Below, piece by piece: positions 1 to 64,000 of a stretch of 64,000 nt of DNA. Under the pieces are notes generated by a model that worked only from the letters and a program-made list of their open reading frames with translations, had not been told where the DNA came from and made no database searches. The stretch's first letter is position 1. Each line of letters begins with the position of its first letter. The DNA is taken from NCBI RefSeq assembly GCF_001613935.1, contig NZ_LQCI01000017.1, positions 1 through 64,000 of the forward strand, given 5' to 3'. Both the position numbers and the translations under genes were made by a program. The DNA is from Amycolatopsis regifaucium (GTDB taxonomy: Bacteria; Actinomycetota; Actinomycetes; Mycobacteriales; Pseudonocardiaceae).

Positions 1-443
1 GTCTTCGCCTTACGCCGCATCGCCGACTTCGACGCCACCCGCCGGATCTGCCAGCGCGACGCCACACCGCCATTACGGCGCGACCGCCGCGACCACTTCC
101 CGATCAGCCCCGCCGAACCACTCCGGCCACGCAAACTCACGAATGCCGCGACCGCCAGCACCGGGCCACCGATCAGCAGGCCCCACGGCCACACCTCGTA
201 GCCCGGCGTCTCCTCAGGAACCCAGCCCGCGAACCACACCGACAACCCGGTCAACCCGGCCGCGACCGTCACCAGCCGCGCCGCGTTTCCCTTCACCAGC
301 TCCGCCAGACCAAACACGCCGGCGAAGACACCCGCGACCACAAACCAGGGCCACACCACAGCGGCCTTCACGTCCCAGTCGCTCAACAGATTTCCCAGCG
401 CGATCAGCATCGCGCCCGTCAGAAACGCTCCGAAGGTGCGCAT
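1..443 (-). CDS. AICE membrane/transfer protein, N-terminal part (runs off the window)
   Basis: The reverse complement from an ATG at 443 reads open to base 1, giving about 147 residues of a larger protein. Four hydrophobic segments are visible (about residues 5-19, 29-47, 55-75 and 85-102), followed by a basic stretch rich in Arg/Lys with a 'SRWQIRRVASKSAMRRKAK' signature. That signature resembles, from memory, the region after the membrane anchor in large ATP-binding transfer or coupling proteins of actinomycete integrative-conjugative elements; the ATPase part would lie left of the window. Its ATG overlaps the stop of the HTH gene (ATGA), so the two are probably translated together. Family assignment is inference; the open frame, membrane segments and overlap are seen directly. 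Confidence 0.6.
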   Translation of the reverse strand, partial: MRTFGAFLTGAMLIALGNLLSDWDVKAAVVWPWFVVAGVFAGVFGLAELVKGNAARLVTVAAGLTGLSVWFAGWVPEETPGYEVWPWGLLIGGPVLAVAAFVSLRGRSGSAGLIGKWSRRSRRNGGVASRWQIRRVASKSAMRRKAK

Positions 444-697
444 CAGGCCGCACCCCCAGCCGCGAACCCAGCTTCATCCTGGTCTTCGCGCTCAGCCCTT
501 GTTGCCGCGGCGGACTCGCATGCGGCGATGTACTGCTCGATGGCCGCGCCCGGGATCCGAACCGCGCCCCTCCCGGTGCCAATCCGGATTGCACGTAGCG
601 CTCCGGATTCGACCGCTCGATAGATCGTGGCCACTGAGACGTCGAAGCTGTCCGCGACCGTCCGAACCCGGTACAGCCGGGTACGTTCCACCTGCAT
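443..697 (-). CDS. Small helix-turn-helix (excisionase/MerR-like) protein
   Basis: 84 residues. Residues about 9-60 form an excisionase-type winged helix: a 'YRVRTVADSFDVSVATIYRAVESGAL' like core (key residues V11, A14, V21, T24, Y26 and R27) followed by 'RIPGAAIEQYI'. The ATG at 697 is preferred over the upstream in-frame start because it follows a GGGAG ribosome site and because two operators (806-858) lie in the extended frame. It overlaps the downstream membrane-protein gene by ATGA. In AICEs such proteins act as excisionase or as transfer regulators; which one applies here cannot be decided from sequence. The upstream operators imply repression by the divergent GntR protein. Confidence 0.75.
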   Translation of the reverse strand: MQVERTRLYRVRTVADSFDVSVATIYRAVESGALRAIRIGTGRGAVRIPGAAIEQYIAACESAAATRAEREDQDEAGFAAGGAA

Positions 698-805
698 CGT
701 TACTCCCAAGGTTCCGGTGCAAGCCCCGGTCGGTGTGCCAGCACTGGCCGGGGCATCTGCTTTTGCTGCGGTCGCAACCCCCTCTGGAGTCGCTGTGATC
801 GCAGC

Positions 806-825
806 GTATACGCAACTGTGTATGC
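806..825. promoter_or_regulatory. KorSA-like operator copy 1
   Basis: GTATACGCAACTGTGTATGC. It differs at only two positions from the copy in front of the GntR gene (1026-1045), and it lies upstream of the minus-strand HTH gene start at 697. Shared consensus over the three copies is roughly GTATAnnCAaCTGTGnATAn. Function is inferred from position and repetition. Confidence 0.6.
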
Positions 826-838
826 ACAACAGTCCTGG

Positions 839-858
839 TTATGCACAGTTGGATATAC
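839..858. promoter_or_regulatory. KorSA-like operator copy 2 (inverted orientation)
   Basis: TTATGCACAGTTGGATATAC. Its reverse complement, GTATATCCAACTGTGCATAA, matches copy 1 at most positions. The centres of copies 1 and 2 are 33 bp apart, about three helical turns, which suits cooperative binding of two dimers in front of the HTH-transfer operon. Confidence 0.5.
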
Positions 859-1025
859 ACAGGGCCGAGGCATCCGTTTTGCAGCCCTCACCTGGGAAAA
901 CCTTTAAAAGTAACGATCAGGCAACGGCCAAATCCACCGAGGTCGGGCTGAGAGTTCGGGCAGGCGACGTCTGTCCCCAAGGGGGACTGGCGTCGCGATG
1001 CGGCAACCCATCAACGGAACGCTAT

Positions 1026-1045
1026 GTATACGCAGCTGTGTATAC
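1026..1045. promoter_or_regulatory. KorSA-like operator copy 3 (autoregulatory)
   Basis: GTATACGCAGCTGTGTATAC, an 18-of-20 palindrome ending 42 bp before the ATG of the GntR gene. Its position suggests that the repressor controls its own promoter. This copy has the best dyad symmetry of the three. Confidence 0.6.
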
Positions 1046-1087
1046 TCTGCGAAATGTCCGCTCGCCCCAATGCATGGAAGGAAACAA

Positions 1088-1753
1088 ATGCCCGAGCCAG
1101 CGTACGTTTCCATCGCAGGTAAATACGCTCGAAAAATTCGAAGCGGGCAGCTTCCTCCGGGCGTTCAGCTGCCAAGTCTCACTGAGATTTCCGCAGAGAA
1201 CGGTGTCTCAAAGATCGTTGCAAGAAAGGCGATCGAGCTTCTACAGAACCAGGGTCTCGTTCGAACAGTTCAACGTCGAGGGGTCTTCGTTTCGAGTCGA
1301 ACAAACCTCGTTCGGGTGGCCTTGGAGCGACAGTTCGAAGATGCGGAAACAACCTTTGGTCATGAATCGGCCGAAGAGGCACATGTGGAGCGGGACACCG
1401 AGGAAATTCCTGCACCCCCGGAAGTAGCCGAAGCATTAAACGTGCCAGTCGGCGAGATAGTGACTCATGTTGTTACGAGAGCAACTGAAGAGCGGCTGCC
1501 GATCTCCATATCTGACACCTATCAGCCGCTCGGGATCACCGGGGTCTCTACCGCAAAGTACCTTGAGGAAACCCACGCCGACCGGCTTCCTGTTCCAGAA
1601 CACGCCCAATGGCTGAAGGTTGAACCCGGAGAAATCGTGAAGACCGTGCATCAAAAATTCACCACAGAAGACGGCGACGTGGTGATGATTTCTGACATCT
1701 CCTACCCCCGGGACAGGTATGATGCATTTGTCTTCAAGATGACCCTTCGGTGA
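1088..1753 (+). CDS. GntR-family repressor with UTRA domain (KorSA-like AICE regulator)
   Basis: 221 residues. An N-terminal GntR winged helix spans about residues 5-70 ('ARKIRSGQLPPGVQLPS', then 'VSKIVARKAIELLQNQGLV'), followed by a UTRA ligand-binding domain (about 85-215). The ATG at 1088 is chosen because GGAAGGA lies 5-11 bases upstream; the longer in-frame ORF would run through the operator. In pSAM2-type elements a GntR protein, KorSA, represses transfer/replication genes and itself, and the three shared palindromes on both sides of this gene fit that role. Base composition is visibly less GC-rich than the flanking chromosome, consistent with acquisition. The ligand is unknown. Confidence 0.85.
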   Translation: MPEPAYVSIAGKYARKIRSGQLPPGVQLPSLTEISAENGVSKIVARKAIELLQNQGLVRTVQRRGVFVSSRTNLVRVALERQFEDAETTFGHESAEEAHVERDTEEIPAPPEVAEALNVPVGEIVTHVVTRATEERLPISISDTYQPLGITGVSTAKYLEETHADRLPVPEHAQWLKVEPGEIVKTVHQKFTTEDGDVVMISDISYPRDRYDAFVFKMTLR

Positions 1754-1774
1754 GATCGACCGTCGATTAACCCT

Positions 1775-1813
1775 CAAATGCGGGCCCGGCTTTCGAAGCC
1801 TGGCCCGCATTTG
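1775..1813. terminator. Bidirectional terminator between convergent genes
   Basis: An inverted repeat with arms of about 17 bases (left arm starts AAATGCGGGCC at 1776, right arm ends GGCCCGCATTT at 1812) around a TCG loop, with one mismatch. It sits exactly between the GntR stop and the methyltransferase stop. A and T tracts close the outer ends on both strands. Confidence 0.75.
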
Positions 1814-1821
1814 TTCGTTGA

Positions 1822-2658
1822 TTAGCTCCGCTCCCAAATCTGGGCAACGTCGTTCAGGTTCCACCACGACACAAATCGATCATCTTCGGCGACAAGACTC
1901 CAGCGCGTTGCTAGAGCATCGAAAAATGACTCATCGCCTGTCTTTCCGCCACGTGGCTCACCAATGAACAAGAGTCGATGACCGCCGGACGCTTCGAATT
2001 TGGCCAACGACTCTGAAGCCATCGAGTTGCCCCACCCTGGCGGCCAACACAGGAAGAGCGCACTTTTGCCGCCGTCCCAGACGTCCGGCTGCAATTCCTC
2101 AACGCTCCGGACGGAATGCCACACGGCTTGCCGCCCCACTGCATGGTCAAATGACGCGTTCACAGTCGCGTCGGGCGGTGCGATATCGAACGCACGAACG
2201 TCGAGGCCCGACTGGCTCAGCTGGGCAGCCCAGTAGCCGCGGCCCGCACCTACCTCGACCACTGCGAACCCCGAACAGGCCAATGCAACCCACTCCAGGG
2301 TTTCCGGCGACGGAATGGCGTAGGCGAAGCTCGACTGCAAGATCGTGGCAGCGAACGCGAGCCGACTGCTGCCCGAAGGCCGGCCGCCATCGACGACTCG
2401 GCGACCGGCGCGCTCAGAAACGAGCGGCGCAACGATCTCCCAGTACGGATTGCCACTGGCCGACTCGCTGGCTGTCAGGTAGTGGACCATCCGCAAGTCG
2501 AAGGCTGCGTCAAGCTGGTCGTCACCGGTCCCTGGCAAGCCTGGTGCGATGTCCAGGTACTCGGCGAGTTTTGGGTACTCCCTTTGGAGACGTTCCTGAT
2601 CGTCAAGCAGCGCGACCAACTCACTGCGGCGATTGTCTGTCAGCACAAGTTCGACCAC
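1822..2658 (-). CDS. SAM-dependent methyltransferase-like protein (AICE cargo)
   Basis: About 278 residues from the GTG at 2658; the frame is open to a TTG at 2709, so the start is uncertain. A Rossmann motif I is clear ('VVEVGAGRGYWAAQL'), followed by an acidic strand end ('VRAFDIAPP') and a strand reading 'ALFLCWPPGW', typical of class I methyltransferase folds. The PP after the fourth strand could be a degenerate (D/N)PPY-type motif. No target-recognition domain is visible, so the substrate (DNA, RNA, protein or small molecule) cannot be assigned. It is the last gene before the attachment site, where AICEs usually carry cargo or defence genes. Confidence 0.65.
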   Translation of the reverse strand: MVELVLTDNRRSELVALLDDQERLQREYPKLAEYLDIAPGLPGTGDDQLDAAFDLRMVHYLTASESASGNPYWEIVAPLVSERAGRRVVDGGRPSGSSRLAFAATILQSSFAYAIPSPETLEWVALACSGFAVVEVGAGRGYWAAQLSQSGLDVRAFDIAPPDATVNASFDHAVGRQAVWHSVRSVEELQPDVWDGGKSALFLCWPPGWGNSMASESLAKFEASGGHRLLFIGEPRGGKTGDESFFDALATRWSLVAEDDRFVSWWNLNDVAQIWERS

Positions 2659-2861
2659 GTCCAACAGTCTGACGCATCCCCTTCGAGCCCAACACTGCCC
2701 GCACGCCAACGAGCGAGCGTCGTTGACGTGTGTCGCGAGGCGGTGTCCGTCTCAGATTCCGTCTCAGTTCGTACCCCGTCGGGGCACTTCACGAGTCGCA
2801 CAAATCGCGCTGACCTGCGCTTAAGCAACTTGGGCTAGCCCAGGAAACCGCTCCCCCGGGT

Positions 2862-2907
2862 CTTTGGGAGCGGAGGGTCGCAGGTTCAAATCCTGTCATC
2901 CCGACCA
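2862..2907 (+). other. Attachment site: 3' fragment of tRNA-Pro(UGG)
   Basis: From the anticodon loop onward the sequence is that of a tRNA-Pro(UGG): CTTTGGGA, an anticodon-stem 3' strand GCGGA, a T-arm GCAGG-TTCAAAT-CCTGT, the acceptor 3' strand CATCCCG, then ACCA. The 5' half (D-arm, 5' acceptor strand) is absent. The bases in front instead form CCGCTCCC (2848-2855), pairing with GGGAGCGG. A tRNA 3' remnant at the edge of AICE genes is the classical att duplicate left by a tyrosine integrase; pSAM2-like elements use tRNA-Pro. The intact tRNA is expected beyond the left edge of the window. Confidence 0.8.
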
Positions 2908-2953
2908 TAGGTCTTCGACCTGCGGATTTTCGCCGACCGCTTTAATGGGAGGC

Positions 2954-3394
2954 ATGGAGATCCGCCACGCTCACAGCGCAGACGCCCCCGCCGTGACCGG
3001 GCTGCTCGCCCAGCTGGGCTACCCGGACAACGAAGTGGAAGACGTGCGCCGCCGGCTCGAACGCTGGGAGCGTCATCCCGAAGGTGCCGCGTTCGTCGCC
3101 ATGGCGGGCGAAGGCGTGGTCGGTGTCATCGCGGTGGTCGCGATCCCGCTTCTCGAGCGAGAGGGTTCCGTGGGGCGGATCGTGGCCCTGGTGGTGGACG
3201 AGACCCAGCGCGGTACCGGGGTGGGACGTGAACTGGTCGCCACCGCCGAAGCGGAGGCACTGCGGTGGGGCTGTGGTGGCATGGAGGTCAGCAGTTCCCG
3301 CCGCCGGACCGGTGCGCACGCCTTCTACCGGGCGCGGGGGTACGAGGACCGCTGTGAGCGCAGCGCCAAGTTCTTCCGTGAGCTGACCGCCTGA
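2954..3394 (+). CDS. GNAT-family N-acetyltransferase
   Basis: 146 residues from the ATG at 2954; another ATG three codons upstream (2945) is equally possible. GNAT features appear in order: 'IRHAHSADAPAVTGLLAQLG', a central strand 'RIVALVVDETQRGTGVGRELV' with the acetyl-CoA pyrophosphate loop Q/R-x-x-G-x-G, and 'GAHAFYRARGYEDR' at the C-terminus. The substrate is not predictable; proteins of this size usually acetylate amines on small molecules or protein N-termini. It is the first chromosomal gene outside the AICE attachment site. Confidence 0.85.
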   Translation: MEIRHAHSADAPAVTGLLAQLGYPDNEVEDVRRRLERWERHPEGAAFVAMAGEGVVGVIAVVAIPLLEREGSVGRIVALVVDETQRGTGVGRELVATAEAEALRWGCGGMEVSSSRRRTGAHAFYRARGYEDRCERSAKFFRELTA

Positions 3395-3479
3395 CTTCGC
3401 CCCTGGGAGGGTGCCGCGAGCGGCTCCCGGATGCTGAGAGCTCTAGGTCCGTCAGCACCCGCTTGCGAACATCGGCACC

Positions 3480-4646
3480 GTGACCGGCAGGCGGAGCGCC
3501 AGTGCCAGTGCGGTGCTCCGCGCGGTGCTGGACGAAGGGGCGATAGCGCGCAGCACCATCGCGCGCCGCACCGGGCTGTCCGCGGCGGCCGTCACGGGGC
3601 ATGTGGCGGAGCTGATGCGCCGCGGGTTCCTCACCGAGCTGCCCGAGGTGGCCGGCGCGGTCGGCAGGCCACATGTGCCGCTGGACCTCGACACGGAACG
3701 GTTCGTGGTGTGCGGAGCGCACATCGCGGTCGAACACCTCACAGTCGGACTCCTCGACCTGCGTGGAAAGGTGCTGGCCCAACTGGAGGCACCGCATCAC
3801 GGAGCCGAGCCCGCCGTGCAGGCCGCACAGCTAGCGGAACTGCTCGACGACCTCCTCATCGGACACGCACCGGAACGCATCCCGCTCGGCTTGGGCGTCG
3901 CGACCGGTGGATGGGTCGACGAAGCGTCGGGGACGGTGGTGGAGCACGGCCTGCTCGGCTGGCGAGGGGTCCCGTTGCGCGATCTGCTGACGGAGGTCAC
4001 CGGTCTCGACGTCCGGGTCGACGGGCATTCCCGTGCGCTGATTCACGCCGAAAGGCTGCTGGGGCAACCGAGAGCGCGCAGCAGTGTCGTGCAGTTGTTC
4101 ACCGGTAACGTGGTCGACGCCGCCTTCGCGACCGGTGACACCGTCCATCATGGACCGCGGTCCGCCGCGGGCGCCGTGGCGCATCTGCGGGTCGACGACA
4201 GCGATGAGCCTTGCCGCTGTGGGCGTTCGGGCTGCTTGGAGGCCACCGTGTCCGAACGAACGGTCGCCCGCAAAGCCGTCGAAGCAGGGCTTCTCGAAGA
4301 ACCGAGTTTCACCGCAGTACTCCACTTGGCGGCATCGGGAAACAAAGGCGCCGTCGCCCTTTTCCATGAGCGCGGGCGAATTATCGGACAGGCTGCTGCT
4401 TTGCTCTTCGACGTTCTCAATCCGGAAATCCTCATCGTGCTCGACCAGAGTGTACGCGACGTCGAAGGCTGCCTTTCCACGATTCGGGACGAGGTCTCCC
4501 AGCGTTCTTGGATCTGCCAAGACGCGGCGAAGAACGTTGTGGCGTCGAGCTTTCCGGGAAACGAGCTGGCGACGGCCGGCGGGGCGGTCATGTTGAACGC
4601 CCTCTACGAAGATCCGCTTTTCACCCGGCTCGCCAACGTCTCTTGA
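3480..4646 (+). CDS. ROK-family transcriptional regulator
   Basis: 388 residues, GTG start. The N-terminal winged helix spans about 8-60 ('RSTIARRTGLSAAAVTGHVAELMRRG') and is followed by a ROK fold (about 75-380). The structural zinc site is present: H235 with C245, C247 and C252 in 'CRCGRSGCLEA'. A sugar-kinase type phosphate loop is poorly kept, which suggests a regulator rather than a kinase. It lies 97 bases upstream of the sulfonate-uptake operon in the same direction. The palindrome at 4699-4712, overlapping the likely promoter of that operon, makes this protein its probable repressor. ROK control of a sulfonate operon is unusual; the effector is unknown. Confidence 0.85.
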   Translation: MTGRRSASASAVLRAVLDEGAIARSTIARRTGLSAAAVTGHVAELMRRGFLTELPEVAGAVGRPHVPLDLDTERFVVCGAHIAVEHLTVGLLDLRGKVLAQLEAPHHGAEPAVQAAQLAELLDDLLIGHAPERIPLGLGVATGGWVDEASGTVVEHGLLGWRGVPLRDLLTEVTGLDVRVDGHSRALIHAERLLGQPRARSSVVQLFTGNVVDAAFATGDTVHHGPRSAAGAVAHLRVDDSDEPCRCGRSGCLEATVSERTVARKAVEAGLLEEPSFTAVLHLAASGNKGAVALFHERGRIIGQAAALLFDVLNPEILIVLDQSVRDVEGCLSTIRDEVSQRSWICQDAAKNVVASSFPGNELATAGGAVMLNALYEDPLFTRLANVS

Positions 4647-4675
4647 GGCCGGGATTACTTCATTAAATCGCAAAA

Positions 4676-4712
4676 TTGACGCTCTCCACCGGGCCTGCGA
4701 AGAATCTTCTTC
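4676..4712 (+). promoter_or_regulatory. Putative promoter with overlapping palindromic operator
   Basis: TTGACG (4676-4681) is followed 18 bases later by AAGAAT (4700-4705), a weak -35/-10 pair. The palindrome GAAGAA-TC-TTCTTC (4699-4712) has perfect six-base arms and covers the -10, the geometry of repression. It ends 31 bases before the GTG of the lipoprotein gene. Confidence 0.5.
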
Positions 4713-4743
4713 ATCGACGCGAACTCGAACGAAAGAGCCCACC

Positions 4744-5763
4744 GTGAAGAAACCAGTGCCCTTGATCGCCGCGCTCCTCGCCGGATTGGCGCTGTCGGGC
4801 TGCGGCGCCTCCGCGACTCCGGCGGGCGTGGCCGGGCAGCCCGAAGAACTCGAACTCCGCTACCAAGGGTCGGCGAACAACGTCACCTTCCCTGAACTCG
4901 CCGAAGACCTCGGATACTTCGGCCCCGTCAAACTCAAGTGGGTCGGCAACACGATCAGCGGACCGCAGGACATCCAGTCCGCCGCGACCGACCAGACCGA
5001 CTTCGGCGGCGCCTTCACCGGCGCGGTCGCCAAACTCGTCGACGCCGGGGCCCCGATCAAGGCGGTCGTCAACTACTACGGTTCCGACGCGAAGACCTTT
5101 TTGGGCTTTTACGTCAAGGAAGACAGCCCGATCCGCCACCCCCGCGACCTCATCGGCAAGAAGGTCGGCGTCAACACCGTCGGCGCGAACCTGGAGGCCG
5201 CCCTCGACACCTGGCTCAAACGCAGCGGCCTGACCGACGCCGAGATCGACCAGGTGCAGCTGGTCGTCCTTCCGCCGATCAATACCGAACAAGCCCTGCG
5301 CAACGGCCAGATCGACGTCGCCGCGCTCAACGGTGTTCTCCAGGACCGCGCCCTCGCCGGGGGCGGCGTGCGCGCCATCGTGAAGGACGTCGAGGCCTTC
5401 GGCCCCTACAACGGAGGGCCGTACGTGCTGCGGACCGACTTCATCAAGAAGTACCCGGAGACCACGAAGACCTTCGTCACCGGGGTCGCCAAGGCGATCG
5501 AATGGGCACGCACCACGCCCCGCGACGAGGTCGTCGCCCGGTTCACCAAGATCATCCAAACCCGCGGCCGCAACGAGAACACCGAAACGCTCAAGTACTG
5601 GAAGAGCACCGGCGTCACCAAGGGCGGGCTGATCTCCGACAACGACTACACGCTCTGGACCGACTGGCTCAAGCAATCCGGGTTCATCAAGAACGACCAA
5701 GTCGACCTGAAGAGGATCTACACCAACGAGTTCAACCCGTTCCGCGAAGGCGGTGGCGCGTGA
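4744..5763 (+). CDS. Sulfonate/taurine-type ABC substrate-binding lipoprotein
   Basis: 339 residues, GTG start. Signal peptide with lipobox 'LALSGC' (Cys20) for membrane anchoring. The mature part is an NMT1/THI5/SsuA-like periplasmic binding protein: 'LRYQGSANNVTFPELAEDLGYF', 'GGAFTGAVAKLVDAGAPIKAV', 'HPRDLIGKKVGVNTVGANLEAALDTWL' and 'LRNGQIDVAALNG' follow the family order. It is the first gene of a five-gene coupled operon whose FMN monooxygenase and TauD-like dioxygenase indicate organosulfonate uptake and desulfonation for sulfur supply. The exact ligand (aliphatic sulfonate, taurine, sulfone) is not determinable. The GTGA overlap with the ATPase shows co-translation. Confidence 0.85.
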   Translation: MKKPVPLIAALLAGLALSGCGASATPAGVAGQPEELELRYQGSANNVTFPELAEDLGYFGPVKLKWVGNTISGPQDIQSAATDQTDFGGAFTGAVAKLVDAGAPIKAVVNYYGSDAKTFLGFYVKEDSPIRHPRDLIGKKVGVNTVGANLEAALDTWLKRSGLTDAEIDQVQLVVLPPINTEQALRNGQIDVAALNGVLQDRALAGGGVRAIVKDVEAFGPYNGGPYVLRTDFIKKYPETTKTFVTGVAKAIEWARTTPRDEVVARFTKIIQTRGRNENTETLKYWKSTGVTKGGLISDNDYTLWTDWLKQSGFIKNDQVDLKRIYTNEFNPFREGGGA

Positions 5764-6521
5764 CCGCCAAGATCAGCCTCCGCTCGGTCACCAAGACCTT
5801 CGGCGCCTTGACCGCGCTGGACGACGTCTCCCTCGACATCGAGGACGGCACGTTCCTGTCGCTCGTCGGGCCCAGCGGTTCCGGCAAGTCCACGCTGCTC
5901 GATCTGCTCGGCGGGCTCGCGAAACCCACCTCCGGCGAGGTGCTGATCGACGGGAAGCCCGTCACCGGACCGGGGCTGGATCGCGGGGTCGTGTTCCAGC
6001 AGTACGCGCTGTTCCCCTGGCGCACCGCACGCGCCAACGTCGAATTCGGTCTCGAAGGCGGCACGCTGACCAAACGGCAGCGTGCGGAACGGGCACGGGA
6101 ATTCCTCGACCTTGTCGGGCTTTCCGGGTTCGAAGACCATCTCCCCCACCAGCTTTCCGGTGGAATGAAGCAACGCGTCGCGATCGCGAGGAGCCTCGCC
6201 TACGACCCGGACGTGCTGCTGATGGACGAACCGTACGCCGCCTTGGACTCCCAGACCCGCGAACTCCTGCAAGAGGAACTGCGGCGGATCTGGAAGCGCA
6301 CGGGCAAGACCATCGTCTTCATCACCCACAGCATCGAAGAAGCCGTCTACCTGGGACAGAAGGTCGCGGTGCTCACCTCGCGGCCGGGCAGGCTCAAGGA
6401 GGTGGTCGACATCGACCTCGGCGACCGCTCGAACGCCGACCTTCGCTCGGCGCCCGCGTTCGTGGCCCATCGCCATCGGCTGTGGGAACTCCTGCACGAC
6501 GAGATCCGGAGGGCCGCCTGA
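5760..6521 (+). CDS. ABC transporter ATPase (SsuB/TauB type)
   Basis: 253 residues. The GTG start overlaps the previous stop (GTGA). Walker A GPSGSGKST at 37-45, Q-loop 'VVFQQYALFPW' near 77-87 (typical of nitrate/sulfonate/taurine importers), signature LSGGM at 132-136, Walker B LLMDEP at 153-158, and H-loop 'VFITHSIEEA'. It energises sulfonate import together with the neighbouring permease. Its TGATG stop overlaps the permease start. Confidence 0.9.
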   Translation: MTAKISLRSVTKTFGALTALDDVSLDIEDGTFLSLVGPSGSGKSTLLDLLGGLAKPTSGEVLIDGKPVTGPGLDRGVVFQQYALFPWRTARANVEFGLEGGTLTKRQRAERAREFLDLVGLSGFEDHLPHQLSGGMKQRVAIARSLAYDPDVLLMDEPYAALDSQTRELLQEELRRIWKRTGKTIVFITHSIEEAVYLGQKVAVLTSRPGRLKEVVDIDLGDRSNADLRSAPAFVAHRHRLWELLHDEIRRAA

Positions 6522-7357
6522 TGACCGCCACCCTCGAAGCACTCAAGGTCCACAATGGACCAAAGGTGGTCGAAAACCCCCGCAAGAAGAACCCGCTGCG
6601 CAAGGTGTTCCGCAGTTCGGCGGCGATCCTGCTGTTCCTGGCGATTTGGGAACTCGCTCCCCGGTACCTTCTCGACGAAGGCACGAGGACCTTCCTTCCG
6701 CCGCTGTCGGAAGACCTCGTCGCGCTGTGGGGACTGATCCTGAACGGGCAGCTGGCCGACCATCTGCTGGCGAGTCTCGGCCGGTCCGCGGCCGGATTCG
6801 TGATCGCCGTGGGTGTCGCGGTGCCGCTCGGACTGCTGATCGCCTGGTATCGCCCGCTCTCGGAGTTCTTGAACCCGCTGCTGGAGCTGGCCCGCAACAC
6901 CGCCGCACTGGCCCTGCTGCCGGTGTTCACGCTCCTGCTCGGCATCGGCGAGGTGTCCAAGATCGCGCTGATCGTCTACGCCTGCGTCTGGCCGGTGCTG
7001 CTCAACACGATCGCCGGGGTCAACACCGTGGACCCCCTGCTGGTCAAGGCCGCGCGGTCCCTCGGGCTGTCCAATCCGAGCCTCTTCCGGAAGGTGATCC
7101 TGCCGTCCGCGGTGCCGACCATCTTCACCGGCATCCGGATGGCGGCGGCGTACTCGATCCTCATCCTGATCGCCGCCGAGATGGTCGGCGCCAAGGCCGG
7201 GCTCGGTTATCTGATCAACAACTCCCAGGTCAACTTCCAGCTCCAGCAGATGTACGCCGCGATCATCACGGTGTCGGTGCTCGGCCTGGCCATCAACGCG
7301 GGTTTCGTCGCGCTGGAGCGACGGTTCTCCACCTGGCGTGTCAAGGAGAAGGCATGA
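6521..7357 (+). CDS. ABC transporter permease (SsuC/TauC type)
   Basis: 278 residues. About six transmembrane helices: residues ~30-50, 78-105, 118-140, 145-165, 205-225 and 245-265. The EAA-like coupling loop 'LLVKAARSLGLSNPSLFRKVILPSAVPTIFTGIRMA' matches binding-protein-dependent importers of the SsuC/TauC family. The start overlaps the ATPase stop (TGATG), and the stop overlaps the monooxygenase start (ATGA). Confidence 0.9.
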   Translation: MTATLEALKVHNGPKVVENPRKKNPLRKVFRSSAAILLFLAIWELAPRYLLDEGTRTFLPPLSEDLVALWGLILNGQLADHLLASLGRSAAGFVIAVGVAVPLGLLIAWYRPLSEFLNPLLELARNTAALALLPVFTLLLGIGEVSKIALIVYACVWPVLLNTIAGVNTVDPLLVKAARSLGLSNPSLFRKVILPSAVPTIFTGIRMAAAYSILILIAAEMVGAKAGLGYLINNSQVNFQLQQMYAAIITVSVLGLAINAGFVALERRFSTWRVKEKA

Positions 7358-8691
7358 CCTCGGTCAAGAAACAGCTGCACCTCAACGCGTTCATCATGCC
7401 GAACGGTCATCACGAGGCGGCATGGCGGCATCCGAGCACCGATCCGCGCCGTGCGGCCACGTTGAAGCACTATGTCGACATCGCGCGCACAGCGGAGCGC
7501 GGCAAGCTGGATTCGCTGTTCCTCGCCGACGGCGTCGCCTTGTGGGGCAACGTCCGCTACAACTCGCACACCCTGTTCGAGCCGCTGACGCTGCTTTCCG
7601 CGCTGGCCGGGGCCACCGAGCACATCGGCCTGATCGCGACCGCGTCGACGACCTACAACGAGCCGTACCACCTGGCCCGGAAGTTCGCGTCGCTCGACCA
7701 TCTCAGCGGTGGCCGCGCGGGCTGGAACATCGTGACGTCGGCGGGCGAGGACGAAGCCCGCAACTTCAACCGCGACGCCCGGCCTGCGCATTCCCTGCGC
7801 TATGAACGGGCCACCGAATTCGTCGAAGTGGCCAGGAAACTCTGGGACAGCTGGGACGACGACGCGGCCGTGATCGACAAGGCGAGCGGGGTCTACGCCG
7901 ATACCGACCGCATCCACCCGATCGACCACACCGGGCCGCATTTCCAGGTCCGCGGCCCGCTGAACATCCCGCGTCCGGTGCAGGGACATCCCTTGCTGGT
8001 CCAGGCCGGTTCGTCGGAGACAGGCAAGGAGTACGCGGCCCGCTTCGCCGAGGCGGTGTTCACCGCGCAGCAGACTTTCGCGGAGGGCAAGGCTTTCTAC
8101 GACGACGTGAAGGGCAGGCTCGCGAAATACGGGCGCTCGCCCGACGAGATCAAGATCCTGCCCGGGATCAGCCCGATCCTCGGCCGCACCGAGGCCGAAG
8201 CGAAGGAACGTGAAGCCGAGCTCAACGCCCTCATCACCCCCGAGTACGGCGTGCGGCAGCTGTCGAACATGCTCGACCACGACCTGACGCCGTACCCGCT
8301 CGACGGGCCGCTGCCCGACGTCGGCACGTTCACCGAAGGCGCGCAGAGCCGGTTCGACCTGGTCACCGGCCTGGCCAGGCGTGAGAACCTGACCATCCGC
8401 CAGCTCATCGAACGGCTGGCGGGTGGCCGCGGCCATCGCGTCTTCGCCGGCACCGCCATCCAGGTCGCCGACCAGCTGGAGCATTGGTTCACCGAAGGCG
8501 CCGCCGACGGCTTCAACGTCATGCCGCCCACCCTGCCCGAAGGACTCGTCGACTTCGTCGACCTCGTCGTCCCGGAACTGCGGCGGCGCGGCCTGTTCCG
8601 CACCGAATACACCGCCACGACCCTGCGCGGCCACTACGGCCTCGCCCGGCCCGTCACCCGCACCACCACAGTGAAGGAGCACGCCGCATGA
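7354..8691 (+). CDS. FMN-dependent monooxygenase of the NtaA/SnaA/DszA family
   Basis: 445 residues with a full-length luciferase-like (bacterial LLM) fold. The N-terminus 'QLHLNAFIMPNGHHEAAWRHP' and the motifs 'FLADGVALWG', 'TASTTYNEPYHLARKFASLDHLSGGRAGWNIVTS' and 'ARNFN' are characteristic of the NtaA/SnaA/DszA branch rather than of SsuD. These enzymes use reduced FMN from a partner reductase to cleave C-S or C-N bonds (dibenzothiophene sulfone, nitrilotriacetate). Located between sulfonate importer genes and a TauD-type gene, it probably oxidises a sulfonate or sulfone to release sulfite. No flavin reductase is encoded nearby, so reduced FMN must come from elsewhere. ATGA overlaps at both ends. 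Confidence 0.85.
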   Translation: MTSVKKQLHLNAFIMPNGHHEAAWRHPSTDPRRAATLKHYVDIARTAERGKLDSLFLADGVALWGNVRYNSHTLFEPLTLLSALAGATEHIGLIATASTTYNEPYHLARKFASLDHLSGGRAGWNIVTSAGEDEARNFNRDARPAHSLRYERATEFVEVARKLWDSWDDDAAVIDKASGVYADTDRIHPIDHTGPHFQVRGPLNIPRPVQGHPLLVQAGSSETGKEYAARFAEAVFTAQQTFAEGKAFYDDVKGRLAKYGRSPDEIKILPGISPILGRTEAEAKEREAELNALITPEYGVRQLSNMLDHDLTPYPLDGPLPDVGTFTEGAQSRFDLVTGLARRENLTIRQLIERLAGGRGHRVFAGTAIQVADQLEHWFTEGAADGFNVMPPTLPEGLVDFVDLVVPELRRRGLFRTEYTATTLRGHYGLARPVTRTTTVKEHAA

Positions 8692-9590
8692 CCGCCCTCA
8701 ACACCCAGGTCGAGGTCCGCAAGATCACCGGCCGGATCGGCGCCGAGGTGATCGGTGTCGATCCCGCCGCGGAACTGGACGCGCCGACCGTCGCCTTCCT
8801 CACCGACGCCCTGCACGAGCACAAGGCGCTCGTCTTCCGGGACGTCGACCTCGACGACGCGGGCCAGCAGCGCTTCGCCGCGTACTTCGGGGAGTTGACG
8901 AAGGCGCACCCGACCGTCCCCTCGGTCGAAGGCGAGCCCGCGATCCTGCCGGTCGACAGCGAACGGGGCCGCGCGAACCAGTGGCACACCGACGTCACCT
9001 TCGTGCACAACCCGCCGAAGGCCAGCACACTGCGCAGCCTGGTCGTGCCGCCATACGGTGGCGAGACGCTGATCGCCAACTCGGCCACCGCCTACCGCGA
9101 TCTGCCCGGACCGCTCCGGGCGTTCGCGGACACGCTGCGCGCCGAGCACACCAACGACTACGACTACGCGAAGCCGCCGGAGTCCCTTGACGAGGCGGAG
9201 GAGGAACGCCGTCAGGTCTTCATTTCGCAGAAGTTCCGCTCGGTGCATCCGGTGGTGCGCGTCCACCCGGTTACCGGCGAGCGCGGGCTGTACATCGGCG
9301 GGTTCGCGCAGCGGATCATCGGCCTGTCCAAGGGCGAGTCGCGGGACATCCTCCAGTTGCTGCAGTCGTACGTGACGCGGCCGGAGAACGTCGTCCGGGT
9401 GACCTGGGCGCCGAACCAGCTGGTGCTGTTCGACAACCGCATCACCCAGCACTACGCCGTCGACAACTACGACGACCTGCCCCGTCGCCTGAACCGGGTG
9501 ACCGTGGCGGGTGACGTCCCGGTGGGCATCGACGGGGTGCCGAGCGAATCCCGCGAAGGCGACGCTTCGCACTACTCCCCCGTCGCCTGA
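8688..9590 (+). CDS. TauD/TfdA-family alpha-ketoglutarate-dependent dioxygenase
   Basis: 300 residues. Iron ligands H100 and D102 ('WHTDVTF') and H255 ('RITQHYAVDNYDD'), with the 2-oxoglutarate-binding arginine at R270. Numbering is almost the same as Escherichia coli TauD (H99, D101, H255, R270). The family hydroxylates the carbon next to a sulfonate or related acid group, releasing sulfite. It is the last gene of the coupled sulfonate operon. TauD-like enzymes also act on alkyl sulfates and herbicides, so the substrate is only inferred from context. Confidence 0.9.
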   Translation: MTALNTQVEVRKITGRIGAEVIGVDPAAELDAPTVAFLTDALHEHKALVFRDVDLDDAGQQRFAAYFGELTKAHPTVPSVEGEPAILPVDSERGRANQWHTDVTFVHNPPKASTLRSLVVPPYGGETLIANSATAYRDLPGPLRAFADTLRAEHTNDYDYAKPPESLDEAEEERRQVFISQKFRSVHPVVRVHPVTGERGLYIGGFAQRIIGLSKGESRDILQLLQSYVTRPENVVRVTWAPNQLVLFDNRITQHYAVDNYDDLPRRLNRVTVAGDVPVGIDGVPSESREGDASHYSPVA

Positions 9591-9603
9591 CGCCCCGCGT
9601 TTA

Positions 9604-9638
9604 GTCCTCTGGATGCGGTAGGTACGCGTTCAGAGGAC
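9604..9638. repeat. Interspersed palindrome family II, copy 1
   Basis: GTCCTCTG (9604-9611) and CAGAGGAC (9631-9638) form an eight-base stem. The surrounding bases (CGCGTTTA before, CAAATGCGG after) resemble the second copy at 27838-27886. Here the element lies between two tandem plus-strand genes, directly upstream of the sigma-factor GTG, so it may end the sulfonate operon transcript. Confidence 0.6.
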
Positions 9639-9660
9639 CAAATGCGGTAAGACTGGCGTC

Positions 9661-10887
9661 GTGAATGTGGAACGCCAGGTGGAAGCGCTGCTCAGGGAGC
9701 TGGCGCCGCAGGTCATCGGTCTGCTGGCACGGCGGCACGGGCAGTTCGACGCCTGCGAGGACGCCGTCCAGGAGGCCCTGCTTTCGGCCGCGCAGCAGTG
9801 GCCGGAGCAGGGCATCCCGGACAGCCCGAAGTCCTGGCTCGCGACAGTGGCTTCACGGCGGCTGGTGGACGAGTGGCGCAGCGAGAGCGCGCGGCGGCGG
9901 CGCGAGGAGAACTCCGCGCTGATGGACCTGTCCGGCCCGGGCGAAGCGTCCACTGTGTCCGAATCGGACGACACCCTCACCGTGCTCTTCCTGTGCTGCC
10001 ACCCTTCCTTGTCCGCGCCGTCGCAACTCGCGCTCACGCTGCGCGCGGTCGGCGGCCTGACCACCGGCGAGATCGCGAGCGCGTTCCTGGTCGGAGAATC
10101 GACGCTGGCTCAGCGCGTCAGCCGCGCGAAACAGACCATCAAGAAGGCGGGCGCGGAGTTCGTCCTGCCGCCGCCCGCCGAACTCGCCGAACGTCTCCGC
10201 GTCGTCCTCCACGTGCTGTATCTGATGTTCAACGAGGGCTACACGACCAGCGGCGGCCCCGAGCTGCACCGCGCCGACCTGACCGCCGAGGCCGTGCGGC
10301 TGACCCGCCTGCTGCACCGGCTGATGCCCGACGAGGACGAGGTCACCGGCCTGCTCGCGCTCATGCTGCTGACCGACGCCCGCCGCGCCGCCCGTGCCGG
10401 TGACGACGGCTCGCTCATCCCCCTCGCCGATCAGGACCGCTCACGGTGGGACGCCGGGATGATCGCCGAAGGGGTCTCGCTGGTGAGCGGGGCGCTCGAA
10501 GCCGGGCCTGTCGGGCCCTATCAGGTGCAGGCCGCGATCGCCGCCGTCCATGACGAAGCGGCCACCGCGGCCGACACCGACTGGTCTCAGATCCTCGCGC
10601 TCTACGACGTCCTCGAGAAGGTCTCGCCGGGACCGGTCGTCACGCTCAACCGCGCCGTCGCGGTCGCCGAGGTCCACGGCCCGGAAGCGGGTCTCGAACT
10701 GCTCGCCACCCTCGACGGCGACGCCCGGATGGACCAGACCCACCGGGTCGATTCGGTCCGCGGGCATCTGCTGGAACTGGCCGGTGACACCGGCGCCGCG
10801 CGTGAGGCCTATCTGCGGGCCGCCGGGAAGACCGCGAGCGAACCGGAGAAGCGGTATCTGAGGCTTCGGGCGCAGCGGCTCGGCTGA
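9661..10887 (+). CDS. ECF RNA polymerase sigma factor of the ECF42-like (DUF6596) type
   Basis: 408 residues, GTG start. Sigma region 2 (about 10-75, 'CEDAVQEALLSAAQQWPEQGIPDSPKSWLATVASRRLVDEWR') and region 4 (about 115-165, 'LTLRAVGGLTTGEIASAFLVGESTLAQRVSRAKQTI') are followed by a long alpha-helical extension with the DUF6596 hallmark 'LYLMFNEGYT' and TPR-like helices to the end. This architecture marks the ECF42/SigJ-like class, whose activity is thought to be controlled by the C-terminal extension instead of an anti-sigma factor. Such genes are usually next to a DGPF/YCII-domain gene; none is present here, so the partner is missing or distant. Confidence 0.9.
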   Translation: MNVERQVEALLRELAPQVIGLLARRHGQFDACEDAVQEALLSAAQQWPEQGIPDSPKSWLATVASRRLVDEWRSESARRRREENSALMDLSGPGEASTVSESDDTLTVLFLCCHPSLSAPSQLALTLRAVGGLTTGEIASAFLVGESTLAQRVSRAKQTIKKAGAEFVLPPPAELAERLRVVLHVLYLMFNEGYTTSGGPELHRADLTAEAVRLTRLLHRLMPDEDEVTGLLALMLLTDARRAARAGDDGSLIPLADQDRSRWDAGMIAEGVSLVSGALEAGPVGPYQVQAAIAAVHDEAATAADTDWSQILALYDVLEKVSPGPVVTLNRAVAVAEVHGPEAGLELLATLDGDARMDQTHRVDSVRGHLLELAGDTGAAREAYLRAAGKTASEPEKRYLRLRAQRLG

Positions 10888-10890
10888 GCT

Positions 10891-11517
10891 TCACACGCGC
10901 AGGTGCGGCAGCAGGCGGCCCATCACCGCGGTGTAGTCGGACCGGGCTTCGATGGCGCGGGGCACGTCGTCGAACGTCGTCACCGAGTCCGGGCACACCC
11001 GGACCCCGGGCAGGACGAAGGTGTCGAGCAGGCGTTTGCTTTCGGCGTCGTAGGCCTTGTAGGTGTATTGGACACCGGTGACGGCGACGGAGAGGGGCGG
11101 CCTCCCCTGCCGTTCGTACCCGTCACAGGTGCCGATGGGCTTGTCCGTCGGCTTCGGGTACTCACACACCACCACCTGGACCCACCCCTCCTGGGAAGTC
11201 CCCATCGGCAGATGCTGGGCGGCGGTGCCGGTGAAGTCATGCATGCCCTTGTCGTCGATCACGAAGTAGGCCAGCCGATGCGGACCGGAAGGGGTGCGCG
11301 GTCCCGTCTTCCCGTCGAGACCGGACGGGGAGCGTACGCGATCCGATTCCGCGGTCTCCGGGCAGAAGGCCACGGGTGGTGCCGCCGTCGTCGTCGCCGG
11401 AGGCGGCGGGCTGGGTGCCGCCTCCGGAAGCGGTTTCTCCCGGGAGGTCACCACGACGGCGGCGACCACCCCCGCGGCCACGACGGCCAAGAGCGTGATC
11501 ATGACCCGCCGCCGCAT
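10891..11517 (-). CDS. Secreted or membrane-anchored hypothetical protein
   Basis: 208 residues from the ATG at 11517 (preceded by AGAGGG); the longer frame would overlap the next gene. One N-terminal membrane anchor ('VMITLLAVVAAGVVAAVVV', about 5-23), then a Pro/Thr-rich spacer (30-52), then an extracytoplasmic domain with four cysteines ('AFCPETAE', 'VVVCEYP', 'IGTCDGY', 'VRVCPDS') that could form two disulfides. No known family is recognised. It is the last gene of a minus-strand cluster behind the SnoaL-like and LLM genes, whose functional link is unclear. Confidence 0.7.
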   Translation of the reverse strand: MRRRVMITLLAVVAAGVVAAVVVTSREKPLPEAAPSPPPPATTTAAPPVAFCPETAESDRVRSPSGLDGKTGPRTPSGPHRLAYFVIDDKGMHDFTGTAAQHLPMGTSQEGWVQVVVCEYPKPTDKPIGTCDGYERQGRPPLSVAVTGVQYTYKAYDAESKRLLDTFVLPGVRVCPDSVTTFDDVPRAIEARSDYTAVMGRLLPHLRV

Positions 11518-11519
11518 GC

Positions 11520-11963
11520 TCAGCCCTCTTGGCGAGCCGTGGCCATCGCGCGTTCGGTCTCCCAAAACGCCCGCATCGACACGATCAGCCCGTCCTCGCG
11601 GACCCGGTAGACGAACACGCCGTCGGTGTCGACGCGATAGCCACCGGGCAGGTACGTGGTGATCGTGCCGACGTTCGCGACCTCGTCACCGGCCGCGTGG
11701 GAGTCGCGGATGGTGAACTGGAAGCGTTCGACGTTCGCGATCGTCTTGTCCCAGAAGGCACTGATGCCGTCGTGCCCGTGGTGTCCTTTGCCTTCTTCGT
11801 CGAACATGGAGGGGCCGATCGGGTCCTCGACGACGGCATCCCCGGCGAAGAGTTCCAGCCACGCGGCCTTGTCCCCGGCGGTGACGGCGGTCATCGAACG
11901 AAACGCGGCCCGGCGTGCGGGCGGCTGCGCGGCGGCCGGATCCCAGCAGACGTCGACACCCAT
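11520..11963 (-). CDS. NTF2/SnoaL-like fold protein
   Basis: 147 residues. Features of the cone-shaped NTF2 fold: 'FRSMTAVTAGDKAAWLELFAGDAVVEDPIGPS', 'GHDGISAFWDKTI', 'GDEVANVGTITTYLPGGYRVDTDGVFVYRVREDGLIVSMRAFWE'. The family contains ketosteroid isomerases, polyketide cyclases and catalytically dead binding proteins. The acidic pair near 'EDPIGP' and the pairing with an LLM oxidoreductase behind a KstR-type operator suggest steroid or acyl-CoA catabolism (inference). It is transcribed with the LLM gene, three bases downstream of its stop. Confidence 0.8.
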   Translation of the reverse strand: MGVDVCWDPAAAQPPARRAAFRSMTAVTAGDKAAWLELFAGDAVVEDPIGPSMFDEEGKGHHGHDGISAFWDKTIANVERFQFTIRDSHAAGDEVANVGTITTYLPGGYRVDTDGVFVYRVREDGLIVSMRAFWETERAMATARQEG

Positions 11964-11966
11964 GGC

Positions 11967-12842
11967 TCAGTCTCCGATCTTGACGATGATCTCGTCACCG
12001 AACTTCTTGATGGAGTCCAGCTTCGGGCCGACTTCGGCGTCGAACCCGAGGCCGTCGAACACCCACGGCATGGTGATGATGTCGGTGACGCCGATGTCGC
12101 CCTGCTCGCGGTAACCGTCGAGGCCGAACTTGTCGATGCAGACGGCCTGGTACTCGAACGGGTCTTCAGCGCGGTCTTGTTCGGCCAGCAGCGCACGCAA
12201 CCGGGCGATGGTGTCGCGGAGGTCGTCGAACTTCATCATCGCCGACGACCAGCCGTCGCCGACGCGCGCGGCCCGGCGCAACGCGACCTCGGTGTGCCCG
12301 CCGATGTAGAACGGCACCCGCGACGGCGGCGTCGGGCTCATCCGGAGCTTGTCGAAGTCGAAGAACTCGCCGTGGAACTCGACCATCCCGCCGTCGAGGA
12401 TCAGGCGCAGCACGTCGATGGCCTCGTCCACGCGCTTGCCGCGCTTCTCATACGGCGCGCCGCACCAGCGGAACTCCTCCGGCGACCAGCCGACGCCGAG
12501 CCCGAGGCCGAAGCGGCCTCCGGTCAGCGCCGCGACCGTGTTGACCTGGCGCGCCAGCAGCACCGGATTGCGGGAGCCGAGTTTGAGCACGGAGGTGTAG
12601 AAAGTGAGCCGTTCGGTGACCGCGCCCATCGACGCCGCCGCCACCAGTGGATCGGCCCAGGGCGTCTCTTCGGTCCAGAACCGGCTGCCGTCGGGGGTAT
12701 ACGGATAGTCGGCGGAAACGGTTTCGGAATAGAACAGGGAATCCGGGAGCGCGATCGAGGAGAATCCGGCCTCTTCGGCCGCGCGGGCGAGCTCGCCCAG
12801 CTGATCGAGCGGATTCATCGCGATCGACAGGGTGAACTTCAT
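11967..12842 (-). CDS. F420-type LLM-class oxidoreductase
   Basis: 291 residues. Luciferase-like TIM barrel of the F420-dependent subgroup: 'MKFTLSIAMNPLDQLGELARAAEEAGFSSIALPDS', 'VAAASMGAVTERLTFYTSVLKLGSRNPVLLARQVNTVAALTGGRFGLGLGVGW' and 'PFYIGGHTEVALRRAARVGDGW' occur in order. The cofactor is probably coenzyme F420, as in related actinobacterial enzymes; the substrate is unknown. A KstR-type palindrome lies 11 bases upstream of its ATG, suggesting regulation with sterol degradation genes. First gene of a three-gene minus-strand operon. Confidence 0.85.
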   Translation of the reverse strand: MKFTLSIAMNPLDQLGELARAAEEAGFSSIALPDSLFYSETVSADYPYTPDGSRFWTEETPWADPLVAAASMGAVTERLTFYTSVLKLGSRNPVLLARQVNTVAALTGGRFGLGLGVGWSPEEFRWCGAPYEKRGKRVDEAIDVLRLILDGGMVEFHGEFFDFDKLRMSPTPPSRVPFYIGGHTEVALRRAARVGDGWSSAMMKFDDLRDTIARLRALLAEQDRAEDPFEYQAVCIDKFGLDGYREQGDIGVTDIITMPWVFDGLGFDAEVGPKLDSIKKFGDEIIVKIGD

Positions 12843-12852
12843 GGGGTCGAAC

Positions 12853-12866
12853 TATAACGTGTTCTA
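12853..12866 (-). promoter_or_regulatory. KstR-type operator
   Basis: TATAACGTGTTCTA fits the published KstR consensus TnnAACnnGTTnnA at every fixed position. It is placed just upstream of the LLM oxidoreductase start, where a bound repressor would block the promoter. KstR is a TetR-family repressor of cholesterol catabolism in actinobacteria; no kstR gene is in the window. Confidence 0.6.
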
Positions 12867-12872
12867 GTTTCG

Positions 12873-12909
12873 CCCGCCAGTGTTCGCGGTGACCGGGAGC
12901 ACTGGCGGG
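12873..12909. other. Inverted repeat between divergent genes
   Basis: CCCGCCAGTG (12873-12882) and CACTGGCGGG (12900-12909) form a perfect ten-base stem with a 17-base loop. It sits in the 129-base divergent region between the LLM operon and the Gly/Asp-rich protein gene, so it cannot be an ordinary terminator for either. It may be an operator or a leader structure for the plus-strand gene. Confidence 0.45.
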
Positions 12910-12971
12910 AACCCCCGGTACACCGGCCGCGTTGTCCGGGCAAAGGGCCGAACGATTCCTGGAGTGAACCC

Positions 12972-13757
12972 ATGGGCACCGCGATCTTCCTGATCGTGCT
13001 CCTCGCCGTCGTGGTCGGCGGCGGTATCTACTTCGCGAAATCCCAGGCGGCGGCCAAAAAGCGCCAGCTGGACGACGCGAAGGCGGACGCACGGCGCCTC
13101 GTCGAGCGACTCGGCGGTCAGGTCATGAACATCACCGGCACGGACACCGCCTCCCAGCAGGCGATGGCGGACGCGTCCGAACGCTTCACCGCGGCGGGTT
13201 CCCAGATGGAACAGGCACAGACCGTCGAGCAGGCCCGGCTGGTGCGTGAAACCGCCATCGAGGGCCTCTACTACGTCCGCGCGGCCAGGATCGCGATGGG
13301 CATGGACCCCGGTCCGGAACTGCCCGGCAGCGAAGAGCGCGACCGCGCCGGCAAGGTCACCGAGTACCGCTCGGTCGACGTCGAGGGCGAGCACTACGAG
13401 GCCTCGCCGGATCCGAGCCAGCGGACGCCGCACTACTACCCCGGTGGCCGCGTGGCGGGCCGTCCGGTGCCGCAGGGCTGGTACAGCGAGCCATGGTGGA
13501 AGCCCGCGCTCGTCGCCGGTGCCTGGGGTCTCGGATCGATGCTGCTGTTCAGCGCGATGTTCTCCGGGATGGCCGGGGTCGCGAGCGCGTCGGCCTGGGA
13601 GTCCGGCTACGACGCGGGCCAGGAGGACGCGGCCGCGGACGCGGGTGGCGACGCCGGTGGCGACCTGGGCGGGGACGCCGGTGGGTTCGACGGCGGCGGC
13701 TTCGATGGCGGCGGTTTTGACGGTGGCGGCTTCGACGGTGGCGGGTTCGACTTCTAG
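12972..13757 (+). CDS. Membrane protein with Gly/Asp repeat tail
   Basis: 261 residues. The N-terminal anchor (about 4-20) is followed by a charged helical region (25-110, 'AAKKRQLDDAKADARRLVERL') with coiled-coil character, a Tyr/Pro-rich linker ('PHYYPGGRVAGRPVPQGWYSEPWW'), and a second hydrophobic segment (about 175-205). The low-complexity tail has repeated GGD units then four 'FDGGG' units ending 'FDF'. Similar actinobacterial proteins are annotated only as hypothetical; a surface or stress role is possible but unproven. The tail repeats are nearly identical at the DNA level, so copy number may vary between strains. Confidence 0.75.
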   Translation: MGTAIFLIVLLAVVVGGGIYFAKSQAAAKKRQLDDAKADARRLVERLGGQVMNITGTDTASQQAMADASERFTAAGSQMEQAQTVEQARLVRETAIEGLYYVRAARIAMGMDPGPELPGSEERDRAGKVTEYRSVDVEGEHYEASPDPSQRTPHYYPGGRVAGRPVPQGWYSEPWWKPALVAGAWGLGSMLLFSAMFSGMAGVASASAWESGYDAGQEDAAADAGGDAGGDLGGDAGGFDGGGFDGGGFDGGGFDGGGFDF

Positions 13758-13781
13758 CCCGCTTAGGCTCCCGAGCATGAG

Positions 13782-13828
13782 ATGAAGGGGCCTTTCATCG
13801 CAAATTTCGCGATGAAAGGCCCCTTCAT
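13782..13828. repeat. Interspersed palindrome family I, copy 1
   Basis: Perfect 20-base arms (left starts ATGAAGGGGCC, right ends GGCCCCTTCAT) around a 7-base AAATTTC loop. It lies between convergent stops at 13757 and 13847. The same element occurs at 20079-20131 and, diverged, at 25584-25630, always at convergent junctions, so it probably serves as a two-way terminator. Confidence 0.85.
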
Positions 13829-13846
13829 TGCAGTTGGGGAAGCGCG

Positions 13847-14656
13847 TCAAGCGGGCTGGCAGGTCGGGCACCAGAAGAGGTTCCGCGCGGCCAGGTCGCT
13901 GCGCAGCACCGCCGTCCCGCAGACCAGGCACGGCAGCCCTTCGCGGCGGTAGACGTAGACCTCGCCCCCGTGCCGGTCCTGCCGCGGCGCGCGGCCGGTG
14001 ACCTCGGGCAGATGTTCCGGCGCGACCGTGTCGATCCGTCCCACCCGGACACCGTGCCGCATGAGCGTCACGAGATCCGCCCACAGGTCTTCCCACAGCC
14101 CGCGATCGAGCGCGCGGCCGGGCAGGAGCGGGGCGACACCGTGCCGGAACAGCACTTCGGCGCGGTACACGTTGCCGACCCCGGCCAGCACCGACTGATC
14201 CATCAGCAACGCCGCGATCGAGGTCTTGGACCGCGAGATCCGCTCCCACGCCATGTCCGGCTTCGCGTCACGGCGCAGCGGATCCGGTCCCAGCCGGGCC
14301 TTGATCGCGTCGACCTGGGGCGTGTCGAGCAGTTCGCACCGGGTCGGCCCGCGCAGGTCGGCGGAATGGGTCGGGCCGATCAGCCGCATCCGCACCTGTC
14401 CCACCGGCTCCGAGACCGGCAAGGGGTCGTCGGAGAACGAGCCGTAGAGGCCGAGGTGGACGTGCACCGTCCCGTGTGGACCGTAGTCGTGGAACAGGTG
14501 TTTCCCGTACGCCTCGGCCTTCACCAGCACCCGGCCGTCCAAACGGGACGCTTCGGCGGCGAACCGCCCCTGCGGGCTGCTCACTTCGACCGGATGACCG
14601 GCGAAACGGCGTTTGTGCAGGCGTGCCAGCCGATGGAGCGTGTGCCCCTCGGGCAT
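13847..14656 (-). CDS. nei: Fpg/Nei-family DNA glycosylase/AP lyase (Nei type)
   Basis: 269 residues. It begins MPEGHT, where the processed N-terminal Pro is the catalytic nucleophile and Glu3 the acid, typical of Nei rather than MutM. The H2TH helix region ('KTSIAALLMDQSVLAGVGNVYRAEVLFRHGV') is intact, and a C-terminal zinc finger with CxxC pairs ('CLVCG' and 'CPTC') closes the protein. It removes oxidised pyrimidines in base-excision repair. A single base separates it from the rpiB stop, so the two are co-transcribed. It matches the Rv2464c position in the mycobacterial gene order. Confidence 0.92.
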   Translation of the reverse strand: MPEGHTLHRLARLHKRRFAGHPVEVSSPQGRFAAEASRLDGRVLVKAEAYGKHLFHDYGPHGTVHVHLGLYGSFSDDPLPVSEPVGQVRMRLIGPTHSADLRGPTRCELLDTPQVDAIKARLGPDPLRRDAKPDMAWERISRSKTSIAALLMDQSVLAGVGNVYRAEVLFRHGVAPLLPGRALDRGLWEDLWADLVTLMRHGVRVGRIDTVAPEHLPEVTGRAPRQDRHGGEVYVYRREGLPCLVCGTAVLRSDLAARNLFWCPTCQPA

Positions 14657-14657
14657 G

Positions 14658-15131
14658 TCAGTGCTCGGGCAGCGGCGGCGGCCAGCCGGTGTTCTCGTAG
14701 TCGACGATCTGCTGGACCCGGCGGCCGTGCCGCTCGTCCGGGCTCGGCGGGGTCGCGAGGAAGGCGTCGACGATTTCGGTCGCTTCTTCGGCGGTGTGCA
14801 TCCGCGCGCCGACGCCGATCAGCTGGGCGTGGTTGTGCTCGCGGGTGAGCTTCGCGGTCTCGACGCTCCACGCGAGGCCGGCGCGAGCGCCCTTCACCTT
14901 GTTGGCCGCGATCTGCTCGCCGTTGCCGGAACCGCCGACGACGATGCCGAGGCTGCCCTCGTCCGCGACGACCCGGCGGGCCGCCTCGATGCAGAAGGCC
15001 GGGTAGTCGTCCGCCGCGTCGTAGACGAAGGGACCGACGTCCTCGACGTCGTGACCCTGCTCCTTGAGATGGGCCACGAGGTGGTTCTTCAGTTCGAAAC
15101 CGGCATGGTCAGAGCCAAGGTAAACACGCAC
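14658..15131 (-). CDS. rpiB: Ribose-5-phosphate isomerase B
   Basis: 157 residues from the GTG at 15131, giving the usual 'RVYLGSDHAGFELKNHL' start; an ATG 12 codons upstream is possible but adds non-conserved residues. Interconverts ribose 5-phosphate and ribulose 5-phosphate in the pentose-phosphate pathway. The phosphate/anomer site 'SDHAGFELK' and the catalytic loop 'GIVVGGSGNGEQIAANKVKGARAGLAW' are present, with Ser/Glu in the loop as in the mycobacterial enzyme, where Glu rather than Cys is the base. Followed one base later by the nei gene. Divergent from comB with a 45-base intergenic region. Confidence 0.95.
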   Translation of the reverse strand: MRVYLGSDHAGFELKNHLVAHLKEQGHDVEDVGPFVYDAADDYPAFCIEAARRVVADEGSLGIVVGGSGNGEQIAANKVKGARAGLAWSVETAKLTREHNHAQLIGVGARMHTAEEATEIVDAFLATPPSPDERHGRRVQQIVDYENTGWPPPLPEH

Positions 15132-15176
15132 GGTGCGGAGTCTGCCATCACGTTCCGGCGCGGGCATGCTGTGGGG

Positions 15177-15896
15177 GTGGACATCAGGCTCGAATGGGGA
15201 CCCGAAGGTGTCACCGCCTTGGGCGCGGACTGCGCCGTGCTCGTCGTCGTCGACGTGCTTTCCTTCTGCACCACAACGGATCTCGTGCTGGGAAACGGTG
15301 GCCGGGTGCTGCCCGTCCGCTGGCACGATCGCCGCGGCGAGGAGGCCGCGAAAGCGCGCGGTGCCATCCTCGCGGGTGAAAGCGAATGGACTTTGCGACC
15401 TTCGTCTGTGACGGAAATCCCTTCCGGCACACTCCTGGCGCTGCCGTCCCCCAACGGCGCCACGCTCTGCGACGCCGCCGCCACGACCGGTACCGAAGTC
15501 TTGGCGGGCTGCCTGCGCAACGCGACCGCCGTCGCCACCCGTGCGGCGGAACTCGCGGACGGGCGACCGATCGGCGTCATCCCGGCCGGGGAACGCTGGG
15601 GCATCGACATCCGTACCGAAGCCAAGACGTTCGGACCACTGAGGCCGTGTGTGGAGGACCAACTCGGCGCTGGAGCGATCGTCGCGGCACTGGAGGGCTA
15701 CGGCCGCCTGTCCGCTGAAGCCAGTCTGGCGGCCGTCGCGGCAAAAGCGATCGACATCGCCGAAGCACTGACAGAGTGTTCTTCAGGGCGCGAGCTCGTC
15801 GCGGCCGGGCACGCGAACGACGTGAGGCTGGCCGCGAAGCTCGACATCAGCGGCACGGTGCCTGTGCTGCGCAACGGAATTCTGGAGGATTCGTGA
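15177..15896 (+). CDS. comB: 2-phosphosulfolactate phosphatase-like protein (ComB family)
   Basis: About 239 residues from the GTG at 15177 (the GTG at 15171 is an alternative). Family landmarks are 'VVVDVLSFCTTTDLVLGNGG', 'LPSPNGATLCDAA', 'VLAGCLRNATAVA' and the terminal 'AAKLDISGTVPVLRNG'. ComB makes sulfolactate in archaeal coenzyme M synthesis, but actinobacteria are not known to make coenzyme M by this route, so the real substrate here is open. It overlaps the next gene by GTGA, so it is expressed with an MBL hydrolase. Confidence 0.8.
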   Translation: MDIRLEWGPEGVTALGADCAVLVVVDVLSFCTTTDLVLGNGGRVLPVRWHDRRGEEAAKARGAILAGESEWTLRPSSVTEIPSGTLLALPSPNGATLCDAAATTGTEVLAGCLRNATAVATRAAELADGRPIGVIPAGERWGIDIRTEAKTFGPLRPCVEDQLGAGAIVAALEGYGRLSAEASLAAVAAKAIDIAEALTECSSGRELVAAGHANDVRLAAKLDISGTVPVLRNGILEDS

Positions 15897-16696
15897 CTTG
15901 GCTCGAACTCGCGGACGGCGTGTACGCCCGTCGCTACGAGGAGCTGGACTTGACGGTCGGCCTGGTCGTCGGAAGTGAACGCTGCCTGGTCGTCGACGTC
16001 CGGGGCGACGTCGACCAGGGCGCCGAACTCGCCGCGGCGGTCCGGGAGATCACCCCGCTGCCGTGGTCGGTCGTCTACACGCACGCGCATTTCGATCATG
16101 CCTTCGGCACGACGGCGTTCCTGCCGTGCGACGTCTGGGCGCACGAAGGGTGCCTGACCGAGCTGACCACCTACGGCGACGGCGCGCGGCTCAAATGGAT
16201 CCAGCACTATCTCGGCGAAAACCGCCCGGAGATGGCGGAGGCGCTGGAACGCACCGAGATCACCCTGCCGGACAAACCGGTCGTCGACACCGCCGAGATC
16301 GACCTCGGCGGCCGCGTCGTCGTGCTGCGGTTCCTCGGCCACGCCCACACCGACCACGATCTGTTCGTGCACGTCCCCGACGCCGGTGTCCTCTACGCGG
16401 GCGACGCCGTCGAGAACGCCGAAGCGGGCTTCAGCGCGTTCTCCTTCAACGACGGCACCTCGCTGGCCGAATGGCCCGGCGTGATGGACGCGATCCTCGC
16501 GCTGGAACCGAAGATCATCGTCGCCGGGCACGGAGACCCGGTCGACACCGCGTTCATCGCGAAGCACCGCGACGGGCTGCGCGAACTCGTCGCGCTCAAG
16601 ACGCGGATCAAGGCAGGAGACCTCACGACGGACGAAGCCGTCGCGAAGTCCCCCTACCCCGACGATGTCACCAGGGCCGCCCTGGAGACCCCTTAA
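15893..16696 (+). CDS. Metallo-beta-lactamase-fold hydrolase
   Basis: 267 residues. GTG start overlapping the comB stop, with GGAGG upstream. The metal-binding motif HAHFDH (H64, H66, D68, H69), a further His in '[14 protein letters not shown]', Asp in 'LYAGDAVEN', and His in '[10 protein letters not shown]' complete the two-metal site. The family includes glyoxalase II, lactonases and thioester hydrolases; the substrate is unknown. The overlap with comB suggests a two-step pathway. Its TAA stop interlocks with the stop of the convergent DsbA-type gene (TTAA). Confidence 0.88.
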
Positions 16697-17313
16697 TCGA
16701 AGTTCAGATCCCCGGTCCGGGTGCGCTTCAGTTCGAAGAAGTCCGGGTAGCTCGCGAGCGCGCGGGCGCCGTCGAAGATCTTGACGGCGTCCTCGCCACG
16801 CGGGATCGAGCTGAGCACCGGGCCGAAGAAGGCGACACCGTCGATATGGATGGTCGGGGTACCGACGTCCATTCCGACGGGGTTCATACCTTCGTAGTGA
16901 CTCTTTTTCAGCGCCTCGTCGTACTCGGCCGACTCCGCGGCCGCGGCCAGTTCGGCCGGGGCGCCGATGGCCTCGAGGGTCTCCTTGATGACCTGCGGGA
17001 TGTCCTTGTTGCCCTGATTGTGGTGGCGCGTGCCGAACTCGGTGTAGAACTCGCGCAGGGCCTCCTCGCCGTTCTTCTGCGCCAGCGCGGTCGCGACGCG
17101 GACCGGGCCCCAGCCCTGGCTCAAGAGCTCCTTGTACTGCTCAGGCAGGTCCTCGCGGCCGCTGTTGAGCTCGGAAAGGCTCATGATCCGGAAGCGCAGA
17201 TCGAGCGAGCGGTGCTTTTCCACTTCGAGGATCCAGCGCGAGCTGATCCAGGCGAAGGGACAGATCGGGTCGAAGTAGAAGTCGACCTTGGTCGTCTCGG
17301 ACGGGGCGGTCAT
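16693..17313 (-). CDS. DsbA-family protein like mycothiol-dependent nitroreductase Rv2466c
   Basis: 206 residues. It shares the whole Rv2466c pattern: '[22 protein letters not shown]', '[20 protein letters not shown]', 'RKSHYEGM'-like helix and '[25 protein letters not shown]', '[13 protein letters not shown]'. The active-site motif is C18-P-F-A21 rather than CxxC, so the resolving cysteine is missing and the enzyme must work by a monothiol, mycothiol-dependent mechanism. Rv2466c is a mycothiol-dependent oxidoreductase induced by oxidative stress. Location opposite pepN matches Rv2466c/Rv2467. Confidence 0.9.
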
Positions 17314-17472
17314 CAAGTTCTCCCAATGCCATCGTCTGGTGGAGCGGTGCCTACGGAGTGCTACACAGCGAGCCAACATCGCGGCCGTCGGTGTTGTTCC
17401 CGTCGTCAGCACCACCCCGGACATGATTGGATGCCAGTAGTTGGAAACCAAAACCGATACCGATGACCAGAG

Positions 17473-20052
17473 GTGCCAGTGCCCGCCCCCAACCTGACCC
17501 GAGACCAAGCCAAGCTGCGCGCGGAGCTGCTCGACGTCGAGTCCTACGACATCGAGCTGGATCTGACCGACGGCCGCGGCGGTCCCGGTGAGAAGACCTT
17601 CACGTCGAAGACGACGATCAAGTTCGCGAGCGCCAGGAGCGGCGAAGCGTCGTGGGTCGACATCGTCGCCGAGGGGATCGAGTCGGCCGTCCTCAACGGG
17701 ACGGAGCTCGACGTCAGCGGGTACGTCGAGGACAAGGGCGTCGAACTGCCGTCGCTCGCCGAGTCCAACGAACTCGTCGTGGACGCGGTCTGCCGGTACA
17801 TGAACACCGGCGAGGGCCTGCACCGCTTCGTCGACCCGGTCGACGACGGCGTCTACCTCTACACGCAGTTCGAGACCGCCGACGCCAAGCGCATGTTCGC
17901 CTGCTTCGACCAGCCCGACCTCAAGTCGGTCTACCGGCTCACCGTGCTCGCGCCGAAGGACTGGAAGGTCATCTCCAACGCGCTGGTCGAGTCGACGGAA
18001 GAGACCCCGGAAGGCGCCGTCCGCACCGTTTTCGCCGTGTCCGAGCGGATCTCGACCTACCTGGTCGCGCTCATCGCGGGCCCGTACAGCGAGTGGAGCG
18101 ACGAGTACTCCGACGACCACCGCACGATCCCGCTCGGCATCTACTGCCGCGCTTCGCTCGCCGAGCACATGGACGCGGACAGGCTGTTCACCGAGACCAA
18201 GCAGGGTTTCGCCTTCTACCACGAGAAGTTCGCCACCCCCTACCCGTTCTCCAAGTACGACCAGCTGTTCGTGCCGGAGTTCAACGCGGGCGCGATGGAG
18301 AACGCGGGCGCCGTCACCTTCCTGGAGGACTACGTCTTCCGCAGCCGCGTCACGCGCTACGCCTACGAGCGCCGCGCCGAGACGCTGCTGCACGAGATGG
18401 CGCACATGTGGTTCGGCGACCTGGTCACCATGCGCTGGTGGGACGACCTGTGGCTGAACGAGTCGTTCGCGACCTTCGCGAGCGTGCTCGCGCAGGCCGA
18501 GGCGACCGAGTACAAGAACGCCTGGACCAGCTTCGCGAACATCGAGAAGTCGTGGGCGTACCGGCAGGACCAGCTGCCCTCGACGCATCCGATCGCCGCG
18601 GACATCGTCGACCTGCACGCGGTCGAGGTGAACTTCGACGGCATCACCTACGCCAAGGGCGCGAGCGTGCTCAAGCAGCTCGTCGCCTACGTCGGGCTCG
18701 ACCACTTCCTCGAAGGCCTGAAGGTCTACTTCGGCAAGCACGCCTGGGGCAACGCGACCCTGGCGGATCTGCTGGGCGCGCTGGAAGAGGCCTCGGGCCG
18801 CGACCTGTCGTGGTGGAGCGCGCAGTGGCTGGAGACCACCGGTCTCAACTCGCTGAGCCCGCGCTACGAGGTCGGCGCGGACGGCGCGTACACCTCCTTC
18901 GCGGTCACGCAGACCGGCGCCAAGCCGGGTGCCGGTGAGCTGCGGACGCACCGCGTCGCGGTCGGCGTCTACGACGAGGACGAGAACGGCAAGATCGTGC
19001 GCAAGCACCGCGTCGAACTCGACGTCGACGGCGAACGCACCGACGTGCCGGAGCTGGTCGGTCTCCCGGCAGGCAAGCTCGTGCTGGTCAACGACGACGA
19101 CCTGACCTACTGCACGATGCGGCTCGACCCGGCGTCGCTGACCACGCTGATCGACCGCATCGCCGACATCACCGATCCGCTGCCCCGCACGCTGTGCTGG
19201 TCGGCGGCCTGGGAGATGACGCGGGAGGCCGAGCTCAAGGCCCGCGACTTCGTCACGCTGGTCCAGCGCGGCGTGCACACCGAGACCGAGGTCGGCGTCG
19301 TGCAGCGGCTGCTGCTGCAGGCGCAGACGGCGCTGAACTCGTACGCGAACCCGGCTTGGGCGGCGGACAAGGGCTGGCCGGAGTTCTCCGGACGGCTGCT
19401 GGAGCTGGCACAGGGCGCCGAGGCCGGTTCGGACCACCAGCTCGCGTTCGTGAACTCGCTCGCCGGATGCGTGCTCGACGAAAAGACGCTGGCGATCATC
19501 GCGGGCTGGCTCGACGGCACGGCACCGCTGGAGGGCCTGACCGTCGACACCGACCTGCGCTGGCGGCTGCTGCAGGCGCTGGTCGCGCACGGCAAGGCGG
19601 AGAACGCCGAGATCGACGCGGAACTCACCAAGGACGACACCGCCGCGGGGCGGCGGCAGGCGGAGCGCTCGCGGGCGCTCCGGCCGACCAGCGAGGCGAA
19701 GGCCGACGCGTGGCAGCGGGCGGTGTACGACGACGAGCTGCCCAACGCGGTCAGCGACTCGCTGATCACCGGGTTCTCCCACCCCGGTCAGAAGCATCTG
19801 CTCGGCGACTACGTGACACGCTACTTCGACGTCGTCGACGAGGTGTGGCAGCGGCGCTCCAGCGAGCGGGCGCAGCCGACCGTCGTCGGGCTGTACCCGT
19901 CGTGGGCGGTCGAACCGTCGACCGTTGAGGCGTCGGACACGTGGCTGGCCGGGGAGCACCCGGCGGCGCTGCGCCGTCTCGTTTCGGAAGGCCGGGCCGG
20001 GATCGTCCGCGCGCTGGCCGCCCGTGAGTTCGACTCGCAGGCCGACGCCTAG
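17473..20052 (+). CDS. pepN: Aminopeptidase N (M1 metallopeptidase)
   Basis: 859 residues, GTG start (a second GTG lies two codons in). The exopeptidase motif GAMEN is at 273-277. The zinc site HEMAH (H307, H311) with E330 follows the exact HExxH-18-E spacing, and the catalytic Glu is E308. A C-terminal ERAP1-like helical domain fills residues about 510-850. Removes N-terminal residues from peptides in the cytoplasm. Length is normal for the actinobacterial enzyme. It starts 159 bases from the divergent DsbA-type gene. Confidence 0.96.
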
Positions 20053-20078
20053 TCCGGTGAGGCGGTCGGTCCCGTAAC

Positions 20079-20131
20079 GCAATGAAGGGGCCTTTCATCG
20101 CAAATTTTGCGATGAAAGGCCCCTTCATTGC
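20079..20131. repeat. Interspersed palindrome family I, copy 2
   Basis: Perfect 26-base arms with a single-base centre (left starts GCAATGAAGG, right ends CCTTCATTGC). It is nearly identical to copy 1 and also lies between convergent stops (20052 and 20156). This is the longest copy and the one most able to form a cruciform. Confidence 0.88.
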
Positions 20132-20155
20132 ACTTGAAAGTGCTTGAAGCGAGCG

Positions 20156-20638
20156 TCAGTGCCGAGGCGAGCCGGCCTGGTCGCTGAGCATGCGCAGGGC
20201 GTTCACGAGGCCGCCGATGAGGTCGCCTTCCTTGAAGGAGGCCACCATGCTGGCCACGGCGAGCTTCGCGCCGCGGTCGGGCAGGCGGTACCGGGCCTGC
20301 GAGCCCGTAACGATCTCGATGACCCGCTGGCCGGGCGACACGGCGACGACCACGGCGTCGGCCGGGTTGTCGGTCGAGGCCAGCAGGCCTTCGGCGGCCG
20401 CGCGGGTGTCGTCGCCGAGCTCGCCGAGGTACACACTGAAGTCGAGGCCGGTCTCACGGCTGGCCAGCGTCAGCGCCTCGTCCAGCCGGGCAAGCTGCTG
20501 GGTCGAGAATGGGCTGTTCGGCCCAGCCGGTTCGTACATCCTGGCAGCGGAAATCCGGCCGCTGGAGGTAACGGCGGCGCCGTAACCGGGCTCTTCGTCA
20601 ACAGCTGCGGACGCGTGGGTCAGTTCACCAGTTGCCAC
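20156..20638 (-). CDS. DUF5130 (TPM-like) domain protein
   Basis: 160 residues, GTG start. The domain reads 'FSTQQLARLDEALTLASRETGLDFSVYLGELGDDTRAAAEGLLAS' then 'ADAVVVAVSPGQRVIEIVTGSQARYRLPDRGAKLAVASMVASFKEGDLIGGLVNALRML', with the strand-helix pattern of TPM domains. No signal peptide or membrane segment is present. It overlaps the ctaJ-like gene by 14 bases and is co-transcribed with it. In Mycobacterium smegmatis the neighbouring homologue (MSMEG_4692 from memory) was found with the III-IV respiratory supercomplex, but a role here is not established. Confidence 0.8.
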   Translation of the reverse strand: MATGELTHASAAVDEEPGYGAAVTSSGRISAARMYEPAGPNSPFSTQQLARLDEALTLASRETGLDFSVYLGELGDDTRAAAEGLLASTDNPADAVVVAVSPGQRVIEIVTGSQARYRLPDRGAKLAVASMVASFKEGDLIGGLVNALRMLSDQAGSPRH

Positions 20639-20888
20639 GAGCGCCTCCCGTCACCGAAGTTCCGTCCGTCGCACCGACGGCGGTCGCACCGCCCACGCTC
20701 GCGTGCGAATGCCTGGCGCCGACCCCCTCGGGGTTGGCGCTCCACCACATGGCCGGGTACTCCCACGGCTGCCCCGGCCGGTACCGGGCGTTGCCCGCGC
20801 CCTTCGACCGCAGCGTGGCCACCCCGCAAAGCGCGTAGATGGCCAGAGGGATCACCGCGAAGACCAGGATCGTCTCGACAAGGTTCAC
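20625..20888 (-). CDS. ctaJ: Small membrane protein, probable aa3 oxidase subunit CtaJ
   Basis: 87 residues from the GTG at 20888. One N-terminal transmembrane helix ('LVETILVFAVIPLAIYALCGVATL') is followed by 'RYRPGQPWEYPAMWWSANPEG', a signature I associate with CtaJ, a small subunit of the actinobacterial aa3 cytochrome oxidase in the III2IV2 supercomplex. A low-complexity Gly/Thr/Ala tail ends the protein. Co-transcribed with the overlapping DUF5130 gene, as in mycobacteria. Assignment rests on recognition of the helix and W/P motif, without a search. Confidence 0.65.
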   Translation of the reverse strand: MNLVETILVFAVIPLAIYALCGVATLRSKGAGNARYRPGQPWEYPAMWWSANPEGVGARHSHASVGGATAVGATDGTSVTGGARGNW

Positions 20889-21188
20889 GCGCGTGAGCGT
20901 ATCCGACCCGGGTACGGAACGCCGTGCCGCACCCGGTCCCGTGACGCGCTCCGTGCCGCTCACCACTCGCCGTCCGGGAGGGGCCGTCCGCCGCTTGCCG
21001 CGAAAGCGCTCCCACGTTGAGCCGAAGCCCTCAAGGCCGAAAGGTTGCAACTCAACGTACGGGCGGCCGCACCGGGCGCTGTCGTCTTGTCGCGGCCTTG
21101 AAATCCTCGTAGCTTTTTCACCTGTACGGGCCTTGCGCCCAGCTTCCCCACCCCAGCAGGTAACGCACCGGTCGCAGGAGGATATGTC
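20889..21188. other. Divergent intergenic region before the repeat-protein gene
   Basis: 300 bases between the ctaJ start and the repeat-protein start. It holds a strong ribosome site (AGGAGG ending seven bases before the ATG at 21189). A possible but weak promoter lies around 21096-21125 (TTGAAA then TGTACG, 19-base gap). I see no RNA gene, repeat or clear operator. Confidence 0.5.
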
Positions 21189-21560
21189 ATGCAGAGCACC
21201 CAGACACCCGGCCAGGCGATCAACGACGACATTTCGTCACTCTTCGAAACTGAATTCTTCACCGGCACGCGTGTGACGGCGGGCACACGGGTTACGCGGG
21301 GTACTCGTGTCACTCGCGGTACCCGGGTCACCGCCGGCACCCGCGTCACCCGTGGCACCCGGGTGACCCGAGGCACCCGCGTCACCGCCGGCACTCGCGT
21401 CACCTGTGGAACCCGCGTCACCCGGGGTACGCGCGTCACACGCGGCACCCGCGTCACGGCCGGCACTCGTGTCACCTGCGGAACCCGGGTCACCCGTGGC
21501 ACGCGCGTCACTCGCGGCACCCGCGTGACCTGCAAGAACGACTTCGCGCTGGCCGCCTGA
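21189..21560 (+). CDS. Novel six-residue tandem-repeat protein (GTRVTx)15
   Basis: 123 residues. An acidic 25-residue N-terminus ('MQSTQTPGQAINDDISSLFE', then TEFFT) precedes fifteen exact units of G-T-R-V-T-x (residues 26-115) and an eight-residue tail KNDFALAA. The variable sixth residue runs A R R A R R A C R R A C R R C. Among the 75 codons for the five constant positions, every base difference between units is in the third position, so the frame is certain and the protein is under selection. AGGAGG lies at ideal distance. The alternation V-T-x-G-T-R resembles hexapeptide left-handed beta-helix units, which would give three hexads per 18-residue turn (inference). No signal peptide, membrane segment or maturation enzyme is nearby. 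A RiPP-like precursor (acidic leader, Thr/Cys core) is a less likely alternative. I recognise no family. Confidence 0.8.
   Translation: MQSTQTPGQAINDDISSLFETEFFTGTRVTAGTRVTRGTRVTRGTRVTAGTRVTRGTRVTRGTRVTAGTRVTCGTRVTRGTRVTRGTRVTAGTRVTCGTRVTRGTRVTRGTRVTCKNDFALAA
21264..21533 (+). repeat. 15 tandem 18-bp coding repeats
   Basis: Fifteen in-register units of 18 bases, consensus GGCACCCGCGTCACC plus one variable codon. Units differ from each other at several wobble positions, so they are old rather than recently amplified. Because 18 is a multiple of three and stops are absent, all six frames stay open across the array. Confidence 0.95.
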
Positions 21561-21652
21561 GCCCGAGCACGACCGGCCGGACGGCGAGACGCGGCAGTAG
21601 GAGATTGCGTGATTTTCAGCGGTACCGAGCAGCACGACGGCATCATCGGCCC

Positions 21653-21680
21653 GCCCCGGCCGCCGGAAGGCAGCCGGGGC
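21653..21680 (+). terminator. Hairpin downstream of the repeat-protein gene
   Basis: GCCCCGGC (21653-21660) pairs with GCCGGGGC (21673-21680) around a 12-base loop, followed by GCCGACGTTTCTT with a short T-rich stretch. It ends just before the convergent HNH gene and probably terminates the repeat-protein transcript. Confidence 0.55.
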
Positions 21681-21703
21681 GCCGACGTTTCTTCAGGCCC
21701 CGG

Positions 21704-22465
21704 TCAGGCCGCCGTTCCCAGGTACGGCCGCCACAACGGGTCCGCTTCCTTCGAGTGGGCGAGCAGCCGCCAGTGCGGCCCGTGCGGGGCCCTCGGCACG
21801 ACGCGCAGCCGCCAGCCGATCTCGGACAGCAGCTTGTCCGCCTTCCGATGGTTGCATTTGGCGCAGCAGGCCACGCAGTTCGTCCAGCTGTGGGGACCGC
21901 CACGGCTGCGCGGGACGACGTGGTCGATCGTCTCGGCCCTTCCCCCGCAGTAGGCGCAGCGGTACCGGTCGCGGTGCATCAGCCCGGCCCGGGTCAGCGG
22001 CACCTGCGCGCGGTAGGGCACGCGTACGTAGGTACTCAGCCGGATCACCGAAGGCACGGGCAGTGAAACCGTGGCGGCGTGCAGTTCGAGCCCTCCGGGG
22101 TCGCCATGCACCACCTCGGCCTTGCCGCACATCACCAGCACCACCGCGCGCCGCAACGGCAGCGCCGTGAGCGGCTCGAACGTGGCGTTCAACAGCAATA
22201 CCCGTCTGCGACCCCACGAAGTCGTCGTGGGTGCCGCCGTAGGCGACGGATCCCGCCCTCTACGCTGTCCGGGCGGGCGGGCAACACCCCCTGGCCGGGT
22301 TCCCGGCCCGCCCGGTAGGGCCCCGTGCGAGGGGGCACCTCCCGGATGAGCGCGCAACACGACCTCCGGCGCCTGTCCGGCCAAGGCTTGGCTCGGGACG
22401 CCGAGGGGGATGGGTTGTCGGTCTGGCACTCGACCACCTCCACCGGTGCAGGCATAGTCGACCAC
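21704..22465 (-). CDS. HNH endonuclease
   Basis: Up to 253 residues; the conserved part begins only at about residue 87 ('RRVLLLNATFEPLTALPLRRAVVLVMCGKAEVVHGD'). The first 86 residues are low-complexity and poorly coding-like, so the true start is uncertain and may be a rare codon near 22220. The HNH/zinc core is 'YRCAYCGGRAETIDHVVPRSRGGPHSWTNCVACCAKCNHRKADKL', with CxxC pairs and the His-Asn-His order. This universal actinobacterial HNH protein (Rv2469c type) has no known target. Convergent with the repeat-protein gene. Confidence 0.85.
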   Translation of the reverse strand: MVDYACTGGGGRVPDRQPIPLGVPSQALAGQAPEVVLRAHPGGAPSHGALPGGPGTRPGGVARPPGQRRGRDPSPTAAPTTTSWGRRRVLLLNATFEPLTALPLRRAVVLVMCGKAEVVHGDPGGLELHAATVSLPVPSVIRLSTYVRVPYRAQVPLTRAGLMHRDRYRCAYCGGRAETIDHVVPRSRGGPHSWTNCVACCAKCNHRKADKLLSEIGWRLRVVPRAPHGPHWRLLAHSKEADPLWRPYLGTAA

Positions 22466-22619
22466 AGATCAGCCCCAAAGTGCACGTGTGTTACAAGACG
22501 TGTCACATGCGCGCGACCCCGCGTCCACCTGAAGATGGGTGTTTCGCATCCGCGGGGGCTCCCGCCGCGCCCAGCAGCGCGAACGGTCCCCGCCGAGCTG
22601 GAAAGGACAATTCTTCTCC

Positions 22620-23597
22620 GTGAACCTGCTGCCCACCGAACCTCCGGCCTGCGTCAAGGACGCCAGCACCTTCTGCGGCCAGGTGTTCCAGGTCACAAAC
22701 AACGAATGGCTCTCCGCGTCGGCCGGCTGGCTGCTGACGAAGCCGATCAAGATCCTGCTGATCATGGCCGTGGCGTTCCTGCTGCGGTACCTGGTCCGTC
22801 GCCTGATCAACCGCGTGACGCGGATGCCGAGCGGCTCCAAGAAGCTGCCCGCCCTGTTGAGACCGCTGCGGGAGAAGGCTCCCGAAGTGCTCGGGTCGGC
22901 GGTCATGGAACGACGCCGTCAGCGCGCCGCCACGATCGGCTCGGTGCTGAAGTCGATGGCGACGTTCTTCATCTACGGCCTCGCGTTCATCCTCGTCCTG
23001 GGCGAACTGGGCATCGACCTGGCACCGATCATCGCCTCCGCCGGCATCGTCGGGGTGGCGCTCGGTTTCGGCGCGCAGAACCTGGTCAAGGACTTCCTCT
23101 CCGGCATCTTCATGATGATCGAAGACCAGTACGGCGTCGGTGACGTCGTCGACGTCGGCGAGGCGTCCGGCACCGTCGAGGCCGTCGGCCTCCGGATCAC
23201 CACCCTGCGTGACATCAACGGCACCGTTTGGTACGTCCGTAACGGCGAGGTGCTGCGGGTCGGCAACTCGAGCCAGGGCTTCGCGGTGGCCGTCGTCGAC
23301 GTTCCGCTGAGCTACTCCGCCGACGTCGAAAAGGCCATCGAATTGATGGCCGAGAAGTCGACCGCGCTGCTGGAGAGCGAGGCGCTGGCCCCCAACGTGC
23401 TGGAGCCGCCCGAGATGCTCGGTGTGGAGACCGTCACGCCCGAAGGCATCAAGGTCCGCATGACAGTGAAGGTCCGCCCGGGCAAGCAGTGGTCCGTGCA
23501 GCGCGCGCTGCGGGCGCACCTGCTCGCCGCACTCGACGAGGCGGGCTTCGAACCCCCTCTGGGGCGCTTTATGTCGACCGGCCCCGCCGCCCAGTAG
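22620..23597 (+). CDS. Small-conductance mechanosensitive channel (MscS family)
   Basis: 325 residues from the GTG at 22620, chosen over an upstream start because family members begin near the first hydrophobic segment. Three membrane spans (about 35-55, 105-125 and 130-150) are followed by the pore helix/beta domain signature '[38 protein letters not shown]' and a cytoplasmic alpha/beta domain. It releases solutes under hypo-osmotic stress. It sits 21 bases before glbO and is an extra gene compared with the mycobacterial order as I recall it. Confidence 0.9.
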
Positions 23598-23617
23598 GAC
23601 AAGGGCAGAATGGAAGT

Positions 23618-24013
23618 GTGCCCGTGAGCGAACCAGACCCCACGACCTTGTACGAGGCGATCGGCGGTGAACCGGCCTTCACCCGGATCATCGCGCGGTT
23701 CTACGCCGAGGTGGCCGTCGACGAAGTCCTTCGCCCGCTGTACCCCGAGGAAGACCTCGGGCCGGCGGAGGAACGCTTCCGGCTGTTCCTCATGCAGTAC
23801 TGGGGCGGCCCGCACACCTACTCGGATCAGCGCGGCCACCCTCGGCTGCGGATGCGGCACGCGCCGTTCAAGATCGGCCCGATCGAACGCGACGCCTGGC
23901 TGCGCTGCATCAAGATCGCGGTCGACGAGGAGCGCATCGAGGAGCCGTACCGCTCCCAGCTGTGGGCGTACCTGGAGATGGCGGCCAACAGCATGATGAA
24001 CAGTTTCGTGTGA
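23618..24013 (+). CDS. glbO: Group II truncated haemoglobin (GlbO type)
   Basis: 131 residues, GTG start (a second GTG lies two codons later). Trunk features of trHbO are clear: '[37 protein letters not shown]', '[30 protein letters not shown]' with the proximal His in RMRH, the distal Trp in 'RDAWLRC', and '[15 protein letters not shown]'. Binds oxygen and probably protects against peroxide or nitrosative stress. Its stop overlaps the start of the glucosidase gene (TGATG), as glbO precedes aglA in mycobacteria. Confidence 0.95.
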
Positions 24014-25566
24014 TGGAGCGCGACGTGGCTTGGTGGGACCAGGCGGTCTTCTACCAGGTCTACGTGCGCTCGTTCGCCGATTCCGACGGGGACGGCGTCG
24101 GTGACCTCGAAGGCATCCGCGGCAAGCTCGGGTACCTGGAGCTTCTCGGGGTCGACGCACTGTGGCTGACGCCGTTCTACCGCTCGCCCATGGCCGACCA
24201 CGGGTACGACGTCGCCGATCCACGCGATGTCGACCCGATGTTCGGCACCCTGGGCGATTTCGACGTCCTGCTGACCGAGGCGCACAAACGCGGCATCAAG
24301 GTCACCGTCGACGTCGTCCCCAACCACACCAGCAACACCCACGCCTGGTTCAAATCGGCGATGGCGGCGCCGCCGGGCAGCCCGGAACGGGACCGCTACA
24401 TCTTCCGTGACGGGCTCGGCCCGCACGGCGACCAGCCGCCGAACAACTGGGTCAGCGCGTTCGGCGGCCCGGCGTGGACCCGGGTCCCGGACGGCCAGTG
24501 GTACCTGCACCTGTTCTCGCCGCAGCAGCCGGATCTGAACTGGACCAACCACGAGGTGGCCGCCGATCTGGAGCGGACCCTGCGGTTCTGGCTGGACCAC
24601 GGGGTGGACGGTTTCCGCATCGACGTCGCGCACGGCATGGCGAAACCGCCGGGCCTGCCGGACATGGACCCGCGGGTGAACCCGCTCGGGCCGAGCGAGT
24701 TCTACGACCCGCGATTCGACAACGACCGGGTCCACGAGATCCACCAGATGATCCGCAAGGTCCTCGACGAGTACCCGCACGCGATGGCCGTCGGCGAGAT
24801 CTGGGTGACCGACGAGGAACGCCTCGCGCGGTATCTGCGGCCGGACGAACTGCATCTGGCGTTCAACTTCCGGCTCGTGCTCACGCATTTCGACGCCGAC
24901 GCGCTGCGGACGGCCATCGAGCGGTCGCTGGCGGTGCCGAAGTCCGCCGGGGCCTCCGCCACCTGGACGCTGGGCAACCACGACGTCTGGCGGCAGGTCA
25001 GCCGGTACGGCGGTGGCGAGCGGGGCGTGCGGCGGGCGCGGGCGATGGCGCTGGTCGAACTCGCGCTGCCCGGGACGATCTACCTGTACAACGGCGAAGA
25101 ACTGGGCCTCGGCAACGTCGACCTCCCAGCCGAGGCGCTCGCCGACCCGCGCGCGAAGATCTCCGGCGCCGAATTCGGCCGCGACGCGTCGCGGGTGCCG
25201 CTGCCGTGGGAGGGCGACCGTCCGCCGTTCGGTTTCTCGCGCAATCCGCGCACGTGGCTGCCGATGCCCGCGTCCTGGGCGTCGGTGACGGTGGAAGCGC
25301 AGCTGGAGGATCCCGCGTCGACGCTGTCGCTGTACCGGCGGGCGATCGAGCTCCGGAAGTCGCACCGGGCTTTCCGCGGCGACGACCTCGAGTGGTACGG
25401 CGCCCCGGCGGGCTGTTTCGCGTTCCGGCGCCGAGGTGGCGGGCTGGTCTGCGCGCTGAACACCTCCGCGAGCCCGATCGCGTTGCCGCCGGGCGAGGTG
25501 CTGCTCTCCAGCGCGGGGCTGGTGGACGGGAAACTGCCACCGGACGCGGCCGTTTGGCTCGTCTGA
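24013..25566 (+). CDS. GH13 alpha-glucosidase
   Basis: 517 residues. The (beta/alpha)8 glycoside hydrolase 13 motifs are all present: 'DVVPNHT' (100-106), 'GFRIDVAH' with nucleophile D204, 'VGEIWV' with acid/base E262, and 'LGNHD' with D324. The calcium-site-like 'DSDGDGVGDLEGI' near 24-35 and short C-domain fit the oligo-1,6-glucosidase/alpha-glucosidase subfamily. It hydrolyses terminal alpha-glucosyl linkages of oligosaccharides or maltose in the cytoplasm (no signal peptide). Translation is coupled to glbO by TGATG. Equivalent to Rv2471 (aglA). Confidence 0.93.
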   Translation: MERDVAWWDQAVFYQVYVRSFADSDGDGVGDLEGIRGKLGYLELLGVDALWLTPFYRSPMADHGYDVADPRDVDPMFGTLGDFDVLLTEAHKRGIKVTVDVVPNHTSNTHAWFKSAMAAPPGSPERDRYIFRDGLGPHGDQPPNNWVSAFGGPAWTRVPDGQWYLHLFSPQQPDLNWTNHEVAADLERTLRFWLDHGVDGFRIDVAHGMAKPPGLPDMDPRVNPLGPSEFYDPRFDNDRVHEIHQMIRKVLDEYPHAMAVGEIWVTDEERLARYLRPDELHLAFNFRLVLTHFDADALRTAIERSLAVPKSAGASATWTLGNHDVWRQVSRYGGGERGVRRARAMALVELALPGTIYLYNGEELGLGNVDLPAEALADPRAKISGAEFGRDASRVPLPWEGDRPPFGFSRNPRTWLPMPASWASVTVEAQLEDPASTLSLYRRAIELRKSHRAFRGDDLEWYGAPAGCFAFRRRGGGLVCALNTSASPIALPPGEVLLSSAGLVDGKLPPDAAVWLV

Positions 25567-25583
25567 GCGCCCCCGGGAATGCA

Positions 25584-25630
25584 ATGAAAGGTCCTTTCCT
25601 TGCAAAATTTGCAAGGAAAGGACCTTTCAT
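25584..25630. repeat. Interspersed palindrome family I, copy 3 (diverged)
   Basis: Perfect 23-base arms around one central A (left starts ATGAAAGGTCC, right ends GGACCTTTCAT). It differs from copies 1 and 2 by compensating changes on both arms. It lies between convergent stops at 25566 and 25645. The compensating changes show that base pairing is maintained. Confidence 0.85.
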
Positions 25631-25644
25631 AGCGCGCTACGGGA

Positions 25645-27093
25645 TCAGTTCATGCCCGGGTGCAGCTTGTACTGCGTCTGGGCGTTGAACTGGTTCTGCC
25701 GGACGAACTTCGCCGGGAAGGTCCGCCAGTCGTTCAGTTCGAGGACGTCGAGTCCCTTCACGATGTCGGACGAGAAGATGTAGCCGTTGTACCAGTACGC
25801 CGACCACGTGCCGCCGCCGACGAGCTTCTCGTTCGAGAGCGGGCCCCGCTCCCAGTACGCGATCTCCTTCGGCTTCGCCGAGTCGGTGAAGTCCCACACC
25901 GAGACGCCGCCCTGGTACCAGGACTGGACCATGATGTCCTTGCCCGGCACCGGGATCAGCGAGCCGTTGTGCGCCACGCAGTTCTCGGTCTCGGACTGGA
26001 GCCGCGGGATCTTGTAGTAGCTGCGGAACTCCAGCTTGCGGTTGTCGCCGCGGCCGGTGATCTCGTAGATGCCGTTGGCACCGCGGGTGGAGCCGAACTT
26101 CTCCAGGCAGGTCGCCATGCCACCGCCGCCGAGTTCGTCGGTGAAGACGACCTTGTTGGCGTCGTTGTTGAAGGTGGCGGAGTGCCAGAACGCGAAGTTC
26201 ACGTTGTCCTGGACCCGGCTGAGGACCCGCGGCTTGAGGCGGTCGGAGATGTCGAACAGGACGCCGTCACCCATGCAGGCACCGGCCATCAGGTCCTTCT
26301 CCGGGAGCGCCGTCAGGTCGTGGCAACCGGTGGTCGGCGAGCGGCGGGTGCCGTCGGGGTTGTCGCCGCCGGCGTTGCCGCCGTCCGGGAACAGCACCGG
26401 GGTCGCGACGAGCGCGGCCTTCGCCGGGTCCTTGACGGGGACCTTGATGATCGAGATCTTGTCGTGCGGCGGCTGGCAGTCGGGCAGGTTCGCCGCCGGC
26501 GCGTACGACGAGACGTACACGTAGACGTTCTTGCCGTTCTTGTCCGGCACCATCGTGTTGGTGTGCGAACCGCAGTCGGTCTCGACCGCCGCGACGTACT
26601 TCGGTGCCGCGAGGTTCGAGATGTCGAAGATCTTGATGCCTTCCCACGCCGACTTCTCCGACGCGGGCTTCGACACGCTGTTGCACGAGTTGTCGCTGCG
26701 CGAGGAGTCGGTCGACAGGAAGAGCAGGTCGCCGGAGATCGACACGTCGTTCTGCCCACCGGGGCAGAGGACCTGGCTGACGATCTTCGGGCGGTAGGGG
26801 TTGCGGACGTCGAAGACGTTGAAACCGTCGTAGGTGCCGACGATCGCGTGTCCCTTGGTGAACGCGATGTCCGTTCCGGTCGAGTCCTTGGTGAACGGTC
26901 CCTGCTGCGGGACGTTCGCGATCGACCGGAGGTTCGGGCTGTGGACGATCTCGTCCACCCCGGGGATCGTGGTCGCCGACGGTTCGGCGATGACGGCCGG
27001 CGCGACGAGCGCGCTCGAGGCGCCAAGGGCGGCGACTGCGGCCGCCGACACGAAGACCCTGGTCAAGCGGCGTTTCAGCCCAGGCTGCAGCAC
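25645..27093 (-). CDS. Secreted LVIVD-repeat protein
   Basis: 482 residues, GTG start with GGAGAG eight bases upstream. Signal peptide about 1-36 ('RVFVSAAAVAALGASSALVAPAVIA'). The mature protein has propeller-like LVIVD repeats such as 'AIVGTYDGFNVFDVRNPYRPKIVSQV', 'IKIFDISNLAAPKYVAAV' and 'VSVWDFTDSAKPKEIAYWE'. It contains several cysteines and a 'PGGQNDVSISGDLLFLSTD' unit. Function unknown; such proteins are exported and often found beside DUF305 genes. Here it is divergent from the DUF305 lipoprotein gene with an 87-base shared promoter region, suggesting joint regulation. Confidence 0.85.
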   Translation of the reverse strand: MLQPGLKRRLTRVFVSAAAVAALGASSALVAPAVIAEPSATTIPGVDEIVHSPNLRSIANVPQQGPFTKDSTGTDIAFTKGHAIVGTYDGFNVFDVRNPYRPKIVSQVLCPGGQNDVSISGDLLFLSTDSSRSDNSCNSVSKPASEKSAWEGIKIFDISNLAAPKYVAAVETDCGSHTNTMVPDKNGKNVYVYVSSYAPAANLPDCQPPHDKISIIKVPVKDPAKAALVATPVLFPDGGNAGGDNPDGTRRSPTTGCHDLTALPEKDLMAGACMGDGVLFDISDRLKPRVLSRVQDNVNFAFWHSATFNNDANKVVFTDELGGGGMATCLEKFGSTRGANGIYEITGRGDNRKLEFRSYYKIPRLQSETENCVAHNGSLIPVPGKDIMVQSWYQGGVSVWDFTDSAKPKEIAYWERGPLSNEKLVGGGTWSAYWYNGYIFSSDIVKGLDVLELNDWRTFPAKFVRQNQFNAQTQYKLHPGMN

Positions 27094-27180
27094 GATATGG
27101 CTCTCCTTCCACCCAGCTTTACGCGCACCTTATTCCTTATTTAGGCTCAGCAGATACCGACCAATGGAGGATCTCCCGGG

Positions 27181-27822
27181 ATGAAAAAGAGTTTGACATC
27201 GGCGCTCTTCGTCGCCGCGTTCCTCGTCTCGGGCTGCACCGGCGACGAAACCCCCGCCGCGCCGGCGTCCAGCGCCCCGGTGATCGTCCCCGGAAAGCCG
27301 GGTGAGCAGGCGGGCACCGTCGCTCCCGGCCCGGTGAACCGCGATCAGCCCAACCAGGCCGACGTCGACTACATCACCATGATGATCCCCCACCACCAGC
27401 AGGCGAAGGTGATGACCGAGCTGGTGCCGGGCAAGACGGCGAACGAGCGGATCCGGGCGATCGCGAGCCGGATCTCGGTCGCCCAGGACGGTGAGATCAC
27501 GATGATGAGGACGTGGCTCACCGACCGCGGCAAGCCGGTGCCCGGGGAGGGTCACGACGGGCACGGCGGGCACCACGATCACGCGCTCATGCCCGGGATG
27601 GCGACGGAGGCGCAGCTGGCCGAGCTGCGCGCGGCCTCCGGCACGGCCTTCGAGAAGCTGTTCCTCGACCTGATGATCGCGCACCACCAGGGCGCGCTGA
27701 CGATGGCCGAAGCCCAGCTCGGCAAGGGAGTGGAGATCAAGGCCCAGGAGATGGCGCAGGAGGTCATCACCGGCCAGTCCGCCGAGATCGAGCGCATGAA
27801 GGCGATGCGGGCGACGCTCTAG
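27181..27822 (+). CDS. DUF305 lipoprotein (ferritin-like, metal-binding)
   Basis: 213 residues, with GGAGG upstream. Lipobox 'FLVSGC' gives Cys19 as the acylation site. A Pro/Ala linker precedes the DUF305 four-helix domain, with 'DVDYITMMIPHHQQAKVM' and 'LFLDLMIAHHQGALTMAEAQL', whose paired His and Met residues bind copper in characterised relatives. A His-rich loop 'EGHDGHGGHHDHALMPGM' lies between the two halves. Probably handles copper or another metal at the cell surface. Paired with the divergent LVIVD gene. Confidence 0.88.
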   Translation: MKKSLTSALFVAAFLVSGCTGDETPAAPASSAPVIVPGKPGEQAGTVAPGPVNRDQPNQADVDYITMMIPHHQQAKVMTELVPGKTANERIRAIASRISVAQDGEITMMRTWLTDRGKPVPGEGHDGHGGHHDHALMPGMATEAQLAELRAASGTAFEKLFLDLMIAHHQGALTMAEAQLGKGVEIKAQEMAQEVITGQSAEIERMKAMRATL

Positions 27823-27837
27823 CCGTCCATGCGTTTC

Positions 27838-27886
27838 GTCCTCTGAACGCGGTAGTCGGCGACACGAACCACCGCGTTCAGAGGAC
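27838..27886. repeat. Interspersed palindrome family II, copy 2
   Basis: Perfect 16-base arms GTCCTCTGAACGCGGT (27838-27853) and ACCGCGTTCAGAGGAC (27871-27886), followed by TGAATGCGG as in copy 1 (9604). It sits between convergent stops at 27822 and 27910. Together with copy 1 it defines a second repeat family distinct in sequence from family I. Confidence 0.75.
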
Positions 27887-27909
27887 TGAATGCGGGAGGT
27901 TCGAGGGGG

Positions 27910-28197
27910 TCAGGCGTCGTTGGAGGCGCCGAAGTCGCCGGCGTCCGAGCCGGAGTCGTCGAGGGTGCCCGACACGATCCAGGTCGCCAGCGCGGCGGCC
28001 TGGACATAGGGAGCCGCCTTCGCCGCGGCCCGTCCGGCCGATTTGGCCCGGCCCCACTTCTCCGGGCGCTCGGCCCGTTCCGGCGCCTCCTCACCCGGCG
28101 GCCGCTCGGTCCGCCACGGGGTCTCCTCCGGCCGGACCTCGGCGAGGAAGTCCGCGGTCGGATCCTCCCCGTCCTTGCCGGCGTCCTTATCGCTCAT
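27910..28197 (-). CDS. Small acidic hypothetical protein
   Basis: 95 residues from the ATG at 28197. The N-terminal two thirds are charged and probably disordered ('DKDAGKDGEDPTADFLAEVRPEETPWRTERPPGEE'), then a short Ala-rich segment 'AAPYVQAAALATWIVSGTL' that could be a marginal membrane or amphipathic helix, and an acidic end. No family is recognised. Ribosome site is weak. It is separated from the next minus gene by 63 bases and convergent with the DUF305 gene. Confidence 0.55.
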   Translation of the reverse strand: MSDKDAGKDGEDPTADFLAEVRPEETPWRTERPPGEEAPERAERPEKWGRAKSAGRAAAKAAPYVQAAALATWIVSGTLDDSGSDAGDFGASNDA

Positions 28198-28260
28198 GGG
28201 GACAGCCTGACACCGCGGGCGGCCGGAAGCCACCCGCGGCGTGCGGCGGTAAGAAACCCG

Positions 28261-28896
28261 TCAGAACAGCAGGGGCAGGAGGGCGTGGCGGCGCTTGAGG
28301 ACGGCGCCGTAACGCGCGTCGATGCGCATCCACGAATCCGTCGCGGTCACGCGGACGACGTCGTCGGCGATCGACGAGTCGAGGAAGCCCATCCCGGACA
28401 ACGCGAACAGGCACCGCATCTGGACCTTGATCTCCAGCTCACCGCCGGTGACGGTGAGCACCGCCTGGTCCATCAGCGACGCGGGCGGGTTGCCGTGCGG
28501 GCCGACGTTGTCGCGGGCGAGCGCCACCCCGCGATCGGCGAGCTCCGAGATCACCGTCGCCGGCAGTTCGTCCACCAGCTGCCAGCGCCCCGGCGCGGGC
28601 AGCTCCGAATGCCACATCAGGTCCCTGGCCGGCCCCGGATCCATCCGCTCGCCGCCCGCCACGGTCAGCGCGGCGAGCAGCTCGTTGCCGGACACCGTGA
28701 CGTCCGACGGTGTGATGTCGCCGGCGACGGCCCTGGTCGCGAGGACGTCGAACGGGGTCGCGCTCCACGCCTCGACGACACCGTCGCCGCGCTGACGCAA
28801 GCGCACCAGGGTGTTCTGGTCGAGCCGGACCGCCCTGGCCACGAACGCGCCGAGCGTTTCGCGGTCACCCGCGTCCGGGATGACGAGCTCAGGCAT
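28261..28896 (-). CDS. Conserved actinobacterial protein of unknown function (Rv2474c position)
   Basis: 211 residues. Soluble, mixed alpha/beta. Repeated features are 'LGAFVARAVRLDQNTLVRLRQRGDGVVEAWSATPFDVLATRAV' and a basic C-terminus 'RYGAVLKRRHALLPLLF'. I recognise it only as the conserved gene following thioesterase and gdh in actinobacteria. Its start overlaps the thioesterase stop by 8 bases, so it belongs to the gdh operon. Function unknown. Confidence 0.8.
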   Translation of the reverse strand: MPELVIPDAGDRETLGAFVARAVRLDQNTLVRLRQRGDGVVEAWSATPFDVLATRAVAGDITPSDVTVSGNELLAALTVAGGERMDPGPARDLMWHSELPAPGRWQLVDELPATVISELADRGVALARDNVGPHGNPPASLMDQAVLTVTGGELEIKVQMRCLFALSGMGFLDSSIADDVVRVTATDSWMRIDARYGAVLKRRHALLPLLF

Positions 28897-29308
28897 CCGC
28901 GAACCCCTTCTCCAGGAAGGCGCGTTCGTCCTCGGTCAGCCGCCGCGGCCGCTCCGTCACCGTGTCGTACGGCGCGAGCACCGTCTCCGCGGTGACCGCG
29001 ACCTTGTCGACCTCGGCGGGCCCGGCGTGCACCCGGTAGCCAAGGGTGAAGCTGGCGTGCTTCAAGTCCTTCAACGAGATCTCCACCCGGATGTCCTGAT
29101 CGGACACCACGATCGGCGAACGGTAATGGACGGCCAGCTTCACCACCACGATGCCCTTGGGCAGTTCGGTGAGCCCGGCCCGGACGGCGTCCCCGAACAG
29201 CAGGGGAATCCGCGCCTCCTCGAGCAGGGTCACCAGATTCGCGTGGTTGACGTGCCCGTAGACGTCCATATCCGACCAGCGTGGCCGGATGAGGGAAATG
29301 TAGCTCAC
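28889..29308 (-). CDS. Acyl-CoA thioesterase (4HBT hotdog fold)
   Basis: 139 residues, GTG start. Hotdog-fold hallmark 'RWSDMDVYGHVNHANLVTLLEEAR' with the catalytic aspartate in D13-x-D15 and the GHVNH turn, followed by strand 'VVVKLAVHYRSPIVV'. It hydrolyses acyl-CoA thioesters; chain-length preference is not evident. The start shares one base with the gdh stop and the gene overlaps the next by 8 bases, so three genes are translated in tight succession. It corresponds to Rv2475c. Confidence 0.9.
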   Translation of the reverse strand: MSYISLIRPRWSDMDVYGHVNHANLVTLLEEARIPLLFGDAVRAGLTELPKGIVVVKLAVHYRSPIVVSDQDIRVEISLKDLKHASFTLGYRVHAGPAEVDKVAVTAETVLAPYDTVTERPRRLTEDERAFLEKGFADA

Positions 29309-32300
29309 TACCTCACCGTGCTCCGGATCTGCCTCGCGGCCACCGACAGCGTCGCCAGGTCGAGCTTGCCGGACTTGCCGATCTCGTCCAGCGCCACCCT
29401 GGCGCGCTGCAGCCGCGACGCGTTGGTCTTCTCCCAGTGCGCGATCTTCTCATCCGGGTCGGTGCCCGAATCGCTGTGCCGCAACGCGTCCAGCGTGATC
29501 GCCCGCAGTGAGCCGTACACGTCGTCCCGCAGCGCCAGCCGCGCGAGCGCGTGCCAGCGGTTGCCGCGTTCGAGACCGCTGATCGAGGTCAGCATCTTGT
29601 CGACGCTGAGATGATCGGACAGCGCGTAGTACAGCGCCGCGGTCTCCGCCGGGCTGTGCACCGCGTCGATCCCGACCTGCTGCTCGGCCATCTCCGCGAC
29701 GTCGGTGACGTCGAGCAGGCCGAAGGTGTGCAGCAGGAGCGCCACGCGCTGGGCCAGTTCGGCCGGGACACCGTGCTGGACCAGCCGCTCGGCGTTGTCG
29801 TCGACGGACGCGCATTCGACACCGCGGAGCAGTTCGTGCGCCCGCGGGGCCAGTTCGCCGACGACCCGGCCGAACCGGTTGATCTCGGCGAGCGGGGCCA
29901 GCGGCTGCGGCCGGTTGGTGAGGAACCAGCGGGCCGCCCGGTCGAGCAGCCTGCGGGTCTCCAGCATCATCTCGTCCGCGACCTCGGTCGGCACGACGTT
30001 GTCGAGCGCGTCGATCTGCGCCCACAGCGAGGGCAGGTCGTACACCTGGGTGACCACGGCGTACGCGCGGACGGCGTCGGTCGCGGTGGCGTTCATCTCC
30101 TCCATCAGGCGGAAGACGTAGGAGATCCCGGCACCGTCGACGACCTCGTTGGCCACCATCGTGGTGATGATCTCGCGCTTCAGCGGGTGCTGGAAGATCG
30201 CCTCGCCGAACTGTTCGCGCAGCGGCTTCGGGAAGTACTCCGGCAGGCGCCGCGAGAACACTTCCGAATCCGGGAGTTCGCTCGCCAGCAGCTCGTCCTT
30301 GAGGTCGAGCTTCACGTGCGCCATGAGCGTCGCCAGCTCCGGTGAGGTGAGGCCCTCGTTCGCCTTCTCCAGCGCGCGGAACTCCGCCGAACTCGGCAGG
30401 GCTTCGAGCTTGCGGTCGAAGGCGCCCTTCGCGACCAGCGCCGCGACGAGCCGCTGGTGCACCGAGACCATCGGCCCGGCGTGCGCCCGGCTGACCCCGA
30501 GCACGGCGTTCTGCCGGTAGTTGTCGGCCAGCACCAGCTCGCCGACCTCGTCGGTCATCAGCTCCAGCAGCTCGTTGCGCTGCTCGGCGCCCAGCGATCC
30601 GGTCGAGACCAGGTGATCCAGCAGGATCTTGATGTTGACCTCGTGGTCGGAGCAGTCGACGCCGGCGGAGTTGTCGAGCGCGTCGGTGTTGATCTTGCCG
30701 CCCGCGCGGGCGAATTCGATCCGGCCGAGCTGGGTCAAGCCCAGATTGCCGCCCTCGCCGACGACTCTGACGCGGAGCTGGTTCCCGTTGACGCGCAAGG
30801 CGTCGTTGGCCTTGTCGCCCGCGTCGGCGTGGGTCTCGTTCTCGGCCTTGACGTAGGTGCCGATACCGCCGTTCCACAGCAACTCGACCGGCGCCAGCAG
30901 GATCGCCTGCATGAGGTCGTTCGGCGCCAGCTTCGTGACGTCCTCGCCGAGCCCGAGCGCCTCGCGGACCTGCGGGCTGATCGGGATCGTCTTCGCCGAC
31001 CGCGAGTAGACGCCACCGCCCTCGCTGATCAGCGAGCGGTCGTAGTCCTCCCACGAGGACCGCGGCAGGTCGAACAGCCGCCGCCGCTCGGCGAACGAGG
31101 TCGCCGAGTCCGGGTTCGGGTCGAGGAAGATGTGCAGGTGGTTGAAGGCGGCCACGAGCCGGATGTGCTCCGAGAGCAGCATCCCGTTGCCGAAGACGTC
31201 ACCCATCATGTCGCCGATGCCGACGACGGTGAAGTCCTCGGTCTGGGTGTCCTTGCCCAGCTCGCGGAAGTGGCGCTTGACGCTCTCCCAGGCACCCTTC
31301 GCGGTGATGCCCATGGCCTTGTGGTCGTAGCCGACCGATCCACCCGAGGCGAAGGCGTCGCCGAGCCAGAACCCGTAGTTCGCCGAAACCTCGTTCGCGA
31401 TGTCGGAGAACTTCGCGGTGCCCTTGTCGGCCGCGACCACGAGGTAGCTGTCGTCGCCGTCGTGACGGACCACGCCCGGTGCCGGGACGGTCTTGCCCTC
31501 GACGCGGTTGTCGGTCACGTCCAGCAGGCCGGAGATGAACATCCGGTAGCAGGCGATGCCCTCGTTCAGCTGAGCGTCACGGTCCAGGCCCGGGTCACCG
31601 GTGGCCGTCGGCGGGCGCTTCACGACGAAGCCGCCCTTCGCGCCGACAGGCACGATGACCGCGTTCTTGACCGCCTGCGCCTTGACCAGGCCGAGGATCT
31701 CCGTGCGGAAGTCCTCCCGGCGGTCGGACCACCGCAGGCCACCGCGCGCGACGTCGCCGAAGCGCAGGTGCACGCCCTCGACCCGCGGCGAGTACACGAA
31801 GATCTCGTACTTCGGCCGCGGCTCGGGCAGTTCGGGCACCGCGCTCGGATCGAGCTTGAGCGCCAGGTACTGCCGGGGACTCCCCTCCGCGTCGGTGACG
31901 TGGTAGTTCGTGCGCAGCGTGGCGAGGATGACCGCCATCAGGCGCCGCAGGATCCGGTCCTCGTCGAGGCTGGTCACCTCGTCGACGAGCTCGCCGATCT
32001 CGGCGGTGAGCTGATCGGCCTGCGACGCGCGGGCCTCGGCGCTGATCGAGAGGTCGAAGCGGGTCTCGAACAGCCGCACCAGCGCGGTGGCGATGTCGGT
32101 GTGCGCGAGCACGGTGTTCTCGATGTACTCCTGCGAGAACGGGATCTTCGTCTGGCGCAGGTACCGCGAATAGGCCCGCAGGATGGCCGCCTGACGCCAG
32201 GTCAGCCCGGCGCGCAGGACGAGCCCGTTGAAGCCGTCGACCTCGCAGTCGCCGCGCCAGGCGGCGTGGAACGCGTCCTGGAAGCGGACGCGCAGGTCGG

Positions 32301-34281
32301 TGTCCGCGTGGTCGAGGACCTGCGGGTCGATCCGCAGGCCGAAGTCGTAGATCCACGACCGGCCGCCGTCTTCGCGGCGCAGTTCGTAGGGCCGCTCGTC
32401 GACGACCTCCACGCCCATCCGCTGCAGGACCGGGAGCACCTTCGAGAGGGTGACGCCCTCGCCGCGCAGGTACAGCTTGAAGCGCCGCTCCCCCGCCTCG
32501 GCGTCGGCGGGCAGGTAGAACGACATCGACAGGTCACCCTCGTCGGTCAGCGACTCCAGGGCACGGAGGTCGGCGAGCGCTTCGAGCGCGCTGAAGTCCT
32601 CCTTGTAGCCCTCGGGGAACACCGCGGCGAACCGCTGCCCCTGTTCACCCGCGGACTCCTCCCCCAGCAAGCCGATCGCGACACCGCTGTCCCCGGCACG
32701 CTCGCGGCGTTCGGCGAGGATCGCCTCGACCATCCGGTCGTCCCAGCTGCGGACGGCTTCGTTGAGCCGTTCCTGGATGCGCAGGGTGTCCGGTTCCGAC
32801 CGCTGCGAGGGGTCGGTGTGCACGATGAAGTGCACCTGCGCGAGCACGGTCTCCCCGATGCGCGCGCTGTACTCCAGTTGCGTGCCTTCGAGTTCTTCGA
32901 GCAGCACCTCCTGCATCGCGAGCCGCGAACGGGTCGTGTAGCGATCGCGCGGGAGGTACACGAGGCAGGAGTAGAAGCGCCCGTACGGGTCGCGGCGCAG
33001 GAACAGCCGCAGCCGCCGTCGATCCGACAACGTGATCGCGCCGGTCGTCGTGGAGTACAGCGAATCGGTGTCGGCCGAGAACAGGTCGGCCCGCGGCCAG
33101 TTCTGCAGCACTTCGAGCATCCGCTGGCCGGAGAAGGACTCCATCGGGAAGCCCGCGCGGTGGATGACCTCGCGAACCCTGTTGCACACCACGGGGATGT
33201 CCAGCACGTTCTCGTGCAGGGCGGTGGTGGTGAACATGCCGAGGAAGCGGTGTTCGCCGGTGACGTTTCCGTTGTCGTCGAACGTTTTCACGCCGACGTA
33301 GTACGGATAGACCGGACGGTGCACGGTGGACGGCGCGCTTGCCTGGGTCAGCACCAGCAGCGTCGGCGCGAGCGCGGACACCGCCGTGTCGGGCCCCGCG
33401 GTGAGGCTGCGCGCGGCCAGGCTGTCCTGGCGCAGCACGCCCAGCCCGGTCGCGAGCACCGCGCGCAAGGCGGGCTCGTCGTTGCCGGGATGCGGGTTGT
33501 CGATCAGCTCGTAGCGGCGGTAGCCGAGGAAGGTGAAGTGCCCGTCGGCGAGCCAGCGCAGCAGGCGGGCGCCTTCGGCGACCTCACCGGTGGGCAGGTT
33601 CGGCGGGTTCTCGTCCAGCTCGTCGGCGAGACGGCGCGCCTGTTCCGCCATCTTGTCGGTGTCCTCGACGACCTCGCGCACGTCGCCCAGCACCGAAGAG
33701 AGCCGGTTGTCCAGCTCGCGGGCGCGGTTCGGGTCCGTCACCAGGTCGATCTCGATGTACATCCACGATTCGGCCGCCGAATTCGACGGCGGCTCGGCCG
33801 GGTCGGCGTCCGGGTGGACCGCCAGCAGTTCACCGGTCAGATCACGGCTGACCACGACGATCGGGTGCACGATGCGCTGCACCTGCACGCCGTCGCGGGC
33901 GAACTCGGCCGCGACGGAATCCACGAGATAGGGCATGTCGTCCGTGACGACCTGCACGACGGTGGCCTCACGCGTCCAGCCGTCTTCGGGGCCGGTCGGG
34001 TTCAGCAGGCGCACCGCGGGACGGCCGGGCATCCGGTCCTTGGCCAGCTGCAGATGCGAGCGGACGGCGCCGACGAGGTCGACCGGGTCGTCACCGAGAA
34101 TCTCTTCGGCGGGGATGTGCCGGTAGTACAGGCGGATCAGGTCGCCGATCTCCGGGGCGTACGCCGCGGCGGCGTCGATCAGGTCGTCCCGGATCTGCTC
34201 CGGGTTCACCGACCGGCGCCGGGCGCCGTCTTCGGTGCCGACATCTGTTCCGGGCGGGGACGAGACTCCCGTCGAGCTCAT
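29308..34281 (-). CDS. gdh: NAD-specific glutamate dehydrogenase, large L_180 class
   Basis: 1657 residues, far larger than the common 50-kDa GDH. The ATG at 34281 is preferred to the longer frame. The N-terminal half carries ACT-like regulatory segments ('[24 protein letters not shown]'). The catalytic part is near residue 800 onward: '[52 protein letters not shown]' with active-site lysines, and the NAD-binding part '[40 protein letters not shown]'. It converts glutamate to 2-oxoglutarate and ammonia. In mycobacteria this enzyme is inhibited by the phosphosensor GarA. First gene of the operon with thioesterase and Rv2474c homologue. Confidence 0.95.
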   Translation of the reverse strand: [1657 protein letters not shown]

Positions 34282-34624
34282 TTGAGACAACTCTCCACTG
34301 TGCGAGATTGACACCGCGACCGGCACGACTCTGTACCGGCCCAGACCCCAACCTACAGCTCCGGACTGACGGCACCACACGGCCGGGTCATTCCCGTCCG
34401 TCGAAGATTTCCCTGCTCAGCTACCGGAATCGCCGTGATCGGTTCAGCTACTGGCCGGTCACATCGACGGTCTGTCCGGCCCTTCGCCCGCCCCGTCGCA
34501 CCGGGGGTGACCAGCACCCATTCCCGTTCACCGGACCGGCGCACAGCCTCACCCGGCCGACTGAATCGTTCCAGTGAGACCTGCTCCGACCGAGGTGCAG
34601 CAAGGGACCTTTGCTATCGCCGGG
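34282..34624. other. Region between gdh and the TPR/proline-rich gene
   Basis: 343 bases on the 5' side of gdh. Near its right end AGCAAGGGACCTTTGCT (34599-34615) forms a short stem just downstream of the minus-strand stop at 34625. It is a probable terminator and resembles a fragment of palindrome family I. The rest should hold the gdh promoter; I see no clear -10/-35 or operator. Confidence 0.5.
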
Positions 34625-37153
34625 TCAGTCGCTCCCGTTGGCGCGGTGCCGGTCGCGGCCGTTGACCGGACGCTTTCCCGAGTCCTGGGAACCGAGTTGT
34701 TTCACGAGCGCGGCGGCGCTCGCGGTGCCGGCCTGATGCTCGGCGAGTGCGCGGGCGAGCAGGTCGGCGAGACCGGCGTCCGGCGGCGGCTCGTCTTCCG
34801 CGATGGCGCGGGCGTAGCTTTCGGGGAACGGCGTGATCGGCCGCCAGGAACCGGTGTCGGTCAAGGGGTCCAGCGCCGGCGGCATCCGCAGCCGGGGCAA
34901 CCACGGCTCCACGACCTCTTCCTTGGCGCTTTGCGAAGAACTTTCCCGGGCACCTTCCCGGACGTCTTCCTGGGTGTTGCCGGGGAACGACGGCGCCGGG
35001 TCTTCCCGAGGCGGCGGCGCGAGCGGGACGGCGGGTTCGGCGTACTCCACCGGCGCCTGCTCCCGGCGGACGTGTCCGGTTTCGGCGCGTTCTTCGGGGG
35101 CAGGGCCGGGATGCGCGTCCGCGGTGTTGTCCGCACGACGGCGGCCACCACCCTGCCCGCCGGTGCTGGAGATCCCGAGCCGGTCCAGCACCGATTTCGC
35201 CGCCACGGAACCGTGTTCGGCGTCGTGCCTGGTCGTCCGCGAGACGGGGGTGGTCGACCGGCGGGCGCGTTCTTCGGCCGCCCATTCGTCGCTCTCCCAC
35301 AACGGGGCGGCGGTCCCCGGGGGACGCGGTGGTTCGGTTTCCGCCGCGATCCGCGGCCGGGGTTCGGCGGCGGGTTCGGGAGCCAGGAGCAGTTCCGGGA
35401 TCACCGGTTCCGGCGACGGCTCCTCGTACCGCACGGGCGGCTCAGGCCGGTGCCGCGCGGCCGGAACCGGGGTTTCCGACCGGGTGACCGTGGGGCCGGG
35501 TGCCGCGGAGGCGACCTGCTCGCGAGCGGGAGGAGGTTCCGGACGACTGCGCCGCCCGGGCTCCGGCTCCGGTCGCGGTGCCGGTTTCGGCGGCGGCTTC
35601 AGTGTCGGCGCGGCCGGTTCGGCCTTGGGCTCGAACCTGATCGACGGCTTGGGTTCCTGGGGTTTCTTCGGTACCCGGCGACGCCAGTCGCCGGCGGACG
35701 CCGCGGCTTCGCGCGGCGGCTCCGGGCGGGACGGCGGCTTCAACACCGGCGCTTCGGTCTTTTCCGCGGCAGGTGACTCCTCCGGACGCGGAGGGACGAC
35801 GGGACGGGGAGGCTGGGCCGGCGTGTGCCGCGACGGCTCGGGCGCCGCATGGCTGTTCTGCCGCACGGGCCGCGGCGGTTCACGGCGGACCGGCGGTTCG
35901 GCGGCCGCCCGCTTCGGCGGCGCCACGTCGATCGGCGCCATCACCGCGGTCACCTCGGCCGGGGCGGGCTCGGGTACCGCGGTGGCGGCCGGACGCGTGG
36001 TGACGGCCCGCAGGACGTCGTCGAGATCGACCGCGGTGTTCTCGGCCGCGCCGAACTCGCCGACCAGGACGTTGCACGCCTGCCTGCGCGCGCGGGCGTG
36101 CAGGTGTTCGGCGGCACGCGAACGGTGCAGGCAGCCGATGGCCTCCTCGGGACGGCCGAGCCGTTCCTCGATCTGCGCGAGTTCCAGCCACAACCGGGCG
36201 GTGACAGCGTGCAGGCCGTGATCCTCGGTCCCGGCGACCGCTTCGCGCACGAGCATGCCCGCGGCTTCCCCGGAGCCCGCGGGTAGCAGGACGCGGGTGG
36301 CCACCGCCAGCCGCAACCACGCGGCAGGCGAGATCCCGGCGGCGCGGACGGGCGCGTCGAGGACCGGCTGGGCGAGCTCCAGCGCCATCTCCGTGTCGCC
36401 CCGGTCCAGCAACGTGCAGACGAGTTGCAGGATCAGCCGGATCCGGACGAGACCGCCGTCGTCATCGGGGTTCGCGAGCTTTTCGAGCATGCCCAGCCCG
36501 GTCCGCGCGGCGTCCGCCGCCGCCGTCAGATCGCCGTGCCGACGACGATGCGCCGACACCCCGACCCGCAGCATCGCGCGGATCAGCAGCTGCGAATCCG
36601 CCGTCATCGAGCCGTCGCCGAGCACGAGCTTGTCCGCTTCGGCGAGCACGCGGTCCAGCTCCGTCTTCCGGCCGAACTGCGCCAGGCAGCCGACGAGATG
36701 GCACAACGCCTCGGCCCGGTGCACCGGCGAGACCGCCGGATCCGCCAGCAGCGGACGCAAGGCGGCCAGCCCGGTCAGCGGAATGCCGACACTGCGCGCG
36801 CAGACCGCGAGGTCGATCCTCAACCGGGCCGCGATGTCGCCGTAGCCCGCGTGTTCGGCGGCGCGCAAGGCGGCCACCGCCCGGCCGACCGTCCGGGGAC
36901 GGCCACCGAGCCGCACCCGAGCGGTCACCACGAGACTCTCCGCGCGGATCCACTGCTCGTCGGCACCGGCCGCCTCGGCGAGCGCGGCCGCGCGCTCCCC
37001 GAGGACCAGTGCGAGTTCAGGCGCCCTCAAGTGCAGGGCGTCCGCTCGTTCGATCAGCCTTCCGACAGCGGACAAGGTTCCCCCGGTGGCAGCCGTCCGC
37101 CCACCCACCATGGTGGTGGGCGGGCCCGGCCGTTGGCGCTTGCTGGCTTCCAC
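34625..37153 (-). CDS. TPR-like protein with long proline-rich disordered region
   Basis: 842 residues, GTG start. Residues about 25-360 are helical repeats (TPR/SARP-like: 'RADALHLRAPELALVLGERAAALAEAAGADEQWIRAESLVVTARVRLG', 'CLLDRGDTEMALELAQPVL', 'RLWLELAQIEERLGRPEEAIGCLHRSRAAEHL'). Residues 390-740 are a Pro/Glu/Arg-rich low-complexity linker, and the last 90 form a helical end. No catalytic motif is seen; a scaffold or regulatory role is possible. It starts 17 bases after the ettA stop, so it is in that operon. The mycobacterial order lacks this gene as I recall it. Confidence 0.75.
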   Translation of the reverse strand: MEASKRQRPGPPTTMVGGRTAATGGTLSAVGRLIERADALHLRAPELALVLGERAAALAEAAGADEQWIRAESLVVTARVRLGGRPRTVGRAVAALRAAEHAGYGDIAARLRIDLAVCARSVGIPLTGLAALRPLLADPAVSPVHRAEALCHLVGCLAQFGRKTELDRVLAEADKLVLGDGSMTADSQLLIRAMLRVGVSAHRRRHGDLTAAADAARTGLGMLEKLANPDDDGGLVRIRLILQLVCTLLDRGDTEMALELAQPVLDAPVRAAGISPAAWLRLAVATRVLLPAGSGEAAGMLVREAVAGTEDHGLHAVTARLWLELAQIEERLGRPEEAIGCLHRSRAAEHLHARARRQACNVLVGEFGAAENTAVDLDDVLRAVTTRPAATAVPEPAPAEVTAVMAPIDVAPPKRAAAEPPVRREPPRPVRQNSHAAPEPSRHTPAQPPRPVVPPRPEESPAAEKTEAPVLKPPSRPEPPREAAASAGDWRRRVPKKPQEPKPSIRFEPKAEPAAPTLKPPPKPAPRPEPEPGRRSRPEPPPAREQVASAAPGPTVTRSETPVPAARHRPEPPVRYEEPSPEPVIPELLLAPEPAAEPRPRIAAETEPPRPPGTAAPLWESDEWAAEERARRSTTPVSRTTRHDAEHGSVAAKSVLDRLGISSTGGQGGGRRRADNTADAHPGPAPEERAETGHVRREQAPVEYAEPAVPLAPPPREDPAPSFPGNTQEDVREGARESSSQSAKEEVVEPWLPRLRMPPALDPLTDTGSWRPITPFPESYARAIAEDEPPPDAGLADLLARALAEHQAGTASAAALVKQLGSQDSGKRPVNGRDRHRANGSD

Positions 37154-37169
37154 GGGGAACCCCCGGCCC

Positions 37170-38846
37170 TCAGTCGCGGGTCAGCTTGCGATGGGTGACG
37201 CGGTGCGGACGAGCGGCCTCGGCACCGAGACGCTCGACCTTGTTCTTCTCGTAGCCCTCGAAGTTACCTTCGAACCAGAACCATTGCGAGGGGTTCTCGT
37301 CGGTGCCTTCCCAGGCGAGGATGTGCGTCGCGACCCGGTCGAGGAACCACCGGTCGTGCGAGATGACCACGGCGCAGCCGGGGAACTGCTCGAGAGCGTT
37401 CTCCAGCGACCCCAGGGTCTCGACGTCCAGGTCGTTCGTCGGCTCGTCGAGCAGGATCAGGTTCCCGCCCTGCTTGAGGGTCAGCGCCAGGTTCAGCCGG
37501 TTGCGCTCACCACCGGAGAGCACGCCCGCCGGCTTCTGCTGGTCCGGGCCCTTGAAACCGAACGCGCTGACGTAGGCACGCGAGGGCATTTCGGTCTGCC
37601 CGACGTGGATGTAGTCCAGCTTGTCCGAAACCACCTCCCATACCGTCTTCTTCGGGTCGATCCCGCCGCGGTTCTGGTCCACATAGGACAGTTTGACCGT
37701 CTCGCCGATCTTGACCTGTCCGGCGTCCGGCTCTTCGAGCCCGACGATCGTCTTGAACAGGGTCGTCTTGCCGACACCGTTCGGCCCGATCACCCCGACG
37801 ATGCCGTTGCGCGGCAGGTCGAACGACAGACCGTCGATCAGCACGCGGTCGTCGAAACCCTTGCGCAGCTTCTCGACCTCGACGACCACGCTGCCCAGCC
37901 GGGGCCCCGGCGGGATCTGGATCTCTTCGAAGTCGAGCTTGCGGTGCTTGTCCGCCTCCGCGGCCATCTCCTCGTAGCGGTCGAGCCGGGACCGCGACTT
38001 GGTCTGGCGCGCCTTGGCGTTGGACCGGACCCATTCGAGTTCGGACTTCAGTCGCTTGGCGAGCTTGGCGTCCTTCTTGCCCTGGACTTCGAGCCGCTCG
38101 CGCTTCTTCTCCAGGTACGTCGAGTAGTTGCCCTCGTAGCCGACGACGCGGCCGCGGTCGAGCTCCATGATCCACTCGGCCACGTTGTCCAGGAAGTACC
38201 GGTCGTGGGTGACGGCGAGGACGGCGCCGGCGTAGTTCGCGAGGAACTGCTCCAGCCACAGCACGCTTTCGGCGTCCAGGTGGTTGGTGGGCTCGTCGAG
38301 GAGCAGCAGGTCCGGCGCGGACAGGAGGAGCTTGCACAGCGCGACCCGGCGGCGCTCACCACCGGAGAGGTGGGTGACCGGCTCGTCCGGCGGCGGACAG
38401 CGCAAGGCGTCCATCGCCTGCTCCACCGCGGAGTCGATCTCCCACGCGTCGGCGTGGTCGAGGTCCTCCTGGAGCTTGCCCATCTCCTCCATCAGCTCGT
38501 CGCTGTAGTCGGTCGCCATCAGCTCGGCGACCTCGTTGAAGCGGTTGAGCTTGACCTTGATGTCGCCCAACCCCTCCTCGACGTTCTCGCGGACGGTCTT
38601 TTCCTCGTTGAGCTCCGGCTCCTGCATGAGGATGCCGACGCTGGCGCCAGGCTGGAGGAAGGCTTCGCCGTTGCTGGCCTGCTCGATCCCCGCCATGATC
38701 TTCAGAACGGTGGACTTACCCGCGCCGTTGGGCCCCACCACGCCGATCTTGGCGCCGGGGTAGAACGCGGTGCTGACGTCGTCGAGGATGACCTTGTCCC
38801 CGACGGTCTTGCGCACCTTCTTCATGGTGTAGATGAACTCGGCCAT
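37170..38846 (-). CDS. ettA: Energy-dependent translational throttle protein (ABC-F)
   Basis: 558 residues, full length. Two ABC cassettes: Walker A 'GPNGAGKST' and 'GPNGVGKTT', signatures 'LSGGERRRVA' and 'LSGGERNRL', Walker B 'LLLLDEPTNHLD' and 'LILLDEPTNDLD'. The EttA arm and the P-site-tRNA-interaction motif linker ('KRLKSELEWVRSNAKARQTKSRSRLDRYEEM') separate them. No membrane domain. It binds the ribosomal E site and gates entry into elongation according to the ATP/ADP ratio. It is followed by the TPR gene and preceded by the SSB-like gene. Confidence 0.96.
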   Translation of the reverse strand: MAEFIYTMKKVRKTVGDKVILDDVSTAFYPGAKIGVVGPNGAGKSTVLKIMAGIEQASNGEAFLQPGASVGILMQEPELNEEKTVRENVEEGLGDIKVKLNRFNEVAELMATDYSDELMEEMGKLQEDLDHADAWEIDSAVEQAMDALRCPPPDEPVTHLSGGERRRVALCKLLLSAPDLLLLDEPTNHLDAESVLWLEQFLANYAGAVLAVTHDRYFLDNVAEWIMELDRGRVVGYEGNYSTYLEKKRERLEVQGKKDAKLAKRLKSELEWVRSNAKARQTKSRSRLDRYEEMAAEADKHRKLDFEEIQIPPGPRLGSVVVEVEKLRKGFDDRVLIDGLSFDLPRNGIVGVIGPNGVGKTTLFKTIVGLEEPDAGQVKIGETVKLSYVDQNRGGIDPKKTVWEVVSDKLDYIHVGQTEMPSRAYVSAFGFKGPDQQKPAGVLSGGERNRLNLALTLKQGGNLILLDEPTNDLDVETLGSLENALEQFPGCAVVISHDRWFLDRVATHILAWEGTDENPSQWFWFEGNFEGYEKNKVERLGAEAARPHRVTHRKLTRD

Positions 38847-38943
38847 ACAAGCGATCGTAGAGCGAGCCGATCGCGGCCTTGACGGCGGTCACCATCGAAC
38901 TACCGACAGTCAGCCCGATATCACTGAAAGAGCATCGGACCCC

Positions 38944-39399
38944 TCATCCCACGGGTGCCTCCTCCAGTGCGGTGACCATGGGATTCCCCGGGGGTGGCGA
39001 CGGCATCGGGATCGCCTTCGGCCGGTCACGCCCGATCCGCCGGATCTCGGCCGAACAGCGCGCGAGGTTGGGGCCGATGGAGAAGGCCTCAAGCTCAGGT
39101 AGACCGAGAGGGGCCGGGATCTCCTCCGCGGTCTCGGCGCCGCGCAGCCGCCCGGCCACGATCACCGGATCGCCCTTGCTGAGGCACGAGAAGGCCGCCA
39201 TCGCCAGCTTTCGCCAGCAGGTGACCCGGACCGCGAGCTGCCGCCCGTCGCCCCACTCCCCTTTTTCCTTGTCGTACCGGCGTTCGACACTCCGCAAACC
39301 GAACGACACGACGTCGTGCCCGTGCACCCGCTCCGGATGGTGGACCGGTTCACTGGTCAGGTTGCCGATCATGGTCACCCAGGTCTCGCCCATCGCCAT
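38944..39399 (-). CDS. Single-stranded DNA-binding protein-like (OB fold)
   Basis: 151 residues from the ATG at 39399, with AAAGGCGG five bases upstream. The OB fold is visible: 'MGETWVTMIGNLTSEPVHHPERVHGHDVVSFGLRSVERRYDKEKGEW' then 'QLAVRVTCWRKLAMAAFSCLSKGDPVIVAGRLRGAE'. The C-terminus is Pro-rich and lacks the acidic DDDIPF-type tail of housekeeping SSB, so this is a second SSB paralogue of the Rv2478c type. Its role (competence, repair or stress) is not known. Confidence 0.85.
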   Translation of the reverse strand: MAMGETWVTMIGNLTSEPVHHPERVHGHDVVSFGLRSVERRYDKEKGEWGDGRQLAVRVTCWRKLAMAAFSCLSKGDPVIVAGRLRGAETAEEIPAPLGLPELEAFSIGPNLARCSAEIRRIGRDRPKAIPMPSPPPGNPMVTALEEAPVG

Positions 39400-39496
39400 C
39401 ACATCCGCCTTTCGCCTCGATCCGGGCCGCTCCCGGTGCTTCCCTCGAACACAGCCTGCCTCGGATCAAGGGGCGAAACCGGGCGCGAACCGAGTC

Positions 39497-39535
39497 TGTG
39501 GACAACTCCGGGTGAGACGGGCTTCCTGTGGACAA
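39497..39535. promoter_or_regulatory. Two DnaA-box-like sites
   Basis: TGTGGACAA at 39497-39505 and 39527-39535, each inside a CTGTGGACAACTC 13-mer. Spacing is 30 bases. TTGTCCACA is the DnaA-box consensus reported for Streptomyces. They lie upstream of the SSB-like gene. A third copy of the 13-mer is at 45951-45963. Confidence 0.5.
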
Positions 39536-39649
39536 CTCGGGCCGAGAAACGGGGAGAGCCGACGAAGATGTGGTACGAGACCTACCGGTCCCGCCCTGAC
39601 CGCCCGGTTGTCCTAGTGCTGCCACCCGGATCGGCTATCGAGGGAAAGG

Positions 39650-41680
39650 TCACACAGAGCCGGAACCCGGACCCCGGCCCTGATCCGCGAGTTTCTTCAG
39701 CATCGCGTTGTAGGCGTTCAAATCCTCGTCGCCCGAGGCGTCCTCGCGTCGATCCCGCCGCCGGGCCTCCCGCTCGTCCTGCCGCGCCCACTGCACCAGC
39801 AGCGCGACCAGCACCAGCAACACCGGCAGTTCACCGGACGCCCACGCGATCCCGCCGCCGAGCCGCTGATCGGTCAGCAGGTCGGTGACCCACGACAGCT
39901 TCAGCGACCGGTAGAAGTCCTGGCCGAGCACGGTCTGCATGCTCATCAGCGCGATCCCGAAGAACGCGTGGAACGGCATGGCGGCGAACATCATCCCCAG
40001 TCGTCCCAGATGCGGGAGCCGGCGCGGCGCCGGGTCGACACCGATCACGGGCCAGTAGAAGACGTAGCCGGCGAGCAGGAAATGCGCGTTCATCGCCAGA
40101 TGCGCCCAGTGGTAGTTCAGCGCGGCGTCGAACAGGCCCGAGAAATACAGGCCGTAGAAGGAACCCACGAACAAAAGCAGGGCCACGATCGGATGCGTCA
40201 GGAACCGCGAAATCGGCGAATGCACGAAGGCGAGCAGCCATTCACGCGGTCCGGGCGGCGCGTCCTTGCCCGCAGCGGGCAGGGCGCGCAGCGCGAGCGT
40301 CACGGGTCCGCCGAGGACGAACAGCACGGGCGCCACCATGGACAGCAGCATGTGGTTGCCCATGTGCACGCTGAACATCGCGGGCGCGTACCGCCCGATA
40401 CCGGACGACGTCGCGATCAGCAGCACGAAGCAGCCCGCGAGCCACGCGACGATCCGGCCGGTCGCCCAGGTGTCGCCGCGGCGCCGCAGCCGACGGACAC
40501 CGGCGAGGTACAGCCCGGCGAGAACGATCGCGAGGGTGCCGTAGACGAGGTCGAACCGCCAGTCCGTGAGCAGCCGGAAAACGGTCGGCGGACCGGAAAG
40601 GTCGTAGCCGATCAGCAGTTCAGTCGTGGACGGCTGAGTGAACGATTCCTGCGGCGGCGGGGTCTTCGCGAGTCCGGTGGCGATGCCGATGGTGACGAAC
40701 ATGATCAGCACCTCGACCGCGGCGAGCCGCAGCAACTGCCCGCCGCCGGCGCCGTTCACCAGCCCGGCGACCCCCTTCTGCCGCTGCTGATGGCCGAAGA
40801 CGCCGAGCAGCAGCAACGCGACGATCTTCGCGAGCACGAGCAGGCCGTAGTCGGTGGTGAACAGGTCGGCGATCTCGATCCGCACCAGCGCGTTGACGAG
40901 GCCGGAGACCGCCATCACCAACCAGCAGACCAGCGCCAGCTTGGAAAACCGCGTCGCGGCGAGGGTGAGGTTCTGGCCACGGCGCCAGCCGAGCGCGAGC
41001 AACGCCACCAGGCCGCCGACCCACAACGCGGCGGCGATCAGGTGGTAGAGCAGGCTGTTGGTCGCCAGGTCGTGCGAGCCGCCGCTCGCGGAATGCCCGG
41101 TGACCGCGACCGGGATCAGCCCGCCGACGGACAGGAAGAAGACCACCGTCGTCCAGCCCCAGGTCAGCGCGAGACGGCAGCCGAGGGCGACCAGCAGCGC
41201 GATCAACGCGGTGAACAGCCAGGCCTTGGGCTGCTCGATGGCGTCCACGAGGTCGATCAGAACCTGCGGTGAAAGCACCTCGGTGAACGGGCGGCCCGCG
41301 CCGTCCGCGGCGGAGAAGAAGATCGACGCGGCGGCGGCGAAGAACCAGACCCACGCGGCGGCGCCCGCGACGCGGATGGCCGCGTAGCCGTCCGCCGCGA
41401 GCGTGCCGGACTTCTGCGGCGGGACGAGGAACGCGGCGAGCAGCAGTGAACCGACGCACAGCACCGAGGACGCCTCGGCCAGCACCCTGACGACGGTGAT
41501 GCCGTAGCGCGTCACCAGGCCCGGATCCGGCAGGCCCGCGATGACGTAACCGGCGCCACCGGTCAGCGCGACCAGTCCGACGGCCACCACCGCGGCCAGC
41601 AGCGCCCCGATCGACACGAGCGGCAGGACACCGGCCTTCCGCGCGGATGGGGCCGGTTTCGTCTCGGGGTCTGAAGGCAC
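39650..41680 (-). CDS. CopD/CtaG-type membrane protein (copper and oxidase assembly)
   Basis: 676 residues from the GTG at 41680 ('VPSDPETKPAPSARKAG'). About 15 hydrophobic helices. The first half is CopD-like ('GYIVIAGLPDPG'-type entry and 'VTGHSASGGSHDLATNSLLYHLIAAALWVGGLVAL', with His and Met/Trp positions). The second is a caa3_CtaG domain ('SSGIGRYAPAMFSVHMGNHMLLSMVAPVLFVLGGPVTLALRALP', 'HLAMNAHFLLAGYVFYWPVIGVDP'). It probably moves copper to cytochrome oxidase. The basic/acidic C-terminus is cytoplasmic. Upstream of the plus-strand histidine phosphatase gene by 42 bases. Confidence 0.85.
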   Translation of the reverse strand: MPSDPETKPAPSARKAGVLPLVSIGALLAAVVAVGLVALTGGAGYVIAGLPDPGLVTRYGITVVRVLAEASSVLCVGSLLLAAFLVPPQKSGTLAADGYAAIRVAGAAAWVWFFAAAASIFFSAADGAGRPFTEVLSPQVLIDLVDAIEQPKAWLFTALIALLVALGCRLALTWGWTTVVFFLSVGGLIPVAVTGHSASGGSHDLATNSLLYHLIAAALWVGGLVALLALGWRRGQNLTLAATRFSKLALVCWLVMAVSGLVNALVRIEIADLFTTDYGLLVLAKIVALLLLGVFGHQQRQKGVAGLVNGAGGGQLLRLAAVEVLIMFVTIGIATGLAKTPPPQESFTQPSTTELLIGYDLSGPPTVFRLLTDWRFDLVYGTLAIVLAGLYLAGVRRLRRRGDTWATGRIVAWLAGCFVLLIATSSGIGRYAPAMFSVHMGNHMLLSMVAPVLFVLGGPVTLALRALPAAGKDAPPGPREWLLAFVHSPISRFLTHPIVALLLFVGSFYGLYFSGLFDAALNYHWAHLAMNAHFLLAGYVFYWPVIGVDPAPRRLPHLGRLGMMFAAMPFHAFFGIALMSMQTVLGQDFYRSLKLSWVTDLLTDQRLGGGIAWASGELPVLLVLVALLVQWARQDEREARRRDRREDASGDEDLNAYNAMLKKLADQGRGPGSGSV

Positions 41681-41722
41681 GTCACGAGGGTATGCCTGGT
41701 ACGCAAGGGGCAAGATGGCGGC

Positions 41723-42361
41723 GTGCGGATCATCCTGCTGAGGCACGCCGAGTCGCTCGGCAACGTCGACGAGCTCGCCTACACCCGGATTCCCGACCAC
41801 GCCCTCCCGCTCACCGAGGCAGGCCGTGAGCAGGCGCGGCTGGCGGGCCCGGAGATCGAAGCGCTCCTCGACGGGGAGCGGCCGGCGGTGTACGTCAGCC
41901 CGTATCTGAGGACGCGGGAAACGTTGCGGCTATTGGACATCAGTGACTGCTACGAACGGGTCGTGCCGGAGCCCCGGCTACGGGAACAGGACTGGGGCAA
42001 CCTCCAGGATCCGCTGGAGCAGGAGGTACAGAAGCAACGCCGTCACGAGTTCGGGCACTTCTTCTATCGCCTCCCGTTCGGTGAATCCGGGGCGGACGTC
42101 GACGACCGGGTGGCGGCGTTCCTCAGCGAACTGGCGGCTTGCGGCGAAAATCACCCCAAGACCGTGCTGGTCGTCTCACACGGCTTGACCATCCGGTTGC
42201 TGTGCCGACGGCTCTTCGGGTGGAGCATCGAGCTGTTCGAGTCGTTGTCGAATCCGACGACCTGCGAATACCGCGTCCTCGAACGCGACGGCGACAAGTG
42301 GACGCTGGACCGCCCGTTCCGTCAGTGGCGGGACTCACCCGACGGGGAGACTCAGGACTGA
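41723..42361 (+). CDS. Histidine phosphatase superfamily protein
   Basis: 212 residues, GTG start. Catalytic signature L-R-H (R7, H8) in 'IILLRHAESLGN', the arginine pair in 'VSPYLRTRETLRLL', and the second histidine in 'VVSHGLTIRLL'. Related to fungal-type phosphoglycerate mutase-like phosphatases acting on small phosphorylated metabolites; the substrate is unknown. The stop overlaps the convergent sensor-kinase gene by about 27 bases. Confidence 0.88.
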   Translation: MRIILLRHAESLGNVDELAYTRIPDHALPLTEAGREQARLAGPEIEALLDGERPAVYVSPYLRTRETLRLLDISDCYERVVPEPRLREQDWGNLQDPLEQEVQKQRRHEFGHFFYRLPFGESGADVDDRVAAFLSELAACGENHPKTVLVVSHGLTIRLLCRRLFGWSIELFESLSNPTTCEYRVLERDGDKWTLDRPFRQWRDSPDGETQD

Positions 42362-43468
42362 AGGTGCGAGAAGCACCACCCGCGTCCCCAGACCGGGGCT
42401 GGATTCGATGCGGGCGAAGCCGCCGATCTCCGCCATCCGCGCGATGATCGAGTTCTCGAGCCCGAATCCGCGCCGTCTGTCGCCGACGTCGAAACCGGCG
42501 CCGTGATCCCGCACGGTCAGGGAAACGCCGCCGTCGATCTCTTCGACACTGACGACGGCCCGCCTGGTCCCGGAGTGCTTGAGGGTGTTGCGCAAGGCCT
42601 CCCGCGCCGCGTCGTGCAGCGCGACGGCCACCTCCTCCGAGAGGTCGGGACCACAGTCGTCCTGGATGACGACTTCGGCCCGCAAACCTTCCGCGGCCAT
42701 CTCGGCGGCGAGCAGCCGGAGCCGCTGGTGCAGTCCGAGCGGCCCGGTCTGTTCGTGTTCGAGGCTGATCCGGATGCGCATCGCCTGCGCGCGGGCGGTC
42801 CGGCGGACCCGGTCGAGGCTGGCCGCCGGGTCGAGTTCGTCGGCGGGCGCGGGGATCGCGAACGACTCCATCACCTGCAGGACGGTGTCGTGGACGTCAC
42901 GGCGGTGCCGTTCGCGTTCCGCCGCCCTGCCCTGCTGCTCCCCGAATCCGAGCGCGAACCGCATCGAGGCGCCGACCAGGCCGACGATCGCGAGTGACGC
43001 GACCAACGCCGTTCCGAGGGTGAGGAAGAGACCGAGCGAGGACCCCGGGTACACGGTGGAATGCAGCACCACCGCGCCCACGCTGACCAGCGCACCCGCG
43101 AGCGCGCCGCGCAGGAGGGTCCAGATCATCACCGTGCCCATCAGCTGGGTCCAGACGATCGACAGGATCGCGGTGTCCGGTCCGGTCAGCGCGGCCCCCA
43201 GGGTGAGTACCAGGGCGGACGCGGCGTCGGCCATGGGGACCGGCCGGGTATCCGCAGAAGCTCGGAAGACCCAGGCGGCCTCGGCGACGTTCGGCACCAG
43301 GTGCAGCGCCGCGATCGTCCACAGCGTCGACGAGCCGCCGTCACCCGCCGCCCACAGCGCCTGCACCAGCATTGCCAGCCGGAACACCACCGGGACCAGC
43401 ACGAGCCGGGGCAAGGTGGTCCGCACCAGCCGCGGCGGGATTCCGCCTCCGCGCATCAGCACCCTCAC
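42335..43468 (-). CDS. NarL-type sensor histidine kinase without adjacent regulator
   Basis: 377 residues from the GTG at 43468, preceded by GGGAGGAG. Five or six N-terminal membrane helices (about 15-180), a HisKA_3 dimerisation helix with the phosphoacceptor in 'RRDVHDTVLQVMESFA', and a HATPase_c domain ('EALRNTLKHSG', 'DHGAGFDVGDRRRGFGLENSI', 'GLGTRV'). No response-regulator gene is beside it, so it may signal to a distant partner or work differently. The input stimulus is unknown. It overlaps the 3' end of the phosphatase gene. Confidence 0.85.
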   Translation of the reverse strand: MRVLMRGGGIPPRLVRTTLPRLVLVPVVFRLAMLVQALWAAGDGGSSTLWTIAALHLVPNVAEAAWVFRASADTRPVPMADAASALVLTLGAALTGPDTAILSIVWTQLMGTVMIWTLLRGALAGALVSVGAVVLHSTVYPGSSLGLFLTLGTALVASLAIVGLVGASMRFALGFGEQQGRAAERERHRRDVHDTVLQVMESFAIPAPADELDPAASLDRVRRTARAQAMRIRISLEHEQTGPLGLHQRLRLLAAEMAAEGLRAEVVIQDDCGPDLSEEVAVALHDAAREALRNTLKHSGTRRAVVSVEEIDGGVSLTVRDHGAGFDVGDRRRGFGLENSIIARMAEIGGFARIESSPGLGTRVVLLAPSVLSLPVG

Positions 43469-43564
43469 GCCGCTCCTCCCCGGATCAGCCGTCCTGAAAC
43501 AGCGAGCGAGTCGCATTCATTTCAGTTTACGAGCAATCAGCTTGCCCGCGGCGCGGCGAGGATG

Positions 43565-44743
43565 TCAACGGGCGACCGGTTCGGCGACCTCCTCCCGTTT
43601 CCCCGCCCGTGCCGCGGCCAGCGCGGACGGGACGATGAGGGCGGCGGTCAGGCCGACGAACAGGAACGACACCGAAAGCGACGTCACCTGCGCGATTCCG
43701 CCGATCAGGGGTGGTCCGGCGAGGAAGCCGGTGTAGGCGATCGCGGTGACGAAGGCCAGCTCCCGTTCCCCGCCCGTGCCGTCGGCGCGTTTACCCGACG
43801 CCCCCGCGAGGCTCAACGCGATCGGGAAGGCGGCGGCCAGCCCGGCGCCCGCCAGCGCGAAGCCGGCGAACCCGAACACCGGCACGCGGGCCAGCGCGGC
43901 GAGCACGAGTCCGGCCGCGGCGATCCCGGCACCCACCGCCAGCGCGCGAGTCGCGCCGAAGCGGTTCTGGAGCCAGGCTCCTGCGAGCCTGGCGATCGCC
44001 ATGGCCAGGGAGAACCCGGAGTAGGCGAACGCCGCGGCGCCGTCCCCGACGCCGTGCGCGGAGGTCAGCAGCAGCGCGGACCAGTCCGAACTCGCGCCTT
44101 CCGCGATCGCCGAGAACAGCGCGATGGCGGCGAGCAGCCAGAGGACAGGACGCTTGATCGGCGCCACCCGCGGTTTCTCGACGGGAGCGGTGCGCACGGG
44201 CCGAGCACCGGGCACGGCCACGATGACGAGGGCGAGCACGACCAAGGCCGCCACCGCGGCGAAGGTGAGATGCCTGCCCGGCGACCACTGATGGGACGCG
44301 GCGAAACCGGCGGCGACCGAACCCGCCAGCGCGCCGAAACTGAATCCCGCGTGCAGGACCGGCATGATGGCGCGCCCGGTCCGGCGCTCGACCTCCACGC
44401 CGGCGACGTTCATCGCGACGTCCAGCGCGCCGACGCTCCCACCGAGGACGAACAACGCCCCGGCGAGCAAGGGCACCGACGTCGAGAAGCCGATCATCGG
44501 CAGTGCCGCGCAGGCGATAACCGTGCTGCCCGCGACCACCGCGCGGGCACCGTGCCGCTCGATCAGCCGCCCGGACACCGACGCGGCGATCAGCATGCCG
44601 ACGCTGGCCCCCAGCAGCGCGAGGCCGAAAACACCCGGCGAGGCGTGGACTCTTTCCGACAGCGCCGGAGTCCGCGGCGCCCAGGAGCCGAGGGCGGCAC
44701 CGTTGAGCGCGAACACCACGAAAACGGCCGTACGGTCACGCAT
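43565..44743 (-). CDS. MFS transporter
   Basis: 392 residues, about 12 transmembrane helices. The loop motif 'GRLIERHGARAVVAGS' between helices 2 and 3 is the MFS motif A equivalent, and 'PFIG'-like helix breaks occur in both halves. It resembles the YfkF/FucP-like and DHA1-type sugar or drug transporters; direction and substrate are not clear. Divergent from a LacI-type regulator, with a palindromic operator between them, so it is probably repressed by that protein. Confidence 0.87.
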   Translation of the reverse strand: MRDRTAVFVVFALNGAALGSWAPRTPALSERVHASPGVFGLALLGASVGMLIAASVSGRLIERHGARAVVAGSTVIACAALPMIGFSTSVPLLAGALFVLGGSVGALDVAMNVAGVEVERRTGRAIMPVLHAGFSFGALAGSVAAGFAASHQWSPGRHLTFAAVAALVVLALVIVAVPGARPVRTAPVEKPRVAPIKRPVLWLLAAIALFSAIAEGASSDWSALLLTSAHGVGDGAAAFAYSGFSLAMAIARLAGAWLQNRFGATRALAVGAGIAAAGLVLAALARVPVFGFAGFALAGAGLAAAFPIALSLAGASGKRADGTGGERELAFVTAIAYTGFLAGPPLIGGIAQVTSLSVSFLFVGLTAALIVPSALAAARAGKREEVAEPVAR

Positions 44744-44783
44744 AGACCCCAGTCTCCTTCCGATTCCTGTTTCCTCAGAATGA

Positions 44784-44797
44784 CTTAAGCGCTTCAG
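44784..44797. promoter_or_regulatory. LacI-type operator
   Basis: CTTAAGCGCTTCAG, 12 of 14 positions dyad symmetric, with the central GC typical of LacI/GalR sites. It lies in the 91-base gap between the divergent MFS and LacI-family genes. Confidence 0.6.
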
Positions 44798-44834
44798 AAA
44801 GTCTACCGGTCCCGCCCCGGACTAGACTGCGGCC

Positions 44835-45914
44835 GTGACCAGCACGCGACGGCGAAGGCCGACGTTGGACGATGTCGCCGACGCCGTCGGGGTGTCGCGC
44901 GCGACCGTTTCCAACGCGTACAACCGGCCCGATCAGCTGTCCGCCCAGCTGCGGGACGAAGTGCTGCGCGCGGCCAAGAAGATCGGGTACGCGGGGCCGA
45001 ACCCCACCGCGCGCAGCCTTGCCACCAGCCGCACCGGCGCGATCGCGGTCATGCTGGACACGAACCTCTCGCTCGCGTTCTCCGACCCCGCCCTTTCGGT
45101 CACCCTCGACGCGCTCGCTTCCGTGGTCGACCCCGGGGGGCACGCCCTCCTGCTGCTGCCGGGAGACGGCGAGAGCGGTGGCCCGCGCGCGGAACGCGTC
45201 TTGACCGCGCAGGCCGACATCGCGGTGGCGTGCTCCCTGGCGGACGGCGCGCCGGCGCTCGACGCGATCCGCGACCGGAGGATGCCGTTGGTGGTGATCG
45301 ACCAGCCGCACGTCCGCGGGTCGGCGAGGATCGGCGTGGAGGACAGGGCGGGCGCGGCCGCGGCGGCCCGGCATCTGCTCGACCTCGGGCACCGGCGGAT
45401 CGGCATCTTCTCGGCGCAATGCCTGTCCTCGCCGCGCGGTGGCGAGATGACCCCGGAACACGCCGCGGACACGCGTTTCCACGACACGCGCGAACGACTC
45501 GCCGGATACCTGGACACGCTGGCCGAGGCCGGTATCCCGGCGGCGGACGTGCCGATCTGGGAGGCGTCCGGGATTTCTGTCGAGGGCGCCGTCCCGAGCG
45601 CCTTCGGCCTGCTCGACCGGGATCCGCGGCCGACGGCACTGCTGTGCATGTCGGACCAGCTCGCGCTGGCCGCGATCTCCGCGGCGGGGCATCTGGGCCT
45701 GTCCGTACCCGCGGATCTCTCGGTCGTCGGATTCGACGACGTCCCACCGGCGCGGTGGTCCGAACCTCCACTGACGACGGTGCGGCAAGACCTTTCGGCC
45801 AAGGGGCGGATCGCCGGAGAACTGGTGCTCGGCCTGCTTCGCGGCGACAAGACGCCCGCGCCCGCCCAACTCCCCGTCGAACTGGTCGTCCGCGGCTCGA
45901 CCGCGCGCGCTTAG
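44835..45914 (+). CDS. LacI-family transcriptional regulator
   Basis: 359 residues, GTG start. The N-terminal HTH is complete (about 9-60): 'PTLDDVADAVGVSRATVSNAYNRPDQLSAQLRDEVLRAAKKIGYAGPNPTARSLATSRTGAI', including the hinge helix. The C-terminal periplasmic-binding-like domain carries 'RIGVEDRAGAAAAARHLLDLGHRRIGIF' and 'DLSVVGFDDVPPARWSEPPLTTVRQD'. The effector is a sugar or purine-like ligand, not identified. It probably controls the divergent MFS gene through the palindrome at 44784. Confidence 0.92.
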   Translation: MTSTRRRRPTLDDVADAVGVSRATVSNAYNRPDQLSAQLRDEVLRAAKKIGYAGPNPTARSLATSRTGAIAVMLDTNLSLAFSDPALSVTLDALASVVDPGGHALLLLPGDGESGGPRAERVLTAQADIAVACSLADGAPALDAIRDRRMPLVVIDQPHVRGSARIGVEDRAGAAAAARHLLDLGHRRIGIFSAQCLSSPRGGEMTPEHAADTRFHDTRERLAGYLDTLAEAGIPAADVPIWEASGISVEGAVPSAFGLLDRDPRPTALLCMSDQLALAAISAAGHLGLSVPADLSVVGFDDVPPARWSEPPLTTVRQDLSAKGRIAGELVLGLLRGDKTPAPAQLPVELVVRGSTARA

Positions 45915-45950
45915 CACCTGTTTCCGGACCGCACAACGCGGTCGGGCGAT

Positions 45951-45998
45951 CTGTGGACAACTCGCCCCGATCGAGCGGCGCGCGACTACTTATCCACA
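45951..45998. promoter_or_regulatory. DnaA-box-like pair
   Basis: CTGTGGACAACTC (45951-45963) and TTATCCACA (45990-45998) in opposite orientation. The second is the E. coli consensus box; the first is the 13-mer also found twice at 39496-39539. They lie between the LacI gene and the secreted I36-like protein gene. Confidence 0.5.
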
Positions 45999-46101
45999 GA
46001 AGTAGAAATGCGGGCAGACAAAGCCTTTCCGCCGGGTCATCGTGGAATCACACATTCGACGACGGCGATCGAACCGCCGATTCACGGGGGAGAACCCAGC
46101 C

Positions 46102-46491
46102 ATGACACGACGTTTGACGAACCTGCGCGTCCGCCTCCCGCACGTGCTCCTGTTGGCCGTCTTCGGCCTGCTGACCAGCACCGGAGTCGCGAGCGCCACC
46201 ACCGCGCCGCCCGCACCCGCCTGTCAGAAGGGCGAGTTCTGCGTATGGGGCGAAGAATCATTCGGCGGCACAGCGCACAAATTCGACCTGCGCACCTCGA
46301 ATCCCGAGGAATGCATTCCGCTGCCCGCGGGCTTCGCCGGGCATTCGTTCGTCAACCGGCTGAGCCGGGATGTGACGATTTATCAGAGCGAAGAGTGCAC
46401 GACCGAAGGAGATTTCATCACCTACCCGGGTGGCGGCACCTACGTACCCCAAGGACCGTTCGTGATCCGCGCCCTCAAGATCTGGGACTGA
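46102..46491 (+). CDS. Secreted peptidase-inhibitor family I36-like protein
   Basis: 129 residues from the ATG at 46102, behind GGGGGAG. Signal peptide 1-32 ('PHVLLLAVFGLLTSTGVASA'). The mature domain is beta/gamma-crystallin-like, as in Streptomyces metalloproteinase inhibitor SMPI: 'CQKGEFCVWGEESFGGTAHKFDL', 'NPEECIPLPAGFAGHSFVNRLSRDVTIYQSEECTTEGDFITYPGGGTYV'. Four cysteines support two disulfides. Probably an exported protease inhibitor or extracellular structural protein; activity is not shown. Confidence 0.85.
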   Translation: MTRRLTNLRVRLPHVLLLAVFGLLTSTGVASATTAPPAPACQKGEFCVWGEESFGGTAHKFDLRTSNPEECIPLPAGFAGHSFVNRLSRDVTIYQSEECTTEGDFITYPGGGTYVPQGPFVIRALKIWD

Positions 46492-46580
46492 CCACCCCGG
46501 CGGTTCGCGCGCGTCGCTTGCGGAGGAGTCGACTCGCGACCTGCGCGAACCCTGGGGCCGCTCCCCCGAAGCGGCCCCGG

Positions 46581-46620
46581 CCCGTGAGCGCGTCACCCCG
46601 CGTCGCGACGCGCTCACGGG
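46581..46620. terminator. Strong inverted repeat downstream of the I36 gene
   Basis: A perfect 14-base stem, CCCGTGAGCGCGTC (46581-46594) with GACGCGCTCACGGG (46607-46620), then CGTTCC and seven A. It lacks a T-tract on the plus strand, so it would be an L- or I-shaped terminator of the actinobacterial kind. Confidence 0.55.
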
Positions 46621-46734
46621 CGTTCCAAAAAAACGGTGGGCTCGACCTGAAACGATCTGGCGGTGTCGAACGATCGACAGGTTGGCGACGGCTAAGCTGC
46701 CGATGCTGGGCGACACCCAACGTCGCCGACGTTG

Positions 46735-46808
46735 GCCCTCGTAGCTCAGCTGGATAGAGCAAGAGCCTTCTAATCTCTAGGTCGCAGGTTCAAGTCCTGC
46801 CGGGGGCA
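46735..46808 (+). tRNA. tRNA-Arg(UCU)
   Basis: A full cloverleaf. The acceptor stem GCCCTCG pairs with CGGGGGC (one U-G pair). D-arm GCTC-AGCTGGATA-GAGC, anticodon arm with loop CTTCTAA (anticodon UCU, decoding AGA), and T-arm GCAGG-TTCAAGT-CCTGC. Discriminator A at 46808; CCA is not encoded. Confidence 0.95.
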
Positions 46809-46810
46809 CT

Positions 46811-46828
46811 ACCAGGGGAAACCCTGGT
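46811..46828 (+). terminator. Terminator-like hairpin after tRNA-Arg
   Basis: ACCAGGG and CCCTGGT form a seven-base stem with a GAAA tetraloop, two bases after the tRNA discriminator. A short stable hairpin here probably marks the 3' end or processing boundary of the tRNA transcript. Confidence 0.6.
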
Positions 46829-47135
46829 GAGGTCAGCGTGTACGTCGCTTGCGCAGCAAGAGATTGCTTGCCGACGATCCGGCCATGTCGAGCACTTACG
46901 GCATGGCCGGGTCGGAACTTTTCGGCGAGCTGTCGCCGGACCGGGTCCGGTCGCTCGAGTCCAAGCGAGTCTCACAATGCCCGTTCGAACTCTGTCGAGA
47001 CAGCTTCGTTACCTCGGCTTCGATCGACGTCGAGGCCGACCGCGATCGATGGAACCGATCGAGCTTGTGTGACATCCTACCCCCAAGTGCCACATCGACC
47101 CGGCCGGCGACGGCCGGGAGCAAGGGGGTGGATCG
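46829..47135 (+). other. Region upstream of the WXG100-like gene
   Basis: About 300 bases with no convincing gene. A 147-residue open frame from 46849 runs into the WXG gene in another frame and has poor codon pattern. GGGGGTGGATCG just before 47136 provides the ribosome site. A promoter is expected, but none is recognised. Confidence 0.5.
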
Positions 47136-48338
47136 ATGGTGCCAGCCGGAGCGGGGTTCTTCGTACGGCCGGAAGCGGTGGAGGGGCTCGCCGGTCTGGT
47201 CCGTAAGCAGGGAGATGGGGCAGGCGACTTCCAGCTGGCGTTCCGCAACACCATCGTGCGCGGCGACGACGGCGAGGGGCTGCTCGCGCTGATCTGGCCG
47301 AAGCTGGACGAGTGGCGGGACAACATGAGAAATCACCTCGGTATCGCGTTCAACTGGGGTGTCTCCGCCGGTGACGCACTCCATTGCGCGGCCGTCTGGT
47401 ATCGCGGCACCGACCGCGCCAAGGCGGCCGAACTGGACTTGCAGCTCCGGGAGCTGGGAGTCGAGCGCGTCGGACGGGACGAGGTCCGCGATCCCGCCTC
47501 CGCGGGAACGTTCCGGGAGGTGGCGCCCGTGGACTATCCGGGCCCGGACCCGGCGAAGCTCACCGACCCGGCCTGGTGGCCGGTCAGAGCCGAGGAAGCG
47601 GTCGAAGAGGTCGTCGGCCTCGGCGGCGCCTTGGGCGACGTGGCCGGGTTCGTCAAAGACCTCACGGGGGTGGACATCTTCCACGTGGCCGCCAGCGCCG
47701 TGATCGGCGATTGGAAAGCCTTACAGGAGCGGGCGGTCCTGTTTCGCGACGCTGAATCCGGGTTCGCCGACATCGCCGCCAACATCCACCAAGGTCAATA
47801 CGGCATCCAGGACCAATGGACCGGCCGGGCGGCCGACGCCGCCATGGATTGGCTCGACAAGTACCGCACGGCGTGCCTGGACCTGTCCGAATACTGCGGT
47901 GCGGCAGGGGATGCCATCGAGGGCCTGGCCAAAGCGGCGTACCACCTGATGCAGGACCTGAAGCACGGCTTGGGCGCTCTGATCGACATCCTGCTGCTGC
48001 TCTACACCCGAGGGTCGGCGGCGGCCGCGAGGGCAGGCAAGAAAAACGTCGAGTTCATTCTCGAGATCATCAGCATCATCGCCGATGGCAAAAACCTGTG
48101 GAAAGTCATGATCGACGGCGAAGCCAAGCAGCTCGTCGCCCTCGCCGTGGCCGCCATAGACCAAACCGGCGCCCTCCGCGCCATCGTCAGCGCCATCCTG
48201 GCGCTGGCGCACCAATGGGAACTCGGCCGGGCCATCGGCGAGGCGACCGGCGCCACCGCGCGCAACATCGAACTCCCCAGCTGGCCCTTCACCTACGACC
48301 ATCCGCACGCGGATTGCGGACAGGAGGTCCGGGCATGA
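47136..48338 (+). CDS. WXG100-superfamily-like protein
   Basis: 400 residues. A helical domain contains the WXG turn 'QYGIQDQWTGRAADAAMDWLDKYRTACLDLSEYCGAAGDAIEGLAKAAYHLMQDLKHGLGALIDILLLLYTRG', the pattern of type VII (ESX) related proteins. The N-terminal 130 residues have no recognised family. The C-terminus has long hydrophobic helices ('VALAVAAIDQTGALRAIVSAILALAHQWELG') without a signal peptide. It is the first gene of a coupled pair (ATGA). Secretion by ESX is inferred only from the fold. Confidence 0.75.
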   Translation: MVPAGAGFFVRPEAVEGLAGLVRKQGDGAGDFQLAFRNTIVRGDDGEGLLALIWPKLDEWRDNMRNHLGIAFNWGVSAGDALHCAAVWYRGTDRAKAAELDLQLRELGVERVGRDEVRDPASAGTFREVAPVDYPGPDPAKLTDPAWWPVRAEEAVEEVVGLGGALGDVAGFVKDLTGVDIFHVAASAVIGDWKALQERAVLFRDAESGFADIAANIHQGQYGIQDQWTGRAADAAMDWLDKYRTACLDLSEYCGAAGDAIEGLAKAAYHLMQDLKHGLGALIDILLLLYTRGSAAAARAGKKNVEFILEIISIIADGKNLWKVMIDGEAKQLVALAVAAIDQTGALRAIVSAILALAHQWELGRAIGEATGATARNIELPSWPFTYDHPHADCGQEVRA

Positions 48339-48751
48339 CCCTCATCGATCCCGCGGACGACCCGAACTGGCCGACCGCCCGGCACAACATGCTGCGGCTG
48401 CTGGCCGCGTCCGGAGCGGGGGCCGGTGCCGATTTCGCCAAGGACGTCCTGGCGGGCAACCGGCAACCGCGCGAACTGCTGTCACACCGGCCCGTCGCCG
48501 ACGAACTCACCGAGCAGGGCGCGGCCTTCCGACGGCTGCTGGACAAGATCCCACCGGCCGAGCTGCGGGAGTTGCGGACGCATGCCCAAGAGGCGGTGCG
48601 TCGCGAGGTCGACGAGCTGGCGAACCTGGACATCGAAGCCGCCGAGGCGGAACTGCGTGCCGCGGCCGAGCCGCCGAGAGCACCCCGGCCGTCGGAACGG
48701 CGCGACGAGGACGACGACTGGTTCGACCGGCCGGTCATGGAGGAACTCTGA
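48335..48751 (+). CDS. Hypothetical partner of the WXG100-like protein
   Basis: 138 residues; start overlaps the previous stop (ATGA), with AGGAGG upstream. Mostly helical, with heptad-like 'LRTHAQEAVRREVDELANLDIEAAEAELRAAAE' and an acidic C-terminus 'RRDEDDDWFDRPVMEEL'. No family is recognised. Tight coupling suggests that it works with the WXG protein, perhaps as chaperone or immunity-type partner; this is inference. Confidence 0.7.
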   Translation: MTLIDPADDPNWPTARHNMLRLLAASGAGAGADFAKDVLAGNRQPRELLSHRPVADELTEQGAAFRRLLDKIPPAELRELRTHAQEAVRREVDELANLDIEAAEAELRAAAEPPRAPRPSERRDEDDDWFDRPVMEEL

Positions 48752-48863
48752 CGCAGGACACCGCCGCAAGGGCCACCGAGATTCTGACGCCTCGCTGCCG
48801 CTCGGCTTGGCGTTGTTACGTTCCCATCATGTCTTCATAGAAGGACGACCATGTCCTGCTCGC

Positions 48864-49499
48864 ATGCTCATCCGCATGAGCAGCGAAACCCGTTTCCGCG
48901 TATTCCCTTCCCGGTGGCCTGCCGCGTTGATCGCGCTCCCGTTGCTGCTTTCGGCGGCTTGTGGTGGTGAACCGAAGGAAGCGGACATCGCCTCGGCCGG
49001 TCCCCCGTCGGCGGGCACCTCGTCCGTGTCCGCCACCGCACCGGGTTCCCCGGGAAAAAGCGCCTTCTACGACGCGCAACTCGCCTACACCCAATGCATG
49101 CGTAAGGAGGGTTTGAAGGACTGGCCGGATCCCAAGCTCTCCGGCTACCCCGACCTGACCAAGGTCGAACAGATCCAGCAAGAGGAGGAACGGAAGGACA
49201 GGCAGACGAAACTCAGCGCCGCGCTGGAGGCGTGCAAGGAGCCGATGCAGAAGGCGATGTCGCTGGAGCCGGAGAAGGACCAGCAGAAGGTGTACGAGTC
49301 GCTGCTGGCACACGCCCAGTGCATGCGGGCCAACGGCGTCAGCAAGTTCACCAATCCGACCATGCAGAACGGGATGGCGCAGCCGGGTGGCGACCCGACT
49401 CCGGGGTCACCGCAGATCGATCCGGGCTCTCCGGGCTACAAGCAGGCGCAGAACGCATGCCGGGACAAGCTCATCGAACAAGCGCAAGGCATGCAGTGA
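48864..49499 (+). CDS. Lipoprotein of unknown function
   Basis: 211 residues (an internal ATG at 48876 is also possible). Lipobox 'LLLSAACGG'. The mature part has two related segments, 'YTQCMRKEGLKDWPDPKLSG' with 'ALEACKEPMQ', and 'HAQCMRANGVSKFTNP' with 'AQNACRDKL', each with a pair of Cys, suggesting an internal duplication of a Cys-x-x-helix unit. Such proteins accompany MacB-type exporters in actinomycetes. It overlaps the adaptor gene (GTGA). Role probably as an exporter accessory. Confidence 0.75.
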   Translation: MLIRMSSETRFRVFPSRWPAALIALPLLLSAACGGEPKEADIASAGPPSAGTSSVSATAPGSPGKSAFYDAQLAYTQCMRKEGLKDWPDPKLSGYPDLTKVEQIQQEEERKDRQTKLSAALEACKEPMQKAMSLEPEKDQQKVYESLLAHAQCMRANGVSKFTNPTMQNGMAQPGGDPTPGSPQIDPGSPGYKQAQNACRDKLIEQAQGMQ

Positions 49500-50560
49500 A
49501 CCGGCGGACGGGCTTGGTGCTGGGCGCGGTCGTTGTGGCGGTGGTCGGCGTGGGTGCGTTCGTCGTGGTCGGCAGCGGGGACTCCGGTGGCACCGCCGGC
49601 ACCGTGGCCATGCCGCCTGCGACAGCGGAGATCACCCGCGCTGATCTGATCCGGAGCAAGACGGTCGACGGCCACTTCGACTACGCGAACCGCCGCGCGG
49701 TGAAGTCACCGGTCGAAGGAACGGTGACGCAGGCCGCCGAGCCGGGGAAGACCGTCGAGCGTGGTCAGGTCCTCTATAAACGGGACGCCCGGCCGGTCGT
49801 CCTGCTCTACGGGGCGACACCGATGTTCCGGGACATGACGGTCGGCACGCTGGGACCGGACGTCCAGCAGCTGAAGCGCAATCTCCGGGACCTCGGGCGG
49901 GGTAAAGGACTGCCTGCCGACAACAAGTACGACGAAGCCACCCAGGCCGCGGTGAAGTCCTGGCAGAAGGCGCTCGGTGTGCTGGAGCCGACCGGCGACC
50001 TCGGCAAGGGCGACCTGGTGTTCCAGCCCGGGGCCGTGCGGGTGGTGGCCGCCGACGCGGCCTTGGCCGACCAGATCGGCGCGGACAAACCCGTGCTGAC
50101 GATCGCCTCCCCCAAGCCGGTCGTGCGAGCCAAGCTCGACCGGGAGGACCAGGTGCTGGCCAAGCCGGGTACCAGGGTCGAGGTCTCACTGCCCGACGGC
50201 GCCACGGCGGGCGGCCAGGTGACCGGGACGGTCAAGGCGGAGGCCGGGAACGGTGCCGAGGCCACACCCGGCACGACCGGCGTCGAAGTGGAGATCACCC
50301 TGGACGACGCGAACGCCGGCTCGGGGGACACCACCGGCACGTCCAGCGTCAAATTCATCCAAGAGAGCCGGAAGGGGGTGCTGACCGTCCCTGTCGAAGC
50401 CATCGTCGCGCTGCGCGAAGGTGGCTACGGCCTGCAGATAGTCCGAGATACCGCGACCACGACCGTGCGGGTCGAGACCGGTATGAGCGCCGACGGCCGG
50501 ATCGAGATCACCGGTGACGGACTGGCCGAGGGCATGAAGGTGGGTGCTGCCAAACCATGA
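49496..50560 (+). CDS. Membrane-fusion/adaptor protein with peptidoglycan-binding domain
   Basis: 354 residues, GTG start overlapping the lipoprotein stop. One N-terminal helix (about 5-25) anchors it. A lipoyl/barrel-type segment 'DYANRRAVKSPVEGTVTQAAEPGKTVERGQVLYKRD' is interrupted by a PG_binding_1 domain 'TLGPDVQQLKRNLRDLGRGKGLPADNKYDEATQAAVKSWQKALG'. The C-terminal barrel region includes 'VEIEITLDD'-like strands and 'VEAIVALREGGYGLQIV'. It links the ABC exporter to the cell wall. Overlaps the ATPase gene by ATGA. Confidence 0.87.
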   Translation: MNRRTGLVLGAVVVAVVGVGAFVVVGSGDSGGTAGTVAMPPATAEITRADLIRSKTVDGHFDYANRRAVKSPVEGTVTQAAEPGKTVERGQVLYKRDARPVVLLYGATPMFRDMTVGTLGPDVQQLKRNLRDLGRGKGLPADNKYDEATQAAVKSWQKALGVLEPTGDLGKGDLVFQPGAVRVVAADAALADQIGADKPVLTIASPKPVVRAKLDREDQVLAKPGTRVEVSLPDGATAGGQVTGTVKAEAGNGAEATPGTTGVEVEITLDDANAGSGDTTGTSSVKFIQESRKGVLTVPVEAIVALREGGYGLQIVRDTATTTVRVETGMSADGRIEITGDGLAEGMKVGAAKP

Positions 50561-51246
50561 CGGCGGTGATCGAACTGGCCGCGGCCACGAAGTCCTATCC
50601 CGGTGGTGTGTCCGCGCTGCGCGGGGTCGACGTCCGGATCGACCAGGGCGAACTGGTGGCCATCGTCGGGCCGTCGGGGTCGGGAAAATCCACGCTGCTC
50701 AACCTCATCGGCACGCTCGACCGCGCGACCTCGGGCACGGTGCGGGTGGCGGGCTATGACGTCGGCGGGCTGACGGACGCGCGGCTGTCGGCGTTGCGTG
50801 CCCGGCACATCGGGTTCGTGTTCCAGCAGTTCCACCTGGCGCCTGGCCGCGATGCCGTGGCCAACGTCGCCGACGGCCTGCTGTACGCGGGCGTGCCGGC
50901 GAAACAGCGCCGCGACCGGGCCCGGGAAGCGCTGGGAAGGGTCGGGCTCGGCCACCGGCTGGCCCACACCCCCGAGGAGTTGTCCGGTGGGGAGAAGCAG
51001 CGCGTCGCCATCGCGCGGGCACTGGTCGGCGAGCCCGGCCTGCTCCTGGCCGACGAGCCGACGGGAGCGCTGGACACCGCGTCCGGTGAGGTGGTGATGA
51101 ACCTGATCCACGCCTTGAACGCGAGCGGGACGACGATCTGCGTCATCACCCACGACACCGAGATCGCCGGGCGTCTCCCCCGGCGCGTCGGGCTTCGGGA
51201 CGGCGAGATCGTCTACGACACCCGGGCGGCGGTGACGACGCCGTGA
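50557..51246 (+). CDS. ABC exporter ATPase (MacB/LolD type)
   Basis: 229 residues. Walker A 'GPSGSGKST' (about 38-46), Q-loop 'VFQQFHLAPGRDAVANV', signature 'LSGGEKQRVAIARAL', Walker B 'LLLADEPTGALD', H-loop 'VITHD'. Type VII (MacB-like) exporters couple ATP hydrolysis to substrate extrusion or lipoprotein release. Substrate unknown; placement with a wall-binding adaptor and a two-component system suggests an antimicrobial or envelope-stress exporter. Overlaps both neighbours (ATGA and GTGA). Confidence 0.93.
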   Translation: MTAVIELAAATKSYPGGVSALRGVDVRIDQGELVAIVGPSGSGKSTLLNLIGTLDRATSGTVRVAGYDVGGLTDARLSALRARHIGFVFQQFHLAPGRDAVANVADGLLYAGVPAKQRRDRAREALGRVGLGHRLAHTPEELSGGEKQRVAIARALVGEPGLLLADEPTGALDTASGEVVMNLIHALNASGTTICVITHDTEIAGRLPRRVGLRDGEIVYDTRAAVTTP

Positions 51247-52436
51247 GCGCGCCCGTGAAGCCCGCCCGGCTCTCGCCCGCCGACATCCTCCGGCTGGGGG
51301 TGACCGGCCTGCGGGCCCGCCGGACCCGGGTGGCGCTGTCCGCGCTCGGGATCGCCATCGGGATCGCGACGATGGTCGCGGTGGTCGGGCTGTCCACGTC
51401 CAGCCGGGCCGATTTGATGGCGCAGCTGGACCGGCTCGGCACGAACCTGCTGACCGTCGAGGCCGGCAAGGACGCCGACGACAAACCGGTGAAGCTCCCC
51501 AAGGCCGCGGTCGCGATGGTCGAACGGATCGGCCCGGTCGAGAAGGTCACCGCGACCGCCGAAGTCGACGCGCGAGTACGGCGGAGTGACGCGGTGCCCG
51601 AGGAACTCGCTCCGGGTGTCACCACACAGGCCACCCGCACCGACCTGCTCGACGCGCTGGGTGCGCGGGTCGACCGGGGACGCTGGCTGGATCCGGCGAG
51701 CGAGCGCGTGCCCACGGTCGTGCTCGGGGCGATCGCGGCCGGACGGCTGGGGGTGACCGAGCCAGGCGCCAAGATCCTGATGAACGACGAGTGGTTCGTG
51801 GTCATCGGGATACTGGCACCGGTCGAGCTCGTGCCGACCCTCGACCGTGTCGCGCTGGTCGGTTTTCCCGCCGCGGAGCGGTTCTTCGGCTTCGACGGGC
51901 ATCCGACCACGATCTTCGAGCGGTCTTCCGACGCGTCGGTGGAAGCCGTCCGGGGTGTGCTGGCCCGCACGGTCAATCCGGGTGACGAGTACTCCGTGAA
52001 GGTGTCCCGGCCGTCCGACGCCCTGGTGGCCAAGGCCGCCACGGACAAGGGTCTGACCACCCTCATGCTGGGCCTGGGCGCGGTCGCCCTGCTGGTCGGC
52101 GGGGTCGGGGTCGCCAACACGATGGTCGTCTCGGTGCTGGAGCGACGCCGGGAGATCGGGCTCCGGCGAGCCCTCGGCGCCACCAAGAACACCATCCTGC
52201 TGCAGTTCCTCACCGAATCGCTGCTGCTTTCGGCGCTCGGCGGGGTGGCGGGGGCGCTGCTCGGCGCCATCGCGACCTTCGGATTCGCCCAGGCACAGGG
52301 CTGGAGCGCGGTCATCCCACCCTGGGCACTGGGTGCGGGGCTGGGCGCGACTCTGGTGATCGGCGTCGTCGCGGGGCTGTATCCCGCTGTCCGGGCTTCG
52401 CGGCTACATCCCACCGTCGCGCTCAATGCCACTTAG
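51243..52436 (+). CDS. ABC exporter permease (FtsX/MacB type)
   Basis: 397 residues, GTG start in overlap with the ATPase. Four membrane helices: one at about 32-55 and three at about 275-300, 325-345 and 355-380. A large extracytoplasmic MacB-type domain lies between the first and second. The coupling region 'VLERRREIGLRRALGATKNTILLQFLTESLLLSALGG' is characteristic. Partner of the ATPase and adaptor. Its TAG interlocks with the TAA of the convergent lipoprotein gene. Confidence 0.92.
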   Translation: MSAPVKPARLSPADILRLGVTGLRARRTRVALSALGIAIGIATMVAVVGLSTSSRADLMAQLDRLGTNLLTVEAGKDADDKPVKLPKAAVAMVERIGPVEKVTATAEVDARVRRSDAVPEELAPGVTTQATRTDLLDALGARVDRGRWLDPASERVPTVVLGAIAAGRLGVTEPGAKILMNDEWFVVIGILAPVELVPTLDRVALVGFPAAERFFGFDGHPTTIFERSSDASVEAVRGVLARTVNPGDEYSVKVSRPSDALVAKAATDKGLTTLMLGLGAVALLVGGVGVANTMVVSVLERRREIGLRRALGATKNTILLQFLTESLLLSALGGVAGALLGAIATFGFAQAQGWSAVIPPWALGAGLGATLVIGVVAGLYPAVRASRLHPTVALNAT

Positions 52437-52918
52437 CCGGTCAAGAACTGGGAGCACTGGTACGGCCCGACGGCACCGCCTTGGGCCACGATGGTCACTC
52501 GCACGGCGTCGGGCCGGGTTCCGTGCAGCAGGGACTCGGCACGGGAGAGGCTGCAGACCAGCTGGCCGGCGGCCATCCCGGCGACGCCGCCGAGCACGGT
52601 CCGCGGGATGCGCAACGTCACCCGGCCATCGGTGGCGGTGGCGGACAACTCGCCGGTGATGGCGGTGAGATTGGTGAGGCCGGCGGCGAGTTCCGCCTCG
52701 TTGGGCCCGGCCATGACGAGTTTGACGACGGCGGCGAGTTCCGTGATCTGGGTGCCGGGGCGGGAAACACCGCGCAGTCCCCGGTCGGAGGCGAAGTAGA
52801 TCCGCACTCCTTCAGGGATTCCCGCGGCGGGCGCGCCGCCGTCGAGCACCTCGGTCGGTCGCACGCCACAGCCGCCGAGCAGCGCGATCGCGGTCAGCGT
52901 GACGACCGTGCGTCTCAT
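52433..52918 (-). CDS. Lipoprotein with GerMN-like domain
   Basis: 161 residues. Lipobox 'LLGGCG' (Cys17). The domain reads 'IRIYFASDRGLRGVSRP'-like strand, then 'AAVVKLVMAGPNEAELAAGLTNL', as in GerMN domains of LpqB-type proteins. Its ATG overlaps the kinase stop (ATGA), so it is the third gene of the response regulator-kinase-lipoprotein operon. In the CseABC system of Streptomyces a lipoprotein acts with a kinase; a similar accessory sensor role is plausible here. Confidence 0.75.
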   Translation of the reverse strand: MRRTVVTLTAIALLGGCGVRPTEVLDGGAPAAGIPEGVRIYFASDRGLRGVSRPGTQITELAAVVKLVMAGPNEAELAAGLTNLTAITGELSATATDGRVTLRIPRTVLGGVAGMAAGQLVCSLSRAESLLHGTRPDAVRVTIVAQGGAVGPYQCSQFLTG

Positions 52919-54324
52919 CTGCCGGGCTCCTTTTCGTCGCGAGGCAAGCGGAGACCGAAGACGGCGCCACCGCCCTCGCGGCCGTCGACGGTGATGACGC
53001 CACCGTGCAGCCGCGCGTTCTCCTGGGCGATGGCCATCCCGAGGCCGCTCCCTTCGGACCGGGTGCGGGCGGTGTCCGCCTTGTAGAACCGTTCGAACAC
53101 CCGCTCCATGGCCTCCGGGGTGAGGCCGGGGCCGCGGTCGGCCACCTCGACGAGCACGTCGGCCGCCGTCGATCGCAGCACCACCGTCACCGGCGGCGCG
53201 CCGTGCCGCAGGGCGTTCCCGACGAGGTTGGCGACGATGACGTCCAGTCGCCGCCGGTCGAGCCGGGCCCGCACTCCGGTGGGGAACCGGGTCTCGACCC
53301 GGTCCGTCCAGCCGCGGGTGGACAGCGTCGCGCGGAGCACCTCGGCGACGTCGATGTCCTGTCGGGTGAGGGTGGCGGCCTGGGCGTCGAAGCGGGAGAT
53401 CTCGATGAGGTCGTCGACGAGCCGGGCGAGTTCGGCGGTTTCGGCGCTCACCGTGCGCGCGGCGTGCGCCGTGTCCGGGGGCAGCTCGTCGGCGTCCTCG
53501 TCGAGCACGGACGACACCATCGTCATCGCGGCGAGCGGCGTCCGGAGTTCGTGCGAGACGTCGGCGACGAACCGCCGCGCGCGGGCTTCCTGCTCCCGCA
53601 GTTCGGCGACGGAAGCCTGGAGCGCGTCGGCCGTTTCGTTGAAATCCCTGGCGAGATCGGCGAGTTCGTCGCGGCCCTTGACCGGGACGCGGGTCTCCAG
53701 GCGGCCACCGGCCAGCCGCCGGGTGGCCCGCGCGAGCCGGCGTACGGGCCGCAGCACCGTTCCGGCGGCGAGCAGGGCGAGCACGGCGGTGAAGGCCACG
53801 ACCGGGACGACGCCGTCGCGAACGGACGTCAGCAGGGCGGCGATGTCGTCCTGCTCGTCCTGGAGCGAACTCACCTCGAACACCTCCACCCCGGACAGCC
53901 GTCCGGAACCGGCGAAAGCGACCGGTGTACCCACCACCAACCACGGCGCGCCGTTCCACTCGACGCGTTGAAAGCTCGACCGGCTCTCCGCCCGAACCCG
54001 GTCCCGCAGCCCGGCCGTGATCGCGCTCCGGCCGTCCGCTCCTCCGGCGGTCGCCACGAGGTCCTGGTAGCGGACGACGATCTTCGCGTCGCGGGCACCG
54101 GAGACGATGACCTCGGCGAGCCGGTTCAGCGCGAGCTGATCGGGCGGCACGACGAATTCCCCGACGGCCACGCTCACCCGGTCGTGGAAGTTCCGGACGG
54201 CCGAAGTGCTGGCGCGTTCGAGAATCGCCTCCCGGGCTTGGTCGTAGGCCAGTACCGTGGCCGTGGCCGCACTGAGCAGGGACACCAGCACGAACGTCAC
54301 GACGAGACGGCTGCGGAGCTTCAC
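52915..54324 (-). CDS. Sensor histidine kinase (OmpR-partner type)
   Basis: 469 residues, GTG start sharing bases with the regulator stop. Two membrane helices (about 8-28 and 170-195) flank an extracytoplasmic sensor. A HAMP domain ('RPVRRLARATRRLAGGRLETRVPVKGRDELADLARDFNETADAL') precedes HisKA ('FVADVSHELRTPLAAM') and HATPase_c ('NLVGNALRHG', 'DRGPGLTPEAMERVFERFYKAD', 'GSGLGMAIAQENARLHGG'). Probably phosphorylates the adjacent regulator in response to envelope signals. Gene order regulator-kinase-lipoprotein resembles the CseABC set. Confidence 0.92.
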   Translation of the reverse strand: MKLRSRLVVTFVLVSLLSAATATVLAYDQAREAILERASTSAVRNFHDRVSVAVGEFVVPPDQLALNRLAEVIVSGARDAKIVVRYQDLVATAGGADGRSAITAGLRDRVRAESRSSFQRVEWNGAPWLVVGTPVAFAGSGRLSGVEVFEVSSLQDEQDDIAALLTSVRDGVVPVVAFTAVLALLAAGTVLRPVRRLARATRRLAGGRLETRVPVKGRDELADLARDFNETADALQASVAELREQEARARRFVADVSHELRTPLAAMTMVSSVLDEDADELPPDTAHAARTVSAETAELARLVDDLIEISRFDAQAATLTRQDIDVAEVLRATLSTRGWTDRVETRFPTGVRARLDRRRLDVIVANLVGNALRHGAPPVTVVLRSTAADVLVEVADRGPGLTPEAMERVFERFYKADTARTRSEGSGLGMAIAQENARLHGGVITVDGREGGGAVFGLRLPRDEKEPGR

Positions 54325-55004
54325 AGCGGTCCGAAGCGATAGCCGAAACCGCGCACGGTCTGCACATAGCGCGGCCGGGAAGCGACGTCTTCGATCTTGG
54401 CGCGCAACCGCCCCACGGCGGCGTCGACCAACCGCACGTCGGCGAAATAGTCGTGTTCCCAGACCAGTTCCAGCAGCCGTTCCCGCGTGAAGACCCGCCC
54501 TGGCGAAGCGGAAAGTTCCAGCAGCAAACGAAGTTCGGTCGGCGGGATGGCGAGCGGGGCACCGTTCTTGGTGACGGTGAGGCCCGCCCGGTCGAGGACG
54601 AGTGCGCCGAAGGTCTCGGGGGCCCGCGTCGCCGGGGTGACCCGGCGGACGGCCGCGCGGATCCTCGCTTCGAGCACCCGCGCGGTCACCGGCTTCACCA
54701 CGTAGTCGTCGGCACCGGCTTCCAGACCGCCGACGATGTCGAAGTCGTCGCCGCGCGAGGTGACCATGATGATCGGCATCGTGCTGAGCGCGCGGATCCG
54801 GCGGCACACCTCGAAACCGTCCATCCCCGGCAGCATCAGGTCCAGCACGACCACCTCGATGCCGCCCGCGCCGGGACGTCGCAGCAGGTCGAGTCCGTCT
54901 TCGCCGCTACCGGCGGCATCGACGTCGTGACCGTGGCGCCGCAGGACGAGTTCCATCGCGTCGCGAATGGACACATCGTCTTCGATCAGCAGGACATGCG
55001 GCAT
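54321..55004 (-). CDS. OmpR-family response regulator
   Basis: 227 residues. Receiver domain with acidic pocket ('LIEDD') and phosphoacceptor Asp in 'VVVLDLMLPGMDGFEV', Lys in 'DDYVVKPVTARVLEARI'. The C-terminal winged helix ends with 'VRLVDAAVGRLRAKIEDVASRPRYVQTVRGFGYRF'. Binds DNA after phosphorylation by the overlapping kinase. The convergent ABC exporter operon is a likely target. Confidence 0.95.
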   Translation of the reverse strand: MPHVLLIEDDVSIRDAMELVLRRHGHDVDAAGSGEDGLDLLRRPGAGGIEVVVLDLMLPGMDGFEVCRRIRALSTMPIIMVTSRGDDFDIVGGLEAGADDYVVKPVTARVLEARIRAAVRRVTPATRAPETFGALVLDRAGLTVTKNGAPLAIPPTELRLLLELSASPGRVFTRERLLELVWEHDYFADVRLVDAAVGRLRAKIEDVASRPRYVQTVRGFGYRFGPL

Positions 55005-55012
55005 GATCGTGA

Positions 55013-55438
55013 TTATGGCGACCCGGTTCGGGCGCCGAGCCTCCGGAGCGCCCCGAGCACCTCGTCCGGCACACCGAGATCGGCTTCGACCTCGCTCACC
55101 TTCACCGCCACCCGCCGGTGTGTCGCCCGGCCGCGCGCGCTGAGGTGGACGAGCACACGGCGCCGGTCGGCGGCGTCGACCTCGCGATAGGCCTGCGCGG
55201 TGGTCACCAGTTTGTCGACCACTCTCGTCAGGGTCGGCCCGGTGGTCAGCGTCCGGTCGGCGAGATCGGCCATGGCCAGGCCGCCGTTACCGCTCAGCGC
55301 GTCCAGCACCAGCCATTGGTCCAGGGTGAGACCTTCTTTGGCGAGCACCTGCTCCACCCTGGTGGCGACGGCCCGCGCGGCACGGGTGAGCGAGCCGGTG
55401 AGCGACAGTCCTGTGGTCGCGACGCCGCGTGGCCCCAT
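55013..55438 (-). CDS. MarR-family regulator of the amidase locus
   Basis: 141 residues, ATG preceded by AGGGGACGGG. MarR winged helix: 'LSLTGSLTRAARAVATRVEQVLAKEGLTLDQWLVLDALSGNGGLAMADLADRTLTTGPTLTRVVDKLV' with the wing 'YREVDAADRRRVLVHLSARGRATHRRV'. Divergent from the AmiC-like gene. Matching sites at 55476, 56639 and 56653 upstream of that gene and of amiE suggest that it represses both. The effector might be an amide or carboxylic acid. Confidence 0.88.
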   Translation of the reverse strand: MGPRGVATTGLSLTGSLTRAARAVATRVEQVLAKEGLTLDQWLVLDALSGNGGLAMADLADRTLTTGPTLTRVVDKLVTTAQAYREVDAADRRRVLVHLSARGRATHRRVAVKVSEVEADLGVPDEVLGALRRLGARTGSP

Positions 55439-55475
55439 ATCCCGTCCCCTTGCCAAAACCGGACACCCTCGCAAT

Positions 55476-55490
55476 ACTTCCAGGTGAAAG
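55476..55490. promoter_or_regulatory. MarR-type operator upstream of the AmiC-like gene
   Basis: ACTTCCAGGTGAAAG, a near palindrome in the 87-base divergent gap between the marR and AmiC-like genes. It resembles the two sites upstream of amiE; the common core is TTYCAnGTGAA. Confidence 0.6.
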
Positions 55491-55525
55491 CAATTTGACC
55501 TTACCGGGCCACCGCACGGAGCGCC

Positions 55526-56602
55526 ATGCCCCCACGCCTCGCCACGCGGACCCGCGGCGACACCTGGCGGGTGGCCATGGTGGTCCCGTTGCGGGGGCCT
55601 GCCGGGCTGTTCGGCCCGTCCTGCGAGGCGATCACCGACCTGGCCGTCCACGAACTCAACGAATCCGGCGGCATCCTCGGCAGGCAGGTCGAGACCGAGG
55701 TGGTCGACGGCGGCGGCAGCCCGGCGCAGGTGGCCGACGATTTGCGACGGCTGGTGGACAATGGCCGGGTCGACGCGGTGAGCGGCTGGCACATCTCGTC
55801 GATCCGGCACGCGCTCGCGCCGGTGGTGGCCGACAGGGTGCCGTATGTGTACACCTCGCTCTACGAAGGCGGCGAACGCCGGTCGGGCATCTTCTGCACC
55901 GGCGAGACGCCGCGCTGCCAGATCGAACCGGCGCTGCGCTGGCTGCGCGATCACCTCGGTGTCCGGCGCTGGTTCGTCGTCGGCGACGACTACGTCTGGC
56001 CACGGCGGTCGACGCGGGCGATCCGGCAGTACGCCAGAGATCTCGGCCTGCGCATCACGGGCGAGGCGTTCGTCGGGCTCGGCACGGGCGATATGTCCAC
56101 TGTGGTCCGCTCGGTGGAGCGGTCCACAAGCGACGGTGTGCTCATGCTGCTGGTCGGACAGGACGCGGTGCGGTTCAACCGCGCCTTCGCCGCGCGCGGG
56201 CTCAGTGACCGGCTGGTCCGCTTCAGCCCGCTGATGGAGGAGAACATGCTTCTCGCGAGCGACGCGGACGCCACCGGCAACCTCTACGTCTCCGCCGCCT
56301 ACTTCCGGTCCATGGTCACCGCCGACGCGATGGACCTGCTCGGCCGCTACGTCGACCGCAACGGCCCCGGCGCCCCCGCCCTCAACAACGCCGCCGAATC
56401 CTGTTACGAGGGACTGCACACGCTGGCGGAACTCGTCCGCCGGGCGGGTACGGCCGATCTGCCCGCGCTCAACGCGGCGATCGACGGCGTCGCCTATCAC
56501 GGCCCGCGCGGCACGGTCGAGTTCCGTGGGCGGCAGGCCGACCAGCACGTCCATCTCGCGGTCGCCGACGGCTACGACTTCGAAGTCCTCGCCCGGCTCT
56601 GA
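55526..56602 (+). CDS. AmiC/UrtA-like amide-sensing binding protein
   Basis: 358 residues without a recognisable signal peptide. Type I periplasmic-binding fold: 'VAMVVPLRGPAGLFGPSCEAITDLAVHELNESGGILGRQVETEVVDGGGSPAQVADDLRRLV', 'DAVSGWHISSIRHALAPVVADRVPYVYTSLYEGGER'. Cytoplasmic members such as Pseudomonas AmiC bind amides and release the antiterminator AmiR; no AmiR is present, so a MarR probably regulates here instead. Upstream of amiE by 101 bases, in the same direction. Its exact role (amide sensor or urea/amide-uptake protein) is uncertain. Confidence 0.78.
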   Translation: MPPRLATRTRGDTWRVAMVVPLRGPAGLFGPSCEAITDLAVHELNESGGILGRQVETEVVDGGGSPAQVADDLRRLVDNGRVDAVSGWHISSIRHALAPVVADRVPYVYTSLYEGGERRSGIFCTGETPRCQIEPALRWLRDHLGVRRWFVVGDDYVWPRRSTRAIRQYARDLGLRITGEAFVGLGTGDMSTVVRSVERSTSDGVLMLLVGQDAVRFNRAFAARGLSDRLVRFSPLMEENMLLASDADATGNLYVSAAYFRSMVTADAMDLLGRYVDRNGPGAPALNNAAESCYEGLHTLAELVRRAGTADLPALNAAIDGVAYHGPRGTVEFRGRQADQHVHLAVADGYDFEVLARL

Positions 56603-56612
56603 AATCCGCCCC

Positions 56613-56666
56613 TTGACTCGCCCCGGTACCCCACATACTTTCATGTGAAAATATTCCAGGTGAATA
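56613..56666 (+). promoter_or_regulatory. amiE promoter region with two MarR-type operators
   Basis: TTGACT (56613-56618), 17 bases, then TACTTT as a -35/-10 pair. TTTCATGTGAAA (56639-56650) is a perfect five-base-arm palindrome overlapping the -10. A second site ATTCCAGGTGAATA (56653-56666) follows directly. Together they suit repression by the MarR protein. Confidence 0.6.
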
Positions 56667-56703
56667 CGTCGACATAGCCTTCGGCCCGAGAGAAGGAGCC
56701 TTC

Positions 56704-57705
56704 ATGCGACACGGTGACATTTCCGCCAGCCCCGACACGGTCGGCGTCGCGGTGGTCAACTACAAGATGCCGCGGCTGCACACCAAGGCCGAGGTCCTCG
56801 CCAACGCCCGCGAGATCGCCGAAATGGTGGTGGGCATGAAGTCCGGGCTTCCCGGCATGGATCTCGTGGTGTTCCCCGAGTACTCGACGCAGGGCATCAT
56901 GTACGACCCGGAGGAGATGTACGAGACCGCCGCGACGATCCCCGGGGAGGAGACCGAAATCTTCGCCGCCGCTTGCCGGGAGGCGCGGACCTGGGGTGTC
57001 TTCTCCATCACCGGTGAGCGGCACGAGGACCACCCGCACAAGCCGCCGTACAACACTCTCGTGCTCATCGACGACCGGGGCGAGATCGTCCAGAAGTACC
57101 GCAAGATCCTGCCGTGGTGCCCGATCGAAGGCTGGTACCCCGGCGACGAGACCTACGTCAGCGACGGCCCCAAGGGGTTGAAGATCTCGCTGATCATCTG
57201 CGACGACGGGAACTATCCGGAGATCTGGCGGGACTGCGCGATGAAGGGCGCCGAACTGATCGTGCGCTGCCAGGGCTACATGTATCCGGCCAAGGAGCAG
57301 CAGGTGCTCATGGCCAAGGCGATGGCGTGGGCCAACAACTGTTACGTGGCCGTGGCGAACGCCGCCGGTTTCGACGGCGTGTACTCGTACTTCGGCCATT
57401 CCGCGATCATCGGTTTCGACGGCCGCACCCTCGGCGAGACCGGCGAGGAGGAATACGGGATCCAGTACGCGCAATTGTCCGTCTCGGCGATCCGGGACGC
57501 GCGCGCCTACGACCAGTCGCAGAACCACATCTTCAAACTGCTGCACCGCGGCTACACCGGCGTCCAGGACGCGGACGAAGGCGACCAGGGCGTGGCGGAC
57601 TGCCCGTTCGACTTCTACCGGCTCTGGGTCACCGACGCCAAGAAGGCACAGGAGAAGGTCGAGTCGATCACCCGCGACACGATCACTCCTCGTCACCCGG
57701 GCTGA
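56704..57705 (+). CDS. amiE: Aliphatic amidase
   Basis: 333 residues, with AGAAGGAG upstream. Nitrilase-superfamily catalytic triad at exactly the AmiE numbers: E59 ('FPEYSTQG'), K134 ('KYRKILPW') and C166 ('[11 protein letters not shown]'). The N-terminus '[26 protein letters not shown]' is that of AmiE rather than formamidase AmiF. Hydrolyses short aliphatic amides to the acid and ammonia. Probably controlled by the nearby MarR protein and preceded by an amide-binding protein gene. Confidence 0.95.
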
Positions 57706-57750
57706 GGACGTCACCGGATCGAACACTGGGATCCGCGGCCCGGTGGCGGC

Positions 57751-59202
57751 TCACGAGGCCGGGATCGCCTCGTCGCTGGCCAACCTGGCGTCCTTCGTCG
57801 AACCGCGCTGACGCCCGGTTCCGGTGATGATCGCCGCGAGGACGGCCATCACCAGCGGCACCACCAACGCCGCGCGGAACCCGCCGAGCGCGGCTTCTCG
57901 CGACCCGTCCCCGAGGGCGGCGACGTTGACGGCGGTCACCGTGGACAGCCCGAGCGCCGCGCCGAACTGGAAGGCCGTGTACAGCAGGCCGCCCGCCAGG
58001 CCTTGCTCGTCTTCGGCGATCCCCTCGGTGGCGACGATGGTGAGCGGTCCGTAGGCGAGTGCGAACCCCAGTCCCAGGGTGATCATCGACGGGAACATCG
58101 CCGCGTACGTCCAATCCAGGCCCAGTGGCAGGAAAAGCGCGTACGCCCCGGCGGCGAGCACGAGGCCGGCGAAGATCACCCTCGTGTGGCCGAATTTCGC
58201 CACCAGCCGCGGCGTCACCGTCGGCGCGAGGACGGCGTCGACCCCGACGGCCAGGAGAGCCAAGCTCGTCTCGAGTGTCGACCAGCCTCGGAGTTCCTGC
58301 AGGTACAGGGTGACGAGGAACTGGAACCCGAAGAACGACCCCGCGAAGAGCAGCGCACTGGCGTTGGCCCGGACCAGCGGCCCCGATTTCAGGATCCCCA
58401 GCCGCACCAGTGGTGCGGGCAAGCGGCGTTCGATGGCCACGAAGGCCACGAGCGCGGCCGCTCCCCCGGCGAAGGACGCGACGGTCCAGCCCCAGCCTTG
58501 TCCGGGGTGCTCCAGCCGGACCACCGCGTAGGCGATCAGCAACATCGCCGCGGTGACGGTGACCGCTCCGGCGAAGTCCGCGCGCCGCGGAACACGTTCC
58601 CGCACCACGGGTTCCTTGATGAGCCAGAGCGCGGCGAGCAGGATGACGGCGGACAGGAGCACCGGCGTGAAGAACACCCAGCGCCAGTCGATCCTGGTCA
58701 GCAGCCCGCCGATGACCAGGCCGAGCGTGAAACCGCCCGCGGCCGTGCCGGCGTAGAACAGCAAGGCCTTGTCGCGCTTCGGGCCCTCCTCGAAGCTCGT
58801 GGTGATGATCGACAGGCCCGCCGGGGTCATGAAGGCCGCGGCGACGCCGGTGACGAAGCGGGCGAGCAGCAACGTCCAGCCTTCGGTGGCGAACCCGCCG
58901 AGTCCGGAAAAGACGAGGAACACCACCAGCCAGGTGAGGAACGTGCGGCGGCGGCCGTACAGGTCGGCGGCGCGCCCGCCCAGCAGCATGAATCCGCCGT
59001 AGCCGAGCACATAGGCGCTCACCACGCCGCTCAGCATGGCGGTCGACAGGCCGAGTTCGGCCCGGATGGACGGCAACGCCACGTTCAGCATGGCGACGTC
59101 GATGCCCTCCAGGAAGATGGCGCCGCACAGCACCAGAAGCACACCCCGGGCCCGCCCGCTCATCTTCTCGGGGACGCGCGACGGTGTTCTTGTCGTGGTC
59201 AA
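57751..59202 (-). CDS. MFS drug-export type transporter (EmrB/QacA, 14-TM)
   Basis: 483 residues from a TTG at 59202 (GGGAG nine bases upstream); the ATG at 59163 is the alternative. Thirteen or fourteen hydrophobic helices. Motifs: 'LEGIDVAMLNVALPSIRAELG' (motif D1), 'GYGGFMLLGGRAADLYGRRRTFLT' (motif A) and 'ARFVTGVAAAFMTPAGLSIITTSF' (motif B/C). Typical of the DHA2 proton-coupled exporters. Divergent from an HxlR-type regulator, with an inverted repeat between them, so probably induced by a drug or aldehyde. Confidence 0.88.
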   Translation of the reverse strand: MTTTRTPSRVPEKMSGRARGVLLVLCGAIFLEGIDVAMLNVALPSIRAELGLSTAMLSGVVSAYVLGYGGFMLLGGRAADLYGRRRTFLTWLVVFLVFSGLGGFATEGWTLLLARFVTGVAAAFMTPAGLSIITTSFEEGPKRDKALLFYAGTAAGGFTLGLVIGGLLTRIDWRWVFFTPVLLSAVILLAALWLIKEPVVRERVPRRADFAGAVTVTAAMLLIAYAVVRLEHPGQGWGWTVASFAGGAAALVAFVAIERRLPAPLVRLGILKSGPLVRANASALLFAGSFFGFQFLVTLYLQELRGWSTLETSLALLAVGVDAVLAPTVTPRLVAKFGHTRVIFAGLVLAAGAYALFLPLGLDWTYAAMFPSMITLGLGFALAYGPLTIVATEGIAEDEQGLAGGLLYTAFQFGAALGLSTVTAVNVAALGDGSREAALGGFRAALVVPLVMAVLAAIITGTGRQRGSTKDARLASDEAIPAS

Positions 59203-59232
59203 GATCGGTTCTCCCTCAGTGCGCGAGGTCCG

Positions 59233-59268
59233 ACGGTTACTCGTCAGCCGGTCGGTTCCCTCTTGTAA
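59233..59268. promoter_or_regulatory. Candidate HxlR operator
   Basis: GGTTAC (59233-59238) and GTAACC (59263-59268) form an inverted repeat with a 24-base gap. It lies between the divergent MFS and HxlR genes. The arm spacing would place two dimers or two ends of one on adjacent helical turns. Confidence 0.45.
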
Positions 59269-59299
59269 CCAAAGGGATCTTCCGTCACCATCGATGCCC

Positions 59300-59722
59300 A
59301 TGGAAGAAGGCACTTTGAACTCACCCAGTCGTTGTGAACTCACCGAGGCCGACTACGAAGCCTTCCAGTGGGACACGCGTGAGGACTGCGAGGTCCGGCA
59401 GATCCTGGACCGCGTGGCGGATAAATGGTCACTTCTGGTCATCGCGCTGCTCGACCGGAACACCCTCCGGTTCACCGAACTGAAGTACAAGATCGACGGC
59501 ATCAGCCAGCGCATGCTCACTACCACGCTGCGTCATCTCGAACGCGACGGTCTGGTCCACCGGACGGTCTATCCGGTCGTGCCACCCCGCGTCGACTACG
59601 CGCTGACACCGCTGGGCATGACCCTGCTCCAGACCATCCAGTCGCTGGTCACCTGGACCGAGGACCACCAAAGCGAGATCGCCGCCGCGCGCGCCCGGTA
59701 CGACCAGCGTGTCACCGTCTAG
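59300..59722 (+). CDS. HxlR-family transcriptional regulator
   Basis: 140 residues (an ATG two codons upstream, 59294, is equally possible). HxlR domain: 'REDCEVRQILDRVADKWSLLVIALLDRNTLRFTELKYKIDGISQRMLTTTLRHLERDGLVHRTVYPVVPPRVDYALTPLG', with the Cys-V pair near 34-35 ('CEV') that in relatives senses oxidants or aldehydes. Probable repressor or activator of the divergent MFS gene. It is followed eight bases later by a ROK protein gene. Confidence 0.9.
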   Translation: MEEGTLNSPSRCELTEADYEAFQWDTREDCEVRQILDRVADKWSLLVIALLDRNTLRFTELKYKIDGISQRMLTTTLRHLERDGLVHRTVYPVVPPRVDYALTPLGMTLLQTIQSLVTWTEDHQSEIAAARARYDQRVTV

Positions 59723-59730
59723 GGAGCCGC

Positions 59731-60714
59731 ATGGCGAAGCTGTCGGGCGGGGATCCGTCACTGCTGCGGCGGCTCAACGCCATAGCGGTCCTGCGGGCGC
59801 TGTACGCGGCCGAAGAACTCACCCTCGCCGAACTGGTCAAGGCGAGCGAGGTCTCCCGGCCGACGGTCGAGGAGATCGCCACCGACCTCGGTGAGCAGGG
59901 CCTGGTCGAGGAGGTCCCCCTCTCCCCCGACGCGCCGAGGCCGGTGGGCAGGCCGGCCAAGCGGTACCGCTTCCGTGCCGAAGCCGGGCACGTCGCCGGC
60001 CTCGAGATCGGTCCGCACAAGGCCTTGTGCCTGGTCGCCGACCTTCGTGGCGACGTCGTCGGCCGGGCGAGGACCGACCTCATCCCGGAGATGGCCGCGG
60101 CCGACCGCCTCGGCATCGCTCATCGGGTACTCGGTGCCGCGGTCGAGGGCCGTTCGAACCTGCGCGCGCTCGGCGTCGGCACCATCGGGGTGGTGTCCGG
60201 CGGCAAGGTCGTCCGCGGCGAACGCCTTCCCGGCTGGACCGGTCTCGACCTGCCCGCGGAGTTCGGCGGCGCCTGCCCGGTACTGGCGGCCGACGACACC
60301 AAGCTGGCGACGCTGGCCGAGCACTGGCGCGGAGTCGCGCACGGCGTCGACGACGTCGTCTACGTGCGGGCCGGGCGGACCGTGTCACTCGGCCTGCTGC
60401 TCGGCGGGAAGCTGCACGCTGGGCACCACGGCGCGGCAGGCGAGATCGGCGCCCTGCGCGAGTTCGCGGCATCCGGCAGGTTCGTCGAGCTCGTCGCCGC
60501 CACCGTGCTCACCGTGGACCCGCAACTGGTGGTGATCGGCGGGACGGATGCCCCGACGGCGGCACCGCTGCGGACCGAATTGGCCAGACTGTGCCTGTTC
60601 CCGGTACGCGTCGAGACGTCGACGCTCGGGGACGACTCGGTGGCGCTCGGCGCGGTGCGGCTGGCGCTCACCCGGGTGGAGCGGGAGTTGTTCAGCGTCG
60701 CGGACGTCGCCTGA
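59731..60714 (+). CDS. ROK-like protein with degenerate zinc site
   Basis: 327 residues, about 60 shorter than the other ROK protein in this window (3480). An N-terminal winged helix ('LNAIAVLRALYAAEELTLAELVKASEVSRPTVEEIATDLGEQGLV') is followed by a ROK/actin-like fold ('AGLEIGPHKALCLVADLRGDVVGRAR', 'VGTIGVVSGGKVVRGERLPGWTGLDLP'). The CxCGxxGCxE zinc motif is absent: 'HAGHHGAAGEIGALREFAASGRF' replaces it. A regulator with altered ligand binding is likely. It overlaps the convergent permease gene by 23 bases. Confidence 0.82.
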   Translation: MAKLSGGDPSLLRRLNAIAVLRALYAAEELTLAELVKASEVSRPTVEEIATDLGEQGLVEEVPLSPDAPRPVGRPAKRYRFRAEAGHVAGLEIGPHKALCLVADLRGDVVGRARTDLIPEMAAADRLGIAHRVLGAAVEGRSNLRALGVGTIGVVSGGKVVRGERLPGWTGLDLPAEFGGACPVLAADDTKLATLAEHWRGVAHGVDDVVYVRAGRTVSLGLLLGGKLHAGHHGAAGEIGALREFAASGRFVELVAATVLTVDPQLVVIGGTDAPTAAPLRTELARLCLFPVRVETSTLGDDSVALGAVRLALTRVERELFSVADVA

Positions 60715-62080
60715 GCAGGCTGATCACCACGATCAGCACGGCGACCGCGCCACTGGTGAACAGCTGCGTCCGCGCGTCGGCGTCGGTCCACATGAGGATC
60801 AGCACGCCCGCCATCGCGAGCAGCGCGACCCAGCTGAGCCACGGGAAACCCCACATCCGCACCGGCAGGTCCGCGGCCGTGCCGTCGCGTTCCGCCGCTT
60901 TCCGCAGCCGCAGCTGGGAGACGGCGACGAAGATCCACACCAGCAGGATGTTCGCGCCGATGGCGTTGAGCAGGAACGGCAGGACGCGGTCCGGGGCGAG
61001 GAAGTTCAGCAGGACGGCCACGAAACCGAAGGCGACCGACGCCAGCACCGCCGTCCGTGGCACCCCGGCGCCGGAGAGCCGCAGCATCGCGCGCGGTGCC
61101 TCACCTCGCGAAGCCAGCGAGAAGACCATCCGCGAAGCGCCGTAAAGGTTCGCGTTGAGTGCCGAGAGCAGCGAGGTCAGCACGACGAAGCTCATCAGGA
61201 GCGCCGCCGACGGGACCCCGACCTGCTCCAGCACCGTCACGAACGGACTGCTGTTGGCCGAAGCGGACTCCCACGGCAGCAACAGCACCATCAGCGCGAC
61301 CGAACCGACGTAGAACAGCAGCAGCCGGACGATCACCGTCCGTGTGGTGCGGCGGATCGAATCCGCCGGATCGTCGGATTCCGCCGCGGCGATGGTGACC
61401 AGTTCCATGCCACCGAAGGAGAACGCGACCGCTAGCAGCCCGGTCAGCACTCCTTGCAGACCGTTGGGCAGGAATCCGCCGTGCCCGGTGAGGTTGCTCA
61501 GGCCGACCGGCGACGTCCCCGGCAGGATCCCGAAGACCGCCAGCGTGCCGAGCACGAGGAAGGCCACCACCGCGGTCACCTTGATCGCGCCGAACCAGAA
61601 CTCGAACTCCCCGAACGAGCGCACGGCGAACAGGTTCACCACGGTGAGCACGGCCATGAACGCCAGCACCCAGGTCCACTGTGGAATCACCGGAAGCAGC
61701 CCGTTCGCGATCCCGGCCGCCGCGGTGGCTTCGGCGGCCACCACGACCACCAGCAGCGACCAGTACAGCCAGCCGACGGTGAACCCCGCCCAGCGCCCGA
61801 GCGCCTTCTCCGCGTACACCGAGAACGAACCGCTGCTCGGCTCGGCGGCCGCCATCTCGCCCAGCATGCGCATGACCAGCACCATCAGCAGCCCGGCGAC
61901 CACATAGGACAGCAGGATGCCGGGGCCGGCGGTCTTGATCCCCGCGCCGGTGCCGACGAACAGGCCGGCGCCGATAGCCCCGCTGATGGCCAGCATGGTG
62001 ACGTGCCGCCGCCGGAAACCGGTGCCGAGTGACCGGGTCTCCGGTGCGGTCACGGGTTCGGCGGGACCTGGTGCGGGCAT
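60692..62080 (-). CDS. Amino-acid permease (APC superfamily, GabP-like)
   Basis: 462 residues, ATG at 62080 behind GGATCC. Twelve membrane helices. The APC consensus 'GTGFRRRHVTMLAISGAIGAGLFVGTGAGIKTAGPGILLSYVVAGLLMVLVMRMLGEMAAAEPSSGSFSVYAEKALG' is intact, and 'AFSFGGMELVTIAAAESDDPADSIRRTTRTVIVRLLLFY' matches helix 6. It probably imports or exchanges an amino acid or GABA. Thirty-four bases after the decarboxylase stop in the same direction, a pairing that suggests amino-acid uptake and decarboxylation. Confidence 0.92.
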   Translation of the reverse strand: MPAPGPAEPVTAPETRSLGTGFRRRHVTMLAISGAIGAGLFVGTGAGIKTAGPGILLSYVVAGLLMVLVMRMLGEMAAAEPSSGSFSVYAEKALGRWAGFTVGWLYWSLLVVVVAAEATAAAGIANGLLPVIPQWTWVLAFMAVLTVVNLFAVRSFGEFEFWFGAIKVTAVVAFLVLGTLAVFGILPGTSPVGLSNLTGHGGFLPNGLQGVLTGLLAVAFSFGGMELVTIAAAESDDPADSIRRTTRTVIVRLLLFYVGSVALMVLLLPWESASANSSPFVTVLEQVGVPSAALLMSFVVLTSLLSALNANLYGASRMVFSLASRGEAPRAMLRLSGAGVPRTAVLASVAFGFVAVLLNFLAPDRVLPFLLNAIGANILLVWIFVAVSQLRLRKAAERDGTAADLPVRMWGFPWLSWVALLAMAGVLILMWTDADARTQLFTSGAVAVLIVVISLLRRRPRR

Positions 62081-62114
62081 GGTGGATCCATTCGTCTGCG
62101 GCGGTACGCGGCGC

Positions 62115-63479
62115 TCAACCGCGGGACAACTCTTCCAGCCGCTCATGGAGCCGGTCGACGTGGTCCTCGCTTTCGGGCTTCATCAGCACGCTACGCAGGA
62201 TCCTCGCGGCGTCGGCGTCCGCCTCGGCTCCGGTGTGACGCAGGCCGAACTGCCGGTCGCTCACCCGCAGGGTGCTGAGGTACACCGGATCCTTCGCCGC
62301 GGCCATGCCGTTGCGCAGGATCCGCGCGCTCTCCGCGTCGATCTTCGACAAGGAAAGCGGTTCCGTACGCGGGAAGTACGCGACGATGTCGAGTTCCGGC
62401 GGCTGGTACAGGTCGAACCGCTCGGAGTCCTTCAGCAGTTTCGCCCACCGCAACGCCGCGCGGCGCCCAGCCGCGAGCACCCGGCCCAACCCGTCGGGAG
62501 TGGGCGGCAGCACCCGGAAGGTGAGCCACAACGCGGCGGCGGCCGCACCCGCCCGGGAGCATTCCAGGCTGATCTCGCCGAGGTGCAGATCTTCGGAGGT
62601 GAAGTAGGTGTACGGCGAATCGTGCAGGTAGAAGCGTCCCACTCGGGGATCCTTGAACAGCACCGCCCCGCAACCGTAGGGCTGGAGACCGTGCTTGTGC
62701 GGATCGATGACGATCGAATCGGCCTCGGCGATGGCGAGCCACGGCGCCTCGGGCAGCCCTTCCGGACCGTCCAAACCGGACAGAAGCCGGAAGAACCCAC
62801 CGTAGGCGGCGTCGACGTGTACGCGGACGCCGTATCGCTCGCGCAGCGCCAGCGCCTCGTGGACCGGTTCCACCGCGCCGAGCGCCGTCGTGCCCGCGGT
62901 GAGCACCACGGTGCCGATCTTCCCGGTACGCAGCAGGTCTTCGAGCGCGTCGAGATCCATCGCGCCGCGAGCGTCCACGGGGACCGTGTGGCCCTCGACG
63001 CCGAGCACGCCGCACATCCGGCCGTGCGTGTAGTGCGCCTCGGCGCTGTAGGCGATCCCCTTGCCGGGATGCGATTCCCGGGCCACGAACAGCGCTTCGA
63101 GGTTCGCCACCGTGCCACTGGTGGTCAGATGCCCAAGATGCTCCGTATAGCCGAACATCGTGGCCAGCTGCCGGACTACCTCGCGTTCCATCTCGGCCGT
63201 CGCCGGACCGCCGTCTAGCGCGTGGTTGTTGGGATTGACCAGCATCGCGGTCAGATAGCCGACCACCGCGGCCGGATGCGGCGGTTTGAGCATCTGGCCC
63301 GCGTAGGACGGGTGGAAGAACGGGTAGTTGTCCTTCAACCGCTCGGTGAGCTCCTCGAACGCGGTCTCGAACCGCCCGTCGGGGATCTCCAGCGAAGGAT
63401 GCGGTCGCACGGGAGTGAACGTCTCCGCCCACGCCTCGTTCGACGTCAACGCCTGACCGAGCCAGTACCGGAAGTCCAT
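62115..63479 (-). CDS. PLP-dependent group II amino-acid decarboxylase
   Basis: 454 residues from the ATG at 63479. The PLP lysine is K262 in 'SIVIDPHKHGLQPYG', with D223 ('VHVDAAYGGFF') and the stacking His H150 in 'AEAHYTHGRM'. 'HPSYAGQMLKPPHPAAVVGYLTAMLVNPNNHALDGGPATAEMEREVV' is typical of tyrosine/aromatic and MfnA-like enzymes. The substrate amino acid is not determined. It precedes the permease gene, and a MarR-type gene lies upstream, probably regulating both. Confidence 0.9.
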   Translation of the reverse strand: MDFRYWLGQALTSNEAWAETFTPVRPHPSLEIPDGRFETAFEELTERLKDNYPFFHPSYAGQMLKPPHPAAVVGYLTAMLVNPNNHALDGGPATAEMEREVVRQLATMFGYTEHLGHLTTSGTVANLEALFVARESHPGKGIAYSAEAHYTHGRMCGVLGVEGHTVPVDARGAMDLDALEDLLRTGKIGTVVLTAGTTALGAVEPVHEALALRERYGVRVHVDAAYGGFFRLLSGLDGPEGLPEAPWLAIAEADSIVIDPHKHGLQPYGCGAVLFKDPRVGRFYLHDSPYTYFTSEDLHLGEISLECSRAGAAAAALWLTFRVLPPTPDGLGRVLAAGRRAALRWAKLLKDSERFDLYQPPELDIVAYFPRTEPLSLSKIDAESARILRNGMAAAKDPVYLSTLRVSDRQFGLRHTGAEADADAARILRSVLMKPESEDHVDRLHERLEELSRG

Positions 63480-63555
63480 CGGGCGCCCTTCGATCGTTCG
63501 GCTCCGAAAAACGTAGGAGCCGCGGGAGGGCCCGCGCAACCGCCTTCGGTAGGGC

Positions 63556-64000
63556 TCAGCTCCCCTGGATCACCGTTAGCCGACGCCGCTCCTCGCCCTT
63601 CTCCTCCAATTGCTTGACGATCTCCCGCAAGGAGCCGGCCAGTTCGGTGCACTCCGCGGGGCTGAGCCGCTCGGTGACGAACGCCTCTTCCTGGTTGAAT
63701 TCCGGGAACAGCTCCCGCATGAGCCGCTCACCCTCCGGCGTCAACGCGAGCAGCACCAACCGGCCGTCGCCCGGGTGTCTGCGCCGGGTGACCAGGCCAT
63801 GGGCCTCCAGCGTCTTCATGACCCCGGTCAGCGTTCCCTTGGTGATCCCGGATTCGGCGGCGACGTGCCGGGTCTCCTTCTCACCGAAGATCCAGACGAC
63901 CCAGAGCACCACGAACGCGGTCCAGGTGAGGCCCGCCTTCCGCAGGACCGAGTTCTCGAAGTGCAGCCGGACCGCCGTGGCCGCGCGGTGGAGGTTGGCC
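63556..64000 (-). CDS. MarR-family regulator, 5' end outside the window
   Basis: The frame is open from the window edge ('ANLHRAATAVRLHFENSVLRKAGLTWTAFVVLWVVW') to the stop at 63556, about 147 residues; the true start is beyond 64000. MarR winged helix: 'VAAESGITKGTLTGVMKTLEAHGLVTRRRHPGDGRLVLLALTPEGERLM', with the DNA-contacting wing R-x-x-H-P-x-D-G-R. Transcribed toward the decarboxylase/permease pair (77-base gap), which it may control. Confidence 0.88.
   Translation of the reverse strand, partial: ANLHRAATAVRLHFENSVLRKAGLTWTAFVVLWVVWIFGEKETRHVAAESGITKGTLTGVMKTLEAHGLVTRRRHPGDGRLVLLALTPEGERLMRELFPEFNQEEAFVTERLSPAECTELAGSLREIVKQLEEKGEERRRLTVIQGS

Follow-up and report, generated by a model that had tools for sequence, protein, structure and literature searches.

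The window, i.e., the whole 64,000-nucleotide stretch of DNA that was analysed, contains an open reading frame (21189–21560, plus strand) whose translation gives an array protein of 123 amino acids. The array gene and the features surrounding it are as follows.

20625–20888, minus strand: ctaJ, encoding a subunit of an aa3-type cytochrome oxidase, divergent from the array gene (NCBIfam NF050118, 96.4 bits versus a cut-off of 43).
21087–21115, plus strand: putative sigma-70-like promoter inferred from the sequence, with TTGTCG (21087–21092), a 17-nt spacer and TAGCTT (21110–21115).
21116–21137, plus strand: conserved element TTTCACCTGTACGGGCCTTGCG at the expected transcription start, matched nowhere else in the genome when up to 3 mismatches are allowed.
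21176–21181, plus strand: AGGAGG ribosome-binding site, 7 nt before the ATG (read directly and from the leader alignment).
21189–21263, plus strand: leader peptide MQSTQTPGQAINDDISSLFETEFFT, 25 residues, acidic and variable (translation).
21264–21533, plus strand: array of 15 uninterrupted GTRVTx units of 18 bases each in exact register (translation).
21534–21560, plus strand: tail KNDFALAA and stop codon; DFALAA resembles EFALAA, with which this genome's tmRNA tag ends.
21704–22465, minus strand: HNH endonuclease-domain gene, convergent with the array gene (Pfam HNH_5 and HNH).

Retranslation confirmed the layout given in an earlier note on this DNA, namely a 25-residue leader, 15 GTRVTx units in an 18-base register and an eight-residue tail, and the AGGAGG ribosome site that it had reported was found at 21176–21181, 7 nt from the ATG. 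Its placement of the gene in a housekeeping block, between ctaJ (NF050118 above cut-off) and the HNH gene (Pfam HNH_5 and HNH), was borne out as well, and the scan of five flanking genes showed a DUF5130/TPM gene beyond ctaJ and MscS and globin genes after the HNH gene. The product of the HNH gene (21704–22465, minus strand) also showed similarity, below cut-off, to the HNH part of the IscB and Cas9d models. The array protein had been called unrecognised, and indeed the window protein matched nothing in Pfam or NCBIfam above cut-off; searches against Pfam, NCBIfam and PHROGs gave weak composition-like matches and nothing more, the best match among PDB sequences had E = 0.042, and Rfam gave insignificant matches and no others. 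No account of this gene family was found in the literature, as covered by open-licence papers.

The sixth residues of the window units are, in order, A R R A R R A C R R A C R R C, and the 15 DNA copies use three to four different codons at each of the five other positions while the encoded protein sequence is identical. Chance is excluded as the origin of the array by these codon-diverse, protein-identical copies together with matches in 80 of 80 genomes of the genus. An antisense frame of 228 codons (20960–21646, minus strand) is also open through the array and reads VTRVPx repeats. Both the selection pattern and the ribosome site favour the plus frame over this one, which, judging by where the constraint falls, probably arises as a side effect of GC-rich coding.

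With up to 3 mismatches allowed, the 22-nt element upstream of the array gene has a single occurrence in the window genome, compared with zero for its backwards-read control. A strict consensus promoter scanner did not call the window promoter. The promoter-like arrangement together with the element expression TTTCACCT[GA]T[AC][CT]GG.[CT]CTTGC precedes most of the arrays that were collected regardless of their upstream region, and the expression is unmatched upstream of some of them, e.g., L080, L081, L090, L121, L127, L131, L141 and L153. Scanning of a one-genome-per-species collection for the −35 box and the element yielded at least 118 stretches; the listed loci were thus selected by the element, and the unselected evidence consists of the arrays collected without it, some of which lack the element. 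The genera named for the listed loci are ones that we take to belong to Pseudonocardiaceae, except for ‘Nocardia’ sp. NRRL S-836 and a ‘Melainabacteria’ contig. At the former locus (L245, NZ_LGDY01000104.1, ‘Nocardia sp. NRRL S-836’), the element and an SVRIT array of the Lentzea type suggest a misnamed strain; at the latter (L224, CAJCJE010000210.1), the element is accompanied by a GTRVT array, and the Candidatus Melainabacteria label looks wrong. Among the matches listed, which were chosen by the element pattern, the spacing TTGTNN–17 nt–TA[GCA] was found at 111 of 118 named loci, and an array gene with its ATG 32–55 nt past the element was present at 117 of 118, the sole exception among the matches listed being L297, where the locus stops approximately 125 bases past the element. 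In an alignment of 27 leaders, picked by the element, 15 columns are invariant, of which 12 lie in the element and 3 are those of the ATG, and two G columns of the ribosome site are at least 90% conserved in the 27 sequences; conservation in the leader alignment is limited to the element, the ribosome site and the start. A PHO box at the element was considered and rejected, since TTCACC is present but the second unit at 11 nt is absent; the PHO box unit is quoted as GTTCACC in the part of PMC6988585 consulted.

The pentapeptide GTRVT represents one version, or dialect, of the more general word [GS]-[TVI]-R-[VI]-[TSNHE], whose Arg is near-invariant, and words are nearly uniform inside one protein and differ between lineages. 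At the HNH-adjacent spot of genera without GTRVT, an equivalent gene was found with SVRIT, GVRIH, GIRVN or GVRVN, GVRVT or GTRIT, and 29 further genomes, covering 26 genera, added the words GVRIS, GVRIE, GIRVT and GVRIN. The 117 arrays among the matches listed are distributed over GTRVT (62), SVRIT (31), GVRIS (16), GIRVN (2) and GVRIH (2), with GVRVN, GVRVT, GVRIE and GTRIT represented by a single array each among the same matches. Linker length follows the dialect among the matches listed: one residue in 828 of 1,049 GTRVT linkers, two residues in 10 of 20 GIRVN linkers, and three to four residues in 443 of 492 SVRIT and 184 of 213 GVRIS linkers, with an overall range from 1 to 30 residues. 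The unit is mostly 8 or 9 residues long in SVRIT and GVRIS arrays, the two lengths being mixed within one array, and the linker sequences are diverse (R, A, M, AHDD, ARD, MDD, SQER and others). Copy number varies from 2 to 60 and complete relatives have 49–470 amino acids among the matches listed, and arrays with 2–5 copies and 10–30-residue linkers exist. Very long arrays were seen at L103 (G068; 48 copies), L305 (60), L258 (47) and L291 (51), and L305 and L103 contain blocks that appear recently repeated. The mean net charge per residue is +0.158 for GTRVT and −0.019 for SVRIT arrays; a polycation or nucleic-acid binder acting by charge was rejected as a general account, the SVRIT arrays being neutral on average. 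Serine/threonine phosphorylation was likewise rejected as a general function, as the cores GVRIH, GIRVN and GVRIE contain neither Thr nor Ser. Elsewhere in the 8-kb loci, the same word was found as one GTRVT in a long frame and as six SVRIT, confined to SVRIT-array loci, in short frames on the opposite strand at a distance of approximately 2.1–2.5 kb.

The array gene is a single-copy Pseudonocardiaceae gene at a fixed locus. A survey of the genus, which the earlier note had suggested, gave matches to the window protein in 80 of 80 genomes, its own included (E up to 0.001), with a varying repeat number, and the possibility that the array is strain-specific noise was ruled out by this result together with the arrays found in 39 of 46 genera. 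At E up to 1e-6, 128 of 297 genomes of the family, from 25 of 46 genera, matched the window protein, and 292 of the 297 yielded the convergent HNH gene. Hand compilation showed, for 39 of the 46 sampled genera, an array in one or more of the genomes read; in the other seven (g3, g4, g5, g28, g36, g37 and g42) no array was seen in the one or two genomes read each, and among the 29 further genomes from 26 genera no array was seen at 9 of 29 loci (L119, L123, L124, L125, L130, L132, L137, L145 and L146). Among the matches listed, the HNH gene was detected at 107 loci, and at all 107 it lies downstream of the array gene and on the opposite strand; the loci where it was not found are ten with fewer than 700 bases left and L229. 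The latter locus, from Saccharomonospora saliphila, is the only one among the matches listed with room downstream yet no HNH gene.

Of 348 genomes searched across the order, 49 gave a match at E up to 1e-8; the 11 from outside the family scored E 1e-13 or weaker, and one of these 11, G434 of the family f4, carries a real array. In the class, 6 of 345 genomes matched, of which the window's own and G123 are family members and the remaining four are weak. Reading of 17 genomes of f4, another family of the order, revealed short arrays beside the HNH gene in seven, with the words GTRVG, RGSRIG, RGARIG, RGGRFG, RGVRVG and RGIRMG, and two further loci (L185 and L186) are ambiguous; both the upstream element and the LAA tail are absent from the seven f4 arrays. 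A search for the HNH gene in 18 genomes of other families matched 17, and apart from G434, no array was seen at the best HNH locus read in 15 of 16 of these genomes (not L164).

The copies of the word are under strong purifying selection at the protein level. Among the matches listed, the 114 arrays with at least four copies contain 28 one-substitution copies out of 1,992, a count that is blind to copies with two or more changes but is a fairer measure than core counts based on exact words, and these 28 substitutions fall at word positions 1–5 in the numbers 5, 7, 7, 6 and 3 among the same matches. Conversely, the codons are close to random: the mean codon identity between copies, compared with that of independent draws, is 0.445 versus 0.437 for GTRVT, 0.531 versus 0.522 for SVRIT and 0.631 versus 0.600 for GVRIS, the expectation being uninformative for word classes with one or two arrays since it is derived from the same arrays. 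Serine is encoded from both of its codon families, and arginine from CGN and AGG. In a comparison of 13 arrays, third-position identity was 0.754 for the same repeat between species and 0.404 between different repeats of an array. The copies are thus old and independent yet identical in protein, from which strong purifying selection on the copies follows. Recent homogenisation of the copies was ruled out for typical arrays by the third-position identities and the randomised codons, and some arrays have clearly expanded recently, e.g., L305, in which distinct DNA words make up 28% of the copies. The 13-array comparison grouped species by the sixth-residue string, so that its zero nonsynonymous count at x is meaningless, and it admitted few variant words; the pairwise core labels required exact words, so that zero core changes are partly a matter of definition. 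Nearly two thousand near-invariant copies with randomised codons are unusually strong evidence that selection acts on a short peptide word.

Linkers and leaders behave differently from the cores in pairwise counts, which, as in the 13-array comparison, sum over related pairs. Linker changes amounted to 1,260 nonsynonymous versus 639 synonymous in 139 SVRIT pairs and to 2,324 versus 1,623 in the wider GTRVT comparisons, and to 32 nonsynonymous versus 232 synonymous in 67 close GTRVT pairs, where the linkers are fairly constrained. In the leaders of the same 67 close GTRVT pairs, 244 nonsynonymous and 63 synonymous changes were counted, and the first 20–25 codons of the 139 SVRIT pairs showed 459 and 62, respectively. 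The leader excess reflects either nucleotide-level constraint near the start or fast evolution of the leader.

The tail of the array protein resembles the peptide tag encoded by tmRNA, which in the window genome is AEPKSQREFALAA. Of 22 relatives, 21 yielded a tmRNA, and every one of these tags ends with YALAA or FALAA, the aromatic residue being preceded by D or E in 15 of the 21 and by A in 6. The tag of L317 (G028) is unusually long, ANSNERVQVANATRGDFALAA, the other 20 having 12–13 residues. Among the matches listed, the C-termini of 109 complete array proteins are LAA in 57, another AA in 14, another A in 9 and otherwise in 29, whereas none of 421 neighbouring long frames of the same loci ends with LAA; the 57 LAA proteins are related by descent, and such contrasts do not represent independent events. 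The 57 share more than LAA: among the matches listed, 49 read [DE][FY]xLAA, with D or E at position −6 in 53 and F or Y at position −5 in 51, and the LAA itself is encoded by 10 nucleotide versions. By word, this set comprises GTRVT (29), SVRIT (26), GVRVT (1) and GVRIH (1) arrays among the matches listed, and 0 of the 15 GVRIS arrays among them end with LAA; the LAA genera include Amycolatopsis, Lentzea, Saccharothrix, Qaidamihabitans, Goodfellowiella and Streptoalloteichus. Sixty-nine of the 421 neighbouring long frames among the matches listed end with AA; the HNH gene, whose product has this ending in the window, probably inflates the number, and the background consists of long GC3-rich open frames as opposed to annotated genes. 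The array tails of the SVRIT genomes G086, G099, G100 and G110 are NDFSLAA, RITALAA, DELALAA and SRYALAG, while the tags of all four end with RAFALAA; the array tail does not copy the host tag letter by letter, which argues against close mimicry. The array protein carries the C-terminal LAA of an SsrA-type C-degron, and its ClpX-dependent degradation is predicted on this basis.

Structure prediction and profile searches gave mixed indications of a fold. AlphaFold2 modelling of the window protein with 30 relatives gave a mean pLDDT of 60 (five models, 60 to 41), that of a Lentzea protein with 12 relatives a mean of 72 (72–39), and the models of both proteins placed short strands at the motifs with low and inconsistent confidence; AlphaFold2 is described, in the part of PMC11795689 consulted, as over-predicting confident but unrealistic solenoids for perfect repeats. 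Foldseek returned no match for the window and Lentzea models at E up to 0.001, the rows for the window model being mostly beta-helix proteins with E of 0.07 or more and the first row for the Lentzea model being the amyloid FapC (E 0.042, probability 0.04). Among the window protein and seven relatives, Pfam and NCBIfam searches gave nothing or unrelated families, DUF2345 with the SVRIT type being the strongest. This Pfam model, which we take to be VgrG-associated, was matched by 13 of 13 SVRIT-type proteins scanned (E up to 0.001), with 77.6 (L195) and 52.2 bits against a cut-off of 30.7 in two of them, and in the PDB a profile built from the 13 proteins matched two chains of the VgrG type (E 0.0016 and 0.012). 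The DUF2345 match was lost when L195 was reversed or its core permuted, and reversed L195 exceeded the cut-offs of a few unrelated models. The reversed GVRIS protein L197 also scored above the cut-off of Gp5_trimer_C, the phage T4 gp5 trimerisation model (38.6 versus 30.9), a caution against naming repeat proteins by such profiles, and the true SVRIT protein L227 also passed the cut-offs of Cupin_3, PUA_4 and others. In the GTRVT-type set, which includes the window protein, 0 of 31 proteins matched any Pfam model at E up to 0.001. The array proteins consist of leader, array and tail, and gp27/gp5-like spike domains are absent. The earlier suggestion of a small beta-solenoid with three hexads per turn is not supported, since the sixth residue shows no period of 3 and the units of relatives are mostly of 8 or 9 residues, and since linkers reach 30 residues and drift while the core stays, in addition to the mean pLDDT of 60; a beta-strand stack of another kind is possible, the wider idea of a beta-solenoid being favoured by the DUF2345 matches of the SVRIT type and the VgrG chains in the PDB. 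A threonine-ladder surface, which had been offered as an alternative, fails as a general account, given the GVRIH, GIRVN and GVRIE cores without Thr or Ser. The earlier observation is thereby extended to a family-wide gene with lineage-specific words, an element that is single in the genome and, often, an encoded tmRNA-like tail.

The leading proposal for the function of the array protein, to which a probability of roughly 0.3 is given, is that of a short-lived cytosolic multivalent peptide bait addressed to ClpXP. The array gene would yield a cytosolic, lysine-poor string of identical five-residue peptides on drifting linkers, and its repeats may serve, in the manner of a sponge or bait, as multivalent docking sites for a single specific partner recognising the Arg-hydrophobic core. 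In that case the LAA tail could direct the bait, alone or with cargo, to ClpXP, so that the level of the bait might track its synthesis against free ClpXP capacity. A candidate partner is the N-domain of ClpX: the SspB tail XB, an adaptor peptide for this domain, ends with LRVVK, which appears similar by eye to TRVT and VRIT. Beads on a string are favoured over one fold because of the drifting linkers, the copy numbers from 2 to 60 and the dialect-dependent unit lengths, and among the matches listed the 28 substituted copies of 1,992 with randomised codons and the LAA ends in 57 of 109 complete proteins versus 0 of 421 long frames also speak for the bait. Against it, no partner was found, 52 of 109 complete proteins among the matches listed lack LAA, the tail departs from the host tag in individual letters, and the linkers in close GTRVT pairs are constrained (232 synonymous versus 32 nonsynonymous changes). 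A bait of 15–60 copies should, moreover, tolerate a few bad copies, yet few are seen, and ClpX varies little, which leaves the word changes unexplained. The SVRIT matches, above cut-off to DUF2345 and weak to VgrG, also count against the bait and favour a stacked fold.

Such a fold is nearly as likely as the bait, because self-recognition accounts for both the uniformity and the change of the words, and because of the DUF2345 matches. Each repeat would be a short beta-strand that stacks on other repeats as a solenoid within the chain, a homotrimeric beta-prism like those of VgrG or T4 gp5, or a functional amyloid, and the LAA tail would keep the assembler scarce. With another repeat as the partner of each repeat, a word that is uniform within a protein and changes between lineages is accounted for, and the strands placed at the motifs by AlphaFold2, the weak matches of the window protein to left-handed beta-helix enzymes and the constrained copies agree with this account, as do the DUF2345 matches of 13 of 13 SVRIT-type proteins, their loss on reversing or permuting L195, and the VgrG-type PDB chains. 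The profile evidence is offset by models that catch nonsense too (reversed L197 and L195, and L227 in Cupin_3 and PUA_4) and by the GTRVT-type set, with 0 of 31 Pfam matches at E up to 0.001. Unit length also varies by dialect, with 8 and 9 mixed within SVRIT and GVRIS arrays, Foldseek gave no match at E up to 0.001, arrays of 2–5 copies with 10–30-residue linkers exist, and the AlphaFold2 means are low (60–41 and 72–39), though a monomer run would miss a trimer. If the array were instead a multicopy peptide precursor, cut into identical short peptides that serve as a lineage-specific signal or a RiPP while the tail feeds ClpP, the leader, the identical copies, the freely varying copy number and linkers and the lineage-specific words would be expected; this is less likely than the bait or the stacked fold because conserved cut sites are absent, no constant residue or linker flanking the cores as a protease site. 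The leader drifts as well, and genes for modification, protease or export are absent among the five flanking genes scanned, though unlinked enzymes are possible. In an improbable variant, the precursor would be made for destruction, the tail leading it to the ClpXP chamber, which releases word peptides to be read by a co-evolving receptor; such a receptor would explain copies uniform in each species and words different between genera. A small repeat protein that shifts secondary metabolism under nutrient stress, as AfsS does, has small size, repeats and single copy in common with the array protein, and is a rather unlikely account given the differences in unit length, copy number and tail and the lack of a regulator gene among the five neighbours scanned. 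A non-coding repeat at the DNA or RNA level, or a repeat translated without function, might be considered since GC-rich arrays open several frames, the antisense one included, but is very improbable: synonymous sites are saturated among copies that encode the same protein sequence, the start, ribosome site and element are conserved, and Rfam matches are insignificant. At the protein level, the near-invariance of the copies together with their randomised codons refutes this account.

Industrially important actinomycetes, among them Amycolatopsis, Saccharopolyspora, Lentzea and Saccharothrix, retain this family-wide gene at a single locus, and no curated model searched describes it as a family. 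The change of word between genera is a natural specificity swap, and the upstream element, single in the window genome, should lead to its regulator. If the tail works, actinobacteria would possess a natural mimic of the tmRNA tag, encoded in the gene itself, that offers a way into their ClpXP biology.

Of the characterised systems, Streptomyces AfsS (AfsR2) may be regarded as nearest in spirit. AfsS is described, in the part of PMC2267785 consulted, as a pleiotropic antibiotic regulator of 63 amino acids with three 12-amino-acid repeats and an unresolved mechanism. Compared by description only, both are small actinobacterial repeat proteins without an obvious DNA-binding site and encoded by a single gene, whereas the array protein has 123 amino acids with 15 six-residue units and its family has pentapeptide arrays of 2–60 copies. 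The six-residue period and the V and small residues of the GTRVTx dialect, together with weak matches, recall the beta-helix of LpxA, LpxD and DapD; in contrast to these enzymes, all five core residues are fixed, Arg included, and relatives have units of 8 and 9. Strict hexad units are present in the window and most GTRVT arrays and absent from SVRIT and GVRIS arrays, no hexapeptide model was among the Pfam matches of the window protein, and NCBIfam LpxD scored 21.3 bits against a cut-off of 207. The DUF2345 matches and VgrG chains found with the SVRIT type would link the arrays to the beta-prism of VgrG and T4 gp5, from which they differ by unit lengths of 6, 8 and 9, the lack of spike domains, the unmatched GTRVT type and the ability of reversed controls to pass. 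Fungal multicopy pheromone precursors have a comparable layout of leader and repeated cores, and multicore RiPP and other multicopy precursors also repeat identical cores behind a leader; unlike in multicore RiPPs, the linkers vary in length and sequence, with no conserved cleavage site beside the cores. XB of SspB, which binds the zinc-binding domain of ClpX according to the part of PMC12373786 consulted, is, compared by eye, a similar short Arg-hydrophobic motif tethering to ClpX, but is present as one copy in an adaptor protein. Finally, the tmRNA (SsrA) tag shares the LAA end, mostly as [DE][FY]xLAA, with DFALAA in the window protein and EFALAA in its own tag; in contrast to the tag, which is added in trans, the array tail is encoded by the gene, and it is missing in 52 of 109 relatives among the matches listed.
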